From positions 1 to 36,295 of IMG/VR virus record IMGVR_UViG_3300022413_000023: a stretch of DNA of 36,295 nt. One strand, written 5' to 3'. Positions 1 through 36,295 of the stretch are shown here, piece after piece. Numbering within the stretch: the first letter of the stretch is position 1; each line of letters begins with the position of its first letter. The DNA comes from a virus. Made by a program: the position numbers and the translations under genes. The notes below the pieces were generated by a model. That model searched no databases. It was not told where the DNA came from and was given only the letters and a program-made list of their open reading frames with translations.

Positions 1-309
1 GACGAGGACGAGCCGAACGCGGACGACGAGGAGCTGCCGAAACCGAAGCCGCTCAAGGAGCTGATCGTCGTGGGCATGGAGGTCGAGTTCTTTGTGCCGA
101 ACGACACCGAACCGCGCATCGGTATCGTGAAGCGTGTCGACGCGATGGAGGGCATGGCGCCGTCGGCGCTGGTGCGCGAGGACGGCAAGCCAAAGAGCAC
201 GCGCGTTCCGATCGTGCTCGGGCGCATCACACCGCTTCCAAAGGACGAGGACGCCGCACCCGATGGTGAGCCTGCGACCGAGGTCGGTAGCGTTGGGAAG
301 CTGATATGA
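1..309 (+). CDS. Hypothetical acidic protein, 5'-truncated by the window edge
   Basis: The frame is open from base 1, so the true start lies outside the window; 102 residues are visible. A GTG at 70 is an internal alternative start. The visible N-terminal part is strongly acidic and proline-rich. It is followed by a short beta-like segment (GMEVEFFVPNDTEPRIGIVK) that resembles an SH3/KOW-type barrel in hydrophobic pattern only. No family was recognised. The stop overlaps the next ATG in an ATGA arrangement, so it is probably co-translated with the small genes that follow. Confidence 0.6.
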   Translation, partial: DEDEPNADDEELPKPKPLKELIVVGMEVEFFVPNDTEPRIGIVKRVDAMEGMAPSALVREDGKPKSTRVPIVLGRITPLPKDEDAAPDGEPATEVGSVGKLI

Positions 310-563
310 GGCACGACGCCAACTGCGAGTACTACGACGGCAAGTGCGCGTGTGGTCACGACGACGCCTTCCTGGTGCTGCTCTGGGTCGAGATGTTGGA
401 CCGCACCAAACGCCTACCGGTGCCCGAATGGGTCAAGGACTCGTTCGCGCACCTGGTGCGGTCCGATACCAAGTCACCGACGGTGTTCGATGCGCTCGCG
501 CCACGGACGATCGACAAGATCGACTCGAAGCACGACATCACCCAGGCGGACCTGCAGCTATGA
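306..563 (+). CDS. Small Cys/His-containing hypothetical protein
   Basis: An 85-residue protein starting at an ATG inside the stop of the preceding gene (ATGA). Three cysteines and nearby histidines in the first 20 residues (CEYYDGKCACGHDD) could form a small metal site. The rest is a soluble alpha-rich sequence with no signal peptide or membrane segment. No family was recognised. It ends in another ATGA overlap with the next gene, so both ends are fixed by coupling. Confidence 0.6.
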   Translation: MRHDANCEYYDGKCACGHDDAFLVLLWVEMLDRTKRLPVPEWVKDSFAHLVRSDTKSPTVFDALAPRTIDKIDSKHDITQADLQL

Positions 564-847
564 AGGGGCTCTCGCGTGACGAACTCCAGCCGTGTTGCGT
601 GTGCGGCAAGGGCCTGGCACACAACGGCATCCAATGCTTCAAGGTCCACATCGAGAGCCACCTGATCGACCCGAACGCGCTCAAGCAGCACACCGGGATG
701 GAGATGCTGACGTCTCCTGAGATCGCTAGTGTGTTGTCACCCGTAACCGAGTTTACCAAGCCGGTGATCGCGGTCGATGTTGTGCTCTGCCAGGGCTGCG
801 CGATCGAGGCGAGGTTCTGGCAGGTCTACGCGAAGGACGGCGATTGA
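560..847 (+). CDS. Phage CxxC zinc-finger-like hypothetical protein
   Basis: A 95-residue protein. It starts at ATG 560 in an ATGA overlap; in-frame upstream sequence is open but lacks a better start. Two Cys pairs (CCVCGKGLAHNG near residue 12 and CQGC near residue 80) frame a central helical part, suggesting one zinc ribbon. The layout is like small uncharacterised phage proteins that begin with a C-x-x-C-G-x-G-x-A-H segment, from memory only. The function is unknown; it is presumably soluble. Confidence 0.6.
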   Translation: MKGLSRDELQPCCVCGKGLAHNGIQCFKVHIESHLIDPNALKQHTGMEMLTSPEIASVLSPVTEFTKPVIAVDVVLCQGCAIEARFWQVYAKDGD

Positions 848-951
848 TGATTAACATGAACCCGCTGTCGGTCGTGTTCATTCTCGTCGTGCTCTACGCG
901 ATCTGGTGGTTTGCTTTCTGGGTGTGCGGTGTCGAGGTGGTGCCCCGATGA
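847..951 (+). CDS. 34-residue single-pass membrane peptide
   Basis: This tiny ORF starts with ATG inside the stop of the upstream gene (TGATG-type overlap) and ends in a stop that overlaps the next ATG. Almost the whole peptide is one hydrophobic segment (VVFILVVLYAIWWFAFWV) preceded by a short N-terminus, so it is predicted to sit in the inner membrane. Overlap at both ends supports real translation. The role is unknown; small phage membrane peptides include lysis and superinfection factors, but nothing here selects between them. Confidence 0.5.
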   Translation: MINMNPLSVVFILVVLYAIWWFAFWVCGVEVVPR

Positions 952-1628
952 AGGTCATCTCGGCGACGGTGCTGGAGGACTACCACTGGAACCGCGACAA
1001 CGAGTACGGCAATCTCGAGGTCGTCGAGCGGCGCATCATGGTCGACGACGGGCCGAACCTCGACATGCTTCGCGGGTCGGCGCTGCACGCCGTGCTCGAG
1101 GACCCGGAACGCTACCGAGGCTACGACGGTGAGTACCCGTTGCTGCGGTACAAAGAAGGCGACTTCGTGCAGGAGTTTGCCGCCGCATCGATCTACCAGT
1201 TGCGCGACGAGATCGGTACGGCGACGCACGAGGTGCGCGCGTCGTTCGAGGTCGACGACCTGGTGCGCGTGTCGTGCAAGTGCGACGGTCTCTACGGGAA
1301 CCGTGGCGACGAGTACAAGTGCCCGCGGAAGCCGATCGACCTATCGCAGTACGAGGAGTCGTACCAGTGGCGGATCTACGCGCACGCGTTCGGCGTCGCA
1401 CAGATCCGCTATCACATCGTCCGCTTGGACATCCCCAAGCGGAACCCGATCGCGCTCGTGAAGGACTACAAGCCGCTTGACCTGTACGCCTACACGAACC
1501 TCGCGCGTGACGTCGAGGAGCTCGTTCGCGAGTTCTGGATGTTCGTCGAGGAGCGATCGTTGGAGCCCTATTTCCGTGAGGCAGAGGAGGACGACAGCCC
1601 GTGGGCAAGAACAAACCGCAGACGGTAG
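948..1628 (+). CDS. PD-(D/E)XK-family nuclease (RecB/Cas4-like exonuclease)
   Basis: A 226-residue protein starting at ATG 948 in an ATGA overlap. Around residues 105-150 it shows the order of motifs of RecB/Cas4-like nucleases: an acidic residue after a basic strand (SCKCDGL), then E-x-K (DEYKCPRK), then a Q-x-x-x-Y helix (YQWRIYAHAFG). The D, E, K and Q would bind metal and cut DNA. In phages such enzymes process DNA ends for replication, recombination or packaging. A second nuclease gene (VRR-NUC) lies about 5 kb downstream. The fold is inferred from motif spacing; the exact activity is not known. Confidence 0.65.
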   Translation: MKVISATVLEDYHWNRDNEYGNLEVVERRIMVDDGPNLDMLRGSALHAVLEDPERYRGYDGEYPLLRYKEGDFVQEFAAASIYQLRDEIGTATHEVRASFEVDDLVRVSCKCDGLYGNRGDEYKCPRKPIDLSQYEESYQWRIYAHAFGVAQIRYHIVRLDIPKRNPIALVKDYKPLDLYAYTNLARDVEELVREFWMFVEERSLEPYFREAEEDDSPWARTNRRR

Positions 1629-1834
1629 AGCTAACCGACGACGCGATCGAGCGTGCTGCAGCCGAGGGGACCATCGACTGCAACGCCGATCCGCGGATCA
1701 CCAGCACCTATCGCAAGGACTCGGGCCGAACGGTGACGGTTTCGCTCACGACCGACACCGCATTGACCATGCGCGCCTCGCAGGTCGCCCGACTGATCGT
1801 GCTGTCCCAACGGGAGCAGCAGGGCAATGCCTAG
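1601..1834 (+). CDS. Small hypothetical protein, GTG start
   Basis: A 77-residue soluble protein. The GTG at 1601 lies 8-15 bases after an AGGAGG-like site and overlaps the nuclease gene by 28 bases. The C-terminal half (TMRASQVARLIVLSQRE) is a likely amphipathic helix. No cysteines, membrane segment or recognised domain. It overlaps the next gene by 8 bases. Confidence 0.55.
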   Translation: MGKNKPQTVELTDDAIERAAAEGTIDCNADPRITSTYRKDSGRTVTVSLTTDTALTMRASQVARLIVLSQREQQGNA

Positions 1835-2159
1835 AATGCCGGACGACGGCGAGGCGATCCAGGTGGAGGTGACGGGCGGCACCCAGGACTGGACGGTCAC
1901 CGGGCTCGCGAAGTGTCGCGACTACACCAGCTCCGACCAGGTGCAACACAAGGGCTGCGGAGAGCCGATTTTCTGGTGCCGTACGCCCGGTGATCGCCCC
2001 GCCCCTGCCGATACGTATCCGAACAACGAGGGCGTCTACCAGGCGCACCACATGACCTGTATCGAACGGCGCCGCGAGGACGATGCGCGACGTGCCGGCA
2101 AGCTGCCGCTACCGGATCCGAAGCCGAGCTGGCGCGATCGAGCGGCGGGAGATTCGTGA
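1827..2159 (+). CDS. Zinc-ribbon-like hypothetical protein
   Basis: A 110-residue protein starting at ATG 1827. Four cysteines and two histidines are spaced as C-x(12)-C-x(6)-C followed by HH-x-x-x-C, consistent with one zinc-binding ribbon. The C-terminus is charged and proline-rich. It is one of many small Cys-rich proteins in this window. No specific family was recognised. Its stop overlaps the GTG/ATG of the following gene. Confidence 0.55.
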   Translation: MPRMPDDGEAIQVEVTGGTQDWTVTGLAKCRDYTSSDQVQHKGCGEPIFWCRTPGDRPAPADTYPNNEGVYQAHHMTCIERRREDDARRAGKLPLPDPKPSWRDRAAGDS

Positions 2160-2572
2160 TGGCCGCAAGGGATGAAGATCTGCGAGCTGTGTACCAGCGT
2201 CTCGTAAAAGAGTTCGGTGGATCCACACCTCGAACCAAGACCGAGCAGCGACGCATCGCCTTCGAAGAGATCCTTCGCAACACGCTGAACGAGCAACGCG
2301 CGAAGAAGATCGATGAACTCAAGTACCCAGGCAAGAAGGCCAAGCTTGTCGACGGTCCGCTTGCCGGTCGCGTCGTGCGAGTCGTCGCGCATGCGCTCGA
2401 CTTGCGCATCGTCGTTGGCCCCGACGGTGGCTTGCTCGATAGCGCGTGCTGCAAGGACTGGATCTACGCGGGCGCCGTGAGCGACTACGTTTTGACCGAG
2501 GATGTCGTCGACGGACATCCCGCGTACGCGTTTCAACCACGCGGCGGTGGCGGTCGCGCGTATCCCAAATAG
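2159..2572 (+). CDS. Hypothetical soluble protein
   Basis: A 137-residue protein. The start is ATG 2159; an in-frame GTG at 2156 directly before it would add one residue. The N-terminal half is helical and charged. The C-terminal half has alternating short strands (KLVDGPLAGRVVRVV, then LRIVVGPDGGLL) suggesting a small barrel. It ends with a Gly/Arg-rich tail (PRGGGGRAYPK) that might contact nucleic acid. Family not recognised. Confidence 0.55.
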   Translation: MAARDEDLRAVYQRLVKEFGGSTPRTKTEQRRIAFEEILRNTLNEQRAKKIDELKYPGKKAKLVDGPLAGRVVRVVAHALDLRIVVGPDGGLLDSACCKDWIYAGAVSDYVLTEDVVDGHPAYAFQPRGGGGRAYPK

Positions 2573-2584
2573 GGAGGAGAACCG

Positions 2585-2809
2585 ATGTCGTTTGTGGTCC
2601 CCAGCTCCGCGCTTTCGACTGCTGTCGATTTGCTCGTCCAACACGAGACACGACTCGCAGCCGACCATCGCGCGGAACGATATGACCTACAGGCCGAGCG
2701 CGAGCTATTGAGCGTGACGCGCGAAGCGATCAAGGAGTGCCAGACGGTACTCGATAAGGCGCGCACAGATGGACGTCACGGGCGCCGACATCGCCGGCAA
2801 CATTCTTGA
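2585..2809 (+). CDS. Small coiled-coil hypothetical protein
   Basis: A 74-residue protein with a strong Shine-Dalgarno (GGGAGGAGA, 5 bases before the ATG). Residues 15-60 form one long charged helix, probably coiled-coil, and the last dozen residues are very basic (RHGRRHRRQHS), suggesting nucleic-acid binding. It is the last gene before the regulatory region at 2810-3076. No family recognised. Confidence 0.6.
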   Translation: MSFVVPSSALSTAVDLLVQHETRLAADHRAERYDLQAERELLSVTREAIKECQTVLDKARTDGRHGRRHRRQHS

Positions 2810-2835
2810 CTTATGTCCGGATTGTTCGCTAGCGT
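2806..2835 (+). promoter_or_regulatory. Candidate sigma70-like promoter
   Basis: TTGACT (2806-2811, 5 of 6 matches to TTGACA), an 18-base gap and TAGCGT (2830-2835, weak -10). The -35 overlaps the stop of the upstream gene, as in the better promoter candidate at 17602. It would drive the DnaA-like gene and what follows. The weak -10 makes this tentative. Confidence 0.35.
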
Positions 2836-2900
2836 CTGTGTGTCGGGTGGCGGTGGTAGGAGCCTAGTCACTGTGTTCCGCTGCATACTCAAGGGCACGT

Positions 2901-2952
2901 CGGTGGTCACCTTTCGTGCGAACTGGCAACGAGCGGCAGCTCGGTGGTGACC
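2901..2952 (+). repeat. Paired CGGTGGTNACC elements (possible operator)
   Basis: CGGTGGTCACC at 2901-2911 and CGGTGGTGACC at 2942-2952 differ at one base. Their GGTNACC cores also face each other as a 7-bp inverted repeat. They lie between the promoter candidate and the DnaA-like gene, where an operator would be expected. No binding protein can be assigned. Confidence 0.35.
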
Positions 2953-3057
2953 ATGCCAGGCAACCTACGCGGACCCCGCTACTCGGCATCCATGAAGAGA
3001 GAGTGCCATACGCGACGGCGGGCGCTGACCTGGTGCAAAGGTCAGCGCCGCGCCTGA
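2953..3057 (+). CDS. Possible 34-residue basic peptide
   Basis: A short ORF starting at ATG 2953 after a GGTGGTGA stretch that could act as a ribosome site. The product is rich in Arg and Lys and has two cysteines. The 3' half coincides with the perfect hairpin at 3021-3049, which can explain the base pattern without coding. It is listed because it may be real in so compact a genome, but support is weak. Confidence 0.2.
   Translation: MPGNLRGPRYSASMKRECHTRRRALTWCKGQRRA
3021..3049 (+). promoter_or_regulatory. Perfect 11-bp stem-loop upstream of the DnaA-like gene
   Basis: GGCGCTGACCT (3021-3031) pairs exactly with AGGTCAGCGCC (3039-3049) around a 7-base loop. No T-run follows, so it is not a classic intrinsic terminator. 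It lies just before the GGAGG ribosome site (3064-3068) of the next gene and could be an operator or an RNA element controlling initiator synthesis. Confidence 0.6.
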
Positions 3058-3076
3058 GCGACCGGAGGTCTCCCCA

Positions 3077-3511
3077 TTGCGAGAACAGGACCGCATGCGC
3101 TGCCCGCACTGCAGCGCCGTGATCGCCATCGTCGTGCACCAAGAACCACTCAGCGACGACGAGCGCACGATCACGGAAGAGATCACAGAGATCGCGTACA
3201 AGTACGGCATGTCGTTGAAGCACGTGCAGGGTCGCGATCAGACGCGAGCAACGGTTCGAGCCCGCGCGCACATTGCCCATCACCTCCGCGACAAGCACCG
3301 GCTCACGCTCAGTGTAATCGGTCGCATCCTCGGCAACCGCGACCACTCGACGATGTCGAATCTGCTCTCCAAACACCCATTAAGGATTGTGGACAACCCA
3401 GGGGATAACTCAGTGGACAACGTGTCGACACCTGCCGACGCCGAAAGTTGCCCACAAGTTGCCGACACGTTATCTACAGATTTGTCCACAGGTGAAGAGA
3501 CGTCGTGCTAG
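3077..3511 (+). CDS. DnaA domain-IV-like DNA-binding protein with N-terminal CxxC
   Basis: A 144-residue protein. Residues 52-97 match the duplex-DNA-binding domain IV of the initiator DnaA: a run of Arg before the recognition helices (RDQTRATVRARAHIAHHL) and the signature-like GNRDHSTM in place of the GGRDHTTV family pattern. There is no AAA+ ATPase part; instead CPHC near residue 9 suggests a small metal site. It should bind DnaA boxes and either start phage replication, recruit host DnaA or compete with it. The last 40 residues are low-complexity and are encoded by the DnaA-box arrays at 3388-3490. TTG 3077 is chosen because GGAGG lies 8 bases upstream; ATG 3095 is the alternative. Confidence 0.75.
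   Translation: MREQDRMRCPHCSAVIAIVVHQEPLSDDERTITEEITEIAYKYGMSLKHVQGRDQTRATVRARAHIAHHLRDKHRLTLSVIGRILGNRDHSTMSNLLSKHPLRIVDNPGDNSVDNVSTPADAESCPQVADTLSTDLSTGEETSC
3388..3490 (+). other. Two opposed arrays of DnaA-box-like 9-mers (candidate replication origin)
   Basis: On the minus strand three 9-mers occupy 3388-3396 (TTGTCCACA), 3400-3408 (TTATCCCCT) and 3412-3420 (TTGTCCACT) at exact 12-base steps. On the plus strand four occupy 3448-3456 (TTGCCCACA), 3459-3467 (TTGCCGACA), 3470-3478 (TTATCTACA) and 3482-3490 (TTGTCCACA) at 11-12-base steps. The two arrays flank a perfect palindrome, GTGTCGACAC, at 3422-3431. Compared with the TTATNCACA consensus the best copies match 8 of 9. Regular spacing, two orientations and an initiator-like gene around them point to an origin. 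Confidence 0.65.
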
Positions 3512-3746
3512 CGACTTGCGCCATATCGACCCCAGTTATGAACAACCCAACAGCAACAAGTTATCTCTCTAAGAGAACTAAGAAATTGTTGTATAGCACC
3601 AGCGGGATGCGTGGCCAGGCGGCTCTGCCCGGTTTGCGGATCACTGTTACCCCGACCCGTTCATGGGTTGGGTTCGACCATGATGCGACGGCCGCGGCGG
3701 TGCCGCTTGGCCACGTCCCTACCTCCAAACCAAAAGGGAGCACGCT
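3512..3746. other. Non-coding stretch, AT-richer, downstream of the DnaA-box arrays
   Basis: No convincing gene. Bases 3536-3600 are clearly richer in A/T than the flanks, contain TCTCTAAGAGA (a short palindrome at 3565-3575) and could be the unwinding element of the neighbouring origin. A G/C hairpin near 3688-3712 (GGCC-GCGGC paired with GCCGC-GGCC) and a GGGAG ribosome site precede the lipoprotein gene. No clear promoter was found. Confidence 0.4.
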
Positions 3747-4145
3747 ATGAAGCAGTACATCATTTTCGCGACTGCGATCCTCTTCCTGACTGGCTGCAGC
3801 ACGAACGAAACAACGGCGCCGGGGGTCGTCGGTATCGATGAAGGTGCGACGCTGCTCCAGCAAGGCGGCGACGCCGACGAGGTCGCGGTCGGCGCCGTCG
3901 AGGACGTGCTCGAGCCGCCGATCGGTGTTGCCGGCTTCCCACGCGTGCCGGGCGACGAGCACAAAGGCGCGGCGCAGCACATGATCGTCTTGACCGGTGA
4001 TCACCAGGGCGAGATCTGGTACTCGTTGCCCGACGTCGAGGCGGACGAACTCGACGACTCGGACGTGATCATCATCGTCTACGACGCAGGCCGCGTTGAG
4101 GAGTCGACCTGGGGCGGAATCAAGGACCGGTTCCGGAACACGTAA
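3747..4145 (+). CDS. Lipoprotein with a short C-terminal W-x-x-I-K tail
   Basis: A 132-residue protein with a type II signal peptide: K near the start, a hydrophobic core (YIIFATAILF) and an LTGC lipobox with Cys17 as the lipidated residue. It should therefore be exported and anchored to a membrane. The mature part is acidic and beta-like. It ends STWGGIKDRFRNT, a tail closely like the ends of the proteins at 4215-5285 and 7876-8691. AAAGGGAG lies 7-8 bases before the ATG, and a hairpin follows the stop. Phage lipoproteins often act in superinfection exclusion or lysis; here that is only a possibility. Confidence 0.75.
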   Translation: MKQYIIFATAILFLTGCSTNETTAPGVVGIDEGATLLQQGGDADEVAVGAVEDVLEPPIGVAGFPRVPGDEHKGAAQHMIVLTGDHQGEIWYSLPDVEADELDDSDVIIIVYDAGRVEESTWGGIKDRFRNT

Positions 4146-4151
4146 ACGGCT

Positions 4152-4180
4152 GGGCTCGTCGGGACCAGCTCGGCGAGCCC
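4152..4180 (+). terminator. Terminator-like stem-loop after the lipoprotein gene
   Basis: GGGCTCGTCG (4152-4161) pairs with CGGCGAGCCC (4171-4180): ten pairs including one G-U, around a 9-base loop. TTCCCCCC follows rather than a true T-run, so intrinsic termination may be partial. The position between two genes fits a terminator or mRNA stabiliser. Confidence 0.5.
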
Positions 4181-4214
4181 TTCCCCCCACTCACTCAACG
4201 GAGGTCGAAAGACG

Positions 4215-5285
4215 ATGCGATACTTACTAGCACTTCTACTGGTCGCGATCCCTGCGACCGCCTACTCGGGCACGATCCACGGTCTCGATTACGTCGTGAC
4301 GCAAGGCACGGCCATCGTCGTCGAGTGCGACCGTCACGAGCCCGGCGACTTCCCTGACATCGACTGGAACTACAACGGCGGCGACGACCAGCGACTCGCG
4401 CGGACGAGCCAGGCGCTCAACAACGGCATCTGGTACTCACCGGACTTCCCGAACGGCGGCGGCGCCTACCGGGGCGCGGCGATTTCCGATGGGCCGAGCG
4501 TCGCGTCGGGGCGCGGTGTGTTTCGCTACCTCGGTGCCAACGGTCAATGGCAACAGGTCGTGATACGGATGCGTGTCGACCCATCAAGGGAACTTGAGAC
4601 GCTGTCGCCGATCGACAACGTCGACTACCAGTTCCCCGACCCACGCGCGGCGGGCGAGTGGATTCACCAGCTCAACTGCCAGAAGACGGTCGAGTTGCCC
4701 GGTGGGCAGACGGGCGTCGTTCCCTACTACGGGGCGCACATGGTGCCCTACGACTACAACCCGACGCCGACGACGTTCGAGATCCAGGAGATGTCGACGG
4801 TCGACGTGCCGGCGCTCTTCGGGATGATGTCCTACGACGACGCGTACGCGTCGACCGCGGCGGGTGCCGCGGCGCTCAACAGCGGCTCGGCCTCGAACCC
4901 GTACGGTCCCAACTCGGTCGAGGGCCAGAAGTATGCCTGGGACAACATGCAGACGATCATGCGTCTGATGGAGACCGGGCCAATCGAACCCGTACCCGGC
5001 GAGGAGGCGACGGTGTCGGTCAGGCTCGACGAGTTCGGCGATTACGTCTGGCTCACCGAGTGGGTGATCCTCGGTCCGATCCTCGGTGACTGGGCGGCGG
5101 CAGCGGAGATCGGGCCGTCGAGCTGGAACGACGACATGGACGCGGCCGTTGGCAACTTCGAGAGCTACATGACGATCACAGACGATCCGCAAGGCCTGTT
5201 CGAGGCGGAGTCGGTGTCGGTCGAGCCCACGAGTTGGAGCGGAGCGAAGGACTACTTCCACCCGAGACACAACCGCTGGCGGTAG
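4215..5285 (+). CDS. Secreted protein of unknown function sharing the W-x-x-[IAV]-K tail
   Basis: A 356-residue protein with a clear Sec signal (RYLLALLLVAIPATAYSG, cleavage probably near residue 19). ACGGAGGTC is 7-8 bases before the ATG. The mature protein is Tyr-, Asp- and Gly-rich with many short strands and two cysteines (about residues 37 and 154) that could pair outside the cytoplasm. The end, PTSWSGAKDYFHPRHNRWR, resembles the tails of the lipoprotein just upstream and of the protein at 7876-8691. No catalytic motif or family was recognised. Exported phage proteins of this size are unusual unless they remodel the host envelope. Confidence 0.65.
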   Translation: MRYLLALLLVAIPATAYSGTIHGLDYVVTQGTAIVVECDRHEPGDFPDIDWNYNGGDDQRLARTSQALNNGIWYSPDFPNGGGAYRGAAISDGPSVASGRGVFRYLGANGQWQQVVIRMRVDPSRELETLSPIDNVDYQFPDPRAAGEWIHQLNCQKTVELPGGQTGVVPYYGAHMVPYDYNPTPTTFEIQEMSTVDVPALFGMMSYDDAYASTAAGAAALNSGSASNPYGPNSVEGQKYAWDNMQTIMRLMETGPIEPVPGEEATVSVRLDEFGDYVWLTEWVILGPILGDWAAAAEIGPSSWNDDMDAAVGNFESYMTITDDPQGLFEAESVSVEPTSWSGAKDYFHPRHNRWR

Positions 5286-5407
5286 GTTTGTCCGCGGGCC
5301 TGGTGCGGCTTAGAAAACGGGGCGCTCGATGAGAAGTTCTCGCGTGTGTCCTTTGATCTATGAGGGACCTGCCGGGCCCGCGGCTTCAACTTCGGAGGGA
5401 CGACCCT

Positions 5408-5638
5408 ATGCTTGGAGATCCAAGAATCGACTGGGACTTTCTCGACACGCCTCCACCACCGGTCATTGAGCGGTACGGTCGGCGCGACGACGGCGACGGT
5501 GACAGCAGCGGTCGCCGCGTCGTCGCACCGGAGCGGATCGTGTTCGTGCACGAGCACCCCGGCCGGTCGTGGCGCGTGTTCATGATCTGCGCGACGGTCG
5601 GCTGGGTCGCGCTCCTCGTGTCGAGCTGGTGGCAATGA
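5408..5638 (+). CDS. Small C-tail-anchored membrane protein
   Basis: A 76-residue protein. ATG 5408 follows CGGAGGGA by 6-7 bases, which decides against the longer upstream reading. The first 50 residues are charged and proline-rich; the last 20 (VFMICATVGWVALLVSSWW) form one membrane helix ending at the C-terminus, so the bulk should face the cytoplasm. The stop overlaps the next ATG. The 122 bases before it (5286-5407) hold no gene that I can support. Confidence 0.55.
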   Translation: MLGDPRIDWDFLDTPPPPVIERYGRRDDGDGDSSGRRVVAPERIVFVHEHPGRSWRVFMICATVGWVALLVSSWWQ

Positions 5639-5985
5639 GAGCCAAGGTCATCAAGTCGAACGAGTGGTGGGAGATGGATCAGGACGAGCGCCAGGCGTTT
5701 GCGGACGGCACTGATCGCGTGATCACGATGGAGGAGGAGAACGACGGCCTCGGCGTCGTGATCCACGCCGAGGTGTTCGATCGCGACAAGCGCGGCCTGT
5801 TCATCTATCGGGCACGGAACACATTTCCCGAGAGGTTTACGCTGCCCCACGCGGACTGGTGCGCGATCGTCGAGTGGTGGGCGATCAATCAATGGGAGGC
5901 GACGGGCAACGACGAGAACACGAACGATAGCTTTGACGAGGGCGAAGTAGCCGAGGTAGAACCCAAGACGGAGGTGCCGAAGTGA
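5635..5985 (+). CDS. Acidic hypothetical protein
   Basis: A 116-residue soluble protein starting in an ATGA overlap with the membrane protein upstream. It has a Trp-rich centre (HADWCAIVEWWAINQWEA) and a strongly acidic C-terminus. No recognised family, signal or membrane helix. It ends in a GTGA overlap with the next gene, so the group 5408-6853 is very likely one translationally coupled unit. Confidence 0.55.
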   Translation: MRAKVIKSNEWWEMDQDERQAFADGTDRVITMEEENDGLGVVIHAEVFDRDKRGLFIYRARNTFPERFTLPHADWCAIVEWWAINQWEATGNDENTNDSFDEGEVAEVEPKTEVPK

Positions 5986-6512
5986 GCAGGACATCGTTGC
6001 CGATCAACCCCAACAACCCAGTGCCGAAGGACTACTTGCTCTTCAAGCGCACGCGCGGTGGTACGGAGCGAGAGATCGGTCGCGTGACGCGCGGCAAGTT
6101 CTCGGGACGTGTCGAGATCACGCCGGACGAGCTTGCGTCGATCTTCCGGCTCGAATGCGGAACACCGACTGTCTCACTGGACGACGCGAAGGTGCTCGTC
6201 CCGTTTGAGCAGTACGAGGCGGCCGAGGAACAGATCAAGCAGCGCGACGAGTTGATTCGCAAGATGGACGAGGTGCTCGCATCGATCGCGCCGCCCGTTG
6301 CTGGCGAGACGAGCGTCGAGGCGATCGTTCGCACCATTGAGGATCTGAAGGTGAAGCTCGCCGCAAAGAAGACGACGCGCAAGAAGGCCGCATCGAAGGC
6401 GAAGGGGCCTGTCGAGCCGCGCGAGACTGTCGCGCCAGGGGCGGCAGAAGCGGTGGGAGGCTCGGCGGCCCCTTCTTCTGACACCGAGACAAAAGGGAAC
6501 GCGTTGCTATGA
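5982..6512 (+). CDS. Hypothetical protein with coiled coil and Lys/Ala-rich tail
   Basis: A 176-residue protein starting with GTG in a GTGA overlap. Residues 1-70 are mixed alpha/beta. Residues 70-125 form a likely coiled coil (QYEAAEEQIKQRDELIRKMD onward). Then comes a histone-H1-like basic stretch (AAKKTTRKKAASKAKG) and a disordered Ala/Pro/Gly end. The basic tail suggests DNA binding. The family is unknown. Confidence 0.55.
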   Translation: MSRTSLPINPNNPVPKDYLLFKRTRGGTEREIGRVTRGKFSGRVEITPDELASIFRLECGTPTVSLDDAKVLVPFEQYEAAEEQIKQRDELIRKMDEVLASIAPPVAGETSVEAIVRTIEDLKVKLAAKKTTRKKAASKAKGPVEPRETVAPGAAEAVGGSAAPSSDTETKGNALL

Positions 6513-6853
6513 CCGACGAAGTCCTCGATTACGACTCGACCGAGTCGCAGCCCAAGGGGCCGCGCGCCATCGTTCGTGTCGTTGGACCGGTGATTGGTCC
6601 AGCACCGCTGCAGACGTTCCTGCAGAAGCTCGCCGACGAGGGAATCTACCCTGGCGATTACCAGGTGCTAATCGTCGGTTCGGCGACCCCGAAGACGAAG
6701 GCTGGTCTGATCAAGGCGGCCGGCGATGGGGAGTCAGCGCAGGTCGAGACGTTGCCGGCGTTCATCGTGATCTACGCGGTGACCTCGTGCGAGCACCAGC
6801 TCGACCCCGTTCTATGCAAGGACTGCCGCCCGGCCAAGCCGGCGGCTCACTAG
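6509..6853 (+). CDS. Small hypothetical protein with C-terminal Cys/His group
   Basis: A 114-residue protein in ATGA overlap with the gene before it. A compact alpha/beta core is followed by CEHQLDPVLCKDC near the end, a C-x-H/C-x-x-C arrangement that could hold zinc. Nothing else is recognised. About 95 bases without a gene separate it from the VRR-NUC gene. Confidence 0.5.
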   Translation: MTDEVLDYDSTESQPKGPRAIVRVVGPVIGPAPLQTFLQKLADEGIYPGDYQVLIVGSATPKTKAGLIKAAGDGESAQVETLPAFIVIYAVTSCEHQLDPVLCKDCRPAKPAAH

Positions 6854-6947
6854 TTTTCGTCGCGGCTCCAACCGACCGCGGCGACCGCTGGGTCGGGCTC
6901 GCCAACCTTTGAGCGGGCGGGCGATCACCCGGCTCAGCACCTGACTT

Positions 6948-7361
6948 ATGACACGCATCCCCATCCAGCCGTGCTTCCGCGAGGAGCACATGCAGATCCA
7001 GCTCGCGTCGATCCTGAAGATGGACGGCGTGCTCAAGCCTGGTGTCGTCTTCCACCACTCGCCGAACGAGACTGCGATGGGCGCACGGTGGGTGACGAAG
7101 CTGCTACGGAGCGGCATGCAGACCGGCTGGCCTGACTTTGAGTTCGTCGACAACTTCGCCGACATCTACTCGTGCGCTCGCTTCTCGGCGTTGGAGTTGA
7201 AGATGCCTGGCGGTTCGCTGTCGAAGGCACAGCGCGCGACACGTGACCGGCTGAAAGCGACGGACGCCAACTGGCACTGCGCTCGGTCGATTCCCGACGC
7301 TCTCGAGACACTCCAGGAGTGGGGCCTCGTGCGTCGGGACGTGGAGTGGTTTGAGCTGTGA
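6948..7361 (+). CDS. VRR-NUC domain nuclease
   Basis: A 137-residue protein of the PD-(D/E)XK superfamily, VRR-NUC type. It shows the expected order: an N-terminal E-x-x-x-Q helix (EEHMQIQLASIL), G-W-P-D (residues 63-66), E-L-K (residues 84-86) followed by GGSLSKAQRATRDRL, and a terminal helix ending LQEWG. D, E and K are the likely metal and catalytic residues. Such domains occur in phage replication modules and in FAN1, and some cut branched DNA. ATG 6948 is kept because the helix with E14 belongs to the domain; ATG 6990 has a closer GAGGAG but would remove it. With the DnaA-like gene this suggests a replication/recombination set. Confidence 0.75.
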   Translation: MTRIPIQPCFREEHMQIQLASILKMDGVLKPGVVFHHSPNETAMGARWVTKLLRSGMQTGWPDFEFVDNFADIYSCARFSALELKMPGGSLSKAQRATRDRLKATDANWHCARSIPDALETLQEWGLVRRDVEWFEL

Positions 7362-7618
7362 CGGACTGGTGCTGGCTCGCCGCAGACGCGGCCAAGGTGC
7401 GACCGTGGAAGGCCCGGAAACACAGCGGGGAAACGGTGGGATGAAGAACCACACGAAAAACGCGCCCCCACCAGTGGGCACCAGTCCGAAGACATTGGAT
7501 CGAAGGGAGTTTCGAGTCGCCTCGTCGGCCTCGAAGGAGGTGGGCGTGGAACTTTCTGGGGAGACGAAGCGCCCAGACGAGGCGGCTCGATCACGATCAT
7601 CACACACAAGGAGGCACC
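7362..7618 (+). other. Weakly coding gap with two possible tiny coupled ORFs
   Basis: A 28-residue ORF at 7358-7444 starts with GTG in the VRR-NUC stop (GTGA) and ends in ATGA with a 68-residue ORF at 7441-7647. The overlaps resemble the real genes around, but the second ORF is low-complexity and runs 29 bases into the well-supported gene at 7619. I regard both as unproven. A ribosome site AAGGAGGCACC closes the gap. Confidence 0.25.
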
Positions 7619-7858
7619 ATGATCACGAACAAGATGGTCAGGTATGAGGCGCCGGAAGGTGGGACGGGTTGGTTCGACATCACGGAGGTGCTGAGCGTGG
7701 CGCCGTGGAAGGGGCTCAAGGACGAAGCCAAGGAGCAATACCTGATTACGTTCCGTGGACACGAAGAGGGCTTTGGCATGACAGCGCGCCCGCACGCGGT
7801 CCGAGCGAAGAGGACCGAGGCGCTGGAAGCTATCTTCGCACAGCACTTCAACGCGTAA
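7619..7858 (+). CDS. Small hypothetical protein with AAGGAGGCACC leader
   Basis: A 79-residue soluble protein. The start is fixed by AAGGAGGCACC directly before the ATG, the extended ribosome-site motif that recurs through this genome. The sequence has a small beta segment (GTGWFDITEVLSVAPW) and a C-terminal helix. It has no cysteine and no recognised family. Confidence 0.6.
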   Translation: MITNKMVRYEAPEGGTGWFDITEVLSVAPWKGLKDEAKEQYLITFRGHEEGFGMTARPHAVRAKRTEALEAIFAQHFNA

Positions 7859-7875
7859 AACGAAGGAGGCACCCC

Positions 7876-8691
7876 ATGATCGACTTTGCTGCCATCGCGT
7901 TCTCGCTGATCGTGGCGAACGCCGACACGCTGCAGCACCAGGTGGACGTCTGTGGTCCACGCGAGGAGCTGATGGAGTACGCGTCGCCGCTGACCTTCTG
8001 GTCGGAAGCGATCGACGCCCAGCAATGCACGCCGCTCCAGATCGAGAACGGCCAGTGCATCGAGGACGGTCCCGGCCGACAGTCCTTCCGCTACCGCTAC
8101 CAGACCAGCGAGGGAATCAAGGTCCTCGTTGCCCTCCAGGAAGGCGACCAGACCGTCCTCGAGGACCACAGGCAGCTCGACACGCAGCCCTATTGCAACG
8201 TCGGGTTGCTGGTGGAGCCGGGCGCCTATGAGCCGTTCTTCATCACGGTGCTCACGCCACCGCTGAGCTCATCGCTCGTCGGTACGTCGCTCGACATCGA
8301 CGAGTACTGGGAGGCCTACGGCATCAACCGGTGCGGTCCGAACCCGTTCAAGTTCGCCGGCCACACCCCGGCCGAGGCCCACCTCCACGCGGCCCAGGTG
8401 GCGAGCGGTCACTTCCACCTGATGGACCTCCTCACGGGCAACCTGGAATGGCGCCTGATCGGGGCGTGGTGCGAGGGCTATGTCTCCTACCTTCGGAACC
8501 AGAACCTGGGCTTCATGGTGCCGCCCGAGCGCCGGGAGTTCCGCACCTGGCTCTTCGATCAACTGGAGATGCTCGACCCGTTCAACATCTTCGGCGACGC
8601 CGATACGGCGGTCGAGGAGGGCGAGGCGCCACCGATCGAACCCGAGCTCGAGTCGGCGACGTGGACCGATGTCAAGGGGGTGTTCCGATGA
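7876..8691 (+). CDS. Probably exported protein sharing the W-x-x-[IAV]-K tail
   Basis: A 271-residue protein; GAAGGAGGCACCCC sits directly before the ATG. The first 17 residues (MIDFAAIAFSLIVANAD) look like a short signal sequence but lack the usual basic residue, so export is likely rather than certain. Five or more cysteines are spread through the mature part. The C-terminus, ESATWTDVKGVFR, matches the tails of the lipoprotein at 3747 and the secreted protein at 4215, which is the best link between them. No enzyme motif was recognised. It overlaps the next gene by 4 bases. Confidence 0.6.
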   Translation: MIDFAAIAFSLIVANADTLQHQVDVCGPREELMEYASPLTFWSEAIDAQQCTPLQIENGQCIEDGPGRQSFRYRYQTSEGIKVLVALQEGDQTVLEDHRQLDTQPYCNVGLLVEPGAYEPFFITVLTPPLSSSLVGTSLDIDEYWEAYGINRCGPNPFKFAGHTPAEAHLHAAQVASGHFHLMDLLTGNLEWRLIGAWCEGYVSYLRNQNLGFMVPPERREFRTWLFDQLEMLDPFNIFGDADTAVEEGEAPPIEPELESATWTDVKGVFR

Positions 8692-8873
8692 TCTGGTACG
8701 CGCTTGCGTTCCTGCTCGTGTGCGTCATAGCGGCGGTGTTGGGGCACGCCCACCGACAACCGAGCCAGTGGGACCAATACATGGCGAGCCACCAGGCGGC
8801 CGACAAAGCCGAGGCGCGGCGCCGAGGCGAGTGGATGGACAAGCGACAGGTGCTTGAGGATGACGGGCAATGA
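8688..8873 (+). CDS. Small N-terminally anchored membrane protein
   Basis: A 61-residue protein starting in an ATGA overlap. Residues 2-20 (IWYALAFLLVCVIAAVLGH) are one membrane helix; the rest is a charged helix. It may work with the exported protein just upstream. The topology resembles small spanins or holins only in size, and nothing more can be said. Confidence 0.5.
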   Translation: MIWYALAFLLVCVIAAVLGHAHRQPSQWDQYMASHQAADKAEARRRGEWMDKRQVLEDDGQ

Positions 8874-9112
8874 GCAACTTCCTACAGACGCTCTCGATCC
8901 GGTTCCACGGACACGGACGCCGGACCGAGCCCATCGCGGGCGTCAAGAAGACGCCGATCCTCCTGAACCTCGACCTCATCACCGCCGCTTGCCCGGACGC
9001 GTCGGAAGACCGATCGCAGGTCTGGTTTGCCAACGAGGACGAGCCTTACGTCATCGAGATCGCGTTCGATAAGCTCGCGATCCTTCTCGGCTGTCGTGAT
9101 GGACCGGGTTGA
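8870..9112 (+). CDS. Small hypothetical protein
   Basis: An 80-residue soluble protein with an ATGA start overlap. It is mainly short beta strands (KKTPILLNLDLITAACP, QVWFANEDEPYVIEIAFDKL). No family recognised. The next gene starts inside its 3' end. Confidence 0.5.
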   Translation: MSNFLQTLSIRFHGHGRRTEPIAGVKKTPILLNLDLITAACPDASEDRSQVWFANEDEPYVIEIAFDKLAILLGCRDGPG

Positions 9113-9284
9113 GTCGGAGCTACGGGCGGAGGTGGCTGGGCTGCGATCGATGCTTGGCCTGGTGAAGACGCACCTGCTCGCCGGCCGGACGACCGACGCC
9201 ATCGCCGTCATCGAGGACACCTTGCTCGAACGCAAGCGCGAGCGCCGACGCAAGGCCGCCAAGGCCAGGCGGGAACGCAAGTGA
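9099..9284 (+). CDS. Small coiled-coil protein with basic tail
   Basis: A 61-residue protein: ATG 9099, or the GTG at 9096 just before it. Residues 1-45 make a leucine-rich helix. The last 17 residues are almost all Arg, Lys and Ala (RKRERRRKAAKARRERK), so nucleic-acid binding is likely. It ends in a GTGA overlap with the next gene. Confidence 0.5.
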   Translation: MDRVESELRAEVAGLRSMLGLVKTHLLAGRTTDAIAVIEDTLLERKRERRRKAAKARRERK

Positions 9285-9508
9285 CGCACTACGAGAGTGA
9301 TGCGAGCTTCAAGCATTCACAGGAGGTGGCGGCACGGCTCTTGCGGCACGACCTCGGCATGTCGCGGCACTGGCGTAATAGCGCCTACGACTACCGTCGC
9401 GCCGTCTGTAGGGACGGCATCGTGCAGGCCAGGTACACCACGCGCTGCGCGAAGCTGGTCAAGTGCCCACGGTGCCGCAACTGGCTGCGCGGCAACCACC
9501 GGATCTAA
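9281..9508 (+). CDS. Small zinc-finger-like protein
   Basis: A 75-residue basic protein with a GTG start in GTGA overlap. Cysteines near residues 43, 56, 62 and 65 (the last three in CAKLVKCPRCRNW) could form one zinc site beside Arg-rich stretches, suggesting DNA or RNA binding. Family not recognised. Confidence 0.5.
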   Translation: MTHYESDASFKHSQEVAARLLRHDLGMSRHWRNSAYDYRRAVCRDGIVQARYTTRCAKLVKCPRCRNWLRGNHRI

Positions 9509-9523
9509 ACTAGGAGGCACCCA

Positions 9524-10003
9524 ATGGGAGTTAGCACCGACGCTTTGCTCTTCTGGGGCATCGCGTTCCCCGACGAGTACGACAGAGAAGAGGAACGCGA
9601 CGACGACGAACCGAACCCGCTCCGCTCGGACTGGGAGACGGTCTACTGCGAGGCCCGCGGCCTCAAGCGACCGCACGTCGACTGGATCGAGGACGGCAAG
9701 CACGGCTGGGATCCCGCCACACCCGAGCAACGCCAGGCACTCGACGCCTACCGCGAGGCCAGACGGCAGCTCATCGACGCCTGCCCCTGCGAGATCACGT
9801 TCCATTGCAGCAGCGAGTCCCCGATGCTTGTCGTCGCGCTCAAACGGACGCTACAAAAGGCTCGCCGAGGGTACCCCGTCGAGCCCGAGCTATCGATCAT
9901 CAGTGTCGACGAGCGGGCTGCCTTCGAGGAGTTCATGGACCTGCTGAAGATTCCATCCGACGGACACTGGCCGCGCTGGTGGCTCGCGAGCTATTGGGGA
10001 TAA
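9524..10003 (+). CDS. Conserved-looking phage hypothetical protein
   Basis: A 159-residue protein; TAGGAGGCACCCA precedes the ATG and fixes it. The N-terminus MGVSTDALLFWGIAFP is of a type I recall at the start of many phage hypothetical proteins. The middle is very acidic; later parts alternate helix and strand, with a CPCEITFHCSSES segment. No function is known to me. Confidence 0.55.
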   Translation: MGVSTDALLFWGIAFPDEYDREEERDDDEPNPLRSDWETVYCEARGLKRPHVDWIEDGKHGWDPATPEQRQALDAYREARRQLIDACPCEITFHCSSESPMLVVALKRTLQKARRGYPVEPELSIISVDERAAFEEFMDLLKIPSDGHWPRWWLASYWG

Positions 10004-10005
10004 CA

Positions 10006-10341
10006 ATGCCAAACGACGAAAACAGCAGCATCGCACTCTGGTCGCAGACGCTCATCCTCGCTTGCATGGAGGCCTTGACCACCGCGAACGAAGTGTTCGA
10101 GAAGGCGGGCTCGGGCGAGCGCGCCGGCTGTATCGTGGTGCCCTACATCGTCAGCCCTGACGACACGGTGACCTCTGGCATTGCGGTCGATCACGATCTA
10201 GGCGCCGCGATGCGGAGAGAACCAGCCATCGCGAAGGCGGCAATCATTGATCTACTCGACGGTGCTCGGAAGATGATCGAGGACCCAAGCGGCGCAACCG
10301 AGATGGAGATCGTGGTGAATCGTGAACCCGACTCAGAGTGA
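10006..10341 (+). CDS. Hypothetical protein at the convergent junction
   Basis: A 111-residue soluble alpha/beta protein. ATG 10006 follows GGGGATAA, a modest ribosome site. It is the last rightward gene before the leftward block, and its 3' end overlaps the 3' end of the opposite gene by 9 bases, leaving no room for a terminator between them. Family not recognised. Confidence 0.5.
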   Translation: MPNDENSSIALWSQTLILACMEALTTANEVFEKAGSGERAGCIVVPYIVSPDDTVTSGIAVDHDLGAAMRREPAIAKAAIIDLLDGARKMIEDPSGATEMEIVVNREPDSE

Positions 10342-10842
10342 TAGCTCGTCCAACGCGTTCTGCAGATCGTCGATCACCGCGTCCCGCCACTCCTCCACCG
10401 TCTCGGGCAGCCCGTCCGATGGACCATCCTCGTGCGTGTCCAGCGCCTCCCCAAGCCCCTCACCCCACGACTCGCACTCGTCGGCTTTCTCTTCCATCTC
10501 CGACTCCATCGCGCTCATCAACTCGCCAGCCTCCCGGTACTCCTCCGCCACCTCTGAGGCCTCCGACGCCGCATCATCCACGACCGACCGCAGCGATTCC
10601 AGGTCCCCATCCCACTCGTTCATCGCGTCCTCCACGTTCTCCCGCGCCGCGTACAGCCGGCTCAGCTTGTCCGAACCCGTCATCTCCGACGGTCGCCACG
10701 TAGCACAGGCCTCGTGGCGTGCCTTCTTAGGCCCATAGCGGGCCTTGATCCACTTATAGCCTACGCCTGCACTGATCGGCCGCTCACAGGCCTCACACGG
10801 CCCCTGTGCCAACCTCGCCTTCTTCACGTGGTGTACTCGCAT
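10333..10842 (-). CDS. Zinc-binding protein with acidic coiled-coil tail
   Basis: A 169-residue protein on the minus strand. GAGGAGGCACCCGAG before the ATG fixes the start at 10842; the open frame continues upstream without a better site. Residues 17-47 hold CEACERPI and H-x-x-C, making a C-x-x-C...H-x-x-C zinc knuckle with basic residues. From about residue 60 on it is helical and very acidic, a likely coiled coil. It might bind nucleic acid or act as a DNA mimic through the acidic part; neither is shown. Confidence 0.6.
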   Translation of the reverse strand: MRVHHVKKARLAQGPCEACERPISAGVGYKWIKARYGPKKARHEACATWRPSEMTGSDKLSRLYAARENVEDAMNEWDGDLESLRSVVDDAASEASEVAEEYREAGELMSAMESEMEEKADECESWGEGLGEALDTHEDGPSDGLPETVEEWRDAVIDDLQNALDELSL

Positions 10843-11009
10843 CTCGGGTGCCTCCTCACTTCTGGTTAGTAATTGACCACCGCCACTCGTGCGCTTGCCA
10901 CCGCCCCTGGCGGATGTTTTGAAGGGGGAGCGATACGGCCGCTCAGCGTAACTCCCACGCTCGCGGTCGTTTCCAGGAACCCGCAAGCCGTCGCTCCCCA
11001 AAACTGTCT

Positions 11010-11303
11010 TTAGTCGACTTTGATCACCATCAACTTGTCTTTTGGGATCAACGCGACGATCTCTTCCCACGTCGGCGCGTCTTTCTCGCCCAAGAACTCC
11101 TCTGCCAGACGACCACCAGAGCCAAACTCGTGCGTGTAGACCGGCCGGCCGAGTGTCGCTTCGACGGCCTTATGAAACTCGTGGAAGGGCATGCACAAGC
11201 GTTGCTGGAACAACTGAAATTCGCAGCGCTCGTGGCTGTTCATGTCCTTCCAGGCACCAGATTCGGCCATCGCGATCGCTTGCTCTTTGGTTAATTGTTT
11301 CAC
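11010..11303 (-). CDS. DUF7736-like phage protein
   Basis: A 97-residue protein starting with GTG 11303, 6-7 bases after AAGGAG. The pattern LTKEQAI near the N-terminus, then F-x-x-F-H-x-x-[VA]-E-x-x-L-G-R-P-V-x-T-H-E-F, matches what I recall of the DUF7736 family of phage proteins. Function unknown. It follows the C5 methyltransferase by 10 bases and is surely in the same transcript. The 167 bases beyond its stop (10843-11009) hold only a short GC hairpin near 10901-10913. Confidence 0.65.
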   Translation of the reverse strand: MKQLTKEQAIAMAESGAWKDMNSHERCEFQLFQQRLCMPFHEFHKAVEATLGRPVYTHEFGSGGRLAEEFLGEKDAPTWEEIVALIPKDKLMVIKVD

Positions 11304-11313
11304 CTGGTTCTCC

Positions 11314-12246
11314 TTATGCCGCCAGCAACGCGCCGACGAGTGCCTTCGCCTGTGGTGGGCACACGGCGTTACCGAGGCCCGTGATGATCTGCGCCCGCGT
11401 CGCCCCCTCGGGCCAGCGGTAGTCCTCGGGGAAGCCCATCGCGCGAGCGTTCTCCCGTACGGTCAGCGGCCGGTAGTGGTCGCCGTCGACGACCACCCAT
11501 TGGTCGCCCGTCGTGATCGTGCGGATGGGCTCGTCGAGCGCGACGCCGGGGTGGTTCGTGACGTGCTGCGATAGAAACCGTCGCCCGAGCCGCTTGCGTC
11601 CGCGTGCGATCCGCTCGCGTACCTTCTCGGTCGCCTGGTCGACCGGCCGCCACCTGCCCTGGTCCCAGTCGATCGACGGGCCGAACGCGGGCTCGACCGT
11701 CGATGGGTTGAGGTCGAGCCGTACTGGCTTCCGCGTGCCGGTGATGAAGAGGCGGCGCCGCCGCTGCGGTACGCCGAAGTGCGATGCGGTCAACACGTGC
11801 TCTTGTAGGTGATAGCCGAGGCGCCTGAGCGCTTCGAGCCATAGGTCGTAGAGGATCCAGTCGCTGCGCATCGAGGGTACGTTCTCGACCAGTAGCACGT
11901 CGGGTTGCGTGACCTGGGCGCAGTCGACGACCGCCCAGGCCGTTGCGCGGAGCTTGTCGTGGTAGACACGGCGCCGGGGTCGTGAGGCCGAGGAGTTGCC
12001 CTGGCACGCTGGTGCGGCGAGGAGCATGTTGAAGTCCGGTAGCGTCGTCCAGTCGGCCTCCTCGAGTCGGGCGCATCGGTGCTCGGCGCCGGGGTGGTTC
12101 ATCGCGTGCGCGTCGACCGCGAACTGCCAGTGGTTTGCGCAGAAGACGATCTCGGCGCCCGCGTGCTCGGCGCCGATCGATAGTCCGCCGCAGCCTGCGA
12201 AGAGGTCGGCGGCCTTCATGAGTCGAGCGGGTTGATTCGTTGCCAT
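11314..12246 (-). CDS. C5-cytosine DNA methyltransferase
   Basis: A 310-residue Dcm-family enzyme that transfers a methyl group from S-adenosylmethionine to C5 of cytosine. Visible motifs: I, DLFAGCGGLSIG (14-25); IV, APACQGNS (78-85) with catalytic Cys81; VI, ENV (121-123); VIII, QRRRRLF (161-167); X, GNAVCPPQA near residue 292. Motif IV lacks the usual second proline (PPCQ becomes APACQ). The target recognition part between VIII and X is short. No restriction enzyme is nearby, so it probably shields phage DNA from host restriction or marks it for other use. The start overlaps the 3' end of the preceding leftward gene. Confidence 0.85.
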   Translation of the reverse strand: MATNQPARLMKAADLFAGCGGLSIGAEHAGAEIVFCANHWQFAVDAHAMNHPGAEHRCARLEEADWTTLPDFNMLLAAPACQGNSSASRPRRRVYHDKLRATAWAVVDCAQVTQPDVLLVENVPSMRSDWILYDLWLEALRRLGYHLQEHVLTASHFGVPQRRRRLFITGTRKPVRLDLNPSTVEPAFGPSIDWDQGRWRPVDQATEKVRERIARGRKRLGRRFLSQHVTNHPGVALDEPIRTITTGDQWVVVDGDHYRPLTVRENARAMGFPEDYRWPEGATRAQIITGLGNAVCPPQAKALVGALLAA

Positions 12247-12449
12247 GCCCTCGGTCGCTGGTTGTCGTCCGCGCCGATGATGATGTCAGCAGGATCGGTG
12301 AGTGGCGTCGAATCGGTGCGTGCTTCGATTCGCAGGCTGTCGAACGCGGTCGCCTTGTCGATGCCATTGCCGACAGCGAGCACGAGGTCTTCCTCGATCC
12401 CTTCCTCGATCCCTTCGCCTCGGATGTCTACGGTGATGTGGAGTTTCAC
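12216..12449 (-). CDS. Small hypothetical protein
   Basis: A 77-residue protein. The GTG at 12449 follows GGAGGGCACCCC and overlaps the stop of the ORF before it (GTGA). It has an acidic repeat (GEGIEEGIEED) and a mixed alpha/beta remainder. It overlaps the methyltransferase start by 31 bases, suggesting coupled expression. Family unknown. Confidence 0.5.
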   Translation of the reverse strand: MKLHITVDIRGEGIEEGIEEDLVLAVGNGIDKATAFDSLRIEARTDSTPLTDPADIIIGADDNQRPRAWQRINPLDS

Positions 12450-12670
12450 GGGGTGCCCTCCGGTTTGGGGTAGCGGCTGGCGACGCATCGGGCGCACGTC
12501 TTGCAGCGGTCGGCCTCCGGTAGCTTCCACCAGGCGGCGAACATCACCGTGCGGTCGGTGAACGACCAGTTGTACCAGGGCTTGCCGTGTCCGCAGGCGG
12601 TCTCGACGAGGCCGAGCGGATCAGGCGCGTGGAGCTTGGCGCCCCGACGAGGCGCCGGGGGCGCGGCCTT
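12446..12670 (-). CDS. Start-less Cys-rich ORF, possible TGA-readthrough extension
   Basis: A 74-codon frame without ATG, GTG or TTG except a late GTG-ATG pair near residue 47. It is in the same frame as the gene ending at 12671 and is separated from it only by TGA. The first 18 residues are linker-like (KAAPPAPRRGAKLHAPDP). The rest looks like a real small zinc protein: ACGHGKPWYNWSFTD, then CKTCARC. Its stop overlaps the next GTG (GTGA), the style of real genes here. Either the TGA is read through, a non-standard start is used, or the N-terminus is lost. Confidence 0.4.
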   Translation of the reverse strand, partial: KAAPPAPRRGAKLHAPDPLGLVETACGHGKPWYNWSFTDRTVMFAAWWKLPEADRCKTCARCVASRYPKPEGTP

Positions 12671-12679
12671 TCAGGCCGC
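12663..12679 (-). promoter_or_regulatory. Hairpin straddling the TGA stop
   Basis: GCGGCCT and AGGCCGC pair perfectly (7 bp) around GAA; the TGA of the minus-strand gene lies in the loop and top of the stem. A second hairpin with GGCGCC arms follows within 25 bases on the same strand. No T-run follows, so it could be an RNA element affecting termination of translation as well as a weak terminator. Confidence 0.5.
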
Positions 12680-13189
12680 ACCCTTGTCAGCACCACTCTT
12701 CACGGTCGCGCGCCATGCCTTCGGGTCGACCACCTCGGCCGAGTCGAGCGGGAAGCTCTTTTTCGTCCGCGACCACTTGCCGCTGCCGGTTCGGCCGCAG
12801 CCGGTGAAGCTGTTGCTACCAACCTCGCGTACGATGTAGAAGCCCTGCGACATACCCGAGTCGCGGACCTGCACGATCGCGCCAGGCTCGATGCCATCCT
12901 CGGTCGCGAGGTCGTTCTTCGCGGCGCCGTTCGTCTTGGCCTTGGCGGCCTTGGCCTTCTTCCCCTTGGGCTTCGGCTGGCCGTTCGTCTCGGTGACCGT
13001 ACCGCCGAGGAAGGTGCGTAGCTCGTCCATCTTGCCGGTCGATGCTAGGCGGAGCACGGTGCTCGCGTACCGCGTGCCCTTGCCCTTGCCCAGGATACGC
13101 TCGGCTGCGGCGTGGATCGATGCGCGCTCTTCGGCGGGAATGCGGACCGCAAACGTGCAGAGTTCGGTGGAAGGATTCTTATTGGCCAT
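12671..13189 (-). CDS. Possible ribbon-helix-helix DNA-binding protein with Lys/Ala linker
   Basis: A 172-residue protein on the minus strand; CGGAGGCACCCG before ATG 13189 fixes the start. Residues 10-60 start with a strand (TFAVRIPAEERASIHAAAER) and continue with two helices, in the pattern of ribbon-helix-helix repressors. Residues 70-95 are a Lys/Ala-rich linker (PKPKGKKAKAAKAKT). The last 75 residues look like a small beta barrel. It may regulate its own leader, which carries a repeated 12-mer. The stop is a TGA in a hairpin with an open frame beyond it. Confidence 0.5.
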   Translation of the reverse strand: MANKNPSTELCTFAVRIPAEERASIHAAAERILGKGKGTRYASTVLRLASTGKMDELRTFLGGTVTETNGQPKPKGKKAKAAKAKTNGAAKNDLATEDGIEPGAIVQVRDSGMSQGFYIVREVGSNSFTGCGRTGSGKWSRTKKSFPLDSAEVVDPKAWRATVKSGADKGAA

Positions 13190-13246
13190 CGGGTGCCTCC
13201 GTTGGTGTGGTGTGGTTGCTACTGAAACCGGCGCTCGCCCATCGTG

Positions 13247-13322
13247 CCCCGCCGTCGCGGGGTGGTTGCGCTTGGCACGCTCCTCGGCCAGTAGCTCGCC
13301 GCTGCCGCGACCGTCGCGGGGT
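13247..13322. repeat. Repeated 12-mer with hairpins in the leftward leader
   Basis: CCGTCGCGGGGT occurs at 13252-13263 and 13311-13322. Each copy takes part in a small palindrome: CCCCGC/GCGGGG at 13247-13262 and CCGCGAC/GTCGCGG at 13305-13319. They lie upstream of the possible ribbon-helix-helix gene, where autoregulatory sites are common for that family. Confidence 0.4.
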
Positions 13323-13331
13323 TGGCGATAA

Positions 13332-13532
13332 CTATCGACTCGGATCGATGAGCGCCTTGTTGCTCGACCAGACCGGCCGGCATTGTGGCGTCTCGCAGGC
13401 GATATTGTAGCTCGTCGCGACGCGTATCCACACGATGCCGTCGTCTAGATCCTGTTCTGGCAGGTGTTTTTCGCAGCGGATCTCGCCATCGCACTCGCCA
13501 GTCTCGGGATTGGTCGCTTGGTAAAGTTTCAC
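13332..13532 (-). CDS. Small Cys-containing hypothetical protein
   Basis: A 66-residue protein on the minus strand. GTG 13532 lies 5-6 bases after AAGGAGGGCG, which fixes the start. Four cysteines (CDGEIRCEKH, then CETPQC) form two pairs suited to one zinc ion. It is the first gene of the leftward block. Family unknown. Confidence 0.5.
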   Translation of the reverse strand: MKLYQATNPETGECDGEIRCEKHLPEQDLDDGIVWIRVATSYNIACETPQCRPVWSSNKALIDPSR

Positions 13533-13813
13533 GGCGCCCTCCTTGATTGTTCAGCTTACCTCGTTCGGCGCGTCCGGAGCCTTGGGTTTGCGTGGTGGGC
13601 GTTGCCGCCGTTGCCTTCCGTGCTCTCCCGGCTCGCGCCGCACGCCCATAACCCATTGCAAGGCCTGGTCCACAAGCTATGATCGCGTAACTCCGCATGG
13701 AATCGTCGAGCGCCGACCGAGCTCGGGTCGTCACACCCAGACATCTGTGGCAGATTGCACTCCGGGCGTTGCTTTTGGCAGTATGTGGATCAGAGAAGGG
13801 GGGAGGCACCCAC
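13533..13813. other. Divergent intergenic control region
   Basis: It separates the leftward block from the rightward head operon. It contains the rightward promoter candidate at 13656-13683 and the GGGGGAGGCACCC ribosome site of the methyltransferase (13798-13810). An in-frame ATG at 13697 lies here, but its extension would be a low-complexity N-terminus without a ribosome site, so I treat the region as non-coding. I could not find a convincing leftward promoter. Confidence 0.5.
13656..13683 (+). promoter_or_regulatory. Candidate sigma70-like promoter for the rightward head operon
   Basis: TTGCAA (13656-13661, 4 of 6), a 16-base gap and TATGAT (13678-13683, 5 of 6). It lies in the divergent gap about 130 bases before the methyltransferase start, the natural place for the promoter of the methyltransferase-terminase transcript. 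Confidence 0.5.
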
Positions 13814-15034
13814 TTGGCCGCCATCAACACACCGCTCCGCAACCGCATGGTCGCGCACGAGGACGTCGACCCGTCGTCGCTTCGACCGCATCCCGACAAC
13901 TGGCGCCGCCACCCGAACAACCAGCTCGGCGCCCTCGACGGTGCCCTCGCCGAACTCGGCTGGGTGCAGACGGTCATCGTCAACAAGACGACCGGCCACC
14001 TGCTTGACGGCCACGCGCGCGTCAAGATCGCGGTCGAGCGCGGCGAGCCCACCGTACCGATTACCGTCGTCGAGATGACCGAGGACGAGGAGTTGCTGTT
14101 CCTCGCGACCTTCGACCCGCTTGCCGAGATGGCGGGGACCCACGCGAAAGAACTCGGCTCCATCCTCGAGCGGATCCAGGACGTCAAGTCCTCGCACCTC
14201 GACGTGTTACTCGACGCCCTGCGCCGCCGCGCGGGGCTCGCCGCGAAGGTCCTCACCACCAAGCGTTCGTCATCGACGCAGCTCGACGTCGAACCGTTCG
14301 AGGTAGGTGAGGTGCGCGAGCTGGGACGGCACCGCGTCATGTGCGGCGACTCGACCGATGCCGAAGATGTGATGAAGCTCTCGGGTCGACCAGAGACCAA
14401 TACCGAGTCACCGACGCTGCTCGTGACCGATCCACCCTACGGAGTCGACTACGAGTCGCCGGGGCGTGTCGAGAAGCACAAGCCGATCGAAGGCGACGTC
14501 ACGCCCGAGTCAGCCGAGCATATCTACCGAGCTGCATTTGAGATCGCGAAGGCGTACCTCGCTCCTGGTGGAGCGTTTTATTGCTGCTCGCCCACGGGCG
14601 ACATCTTCCCGCGCATGATCACGACGATACAGGAGATCGGGTTTCACTATTCGCTGGCAATCATGTGGGTGAAGGATCAGCAGACGTACTCCCGCTGGGA
14701 CTACAACCCCCAGCACGAGGCGATCCTCTACGGCTGGAAGCCCGGTGCGGAACGCTTCTTCTCCGGGCGTGGCGAGTCGACCGTCTGGCAGATCGACCGC
14801 CCGCGCGTCTCGAAGGAGCATCCGACCATGAAGCCGATCGAACTCATGGCGCGTGCGATCCGGAACTCGAGCCGGCGCGACGAGTGGGTCTACGATCCGT
14901 TCGGTGGATCCGGCACGACGCTGCTGGCGGCCGAGACGCTCGGTCGTCGGTGCGTGATGATGGAGAAGGACCCGGAGTACTGCGGGCTGATCGCGCGGCG
15001 GTACGCCGAGCTCACGGCGGAGGAGGACGAGTGA
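13814..15034 (+). CDS. DNA N4-cytosine/N6-adenine methyltransferase with ParB-like N-terminus
   Basis: A 406-residue protein. TTG 13814 is chosen because the GGGGAGGCACCCAC leader lies directly before it and the family begins near this point. Residues 15-100 form a ParB/Srx-like domain (LRPHPDNWRRHPNNQ, then TGHLLDGHAR). Residues 160-400 are the PF01555-type catalytic domain: TDPPYG (205-210) is the catalytic motif IV, and DPFGGSGTT near residue 360 is the S-adenosylmethionine motif I, giving the beta-class order. It should methylate adenine N6 or cytosine N4. In phages this fusion usually sits near terminase, as here, and may protect DNA or mark packaging sites. Confidence 0.85.
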   Translation: MAAINTPLRNRMVAHEDVDPSSLRPHPDNWRRHPNNQLGALDGALAELGWVQTVIVNKTTGHLLDGHARVKIAVERGEPTVPITVVEMTEDEELLFLATFDPLAEMAGTHAKELGSILERIQDVKSSHLDVLLDALRRRAGLAAKVLTTKRSSSTQLDVEPFEVGEVRELGRHRVMCGDSTDAEDVMKLSGRPETNTESPTLLVTDPPYGVDYESPGRVEKHKPIEGDVTPESAEHIYRAAFEIAKAYLAPGGAFYCCSPTGDIFPRMITTIQEIGFHYSLAIMWVKDQQTYSRWDYNPQHEAILYGWKPGAERFFSGRGESTVWQIDRPRVSKEHPTMKPIELMARAIRNSSRRDEWVYDPFGGSGTTLLAAETLGRRCVMMEKDPEYCGLIARRYAELTAEEDE

Positions 15035-15339
15035 GCGTGGATTGTATGCACGTCAACATCGCCGACGACGCGAACTTCGGCACCTGCGCGGATTGCGGTG
15101 CGAAAAACGTCAGGCGAGCGCTGGCACCGATGGGAGTTCGAATAGCAACGGATGCCGACGGCGACAAGACCTGCGGCAACTGCGACGCGTTCAGCGTGAA
15201 GGTGCCATCCGATGACGTCGACGCCGGTAAGTGTTTTGGCTGGGCCGAGCAGGGTACTTGCTGGGTCGACTCGACGATGGTTTGCGACCGATGGTCGCTC
15301 GAGAAGCTCTACGACGACGACGGGAAGCGGATCCAATGA
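15031..15339 (+). CDS. Small Cys-rich zinc protein
   Basis: A 102-residue protein with a GTG start in GTGA overlap. Seven or more cysteines occur in pairs: CMH and CADCGAKN near the N-terminus, CGNC in the middle and CFGW/CWVD/CDRW later, suggesting two zinc sites. Its N-terminal layout is like the region starting at residue 81 of the protein at 24862. Role unknown. Confidence 0.55.
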   Translation: MSVDCMHVNIADDANFGTCADCGAKNVRRALAPMGVRIATDADGDKTCGNCDAFSVKVPSDDVDAGKCFGWAEQGTCWVDSTMVCDRWSLEKLYDDDGKRIQ

Positions 15340-15590
15340 CCGACGAAAGCGTCCGTCACGCCATCAGCGAGATCATCATCGAGGACCACCCGAGCGGCCT
15401 GTGCTGCGAGCACACGATGCCGTGTGCTATCTGCCTCGACGAGAAGGCTGTCCATAACATGAACACGCGCATCTTCGCGCCGTGCTGGTCTTGCCAGGAT
15501 CACGGCTGGATGACGATTCGCGTCCCAGCATGGGTCGCTCGACTCTTCGGCGGACAACTCGAGCAGTGGCGACGGAGGCCGAGACGCTGA
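15336..15590 (+). CDS. Small Cys-rich zinc protein
   Basis: An 84-residue protein starting in ATGA overlap. CCEHTMPCAICLDEK and CWSCQDHGW give about seven possible metal ligands in 50 residues, resembling a RING-like or double zinc-knuckle layout, but too short to assign. It ends one base before the terminase small subunit start and is probably co-expressed with it. Confidence 0.5.
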   Translation: MTDESVRHAISEIIIEDHPSGLCCEHTMPCAICLDEKAVHNMNTRIFAPCWSCQDHGWMTIRVPAWVARLFGGQLEQWRRRPRR

Positions 15591-15591
15591 G

Positions 15592-16104
15592 ATGCCGAAG
15601 GGAGCCGCATCCCCGAACAGCAAGCAAAACGTCAACGCGGCGAAGCGACAAGCGCAGGCCATCGAGCTACGCCTCGCCGGCCTCACGCTTCAGCAGATCT
15701 CCGACGAGCTCGGCTATGCGCACCGCCGCGGCGCAAGCCAAGCGATCGAAGTCGGTCTCAAGAAGATGCTCAGCGTTCCTGCCGAGCAGATGCGATCGTT
15801 GGAAAACCATCGCATCGACGCGCTGCAGGCGAGCATCTGGCCGAAGTGCCTCAACGGTGACCTCGATGCGATCCGCGTGTGCCTCCAGATCATGCAGCGG
15901 CGAGCCCGCCTCAACGGACTCGACCTCCAGCTTCCCGACACCCAGGTCAACGTGGGCGTGCTACCAGGCGCCGAAGTGAATCTGAATGTCAGCGTCCCCA
16001 AAGACCCGGACGCTCAAGAGCGCCTCGCAGATCACCTCCGCGAGGTCGAAGCTATACTCGACGCAAGCAGCCCTGGCGAGGACACACCCGCTCTACCTGG
16101 CTGA
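15592..16104 (+). CDS. terS: Terminase small subunit (TerS-like)
   Basis: A 170-residue protein directly upstream of the large terminase gene. Residues 15-50 form a helix-turn-helix (LRLAGLTLQQISDELGYAH), the DNA-recognition unit of small terminases. Residues 65-110 are helices suited to oligomerisation, and the C-terminal part contacts TerL in known systems. It should recognise the packaging start on phage DNA. The assignment rests on the HTH, size and position. Its last 119 bases also encode the start of TerL in another frame. Confidence 0.65.
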   Translation: MPKGAASPNSKQNVNAAKRQAQAIELRLAGLTLQQISDELGYAHRRGASQAIEVGLKKMLSVPAEQMRSLENHRIDALQASIWPKCLNGDLDAIRVCLQIMQRRARLNGLDLQLPDTQVNVGVLPGAEVNLNVSVPKDPDAQERLADHLREVEAILDASSPGEDTPALPG

Positions 16105-17605
16105 GTTCGTCTTCCGCCTGAAGGCGCGGAAGTTCGATCGGCTCTGGCATGACGCGGTCCTCGGTGAGAAGCGCGCCATCATCGAGGCGCCCGTCGAGCA
16201 CGGGAAGACGACGCAACTCTCCGTCGTCGCCGGCACCTGGCTGATCGGCGACAACCCCGACCGACGCCTCATCTCCATCTCCAACTCCGCCGACCAGGCG
16301 AAGCAGCGCCTCGGCCAGATCAAGACCGTCATCGAGCACTCGTGGCGCTTGAAGATGGCCTTTCCCGATCGCATCAACGAGAAGACCGGCTGGCCGATAC
16401 CGGGACTGCGTCGCGAACAGCGCCGCGGCTGGCCGAACGCGTGGCTGCAGGACCGCATCATCGTCGAGCGGTCACCTCGAGCCGCGCTGCAGCAGAAGGA
16501 GTACTCGATCCAAGCGATCGGGTACCAGGGCAAGTTTCTCGGCGCGCGTATCGACGGTGCCATCCTCGACGACGTCCTCGACAACGACAACACGAACTCC
16601 CCCAAGCTCCGCGAGAACATCCACAACTGGTACAAGGACGTGCTCGTCGGCCGTATCACGAAGAACGGCTTCATCTGGATCATCGGCACCGCGTGGAACG
16701 AACTCGACCTGGTGCAGTGGTTGAAGCGCACGCAGTCGAAGAAGATGGGCGGCCAGTACGCGGTCAAGACGTTCAAGGCAGGCCAGGAGCCGTGCATCTG
16801 GGAGGAGGAGTGGCCGAAGGAACGCCTTGCCGAGCGGAAGCGCGAGATTGGTACCGTCGCGTACAACCGGCAGATGCTCAACATCCCGATCGGCGAAATG
16901 TCGCAGTTCATTCCGATGGGCAAGGTACGCGAGTGTCAGCGTCTCTGCACGGACCCGCCGGGCTGGTTCCATCGCCTCGACGCGGAAGCGCGCCAGCAGT
17001 TCCATTGGATCACCGCAGGTGTCGACCTCGGGATGTCGCGGGCGATTGGGAACGCCGAGACCGGGATCGTCGTGCTCGGCCACCACAAGGACGGCTTCCG
17101 CCACCTGATCCACTGCCGGTCGGGTCTCTGGGTCGGCACGCCGATCCTCGTCCAGATGCTGATCGTGCAGCACCTCTTTGGTGTCAACGAGTGGCTGTTC
17201 GAGACGAACGCCGCGCAGGCCCACGTGGCGGAGATGGCGACCGACACGACGATCATGCGCGCCCTCTGCAAGGAGGACGCGGAACTGGCGTCTCTCAAGA
17301 TCGACCCCGACCTTGGCGGTCGATTGCGGATGTTCGGCCAGAACACCGGCAGCAACCGCAACGACGAGCGCTGGGGCATCCGTGGGCTCGGCCCGCAGTT
17401 CGAGGCGCTGAAGTTCCGGATACCGGGCGACTCGAACCAGCCCGAGGTGTTACCGAGCGTGGAACAGCTCCTCGACGGCCTCTCGAAGTACTCGCCGTTC
17501 GAGCACCCAGCCGATCTCGTTGTCGGCCTGTGGCTTGCGCACGTGCGCATGGGTGGCCGTGGCGAGCGCCTCGGCCTCGGCGTTCGGTCGACGCGGAATC
17601 GTTGA
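15986..17605 (+). CDS. terL: Terminase large subunit (ATPase-nuclease packaging motor)
   Basis: A 539-residue protein that cuts concatemeric DNA and pumps it into proheads. The ATPase half shows Walker A APVEHGKTTQ (68-77), Walker B GAILDD (191-196) and a coupling segment IWIIGTAWNELD (230-241). The nuclease half begins with GVDLGMS (345-351), the first metal-binding aspartate of an RNase H-like fold. ATG 15986 is the only start codon before the domain; no ATG, GTG or TTG occurs later in the overlap. This gives a 119-base overlap with TerS. The gene end holds a promoter-like sequence. Confidence 0.9.
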   Translation: MSASPKTRTLKSASQITSARSKLYSTQAALARTHPLYLAEFVFRLKARKFDRLWHDAVLGEKRAIIEAPVEHGKTTQLSVVAGTWLIGDNPDRRLISISNSADQAKQRLGQIKTVIEHSWRLKMAFPDRINEKTGWPIPGLRREQRRGWPNAWLQDRIIVERSPRAALQQKEYSIQAIGYQGKFLGARIDGAILDDVLDNDNTNSPKLRENIHNWYKDVLVGRITKNGFIWIIGTAWNELDLVQWLKRTQSKKMGGQYAVKTFKAGQEPCIWEEEWPKERLAERKREIGTVAYNRQMLNIPIGEMSQFIPMGKVRECQRLCTDPPGWFHRLDAEARQQFHWITAGVDLGMSRAIGNAETGIVVLGHHKDGFRHLIHCRSGLWVGTPILVQMLIVQHLFGVNEWLFETNAAQAHVAEMATDTTIMRALCKEDAELASLKIDPDLGGRLRMFGQNTGSNRNDERWGIRGLGPQFEALKFRIPGDSNQPEVLPSVEQLLDGLSKYSPFEHPADLVVGLWLAHVRMGGRGERLGLGVRSTRNR

Positions 17606-17631
17606 CCGACGATCCCGGAGAGGTCTAGGAT
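17602..17631 (+). promoter_or_regulatory. Candidate promoter overlapping the terL stop codon
   Basis: TTGACC (17602-17607, 5 of 6), an 18-base gap and TAGGAT (17626-17631, 4 of 6). The -35 includes the TGA of terL. It is followed by AAGGAGGCACCCA and the next gene, so it could give extra transcription of the head genes. Its layout is like the weaker candidate at 2806. Confidence 0.5.
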
Positions 17632-17673
17632 GGCTCGTCCGTCACATCCATTCACCGAACAAGGAGGCACCCA

Positions 17674-18129
17674 ATGGTCGCACCGACGACACCCGAGGAT
17701 CAGTTGGCCTGGAAGGAAGAGACCGATACCGCGCTCGGCGTGGCGCAGCTCGACATGAAGGAGATTCCCGCCAAGCTCACGATCGGATCGCACCTCGTCG
17801 GCACGGCCCGCGCCGACGCGCTCGACGCGATCCTGCCGCTACTCTCGCAGACGCGCGAGGCTGTCGTCGAGTCGCGCCAGCCGATGGCGTCCGAGAACGG
17901 CTGCAACCAGCGCTGGTCGATGGTGGATCTCGAGTACGACACCGACGAGCTCACCTTCCGGCTCACGGTCAATTCGGGCGACTGGCAGTACCAGGCCGAC
18001 GTCCTGAAGTCGGTCGAGAAGTCGCTTGCGTTGCACGCGAACCGCATTCGCGAGCAGCAAGCCCGCGCCGCATCCCAACCGGCACCGCTTGCTCAGTCGC
18101 GTCAGCCTGCACCACTCGCGCCTCGGTAG
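17674..18129 (+). CDS. Hypothetical protein between terminase and portal
   Basis: A 151-residue protein; AAGGAGGCACCCA directly before ATG 17674 fixes the start. It is mixed alpha/beta (YDTDELTFRLTVNSGDWQYQ) with a disordered Ala/Gln/Pro tail containing a repeated QPAPLA unit. The position, with its own promoter candidate, suggests a morphogenesis-linked protein. Family unknown. Confidence 0.55.
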   Translation: MVAPTTPEDQLAWKEETDTALGVAQLDMKEIPAKLTIGSHLVGTARADALDAILPLLSQTREAVVESRQPMASENGCNQRWSMVDLEYDTDELTFRLTVNSGDWQYQADVLKSVEKSLALHANRIREQQARAASQPAPLAQSRQPAPLAPR

Positions 18130-18156
18130 GCGCACACGCACCAGGAGGTGCGAGAG

Positions 18157-19032
18157 ATGCCTGAAACGAAGACCGGTCTCGGAGTTCGATCCTTCAAGCA
18201 CCTCAGCCCATCGGACGGCGGCGATACCTGGCAACGCGTTCCGAAGGTCTACAATCGCAACCTCGTCAACGCGGTATGGGCCGACCAGCAGAAGGCGCGG
18301 CAGAGTCGATCGGAAACGTCCGAGGTCCAGGGCCAGGACTACATCGAGCCGCCGTTTGACCTCGACGTGCTCAGCGACCTGTTGCTCGAGAACGTCGACT
18401 TCTTCGCGGTCGTGGATCAGTTCGCGATCGACGTCGCGGGGCTCGGTTTCGATCTCGTCGATCGCGAGCAGCCCGGTGGACCCGCGACGGTTCCCGAGCA
18501 AGGCGAGATCGAACCGACCGCAGCCTCCGACACGATTGCGCAGCAGCAGCGCGCCGAGGCCGAGAGGTTCTTCGACGAGGTCGCCGTCGACTTCAACGGC
18601 AAGAAAATCCCGTTCACCGAGTTGCTCAAGTGCGTTGTGATGGACGAGGAGGCACTCGGCAACAGCGGCATGGAGGTCTCGCGGGACCACACCGCACCGC
18701 CTACGCCCGCAGGCAAGCAACCGATCAACGGCCTTTTCCACATCCCGTTTCGCCTGATGCGCCGTCGGTTGCCGGTCAACAACGAGCCGCAGGGCTTCGT
18801 GCAGATCGGCGAAGGTGGCAAGCCGTTGACCATGTTTCGCGAGTGGCAGTCGGATCCGACCGCCGAAAGTTCACGCTTCACGGTCGCTGAGCTCCAGGGC
18901 CTGTCCGCGCATCGAGGTCGCGACCGGCCGAACGATGATCCGAACGAGACGGACATCGACCGACCAAGAACGAGTTCGCCGACTTCCGTCGGTACCACTC
19001 GAGCGAGGTTCACTACGGCGTGCCGCAGGTGA
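18157..19032 (+). CDS. Portal protein, N-terminal part (reading frame interrupted)
   Basis: CAGGAGGTG 7 bases before ATG 18157 marks a real start. This frame gives the portal N-terminal and clip-side part: LLLENVDFFAVVDQFAIDVA, then GLFHIPFRLMRRR and GFVQIGEGGKPLTMFREW, in the order seen in HK97/PBSX-like portals. From about 18870 the sequence becomes less portal-like, and from 18961 the last 24 residues (RPRTSSPTS onward) are plainly out of frame. The real continuation is in the -1 frame (next feature). The portal forms the dodecameric DNA channel at the head vertex. Confidence 0.7.
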   Translation: MPETKTGLGVRSFKHLSPSDGGDTWQRVPKVYNRNLVNAVWADQQKARQSRSETSEVQGQDYIEPPFDLDVLSDLLLENVDFFAVVDQFAIDVAGLGFDLVDREQPGGPATVPEQGEIEPTAASDTIAQQQRAEAERFFDEVAVDFNGKKIPFTELLKCVVMDEEALGNSGMEVSRDHTAPPTPAGKQPINGLFHIPFRLMRRRLPVNNEPQGFVQIGEGGKPLTMFREWQSDPTAESSRFTVAELQGLSAHRGRDRPNDDPNETDIDRPRTSSPTSVGTTRARFTTACRR

Positions 19033-20048
19033 TCGCTGCGCTCAACGCCGTGTACGGGCAGATCTACTCGGACGCGCGGAACCTTCGGTGGTTCATCAAC
19101 CGCTCGGTGCCCGACTGGCTCGTGATGGTCAAGGCGCAGTCGTCGACGCTTCGCGACAATGCGGGGCGCGAGGAGGTCGACGACTTCCTCGACGAGGTCG
19201 AGGAGCACATGAAGCACCTGGTGCAGGGCGAGGACCACCGCACCATGATGCTGAAGGTGCCGACCGACATCCTGGAGATGGAGTGGGAGGAGCTGACGCC
19301 CGCGCCGAAGGATCAGGACTACCAGGTCTACCAGATCCGGAACCGCGACACGGTGATCCGCGCGTACCGCATGCTGCCGCACCGCATCGGCATCATCGAG
19401 ACGGCGTCGCTCGGAAGCGGCTCGGGCGAGTCGCAGGAGGAGACGTACAAGCGAGCCCAGATCGATCCCCGCCAGGAGATCATCGAGAAGTTCGTCAACC
19501 AGATTCTCGACGATATGGGCTGGGACGCGATCCGGTTCAAGTTCCGCGAGATCGACGTGCTCGACGAACAGCGCGAGATGGGCATGTATACACAGGCGGT
19601 CGCATCGAAGGCGCTCACGCTGAACGAGATGCGCCGCTGGCTGTCGCGGATCGTCAAGGACCAGGACTTCCCCGACTACGACGAGCCGGACTCGGATCCG
19701 GAGGGAACGGCGCAGGCGAAGACGCCGCTCATGCTTCTCGAGCTGCAACAGGGTGGACCGTTGGTGCTACCGTTCGGCGCGGGCATCGAGCCCTTCGCAC
19801 CGCCGTCGCCGAACGGCGAGGGCCAGCCGAGCTTCGGTCAGCTTCGCGCACCGGTTGAGATCGATCGAAGCTACGAGGACATCGCCCGCCTGGTTCGCGA
19901 CGGTCTCGCGACGAAGGTCGAAACGCATAGGCGCCGCTTGTTCGGCGCAGGACGCAGAGGCACGAATGGCCGCCAGGAATCCAAAGCTACCGGCACCGGG
20001 AACGCCGATCGGAAGGTACCGGCAACGACGCCGGTTCGATCCACGTAG
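18939..20048 (+). CDS. Portal protein, C-terminal part (-1 frame relative to the N-terminal part)
   Basis: This frame opens after a TGA at 18936-18938 and carries the rest of the portal: NEFADFRRYHSSEVHYGVP, then RNLRWFINRSVPDWLVMVKA, segments typical of the portal wing and stem. There is no ribosome site before the first usable start (GTG 19020), so independent translation is unlikely. Switching from frame 1 to this frame near 18939-18965 restores a continuous portal of about 630 residues. A sequencing or assembly indel, a true mutation or programmed slippage are possible; I see no classic slippery heptamer. The disordered 3' end overlaps the next gene by 83 bases. Confidence 0.65.
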   Translation, partial: SERDGHRPTKNEFADFRRYHSSEVHYGVPQVIAALNAVYGQIYSDARNLRWFINRSVPDWLVMVKAQSSTLRDNAGREEVDDFLDEVEEHMKHLVQGEDHRTMMLKVPTDILEMEWEELTPAPKDQDYQVYQIRNRDTVIRAYRMLPHRIGIIETASLGSGSGESQEETYKRAQIDPRQEIIEKFVNQILDDMGWDAIRFKFREIDVLDEQREMGMYTQAVASKALTLNEMRRWLSRIVKDQDFPDYDEPDSDPEGTAQAKTPLMLLELQQGGPLVLPFGAGIEPFAPPSPNGEGQPSFGQLRAPVEIDRSYEDIARLVRDGLATKVETHRRRLFGAGRRGTNGRQESKATGTGNADRKVPATTPVRST

Positions 20049-20625
20049 ACCCGCCGAGCCCGCACCGAAGGCACCGCGCGAGACCGCCGACGCCGAATGT
20101 CCGAAGTGTCACACGGTGTCGACGACGCGTTTTCGCTACTGCTTTATGATCTGCTCGTGCGGCTGGATGCTGAAGGTCGAGCCGATGCCACGCTTCAAGC
20201 GCGAGGACGGCGAAGGCTACACCGTCTCGACCGACGTGCTCGGCGAGGTCGCACCGATCGGCTGGGAGCAGGCCCACCTCTGGCCAGGCCTCGGGACGGT
20301 GATGCGGTTCTGCCAGGCATGCAAGTCGCTCAAGCTGCAGGTGAAACGATCGAAGGGTCTCGTCGTGACGACCTGCACCTGCGTGTCGAAGCACTGCCGG
20401 CACACCGAGCAGCGTGGCGAGCACTGCAACTACGCGCATGCGGACGCCGCCGCGACGAAGGCGTGCATCGTGCGTGCGCAGGAGGACTGGGTGCGCCGAG
20501 GGCTCGCGCGGATCGAGACGGACGACCAGGGCAAGCCGATCGGTGTCCACATGCCGACGCACTCGGACGTCGACAACGCGGAGTCGTTGGCGAAGATGGT
20601 GCAGAGTGGGGAGGTACCGTCATGA
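19966..20625 (+). CDS. Multi-zinc-ribbon protein
   Basis: A 219-residue protein. AGAGGCACGA precedes ATG 19966, a variant of the leader motif seen elsewhere. After a basic N-terminus (RYRQRRRFDPRR) it shows CPKC...CSCG near residues 45-65 and CQAC...CTCVSKHC near 115-145, so at least two zinc ribbons, then a helical acidic end. It should bind nucleic acid or take part in head assembly as a structural zinc protein. Its 5' end overlaps the portal 3' end by 83 bases in another frame. Confidence 0.6.
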   Translation: MAARNPKLPAPGTPIGRYRQRRRFDPRRPAEPAPKAPRETADAECPKCHTVSTTRFRYCFMICSCGWMLKVEPMPRFKREDGEGYTVSTDVLGEVAPIGWEQAHLWPGLGTVMRFCQACKSLKLQVKRSKGLVVTTCTCVSKHCRHTEQRGEHCNYAHADAAATKACIVRAQEDWVRRGLARIETDDQGKPIGVHMPTHSDVDNAESLAKMVQSGEVPS

Positions 20626-20834
20626 GAGCTGCGATCGATGTTTATCCGGAGTTGTCCTATTTCGGCGCGGAGATCCCGCCAAGTGGGCGGCGGTTCTATG
20701 GCAATACATTTCCGGGCACCTATGCCAATCGTATGTGGTACCAGACAATCAAGCAGGCCGACGAGATGTCGACTGGCTGGGTTGGTAAGGTACGAGCCGA
20801 CCGGATCCGGGCGAAACAAAGAGGCACGTCATGA
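20622..20834 (+). CDS. Small hypothetical protein
   Basis: A 70-residue protein starting in ATGA overlap. Aromatic and Gly-rich N-terminal half (SYFGAEIPPSGRRFYGNTFP), basic C-terminal half. No family recognised. Part of a chain of four tiny coupled genes between the portal and the minor head protein. Confidence 0.5.
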   Translation: MRAAIDVYPELSYFGAEIPPSGRRFYGNTFPGTYANRMWYQTIKQADEMSTGWVGKVRADRIRAKQRGTS

Positions 20835-21097
20835 GCTTCACGACTGGCACGCGCGTGATGCTCGAGCCTGTCTTTATGCGTGGTGGCCGATCACGGAAGT
20901 GGCGGCGCCGACGCAACAAGCTCCTGATGCGACAGATCCGCGAGTGGAACGCGGGCGGAGCACCGATCGGTCCGCCGTTGACCGATTACGTTGAGCTCGA
21001 CAGCACGTATTACGTCGGTCGGCAGGACTCGATTCCCGTCGACGCGTCGCGTTTTAGCGAGGGTGCCGCTCGTTGGTGGAAGGAAGGAGAGAGCTGA
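20831..21097 (+). CDS. Small basic hypothetical protein
   Basis: An 88-residue protein starting in ATGA overlap. A very basic segment at residues 18-35 (RGGRSRKWRRRRNKLLMR) suggests nucleic-acid binding; the rest is mixed. The stop forms a TGATG overlap with the next gene. Family unknown. Confidence 0.5.
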   Translation: MSFTTGTRVMLEPVFMRGGRSRKWRRRRNKLLMRQIREWNAGGAPIGPPLTDYVELDSTYYVGRQDSIPVDASRFSEGAARWWKEGES

Positions 21098-21234
21098 TGT
21101 GGCAACTGTTCGAGCCTCGGCTCCGGTGCGATTACTGCTTGCGCATGGTGCGGCGTTCGAAGCTGCGCGTCCAAATGCGGCGCGACAGCTACGGACACCT
21201 TGACGTCTACGCGACGTGCTGCTGGTCGAAGTGA
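21097..21234 (+). CDS. 45-residue Cys-rich basic protein
   Basis: A tiny ORF starting in a TGATG overlap and ending in another TGATG overlap with the minor head gene. CDYC near residue 11 and CC near residue 41 could bind one zinc ion; the centre is Arg/Lys-rich. The two overlaps are good evidence of translation despite the size. Role unknown. Confidence 0.5.
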   Translation: MWQLFEPRLRCDYCLRMVRRSKLRVQMRRDSYGHLDVYATCCWSK

Positions 21235-22259
21235 TGCGGCGCCAGATCAAGGTCTCCGATGTGGTACGGCAGGAGGTTCCGGAGGGCGTTGCTCCCGATG
21301 CATTGCCCGAGCCGCCGGGCCTCGCTGCCGTCCCTCGACGACCCATGCCGCTCGGCGGACCCACCCGTCGCATCCGTGGCGTCATGCGGCGCCAGTTCAC
21401 CGCCCTCAACCGTAGCCTGGAGGCGAAGCTCGAGACGTCCGGGCTCGTCGCGGAGGTGGCACGAGACGCCTCAGACTTCCTGCGTACGGCCGACGATGAC
21501 GCGAAGGCGGCGGTTGGGCGTGGTGGTCAACCTCTCGGCGAATTCAGGCGTCGGGAGATCGAGCGGCTGTTCTCACGGCCGCCGTTTCAAGCCGTATCGA
21601 CTCTCATCCGCTCCGAGGTCGACGAATGGGCGCTCGAAACGACCGCCGCGCTCGACCCCGAGTATGCCAACGCCTACACGACCGGAGGCAAAGCGGCGCA
21701 ACGGAAGATCGGCATCCGCGCCAACTTCGACCTGCGGAACCCCGGCATCCTTCAGGCGCTGGACGAACGCGCGAACCTGCTGACCGGTGGGATCGGCAAC
21801 GACATCTTCGACCGGATGCGTACCGTGATCGGCGAGGAATTCTACCTGAAAGGGCAGGGCGTGCCGTCGGTAGCGCGCTCCTTGCAGAGCGAGTTCTCCT
21901 GGCTCAACCGCGTACGCGCCGAGACGATCGCGCACCAGGAGTCGCTTACGATCACGAGCGACGCGCAGCACACGGTCTACGCCGCATCGGGTGTCGAGTT
22001 CAAGCGGTGGATCACGACGCTCGACGGCAACGAGCGTCCGACGCACTTCGAGGCGCACGGGCAGCTCGTGAAGATCGACGAGCCCTTCATCGTCGGCGGG
22101 TCGTCGCTCTTCTTCCCCGGTGATCCAGCAGGCGAGACCGCCGAGATCATGCGATGCCGTTGCGACCACATCCCGGTCGTGATGGCCGACCAGCAGTTCC
22201 AGGGCTCGACCGTGTGGAACGGCGACGTGGCGCCCGACGAGTTCGCGAGGGCCGCGTGA
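21234..22259 (+). CDS. Phage Mu F-like minor head/morphogenesis protein
   Basis: A 341-residue protein starting in TGATG overlap. The C-terminal 110 residues fit the Mu F-like (PF04233) domain: RAETIAHQES (R...T-E/H helix), then FKRWITTLDGNERPTHFEAH with T-x-D-x-x-x-R-P-x-H, and a final CRCDH. The upstream part is helical, as in portal-bound minor head proteins. It is expected inside the prohead near the portal, helping assembly or being ejected with DNA. Position after the portal agrees. Confidence 0.8.
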   Translation: MRRQIKVSDVVRQEVPEGVAPDALPEPPGLAAVPRRPMPLGGPTRRIRGVMRRQFTALNRSLEAKLETSGLVAEVARDASDFLRTADDDAKAAVGRGGQPLGEFRRREIERLFSRPPFQAVSTLIRSEVDEWALETTAALDPEYANAYTTGGKAAQRKIGIRANFDLRNPGILQALDERANLLTGGIGNDIFDRMRTVIGEEFYLKGQGVPSVARSLQSEFSWLNRVRAETIAHQESLTITSDAQHTVYAASGVEFKRWITTLDGNERPTHFEAHGQLVKIDEPFIVGGSSLFFPGDPAGETAEIMRCRCDHIPVVMADQQFQGSTVWNGDVAPDEFARAA

Positions 22260-22888
22260 GCCCGATCAACCTGAACATCGTCGACGATCGTCTGCGCCGC
22301 CTCGAGCGTCTCATCATCGGAGACACCCCGAGCGGCGGTGCGATGTTCTCGACGGGCGAAACGATCGAGTCTCGCCTGAGCGACGCCGAGGCCGCGCTGA
22401 CTGCCCTGGATGCACGCGTCACCGCCCTCGAAGCAGGAGGCACTCCCGACCTGTTGCCTTATATGGTCTACGACAGCACCGGCAACACCGTCATCACCGG
22501 AACCCCGGTGCAACTGATCCTCGACGCGGTGCGACATGCCAGCTTCGCGTACTCACTCGCATCGAACGAGGTCGAGGTGCTGAACGCGGGCGTCTACGTC
22601 TTCATGGCGAGCGCCACGTACACGATCACCGATACTGCCGGCGGTACGCGTGGCTCGATGCAGGTCAACATCGAGACCGACGAGGGCTTGGGCTTCTTGC
22701 CGTTCGCTCCGGCGTACGGCTCGTCGTATCACCGCGAGACCGCTGGTGCGTCGACCTCCACGTGCTTCCTGGTGCGCGAGCTCAACGCCACCGACAAGGT
22801 ACGCGTCATGCTCGATCGCACGACCGCTACCACGAACATCGATACCGTAGTCGATCAGTCGTCGTTGACGATCTTTCGAGCCGCGTAA
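22256..22888 (+). CDS. C1q/TNF-like jelly-roll protein with trimerising coiled coil
   Basis: A 210-residue protein with a GTG start in GTGA overlap. Residues 30-60 form a heptad coiled coil (TIESRLSDAEAALTALDARV). Residues 70-210 have the strand and motif order of C1q-like domains: Y-D-S-T-G-N-x-V, FAYSLASNEVEVLNAGVYVF (typical G-x-Y-x-F strand), Y-H-R-E-T-A-G and a final SSLTIFRAA. This fits a trimeric spike or decoration protein on the virion that may bind host sugars. Lying inside the head operon, it could be a head fibre. Fold assignment is by pattern only. Confidence 0.6.
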   Translation: MSPINLNIVDDRLRRLERLIIGDTPSGGAMFSTGETIESRLSDAEAALTALDARVTALEAGGTPDLLPYMVYDSTGNTVITGTPVQLILDAVRHASFAYSLASNEVEVLNAGVYVFMASATYTITDTAGGTRGSMQVNIETDEGLGFLPFAPAYGSSYHRETAGASTSTCFLVRELNATDKVRVMLDRTTATTNIDTVVDQSSLTIFRAA

Positions 22889-22911
22889 CCGGCTCACAAG
22901 GAGAGGCCGAT

Positions 22912-23178
22912 ATGCCGAACAAGATCCCCGAGACCGAAGCCGCCTGTATGAAGTGGTTGGAGGAGATGCGCACCGTCGGGGTGTCGATCAAGCTGACCGA
23001 CTTCGCGACGGACGACGAGGACGCGATCCCGTTGACCGAGATCACCGTCGCGGGCAAGGCGGGCTGCAAGGTCCGCCGTCGTAACTTCGTCGACGCCGTC
23101 GGCGCAGCGTGGCGCGAGGTGCAGTTCGCGAACGCCAGCGTCTACCACGGCCAGACGGAAATGGAGCTCGCCGGATGA
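22912..23178 (+). CDS. Small hypothetical protein
   Basis: An 88-residue soluble protein; AAGGAGAGG lies 5-6 bases before ATG 22912. Mixed alpha/beta with one KAGCKVRRRN basic turn. No recognised family. Ends in ATGA overlap with the next gene. Confidence 0.55.
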   Translation: MPNKIPETEAACMKWLEEMRTVGVSIKLTDFATDDEDAIPLTEITVAGKAGCKVRRRNFVDAVGAAWREVQFANASVYHGQTEMELAG

Positions 23179-24302
23179 GCACGGGCGACCGACGATTCCA
23201 GATCACAGTCGACGTGCCGGGCGATCCGAACGAGCCGCCCGCATGTCGCAGCATGCGCGAGATCCCGGTGGCGGACGTCGAGGACGACAACTCACGTCTC
23301 GACTCGTGGCTGCCCGACACGCGCATCGCGCTCGGCAAGATCGAACGCGCGACGGTCGACATGTATCCGAACCTGCCGGGCCAGGCGATTGCCGGCCAGC
23401 TCGTGCAGGACTATCCGTGGATCAAGGTCTGGGCGTACCACCACTTCAACTTCCCGAAGTCGGAGGAGCTGGTGCGTGGCCTGCGCTCGCTCGGCTGCGT
23501 CGTGATCCGCGTGCTCGACATGATGGACGTCCGCGAGAACTCGGGAACGCTTCCGCTCGGCAACTGGAACCGCGTGCGACACGACGCGATCGAGCGGTTC
23601 GACGTTGGCGTGCGCGCACCGTGGGGTCGACACATCCACTTCTCCTCGTTCGGCCGCGGTCGGATCCTGAAGTGGGACGACATCACCGGGGCGGCGGCCG
23701 AGTACCTGCGCGAGGGCCAGGGCTTCTTCGACGAGCCCGCGCAGTTGGGCAACTTCTGGTGGTTCGATCAGCGCCGCGATGGGCTCACCGAGTGGATGGT
23801 TGCCGAGTCGCAGGCCAACTTCGACCGCGGCCTCTGGGAGCCGCAAGCTCCGGACGAGTTCCCGCTTACGCAAGAGCACCTCGACGATATGGTTGTCCAG
23901 GATGCTTACGGCGCGAACAACGAGGCGTGGATGATGAGCTTCCTCGAGCGCGTCGATGGGCAAGGCTTCGTCAACGGTGACCAGGTAGCTGGTATCGCGG
24001 CGCAGTTCTCGGAGGCTCACAACACGCGCAAGCTCAATCCCCTTGACATCGCTGCGCGCGAGGCCCACTGGCAGGCGACGCCCCACGATGTCCTCGAGAT
24101 CATCACGCCGGGCGAGGAGAACGCTGAGGTGGTCTGGCAGACGGCGAGCCGTGTGCTCAACACCTGGTCCGCCGAGGGCGGTGGAGGAATGCTGTGGTGC
24201 GACGGCGAGTGGTACCCAGGTCACCCAAGCTACCCCAATGGTGCTATCACGCCGCTCATGGAGTCGCAGCGCAACGCGTTGATGCTCGACACCGGGACCT
24301 GA
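23175..24302 (+). CDS. Possible TIM-barrel glycoside hydrolase-like protein
   Basis: A 375-residue protein starting in ATGA overlap. Several short segments are like GHL10/GH114-type barrels: an early strand with RATVDMYP, IKVWAYHHFNFP (strand plus helix), a VIRVLDMMD strand, GFFDEPAQLGNFWWFD with a possible catalytic Asp/Glu, and MLWCDGEWYPGHP near the end. If right, it would cut a polysaccharide, perhaps a capsule or the phage's own glycan, and be a virion enzyme. No signal peptide is present. The assignment is tentative; I cannot place catalytic residues firmly. Confidence 0.4.
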   Translation: MSTGDRRFQITVDVPGDPNEPPACRSMREIPVADVEDDNSRLDSWLPDTRIALGKIERATVDMYPNLPGQAIAGQLVQDYPWIKVWAYHHFNFPKSEELVRGLRSLGCVVIRVLDMMDVRENSGTLPLGNWNRVRHDAIERFDVGVRAPWGRHIHFSSFGRGRILKWDDITGAAAEYLREGQGFFDEPAQLGNFWWFDQRRDGLTEWMVAESQANFDRGLWEPQAPDEFPLTQEHLDDMVVQDAYGANNEAWMMSFLERVDGQGFVNGDQVAGIAAQFSEAHNTRKLNPLDIAAREAHWQATPHDVLEIITPGEENAEVVWQTASRVLNTWSAEGGGGMLWCDGEWYPGHPSYPNGAITPLMESQRNALMLDTGT

Positions 24303-24568
24303 CGCATCTCCCGTCTCCCGTGGCGTTTACTCGTTGCGGTGCTATTCTGCTACCAGGCGGTTCGCTCACGCGCACGACGGACCGCGAGCTTGCCGACTGT
24401 CCGGCATGTGAGGCCGCACCGGAGCTGACACTCGTTGAGTACGAAGGCGCAGCGGGAGAAGGAGTTGAAGGCGGAGGTCAAGGCCGCGGGCGGTCGACTG
24501 CCGCCGCGGCTGCCGATCGAGTTGCGCTGTTTCTGGTGTCACAAGAAGCTCGCCGAGGCGAGGTCTAA
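24299..24568 (+). CDS. Possible small zinc protein using a CTG start
   Basis: An 89-residue frame that begins CTG inside the stop of the previous gene (CTGA), mirroring the ATGA/GTGA overlaps here. The first 45 residues look real: [M]THLPSPVAFTRCG, a Gly turn, then DCPACEA, like small phage CxxC proteins. The later half is Gly/Ala-rich and overlaps the next gene by 134 bases, so the true extent is doubtful. No standard start codon is available. Confidence 0.35.
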   Translation: MTHLPSPVAFTRCGAILLPGGSLTRTTDRELADCPACEAAPELTLVEYEGAAGEGVEGGGQGRGRSTAAAAADRVALFLVSQEARRGEV

Positions 24569-24629
24569 ACGGGAGCTGCAGGGAGTCAGCATCAAATGTC
24601 CGAGATGCGGGCGGCTCGCAAAGCTATGA
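24435..24629 (+). CDS. Com-like small zinc-ribbon protein
   Basis: A 64-residue protein; TTG 24435 follows GGAG by about 10 bases. After a basic coiled N-terminus it has ELRCFWCHKKLAEARSK and VSIKCPRCGRL, the C-x-x-C...[I]-K-C-P-R-C layout of the Mu Com family. In Mu, Com binds the mom mRNA and switches on its translation. Here a similar RNA-binding or regulatory role is possible, but no mom-like gene is visible. Its stop overlaps the next ATG. Confidence 0.55.
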   Translation: MSTKAQREKELKAEVKAAGGRLPPRLPIELRCFWCHKKLAEARSKRELQGVSIKCPRCGRLAKL

Positions 24630-24865
24630 ACAGGGATGAAGCCCAGCGGCTACTGCTGACCACGACGGCGCCGTCGGTGATTCAACCGGAGGAGGCCGAT
24701 CGTCTGATCGACTTCGTCGTCGACGAGTCGGTGCTCTTCGCCGAGGCGTTCCCAATGCGCCCGCTCACGCGCTGGCAACGGTTCAGGCGGTGGGCGATGG
24801 CGCCTGTCGATCGCCTTCGGTACCGTCTCGCGTGCATCTTCTACGGCGACGAGATCGACCGTTGA
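24626..24865 (+). CDS. Paralogue of the major capsid protein N-terminal arm
   Basis: A 79-residue protein starting in ATGA overlap. Residues 5-41 match residues 25-61 of the major capsid protein (28621-29769) at 30 of 37 positions, including IQPEEADRLIDFVVDES; 32 consecutive bases are identical (24698-24729 and 28753-28784). The rest differs: it ends in a basic, aromatic helix (RWQRFRRWAMAPVDRLRYRL). It looks like a partial gene copy fused to a new tail. It could bind the partner of the capsid arm (protease, scaffold or neighbour subunit) as an assembly regulator or minor shell part. Confidence 0.65.
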   Translation: MNRDEAQRLLLTTTAPSVIQPEEADRLIDFVVDESVLFAEAFPMRPLTRWQRFRRWAMAPVDRLRYRLACIFYGDEIDR

Positions 24866-25416
24866 TACCGATCTCCGCGTTCGAATGCCGCGAGAGAAGC
24901 TTGCGGCGGTTCGTCGCTGACGGCTGGGTCTTCGATCCGATCCGCCACGAATTGAGACCAATGGCTGAGCCGATCTATTGCGGTGACGGCATCTACCTCA
25001 CCGACGACGACTTCATCGATGGCGTTGACTGCGACGACGTTCGAGCGATGGAGGCGCGCGTCCTGGCGACGACCTTGCCTTTCTGTGAAGGAGCAACAGT
25101 TGTGAGCTGCAAGCATATGGCGACGGTCAATGGGCTCAGCCGCGGCGAATGCATGGACTGCGGCGCCGAGGACATCGTCCGTCACCAGCCCGACGAACGC
25201 GAAGCGATCGACATCCTGCAGCGCGCCGTCAACGCTGCGCTCGGCAACGACGCCGAGTGGTGGGTCGAGTGCCAGCGGGCGTTGGAGATCACGTTCGGCT
25301 ACACGGTCACGAAGGTTCTGCAGGATGGTGCGAGCGAGCACCTCAAGCAGATGGAGGACGAGATCATCAACCCACCTCCAAAAAAAGGTTTGACCGCCCC
25401 TCTGACGCCGCGATAG
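24862..25416 (+). CDS. Hypothetical protein with internal zinc-like segment
   Basis: A 184-residue protein. TTG 24862 lies in the preceding stop (TTGA). The first 80 residues are acidic with strands. From residue 81 a second unit begins, SCKHMATVNGLSRGECMDCG, which looks like the natural N-terminus of a small zinc protein. GTG 25102 there has AAGGAG 9-10 bases upstream, so a shorter internal product is likely or two genes have fused. The end has a helical region and a short A-run (25380-25386). Family unknown. Confidence 0.5.
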   Translation: MIPISAFECRERSLRRFVADGWVFDPIRHELRPMAEPIYCGDGIYLTDDDFIDGVDCDDVRAMEARVLATTLPFCEGATVVSCKHMATVNGLSRGECMDCGAEDIVRHQPDEREAIDILQRAVNAALGNDAEWWVECQRALEITFGYTVTKVLQDGASEHLKQMEDEIINPPPKKGLTAPLTPR

Positions 25417-25463
25417 GTTCCCCGTGAGCACAGGTCTTGTCACGACGCTCCACGAGGCTCTAG

Positions 25464-25550
25464 AAGCCCTGCGTCGTCGAAGCAGCCACCGGAATCCGCA
25501 TCCCTTCCTCGAGACGGGCATGCCCGGAATGTTTCGACGACTCAGGGCTT
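25464..25550 (+). repeat. Long inverted repeat before the protease-scaffold-capsid genes
   Basis: An 18-base arm at 25464-25481 (AAGCCCTGCGTCGTCGAA) pairs with 25533-25550 at 17 of 18 positions, enclosing 51 bases that contain the perfect palindrome CGGGCATGCCCG (25515-25526). TTTTCTCG follows the right arm. As RNA it would be a very strong hairpin: an attenuator or terminator, or an mRNA start that protects the highly expressed capsid message. No gene can be supported in 25417-25583. Confidence 0.6.
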
Positions 25551-25583
25551 TTCTCGTACGGAGCGCGCGGGAGGGGGGAACCG

Positions 25584-26747
25584 ATGCCGCATGTCCACGA
25601 GGTCGCGCTTCCTGACGGGACGACCGTCATCACGGGGCCAGACTTCGACGATGCAGTCGACGGGCCAGCACCCGAGCTGGAGGAAGTCCAGCCGGGCGAG
25701 CTGCGCGCCAAGTCGATCAAGGCAACCGAGTTGCCGGCGATCGAGGCCGACGAGGCTGCACAAGCGTCGGAAGCCATCGCAGCCGCAGACTTCACGATCC
25801 TGCCCGCCTACGGGCAGGAGATCTTCAAACGCATGCGCGCGTCGACGCTCCGCTGGTCGAAGAACCAACGAGCCGCCGACGCCGCTGGCTGGCGGGCCAT
25901 CCGCCAGAAGTACCGCATTGTCGGTGCGCGGGGCGAACGCCGGGCTCAGCCGGGGACCGCCAAGAGTCTGAACCTTGGCGGCACCCCGGCTGGACGCCAG
26001 GGCAGCGCGTGGCTCGTGCGCATCACCGAGGAACGCGACGCCGACCTCAAGTACGAGCGCGTCGAGCAGATCCCCGTCCCTGGTCTCCAGGGCGTCCAGG
26101 TCTCGGTCGGCTGGTCACCGATGAACCATCGGAACCCGATCTCCGTCCTCGTCCCCGATCGCCACGTCTCCGGTGGGCATGGCATGGCTGGCGCCGCGAA
26201 GTTCGTGCGCGACAACTGGCCGCACATCTGGCGCACGGCCAAGGGCCTGGCGAGCAGCACGCTCGTCCAGGCGAAGCGGATGCCGGCGCAGTCTGCTGGC
26301 AACGCGTTCCCCGAGCCCGAGCGTCCCGTCCTCTTCAAGCGGTTCCGCGGGAGCCTTCCCGACGGCGGTCGCAAGTTCGTCACCGACCCACGTGCCGCCA
26401 CCCAGCAGATCGCCTACGCCGAGAACTACCGTCCCTGGGAGGTCGACCTCCAGGGCGAGTACGCGACCGAGGCCGAGGTCGAGGCGATGGGGCACGGCTT
26501 CCTGGAACGCAAGGGCCAGGGCGGCGAGATGCACGCGCGCTGGACGATGCCCGACGGCAAGCCCGCAGGTGTCGTGGTCGAGTCCTTCATCGCCCGCCGC
26601 GGTGATCCCGACTTCACCGCTGGCTCGTGGGTGACCGGTATCAAGTTCGCCGATCCCGTCTGGGAGCGGATCCAATCTGGCGAATACATCGGCACGTCGA
26701 TCGGTGGCCTGTGGGCTCGACGTCCCGTCTTCGCTCGGGGGAGCTGA
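25584..26747 (+). CDS. ChaB-like/XkdF-like prohead protease fusion
   Basis: A 387-residue protein with a strong GGGAGGGGGGAACC leader. Residues 68-113 resemble a ChaB domain (LPAYGQEIFKRM..., then AADAAGWRAIRQKY). The C-terminal 120 residues match the XkdF-like putative phage serine protease family (S78_2): YRPWEVDLQGEYATEAEVEA, E-M-H-x-R-W, VVVESFIARRGD, GSWVTGIKF and GEYIGTSIGG. The His of EMHARW and the Ser of VESF or TSIGG are candidate catalytic residues. It would mature the prohead by cutting scaffold and capsid protein. The order protease-scaffold-capsid supports this. Confidence 0.7.
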   Translation: MPHVHEVALPDGTTVITGPDFDDAVDGPAPELEEVQPGELRAKSIKATELPAIEADEAAQASEAIAAADFTILPAYGQEIFKRMRASTLRWSKNQRAADAAGWRAIRQKYRIVGARGERRAQPGTAKSLNLGGTPAGRQGSAWLVRITEERDADLKYERVEQIPVPGLQGVQVSVGWSPMNHRNPISVLVPDRHVSGGHGMAGAAKFVRDNWPHIWRTAKGLASSTLVQAKRMPAQSAGNAFPEPERPVLFKRFRGSLPDGGRKFVTDPRAATQQIAYAENYRPWEVDLQGEYATEAEVEAMGHGFLERKGQGGEMHARWTMPDGKPAGVVVESFIARRGDPDFTAGSWVTGIKFADPVWERIQSGEYIGTSIGGLWARRPVFARGS

Positions 26748-26748
26748 T

Positions 26749-28137
26749 ATGAAGCGCAAGTTCCTGAAGGACTACATCGACGGCGTGCTCGAGGAAGAGG
26801 ACATCCTCGAGATCCGCGAGTCGGAGGTGCGCGAGGTGTCGGCCGTCGACCAGCCGGCGACCGGTATCGAGTTCGCCTACTTCAAGCGTGGAGGCCGCAC
26901 GAAGCAGGACTTCCCCGGTCTCGGTTCGGACGCGCCCGGATCGGTCGGTGGCAATTCCTCGCTCGTCGACCTCACGAGCTACCTCGCAGCCAACCCGACG
27001 ATGGACCCAGCGACGGCCGAGGCAGAGTCGGGCGTTCGCGAGGCGCTCGTCGATGACTTCGGTGGTGCCGGTGACGACGCCACAGTGTCGGACCCGCCGA
27101 CGGCGGGCGACTTCAACAGCGCAAAGGGAGAGCCCGCTATGCCGCGGACCCAAAAGCAAGAGCTTGAGATGGCCGCAGTCGATCCGGCAGCGGCCCCGCC
27201 CGAGATGCCTGCGGTCGAGGTGGCCGAGGTGGAAGCGTCCGCGGTCACCTGGCCGTTGACGCAGTGCATCGCAGATGCTGAAGGCGTCGGCCTCGGCGAG
27301 AACGACGCCGTCTCCGTCTGCCAACTGATCCGCGAGGAGCTCGGGGATCCGGAAGACCCGGATTCGATCATGATCCCCGACACCCTCACACCCGAAGGCC
27401 TGATCACGTCGGCGGCGATGTCGCTCGGCTTGGCTGCGCCCGCGGGAGTCGGTGGCGGTGGTAGCGAGGAGCCTGTCGAAGGCGAGCTTCGCGCACCGAA
27501 CAAGCGCAACCGTTGGCTTCGCAGACTCAAGGAGATGGCTGGTCTCAACGCACAGCCCTCCATGATCGAGCGTCGTCTCAAGCGGCTGGAGAAGGAGTTC
27601 GATGTGACCATGAAGAAGACCAACCGCGAGGTGATGGCGATCAACCGGCAGTTGCTGGCGATCATCGCCAACGACCGCGGGATCGATATGGCCAGCCTCG
27701 GCCTGGCTCCCGAGGAAGAGGCGACACCAGCAGTCGCCACTCCGCCGGCCGACGTCGCAACGGCTGCTGTCGTCGCGACCGAGCCCAAGCGCGCGAAGGA
27801 CGAAGCCGCCGTGCTCGACGAGGCACCGATCGACGAGTCCGAGCGCGAAGAACTCGATCGCCTGCGTGCCCTCGAGGCATCGCTCAAGGATGGCGCCGAC
27901 GTGGACACGCTCGAGGAGTCCGACGCAGACGAACTCGTCGATGCGAGCCTCGAGCCCACCGAGCCCGAGGTGACGGAGGACGCTCCTGTCCTCGTCGGTG
28001 CTGCGGAGAAGGTGAGCCGCCCGCGCCGTACGAGCGTCGCACCGACGCCTGGCTCGAAGCGCGGCCAGGAGATGGTCGTCTCGACGATCGGCGGCGGGCT
28101 CTTGATCCCGAAGGCTGATCGCGACGCGCTCGCCTAG
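26749..28137 (+). CDS. Scaffold-like protein with a protease-family N-terminal motif
   Basis: A 462-residue protein starting one base after the protease stop. The N-terminus has EVREVSAVDQPATGIEFAYF, the pattern (E-x-S-x-V-D-x-P-A) that usually ends XkdF/HK97-type protease domains, so the ancestral protease may have been split here. Then follow acidic, Ala/Pro-rich linkers, a PEGLITSAAMSLGL helix, a coiled coil at about 275-310 (SMIERRLKRLEKEFDVTMKK) and a very acidic C-terminal third. Length, acidity and coiled coil fit an internal scaffold that is cleaved and lost during head maturation. Confidence 0.55.
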   Translation: MKRKFLKDYIDGVLEEEDILEIRESEVREVSAVDQPATGIEFAYFKRGGRTKQDFPGLGSDAPGSVGGNSSLVDLTSYLAANPTMDPATAEAESGVREALVDDFGGAGDDATVSDPPTAGDFNSAKGEPAMPRTQKQELEMAAVDPAAAPPEMPAVEVAEVEASAVTWPLTQCIADAEGVGLGENDAVSVCQLIREELGDPEDPDSIMIPDTLTPEGLITSAAMSLGLAAPAGVGGGGSEEPVEGELRAPNKRNRWLRRLKEMAGLNAQPSMIERRLKRLEKEFDVTMKKTNREVMAINRQLLAIIANDRGIDMASLGLAPEEEATPAVATPPADVATAAVVATEPKRAKDEAAVLDEAPIDESEREELDRLRALEASLKDGADVDTLEESDADELVDASLEPTEPEVTEDAPVLVGAAEKVSRPRRTSVAPTPGSKRGQEMVVSTIGGGLLIPKADRDALA

Positions 28138-28179
28138 TCGCTCGTAGCACCGGGCAACCGTTTCGCAGAGGAGAGAGAG

Positions 28180-28560
28180 ATGGCTCGAATCCCAGTCGCC
28201 GTGATCGACCGAGACCCCGTTCCGCGGGAGAACTCGTTCGAGCGGTCGATGACCGGTGCCGACGCAAGGATCGCTGGCGACAAGTCCGTCGTGCAGTGGC
28301 TCGGTCGCGTCTTCGCCGAGATGGAGAACGAGTCCCGCGATTGGAAGATCTTCGATCGTAAGGGGCTTCGCGAGTTCTTGCGTGGTGCCAACGTCGACCT
28401 GCAGAAGGCCGTCGACACGCATGCCGACTCGTTCCCGATTCCGGAGCAGGTAGGACGTCTCGCGGAGTGCATCGATTGCTTCCGCGGCGCGTCGTTCCTG
28501 ACAACGCCGGCCGACACCGCCTGTCTGCTTATCAACGATCGCAGTAAGGATCGTCGGTAG
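28180..28560 (+). CDS. Small hypothetical protein before the capsid gene
   Basis: A 126-residue soluble protein with GAGGAGAGAGAG before ATG 28180. Mostly helical (VVQWLGRVFAEMENESRDW), with three cysteines near the C-terminus (CIDCFRGAS, ACLLIND). Decoration or stabilising proteins often sit here, but the sequence gives no proof. Family unknown. Confidence 0.5.
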   Translation: MARIPVAVIDRDPVPRENSFERSMTGADARIAGDKSVVQWLGRVFAEMENESRDWKIFDRKGLREFLRGANVDLQKAVDTHADSFPIPEQVGRLAECIDCFRGASFLTTPADTACLLINDRSKDRR

Positions 28561-28620
28561 CCGGGCACCACACGAAGGTCCGAAGTTCCACTTGTGGAGC
28601 TCGGGAGGGGGGAAACAAGC

Positions 28621-29769
28621 ATGCCCGGTTTGAGGGCCACCAATCTGCTTGGCAGATCCCGGCCACAGGTCGGTCGGCGTCTGTCGAAGGCGGAAGCACA
28701 GAAGTTCCTGCTGACGACCGTCGCACCCGCGACCATTCAGCCCGAGGAGGCTGATCGTCTGATCGACTTCGTCGTCGACGAGTCCACGCTCTTCCGCGAA
28801 GCAACGGTCGAGCGCATGACGACGAACGAGAAGGACATCCGCTACATCGACATCTCGGGCGGCATCCTTCGTCAGGCGACGTGCGCGCCGACCGATCGCA
28901 GCGCAGTGGTCGAGTCCGTGTCGATCTCGAACACGAACAAGTGCCTGCGGACGATCTCGGTCGATGCCAAGTTCTTCATGTGCGACGACGACATCGAGGA
29001 CAACCTGACGGGCGCGCAGCTCGAGTCCCAGGTGCTTCGAATGGCGGCGGACCAGATCGCGAACGAGGCGGAGTTCTGGTCTCTCATGGCAAACGCCAAT
29101 GGGAGCTACTCCACCGACGCCGCGACGTCACCCGTCGAGGTCAACGACGCGGTGCTTCACCTGCGCGAGGGCTGGTACCGCCAGCTCCAGCACGGGAACA
29201 TTGTCGATGCGGCCTCGGTCGATGGCGGCAACACGACGCTGAGCTTCAATAAGCTCAACTGTCTGAAGACCGCGATCCCGACGAAGCACCGGCAGAACCC
29301 GGCGGCGCACCGTATCTACATGCCCTCGGACATGCTTGAGCGCGACTTCGCTACCCTGCACCAGGGCCGCGAGACCACGCTCGGCGACACGCACCACACC
29401 GGACCGATCGAGGCGCGGCACCTGCTCACCCCGATCACACCGGTACCGCTCATGCCGACAGACGTCACGCACGGCGGTTGTGGTTCGTTGCCGGATGGCA
29501 ACGGTGCGTTCATGTTCCAGACCGAGCCTTCGAACATGATTCTGGGCATCCAACGCCAGATCACGTTCGAGCGCGAGCGCTGGGCCACGGACAAGCTGAC
29601 GTGGTTTATCTGGACCTTCCGCTGGGACGTGCTCATCTTCAACGAGGATGCGACCGCCCTGGTGGACTCGATGACACTGACCTCTTGCGGCGATCCTTGC
29701 GGTCCTGCACCGCTGGCTGACACCTGCAATCAGTGCCTCGAGATCGGTAGTGGCGGCGAGCCTGCATAG
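28621..29769 (+). CDS. Major capsid protein (HK97-fold-like)
   Basis: A 382-residue protein; ATG 28621 follows GGGAGGGGGGAAAC, the strongest ribosome site type here. After a basic arm (residues 1-60) the sequence has capsid-like segments: AVVESVSISNTNKCLRTISV, the spine helix region DNLTGAQLESQVLRMAADQI, and RHLLTPITPVPLMP with a late GIQRQITFERERWATDKL strand-helix. It would form the icosahedral shell. The end is Cys-rich (CGDPCGPAPLADTCNQCLE), unusual for this fold and perhaps disulfide- or metal-linked. Residues 25-61 are duplicated in the gene at 24626. Confidence 0.8.
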   Translation: MPGLRATNLLGRSRPQVGRRLSKAEAQKFLLTTVAPATIQPEEADRLIDFVVDESTLFREATVERMTTNEKDIRYIDISGGILRQATCAPTDRSAVVESVSISNTNKCLRTISVDAKFFMCDDDIEDNLTGAQLESQVLRMAADQIANEAEFWSLMANANGSYSTDAATSPVEVNDAVLHLREGWYRQLQHGNIVDAASVDGGNTTLSFNKLNCLKTAIPTKHRQNPAAHRIYMPSDMLERDFATLHQGRETTLGDTHHTGPIEARHLLTPITPVPLMPTDVTHGGCGSLPDGNGAFMFQTEPSNMILGIQRQITFERERWATDKLTWFIWTFRWDVLIFNEDATALVDSMTLTSCGDPCGPAPLADTCNQCLEIGSGGEPA

Positions 29770-29968
29770 CAGTAGCTTCGCCGTTGGTTTACCGCCGAGC
29801 TTCGCGACCACGCGATGATCGGCTAGGATCACGGAGGCTCGAGGGATGCTCGATAGGTTGCGGCCACCTGTCAGCACCCTCGTCCTCCGTGACCGAAGTC
29901 CTACCGGCTCCGTCGAGAGCCTTTGCCTACCGGCCCCGCAATAGGGCCTCGCTACAGGAGGGCACCAC
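29770..29968 (+). promoter_or_regulatory. Structured leader between the capsid gene and the sugar island
   Basis: No gene. TAGGAT (29824-29829) resembles the -10 at 17626, but TTCGCG 17 bases upstream is a poor -35. TCACGGAGG (29829-29837) pairs perfectly with CCTCCGTGA (29884-29892), and CGAGGG (29840-29845) with CCCTCG (29877-29882) just inside, giving a 15-pair composite stem. A terminator, processing site or attenuator that lowers island expression relative to capsid is plausible. CAGGAGGGCACCAC ends the leader. Confidence 0.5.
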
Positions 29969-30535
29969 ATGAACGCGTCGGCTCCAGCAGCCGTGCGATT
30001 GCCGATCGACGACAAGATTCGTCGCGACGTCGTTGCGCAACAGGTCGAGTCGGTCCTCGAGATCGGCGCGATGCTTGGCGATCGTCTCGCAGCCCTCGCG
30101 GATGTCGTTCCGACACGCATCGCCATCGACAACTTCCAGCCCTACTCTGGCGCCTTCGTGGATCCAGGCGCGGTGTTCCACATCGACGGGTGGGAGTTCA
30201 TCAAGACGCTCCATCCGCAGTCCTTTGACGCCGTCCTTCTGATCGACTTCATCGAGCACCTCTCGACCGACCATGCCCTTGAGTTGCTCGACGAGGCGAA
30301 GCGCGTCGCCGCAAAGCTCGTGATCGTCTTCACGCCCCTCGGCATGCAGCACCGGACGCCTGCGCAGTCGCATCGCGAGTCCGGAGCGCGAGTCGCCGAC
30401 CTTCCACAGAATCCAGGGCAAAAACACGTCTCTGCCTGGGAACACGCCGACCTGCAGGGGGCGGAGTTCATTACCGAGGACTGGACGACGATGGGCGGTC
30501 GGAAGGCGATCTATGCGCAGTGGGTGGCGCCATGA
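29969..30535 (+). CDS. SAM-dependent class I methyltransferase
   Basis: A 188-residue protein with an AGGAGGGCACCAC leader. VLEIGAMLGDRLAAL (residues 29-43) is the S-adenosylmethionine loop, slightly changed from E-x-G-x-G-x-G. FDAVLLIDFIEHLSTDHALE is motif II with the D-x-x-E-H pattern of Methyltransf_11/23 enzymes, and LVIVFTPLG is the next strand. It probably methylates a sugar or small molecule rather than DNA, given the sugar genes that follow. Its stop overlaps the next ATG. Confidence 0.65.
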   Translation: MNASAPAAVRLPIDDKIRRDVVAQQVESVLEIGAMLGDRLAALADVVPTRIAIDNFQPYSGAFVDPGAVFHIDGWEFIKTLHPQSFDAVLLIDFIEHLSTDHALELLDEAKRVAAKLVIVFTPLGMQHRTPAQSHRESGARVADLPQNPGQKHVSAWEHADLQGAEFITEDWTTMGGRKAIYAQWVAP

Positions 30536-31440
30536 GGATCCTCGTCACTGGCGCCAACGGGTTCATCGGCTCGCACCTCTGCCCTGCGCTCGAGGTTCGT
30601 GGGCACCGCGTCCTCGGCATCGACCGAGCCCTTGGCGATGTCGGTGCGCCGCAAGTTGCCGAGCAGATGATCCGGGAGCTGCAGCCCGAGATGGTCGTCC
30701 ACCTGGCCGCGATCTATGCGCGCTACTGGGCCGAGCAGACGCCGCACGACACCGTCGTGACGAACGCCTGCGGTACGGCACTCCTTGCGCGTGCGTGTGC
30801 AGACCACGACATCCCGATCGTCTACGCGTCCTCCAGCGAGGTGTACGGCGATCTCGGTCACGACGAGTCGATCCCTGGCGAGCGGCTGGAGCTGCCGCAT
30901 AACCTCTACGGCCTGACAAAGCGCTGGGGCGAAGAGGCGATCCAACTCTACTGCCGCACCGGCATGTACCAGATCCATCGCCTGTCGATGCCCTACGGGC
31001 CGAATCAACTCGTCGGTCCGGGCAGGGCTGCGCTGCCGACGATGCTCTGGCAAGCGCATCACGGCATGCCGATCCCCGTGCATCGCGGATCGGCGCGTTC
31101 GTGGATCTGGGTGGGCGACCTGGTCGACGGCATGATCACCGCGATCGAGAAGGCACCGTGGCCGTTCGTCTGCAACATCGCCCGCGACGACGACGAGCTG
31201 CCGATGGAGACGATCGCTCGCAAGGCGTGCGCGATCGCTTCGGCCTCGCCCGTAGTCGTCAAGATCATCGATCCGCCCGAGCACGGACAGACGCTCGTCA
31301 AGCGGACGCCTTCACTCAAGCTGCGGCAACTCTACGGCTGGACGCCGACGGTCTCGATCGACGACGGCATGCGCCGCACCTACGAGTACGTCCAACACTA
31401 CGACGCGGAGGGTGTATGGCACGCTCCTGTTCCATCGTAA
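30532..31440 (+). CDS. NAD-dependent epimerase/dehydratase (extended SDR)
   Basis: A 302-residue Rossmann enzyme starting in ATGA overlap. TGANGFIGSHL (residues 6-16) is the G-x-x-G-x-x-G dinucleotide motif; SSSEVYG (100-106) and Y126-x-x-x-K130 (YGLTK) give the Ser, Tyr and Lys catalytic set; RLSMPYGPNQ is the P-Y-G-P motif of sugar-nucleotide SDRs. It should change a nucleotide-sugar (epimerase, dehydratase or reductase) to feed the glycosyltransferases downstream. The exact substrate cannot be read from sequence. Confidence 0.8.
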   Translation: MRILVTGANGFIGSHLCPALEVRGHRVLGIDRALGDVGAPQVAEQMIRELQPEMVVHLAAIYARYWAEQTPHDTVVTNACGTALLARACADHDIPIVYASSSEVYGDLGHDESIPGERLELPHNLYGLTKRWGEEAIQLYCRTGMYQIHRLSMPYGPNQLVGPGRAALPTMLWQAHHGMPIPVHRGSARSWIWVGDLVDGMITAIEKAPWPFVCNIARDDDELPMETIARKACAIASASPVVVKIIDPPEHGQTLVKRTPSLKLRQLYGWTPTVSIDDGMRRTYEYVQHYDAEGVWHAPVPS

Positions 31441-32138
31441 TCACCGCGCGGAACCGCGCGCACGAGCTCCAGCGCACGCTGCAGTCGATCTGCGACCAGG
31501 CGTACGACGTACCGATCCACGTCGTCGACGACGCCAGCGACGACGGGACCGGGGATGTGCTCAGCGCGAGCGACTTCGACTCGCGCGGTCAAGACGTCGC
31601 GCTTCACCGCGTCGATCGTGAGGGCGGTTACCGCAAGAACCCGGCGCCCGCCTACAACCTCGCGCACGAGAAGGCGAGCGGCGCGAAGGTAATCGAGCAG
31701 TCGGCGGAGGTCGTCCACGTGACCGACTGCGTGACGCCGTTGCTGAAGAACTGCAAGCGAGGCCGTGTGGCTTTGGCGACGGTGTTCAATGGCACCGTCG
31801 CTAGTCTCGAGCGGCTCCGTGCCGCTGTCGCGGACGGGAGCTACGCTAAGAGTCCCGACCTGCGACAATTCTACGGGGGCCGCCAGGATTGGATCCGATA
31901 CCGTCGCGTGACACCGGTCGACCAGGGCTTCCAGCAGTACTGCGGCGCCCTTCGTCCGGTGCCGTTCTTCTTCCTGGGTGCGATCCACGCGAAGGACTTC
32001 GACGCGATCGGTGGGTACGACGAGAGCCTCGCGGAACATCCCGACCGGGACCTTGCCGAGCGCCTGTGCGCCGACGGCATCGAGTGGACGTGGTGCGGCG
32101 AGGCCATTGCGTTCCACGTGCAGCACGCGAAGCGATGA
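31416..32138 (+). CDS. Family 2 glycosyltransferase (GT-A)
   Basis: A 240-residue protein; ATG 31416 lies within the SDR gene (25-base overlap). SIVITARNRAHELQRTLQSI begins the GT2 nucleotide-binding fold and VVDDASDDGT is its first acidic motif. A galactosyltransferase-like C-terminal signature follows: FFLGAIHAKDFDAIGGYDE, then E-H-P-D-R-D-L-A-x-R. It should transfer a sugar from a nucleotide donor; no membrane segment, so cytoplasmic. Confidence 0.75.
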   Translation: MARSCSIVITARNRAHELQRTLQSICDQAYDVPIHVVDDASDDGTGDVLSASDFDSRGQDVALHRVDREGGYRKNPAPAYNLAHEKASGAKVIEQSAEVVHVTDCVTPLLKNCKRGRVALATVFNGTVASLERLRAAVADGSYAKSPDLRQFYGGRQDWIRYRRVTPVDQGFQQYCGALRPVPFFFLGAIHAKDFDAIGGYDESLAEHPDRDLAERLCADGIEWTWCGEAIAFHVQHAKR

Positions 32139-32896
32139 TCCGTCACTGCCACATCGCGCGCCCGATGCGCCGCAAGTTCGGGAGCTTCCGCGATCGATGG
32201 AAGTTGGAGTCGTACGGAGGACCGGCCGTGCCGACCGTCTTCTATGGCATGTATGGCGACCCCGAGCTGACGCGTCTTCGTGACCACCGGTCGCTGGCCG
32301 TCGTGGTGTGGTGTGGTACCGATGCGATGCGGAACGCGCGCCGTGCGCTGCTGAAGCGCGAGAACATCCGACACGTGTCGACGAGCGTCTTCATCAGCGA
32401 CACCCTATCGACGCACGGGCTCGAGTACCGCGAGCTCAACGTCGTTGGCTCCGACCTCTCGCACTTCCAACCCGAGCCGCCAGGCGACACGGTCTACGCC
32501 TATGTGTCGCGGCGCAACCCTGCGATGTACGGCGCCGCCGTGCTCAACCAGGTGCGCGAGCTTTTGCCCGATGTGGAGTTCGAGGTCATCGGCTCGCCCA
32601 CGGATCTGTCGTTCCCCGACGGGATTCGTGATGCGTATCGGCGTGCCGGCGTCGGCGTTCGCTTCACACCGCACGATGGCGCTGCCTGCCAGGTGCTGGA
32701 GATGGGCTGCATGGGACGGCGGACCGTCCACAACGGCCGATCCCCTTCTGCAATTTCATGGATCGGCGCCGAGGATGCTGCGAGATCAATCACGTTCGAG
32801 CTTGAGAACCCGGAGCCATACGAGGAGGTCGCTCGGCGGACGCGGGAGTTCGTCGTCGACTCGCCCGAGTGGTTGGAGGTCGAGCCGTGGCAATGA
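32135..32896 (+). CDS. GT-B-type glycosyltransferase-like protein
   Basis: A 253-residue protein starting in ATGA overlap. It has FYGMYGDPE early, then a Rossmann-like second half: VYAYVSRRNPAMYGAAVLNQ, VEFEVIGSP, VGVRFTPHDGAACQVLEMGC, as in the donor domain of GT4-like enzymes (a target-choice loop, then an E-x-x-x helix). It is shorter than usual GT4 proteins. It is likely one step in the glycan pathway. Confidence 0.55.
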   Translation: MIRHCHIARPMRRKFGSFRDRWKLESYGGPAVPTVFYGMYGDPELTRLRDHRSLAVVVWCGTDAMRNARRALLKRENIRHVSTSVFISDTLSTHGLEYRELNVVGSDLSHFQPEPPGDTVYAYVSRRNPAMYGAAVLNQVRELLPDVEFEVIGSPTDLSFPDGIRDAYRRAGVGVRFTPHDGAACQVLEMGCMGRRTVHNGRSPSAISWIGAEDAARSITFELENPEPYEEVARRTREFVVDSPEWLEVEPWQ

Positions 32897-33633
32897 TCTA
32901 CGTCAAGCAGTGGGGCATGAAGCGGAGCGGTACCAACTACCTTCGCTGGATCCTCGAGCAGAACGTGCCCGAGGTGAGCGTCGTCGCGGACATCGGCGGA
33001 TGGAAGCACTCACTGCCGTCGGTCGAGTGGACGCCCGAGCGCGATGCCTGGTGGCCAGAGGGACGACCGAAGCGGCAGAAGACGAAAGCCGAGATCGCTG
33101 GGATCTTCAACGCGTGGGTACACGGCGAGATCCGTCACGCCGTCTGCGTGAAGTCGCCGCTGTCGTGGATCGCGTCGATCGCAAGGCGCGACGGCTTTTC
33201 GCCGCGTCGGATGACACCGAGCACGGCGCTGCGGTACGCGCGTCGATGGAGCGCTGGTGCGCTGGCCTATCGCAAGTTCGTCGAACGTGTCGACATGGCG
33301 GCGCTCGTTCGATACGAGGACGTCTATCCGTTGGAGCGTGGTTCGTTGACCGCGCTATGTGATCTGCTCGCGCTGCGCGCGCCCAACGCGAAGCTGAAGG
33401 CGCCGACGATGCGACTCAAGAACACGTCCGATCTCGAGTCAGGCAAGAGCGCTCTCACGGCCGAGCGGTTCCGAACCGGCTACTACGAGAACGCCCTCTT
33501 TGAGGACGAGCTTGCGCACGTGCGCGACGTGATCGAGGGCGCGATCGATGCGGAGACGATGGTCCGTTTCGGCTACGGCACGATCGATCTGATGAAGGCG
33601 CAGATGGAGCGCGATATGGGGCTCGCGACATGA
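32893..33633 (+). CDS. PAPS-dependent sulfotransferase-like protein
   Basis: A 246-residue protein starting in ATGA overlap. KQWGMKRSGTNYLRWIL (residues 5-21) fits the 5'-phosphosulfate loop (R/K-S-G-T-x-x-L) of sulfotransferases. VCVKSPLSWIASIARRDGF, with K-x-P and R, resembles the 3'-phosphate binding motif, and the late ALVRYEDV-(Y)P strand is common to the family. It would move sulfate from PAPS to a hydroxyl of a glycan. It sits among glycosyltransferases, so the acceptor is probably the sugar chain made by the island. Phage sulfotransferases are rarely reported. Confidence 0.65.
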   Translation: MIYVKQWGMKRSGTNYLRWILEQNVPEVSVVADIGGWKHSLPSVEWTPERDAWWPEGRPKRQKTKAEIAGIFNAWVHGEIRHAVCVKSPLSWIASIARRDGFSPRRMTPSTALRYARRWSAGALAYRKFVERVDMAALVRYEDVYPLERGSLTALCDLLALRAPNAKLKAPTMRLKNTSDLESGKSALTAERFRTGYYENALFEDELAHVRDVIEGAIDAETMVRFGYGTIDLMKAQMERDMGLAT

Positions 33634-34382
33634 AGATCCTGGGCGTCATCATGGCCTACAACGAGGCGGATATCGTCGCGTACGCTGCGCGGTCGCTGAT
33701 CGGTGCCGAGTTCGACGAGGTCCACCTGTTCGACCACGGATCGTCCGACGCGACCATCGATGCCGCTCGCGAGGCGGGAATCGAACACGTCCACCACATC
33801 AAGCGGTCGGTGCCCTTCCAGAGGGTCTGGCCGACGATCTCAAGCTGGATCAACAAGCAGGCGCTCAACTTCGAGTGGGTTGTCTGGCAGGCGGCCGACG
33901 AGGTGCTACGCCCGCCCGAGGACGTGCCATTGCACCGCAGCCACATCGAGCGGGCGGCAGGGAACCGGTATCGCGTGATCGAGCCGAAGATGCGCCTCTA
34001 CTGGCCGAACGTCGCCGACGATCCCGCCGAGCCGGATATCGTGAAGCGACTGCGCCACTACCGCTGGGTGACGTCTCCGATCCGCCACAGCAACCACATC
34101 CCGCGTTGTTGGGAGATCGGTCTCACGGGCGGGATGCCGCGCGGGCTCCATCGCCGACCGAGTCGGTGGGCGAAGAAGGCGGTCCGCATCAACCGGAACA
34201 ACTGGATCCTCGAGCACCGTCCGATCCGTACCGAGGAGCAGGGGCGGCAGAAGGTTTTGAAGGATCGCCGGCCGCAACCAGGGCACCCACAGGACCAGTA
34301 CCGCAAGCTGCGCAAGCGATTGGTTCGCGATGACGAGCGGATCGCGTTGCCGTTCCAGGAGGGTTGGACGTGCCAGAGCTAG
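33630..34382 (+). CDS. Family 2 glycosyltransferase-like protein
   Basis: A 250-residue protein starting in ATGA overlap. ILGVIMAYNEADIVAYAARS and FDEVHLFDHGSSDATID form the N-terminal GT-A nucleotide-binding part with the D-x-x-S-x-D pattern of GT2_4-like enzymes; WVVWQAADEVLRP holds an acidic metal site (D-E). The later part is basic and His/Arg-rich. A second sugar-adding enzyme of the island. Confidence 0.65.
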   Translation: MKILGVIMAYNEADIVAYAARSLIGAEFDEVHLFDHGSSDATIDAAREAGIEHVHHIKRSVPFQRVWPTISSWINKQALNFEWVVWQAADEVLRPPEDVPLHRSHIERAAGNRYRVIEPKMRLYWPNVADDPAEPDIVKRLRHYRWVTSPIRHSNHIPRCWEIGLTGGMPRGLHRRPSRWAKKAVRINRNNWILEHRPIRTEEQGRQKVLKDRRPQPGHPQDQYRKLRKRLVRDDERIALPFQEGWTCQS

Positions 34383-35452
34383 TCCTCACGCGCGCGACGA
34401 CGTACGAGTATATGGGCTACTCGTTCGTGCGCGGGAAGGTCAAAGAGGTTCCGATGATCGTCTACCAGGACGGCATTCGGAAGGGCTGGGCCAAGGATCC
34501 GAACCAGCACATCGACTTTGTCGACGGTCCGATGGTCCGTGCTGCGCGCCCTGGTACGACGGTCCCGGTGATGCGCGACTGCGGCCTCGGTGACGTGCTC
34601 ATGGCATCAATTCCCCTCCGCGACTTCTGCTATCGGAACAAGCACGTCAACGTCGTCTACGGCGTGTCGCCGCAGTACGTCGGCCTGTTTGAAGGCCTGA
34701 GCTTCTGTAAGGTCGCGCCGATTCCAGAGATCCGTGGTAGTTTCCAGTTCGGCGTGGACCTGCGCGGCTTCGTCGAGCGCGACAAGAAGGCGCGGAAGCA
34801 GGACCGTATCGACATCTTCTCTCGAGCGCTCAACAACGCGCCGCCTACCTCGTACGACTTTCCCCTCCAGATCACAGCCGAGCATCGGGATCACGGTCGT
34901 CACTACCTGGGTGCCTCCAGGGACGACCGCCCGGTGCTTGGCTTGGTGATGCGTGCTTCGCTGGCGAACCGTAGTTGGGGGATCGACTACCTCCAAGCGA
35001 CTTACCGGCTCGCCGACTCGAACGGTTGGCGCGTCATTCTGATTGACGGTCGCGAACGCCGGAGCCCAAGCGATCCGCCGTGGCGCGACTTCTTCCCGGC
35101 GACCGCGATCGACCTGTGCGGCAAGCTCTCGATGACCGACTTGCGCGACGTCGTCGCCGCGTGCGACTGCATTCTGTCGCCCGACACCGGCCTCGTTCAC
35201 CTGGCGGAGGCCGTCGGAACGAAGTGCGTCGCCTACTTCACCACGGTACCGCCCGAGCTCAGGGTCGGACACTACCGACACGTGAAGGTGCTCTATCCAC
35301 GCGGGCAGCTCCCGTGCCTAGGTTGTATGCATAGTCCGACCTGTGGTCAGCCGGATCCGAAGCCGTGCGCGGTCCTGTCGACGCCGCAGATGGCTTGGGA
35401 TGCGATCGAAGCGCACTGTGACCACACGGCCGACGTCTGCGGGGTACTGTGA
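34370..35452 (+). CDS. GT9 heptosyltransferase-like glycosyltransferase
   Basis: A 360-residue protein. GTG 34370 is chosen because AGGAGG lies 7-8 bases upstream; a TTG at 34364 would be too close to it. It has the GT-B layout: DCGLGDVLMASIPLRDF (G-x-G-D near the N-terminus), and in the second half the GT9 signature ILSPDTGLVHLAEAVGTKCV with the sugar-nucleotide site D-T-G-x-x-H. Several late cysteines (CLGCMHSPTCGQPD) are typical of many GT9 proteins. In bacteria it adds heptose to LPS core; here it may add a heptose or other sugar to the virion or host glycan. Confidence 0.75.
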   Translation: MPELVLTRATTYEYMGYSFVRGKVKEVPMIVYQDGIRKGWAKDPNQHIDFVDGPMVRAARPGTTVPVMRDCGLGDVLMASIPLRDFCYRNKHVNVVYGVSPQYVGLFEGLSFCKVAPIPEIRGSFQFGVDLRGFVERDKKARKQDRIDIFSRALNNAPPTSYDFPLQITAEHRDHGRHYLGASRDDRPVLGLVMRASLANRSWGIDYLQATYRLADSNGWRVILIDGRERRSPSDPPWRDFFPATAIDLCGKLSMTDLRDVVAACDCILSPDTGLVHLAEAVGTKCVAYFTTVPPELRVGHYRHVKVLYPRGQLPCLGCMHSPTCGQPDPKPCAVLSTPQMAWDAIEAHCDHTADVCGVL

Positions 35453-36222
35453 TGACTGCTCTTTTGCAGGCTGGTTTCGAGACCGGCGACTTCTCCGAGT
35501 TCACATCGGTCACCGATCCGAACTCGAAGCTCAGCGTCACGGCTGACGCCGCGATGCAGGGCAACTTTGGCATGGAGATCAATCTGAACGGTGGCGTGAC
35601 GGCCGTGGCAGAGAAGGTCTTCGACGCGGGGCAGGATGAGGTGTTCGCGTCCTTCCTGATCCGGTTTCCGTTGCTGGCAGTGATCCCGACGAACGTCGTC
35701 TTCCGCATCGTGGCGGAGCCGCTCGGCGGTAACACGTTCCAGCTCTTCTACCAGAAGCAGCTCGGTGTCTCGCGTTACTTCTTCATCGTCGGCGGTGCTG
35801 TTTCTGGCAGTGGCGTCTACGTCGACATCACCTCGTACACCGACGACAGCGAGCCGCAGCGCGTCGAGCTGTTCGGACGGCGCGCTGGCATCGCGAGTCC
35901 GACGGCGTGGCTGGACTGGAACGGCGTCCGGCAGGAGACGATCACCCCGGTCCTCACGAGCCAGTTCACTGGCATGCAGATCGGCGACACGACGACTGCC
36001 AATTGGGGCGAGGTGATCGATGTCGACTCCGTCGAGGCGCACGACGAGGTCGTCGAGCCCGGTGCGCTCTTCGCGCCGGGCGTGGTGCTGGGTCGTACAT
36101 CGTCAGAGATCGCCGCAGACAACGTCACGGCGCAGTCGATCCGCGACCAGCAGATCACCGCGCAATCGATTGCGGATGAACAGCTCACGGCAGCCAGTGT
36201 CGACTTCCCGACGGCTGGATAG
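35452..36222 (+). CDS. Fibre-like beta-sandwich protein, first of a tandem pair
   Basis: A 256-residue protein starting in TGATG overlap (an in-frame GTG at 35449 is the alternative). The first 190 residues look like a lectin/glucanase-type beta sandwich: GFETGDFSEFT, many strands, and WLDWNGVRQ. The end has a 10-residue repeat (TAQSIRDQQI, TAQSIADEQL, TAASVDFP), likely a trimerising beta or helical stalk. Tail or head fibre is the best guess; the sandwich may bind sugar, fitting the glycan island just upstream. Confidence 0.5.
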   Translation: MTALLQAGFETGDFSEFTSVTDPNSKLSVTADAAMQGNFGMEINLNGGVTAVAEKVFDAGQDEVFASFLIRFPLLAVIPTNVVFRIVAEPLGGNTFQLFYQKQLGVSRYFFIVGGAVSGSGVYVDITSYTDDSEPQRVELFGRRAGIASPTAWLDWNGVRQETITPVLTSQFTGMQIGDTTTANWGEVIDVDSVEAHDEVVEPGALFAPGVVLGRTSSEIAADNVTAQSIRDQQITAQSIADEQLTAASVDFPTAG

Positions 36223-36231
36223 GAGGAGACG

Positions 36232-36295
36232 ATGTCTCAAGTATTCGCTGATGGTTTTGAGAGTGGCGACTTCACGGCATGGACCGGTTCGAACG
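36232..36295 (+). CDS. Second GFE-GDF fibre-like protein, 3'-truncated
   Basis: Only 21 codons lie inside the window. TAGGAGGAGACG before the ATG is a strong ribosome site. The start, FADGFESGDFTAWTGSN, matches the start of the protein just upstream (QAGFETGDFSEFTS), so the two are tandem paralogues. Confidence 0.55.
   Translation, partial: MSQVFADGFESGDFTAWTGSN

Follow-up and report, generated by a model that had tools for sequence, protein, structure and literature searches.

The outermost positions of the Escherichia coli replication origin oriC are occupied by the strong DnaA boxes R1 and R4, and its unwinding stretch is melted by the filament formed on the R1 side. The boxes in the left half of oriC are oriented leftward and those in the right half in the opposite direction (PMC5742627). 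In lambdoid phages, the origin is situated in the middle of gene O, where repeated sites are followed by an AT-rich tract (PMC7466680).

In the present study, we analyzed a linear virus record of 36,295 bp (IMG/VR record IMGVR_UViG_3300022413_000023, referred to as the window), in which the last third of a gene for a DnaA domain-IV-only protein is occupied by two arrays of DnaA-box-like 9-mers (Table 1). With a probability that we place at roughly 0.6, the 3' end of this gene and the 85 bp behind it constitute a compact oriC-like phage origin inside a replication-initiation gene, which is opened by host DnaA.

Similar to E. coli oriC, the element comprises two divergent tandem groups of boxes with the strongest boxes outermost and, as in its mirror image, the AT-rich stretch is located on the side to which an array points and is T-rich on the expected strand. 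The oriC-like layout, with opposed arrays and a putative unwinding region, had been pointed out in a preliminary description of the window, and it held in the present analysis. The element differs from oriC in being half as long, in having seven boxes, in lying inside a phage gene, and in being a putative origin. Another difference, which counts against an origin, is that the AT-rich stretch is further off, 45 bp past the nearest (outer) box, in the direction in which the right array of four boxes is oriented. The window also resembles the lambda gene O origin in that repeats and an AT-rich tract are present in or adjoining a gene for a DNA-binding protein and coincide with a part of low structure in that protein; however, its sites are DnaA boxes and not O iterons, the protein is a DnaA domain IV and only a putative initiator, and the stop codon precedes the AT-rich tract.

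Table 1. Features of the putative origin region in the window.
Feature	Position	Strand	Basis or remark
Gene for 144-aa DnaA domain-IV-only protein	3077..3511	+	ORF, Pfam, model, Foldseek
DnaA domain IV, residues 27-99, with GNRDHSTM recognition loop/helix	3155..3373	+	Pfam, model, Foldseek
Left array, three DnaA-box-like 9-mers at 3388, 3400, 3412	3388..3420	-	12-bp steps
Long imperfect inverted repeat from the opposed arrays	3398..3492	.	Arms of 36 nt, 75% complementary
Palindrome GTGTCGACAC between the arrays	3422..3431	.	Both strands GTGTCGACA, two mismatches from box
Right array, four DnaA-box-like 9-mers at 3448, 3459, 3470, 3482	3448..3490	+	11/11/12-bp steps
Putative duplex-unwinding element	3536..3595	.	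Lowest duplex stability of any 60 bp in the window

Box arrays and the AT-rich stretch

The consensus used for the boxes was the host-type TTRTCCACA. The seven 9-mers with their spacings and strands, as well as the intervening palindrome, were all found at the coordinates given in the preliminary description. In the left array, which is in frame and codes for VDN-GDN-VDN, the box at 3388 (TTGTCCACA) matches the consensus exactly and is followed by TTATCCCCT and TTGTCCACT. The right array consists of TTGCCCACA, TTGCCGACA, TTATCTACA, and a second exact TTGTCCACA at 3482. The left boxes point left and the right boxes right, with the two perfect boxes outermost, and the arms of the inverted repeat that results from these opposed arrays extend from 3398 to 3433 and from 3457 to 3492.

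The two perfect array boxes are the only exact matches to TTRTCCACA in the 36,295 bp, in which 0.13 were expected. Sites with at most one mismatch number 11 in the whole window, and five of these are confined to 103 bp, whereas 60 first-order Markov shuffles never placed more than two such sites within 130 bp. A cluster of boxes beyond chance and an outward directionality with strong outermost boxes, as expected of an oriC-like element, are thus both present; the imperfection of five of the seven boxes counts against an origin.

The preliminary description noted AT-richer DNA after 3536, which proved to be stronger than claimed: no 60 bp in the window are less stable than 3536-3595, with a stability z of -5.8 vs. 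-3.8 for the next-lowest stretch and a GC content of 32% vs. 64% for the sequence. Its minus strand is T-rich (25 A and 16 T on the top strand in 3536-3596), and the repeat continues into it in degenerate form, with box-like sequences at positions 3536 and 3556. As judged from sequence stability, an AT-rich putative unwinding element of the oriC-like type is therefore present beside the boxes. DnaA-trio motifs were considered in this stretch and are not claimed.

Considering its compactness and high density, the box cluster may instead be a decoy, which titrates host DnaA in a datA-like manner and/or is accompanied by competition of the phage protein at the chromosomal oriC, such that host replication stops; a domain-IV-only protein is plausible as a dominant-negative competitor for boxes. 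We regard this as unlikely because titration requires neither an ordered divergent layout nor adjacent DNA of the lowest stability, seven boxes per phage genome are few before replication, and similar arrays occur inside the initiator genes of other phages, as described below.

DnaA also acts as a transcription factor, and the array is located about 250 bp upstream of the start of the next gene, a lipoprotein gene at 3747. The boxes may accordingly be operators at which either the phage protein or host DnaA controls the domain IV gene itself or the lipoprotein gene. However, this reading has a low probability: there are no DnaA boxes upstream of the start of the domain IV gene, a scan of positions 2500-4300 found no sigma-70-like promoter, and the unstable 60-bp stretch is left unexplained. 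The autorepression considered in the preliminary description is unlikely for the same lack of upstream boxes, those present being at the 3' end of the gene.

The tail encoded by the arrays

The suggestion that the coding tail is shaped by the DNA sites rather than by the protein was supported. When residues 100-144 were recoded with synonymous codons, five or more one-mismatch boxes were obtained in 1 of 20,000 trials. The plus-strand boxes occupy frames 2, 1, 0, and 0 of the gene, namely, three reading frames, which indicates that the repeat is kept as DNA. The codon log-likelihood was +0.26 bits per codon for the gene body vs. -0.29 for the tail, which therefore resembles non-coding DNA, and the array-encoded residues 104-144 (with the array peptides IVDNPGDNSVDN and SCPQVADTLSTDLSTG) are disordered in the AlphaFold2 model.

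These results also bear on the simplest explanation of the 9-mers, in which they have no function as DNA and the codons of a low-complexity disordered C-terminal tail resemble DnaA boxes by accident. Repeated VDN-type tripeptides do yield some boxes through coding alone; however, the rarity of such clusters after synonymous recoding, the use of three frames on the plus strand, the non-coding score of the tail, and the unstable stretch adjoining it make an accident very improbable.

The DnaA domain IV protein

The gene at 3077..3511 starts with TTG and is preceded by a GGAGG Shine-Dalgarno sequence at 3064-3068. Residues 37-95 of its product matched Bac_DnaA_C in Pfam with an E-value of 1.9e-8 and 34.6 bits, above the curated cut-off of 31.5 bits, and its GNRDHSTM sequence conforms to the (R/K)DH(S/T)T signature of this family. 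In an AlphaFold2 model built on three sequences, residues 27-99 showed pLDDT values of 82-88, the array-encoded residues were below 50, and the N-terminal 26 residues were poorly ordered. The best Foldseek matches were structures of DnaA domain IV on DnaA-box DNA from Mycobacterium tuberculosis and E. coli (3pvp and 1j1v), with an rmsd of 1.3-1.4 A over 67-68 columns and a probability of 1.00 at modest E-values of 0.014-0.4. The identification of the protein as DnaA domain IV, which was proposed earlier, is accordingly upheld by a Pfam match above the cut-off and a predicted fold that superposes on box-bound structures.

In an ungapped alignment with the E. coli protein, the residues D433, H434, and T436 of E. 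coli domain IV are presumably kept. The same alignment presumably places arginines at the equivalents of R401, R405, R407, and R432, and a glutamine at that of R399.

No AAA+ ATPase (domain III) was found in the 144 residues, and Bac_DnaA_C was the only family to pass its Pfam cut-off; the protein is therefore not a full DnaA, and lacks the part of DnaA that oligomerizes and melts DNA.

Arrays in other phages

A pattern scan for tandem boxes, which worked on short loci, detected three exact tandem DnaA boxes at 11-13-bp steps in at least 120 viral contigs, and the variant with 12-bp steps in 72. The tandem arrays (L005-L124 and L134-L191) are mostly one-directional, sometimes comprise more than ten boxes (L149), and are biased toward DNA of low stability. 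Across 148 viral array loci, the distance to low-stability DNA was shorter than from random positions (KS p 2e-36), a bias that could partly reflect a general tendency of the arrays to lie between genes.

Of ten long ORFs examined that overlap arrays, four matched phage replication-initiation families: L005:9479-10477 (O-like), L047:1107-2006, L059:3531-4562, and L092:9600-10415, from four unrelated viral contigs. Ten further overlying ORFs, mostly shorter, included one portal gene and no initiator, and the resulting proportion of recognizable initiators, only 4 of 20, counts against an origin. In each of the four initiator genes, three to four exact tandem boxes at 11-12-bp steps are located at the linker after the N-terminal domain, and the arrays exceed what synonymous recoding yields in exact boxes; in L059, the stretch of lowest GC lies directly behind the array. 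The encoded peptides are VDNSVDNSVDK, VDNSVDKSVDN, VDKSVDKPVDK, and SCPQFVHNLSTNCPQNVH, the last of which is coded by four copies of TTGTCCACA at 11-bp steps. They resemble the two array peptides of the window because the DNA sites are alike, and homology need not be implied.

The window thus shares with these four loci the tandem boxes at 11-12-bp steps and linkers of the VDN-repeat or SCPQ type. It differs from them in that they encode O-like, DnaD-like, or other initiators that lack a DnaA domain, and in that their arrays are essentially one-directional and composed of exact boxes. In our partial coverage of the literature, no description of DnaA boxes within the initiator genes of phages was found, which is weak evidence of novelty. 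The feature probably represents a phage origin of a recurrent, apparently undescribed type.

Boxes were also noted in two named phages. Salmonella phage epsilon15 (L276:1947) has one exact DnaA box within a DnaT-like replication gene, and Arthrobacter phage Seahorse (L277:49-92) has four tandem boxes, three exact and one mismatched, near the right end of its genome, with similar matches in related Arthrobacter phages.

Domain IV genes in other viruses

Searches with the terminase and domain IV in viral contigs and named phages revealed no close relative of the phage or of the gene, and a domain IV search of GTDB genomes found none either. The collections searched contained no relative that combines this gene with the array, and this counts against an origin. 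Two other searches gave matches that were rejected: BLASTN of the array region against plasmids returned Caballeronia and Mycolicibacterium sequences without a box cluster, which we regard as coincidences, and a pattern combining the DHST motif with tandem boxes gave two viral matches, neither of which had a domain IV gene.

A broader search for viral DnaA domain IV was sampled at 80 loci, 79 of which have stand-alone domain-IV-only genes, encoding up to about 290 residues. The window protein, as a stand-alone Bac_DnaA_C, resembles these phage domain-IV-only proteins (PF08299, phrog_27829), examples of which, in Sulfitobacter phage phiGT1, Rhizobium phage RHph_N28_2, and ctOK67, are located in or near replication modules. 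The flanks of 28 non-redundant domain-IV-only genes include genes for primosomal, replication-initiation, and O-like proteins and DnaD-like helicase loaders, and these neighbors suggest that domain IV, as a stand-alone protein, is a component of phage replication modules.

Unlike in the window, DnaA boxes form no cluster within or close to the phage domain-IV-only genes examined. A cluster of at least three near-boxes in 130 bp was found at none of the 80 sampled loci, 48 whole records of such loci contained no exact tandem pair, and box clusters were also absent from seven examples in named phages and from one phage contig without annotation. A de novo search for iterons near other domain IV genes gave no consistent repeats. 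Conversely, Bac_DnaA_C was absent from all 50 whole phage records with box arrays. The co-occurrence of a domain IV gene and a box array is therefore unique to the window in what was sampled, and, for a 36-kb fragment that contains one of each, we estimate the chance of their being within a few hundred bp of each other at roughly 2%. Immediately upstream of one stand-alone domain IV gene (L257:952-1485), two near-boxes, both TTTTCCACA, lie in tandem with an 11-bp step; this was the only other sampled gene of this kind with such a pair, and a replisome-organizer-like ORF is located further downstream.

These counts weaken the suggestion in the preliminary description of a self-contained origin. 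In the form considered here, the domain IV protein would be the initiator on its own boxes and, in a lambda-O-like manner, recruit a phage helicase loader without host DnaA. The gene and boxes lie within 100 bp of each other, the DHST motif is intact and the four arginines named above are presumably kept, and related domain-IV-only genes often have O-like, primosomal, or DnaD-like genes nearby. Nevertheless, we consider such an origin unlikely: the boxes are of the plain host type, arrays and domain IV genes were otherwise found apart (0 of 50 and 0 of 80), and arrays occur with non-DnaA initiators. Furthermore, the protein has no AAA+ ATPase and little sequence beyond domain IV for binding a loader, and no loader was recognized in the fragment.

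Proposed mode of action

Since unrelated phage initiators carry the same boxes and stand-alone domain IV genes are usually without them, host DnaA is the simplest candidate for a shared reader of the boxes. We infer that, at an origin of this type, host ATP-DnaA would seed on the perfect outer boxes (3388 on the minus strand and 3482 on the plus strand) and fill the weaker inner boxes, resulting in two divergent filaments. The right filament would face 3536-3595 and melt this AT-rich stretch, much like the filament on the R1 side of E. coli oriC, after which the host helicase would enter, possibly with a phage loader encoded outside the fragment.

Without an ATPase, the domain IV protein cannot melt DNA in the manner of DnaA. 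Its role on these boxes is probably that of an accessory factor or a competitor; the protein would most likely bind them without ATP and tune initiation by seeding or competing with host DnaA. A more tentative proposal is a split initiator, to which the phage contributes the DNA-binding part and the host the ATPase part. The ATPase-free protein might then, with similarly limited likelihood, read its own gene as an origin or licensing site and time the action of host DnaA or a phage loader.

If opening of the oriC-like element by host DnaA is the correct reading, many phages exploit the host initiator through miniature oriC elements in the linkers of replication-initiation genes, and the phage in the window goes further by encoding the DNA-binding domain of DnaA itself at the array. 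This would provide a signature by which phage origins could be recognized in sequence, a natural test of DnaA domain IV without its ATPase, and a 240-bp oriC-like element.

Gene context in the window

Genes are cut at both ends of the window; the record is therefore a fragment. A GC-skew change at the site, which the preliminary description named as a check, was not observed as a lasting one; there was a shallow local dip only, in an incomplete fragment in which the local genes are nearly all on one strand. No helicase, primase, or loader was recognized when early ORFs of the incomplete record were scanned, which counts against an origin. Searches for tRNAs and against Rfam gave no match.

The window encodes terminase, portal, Mu-F-like, and capsid proteins as well as two DNA methyltransferases. 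Three early ORFs (3747-4145, 4215-5285, and 7648-8691) have in common the C-terminal motif [ST]W..[AIV]K..F, in the forms ESTWGGIKDRF, PTSWSGAKDYF, and SATWTDVKGVF, and the motif was found near the C-terminus of no other window ORF of at least 50 codons; the first two of these ORFs have lipoprotein- or signal-peptide-like starts. The portal protein is apparently encoded in two overlapping ORFs, 18148-19032 (a weak phrog_12 match) and 19020-20048 (Phage_portal), which suggests a frameshift or an assembly error. In the late block at 30520-35452, the translations resemble a sugar epimerase, a glycosyltransferase, and a sulfotransferase, which are unusual beside head genes.
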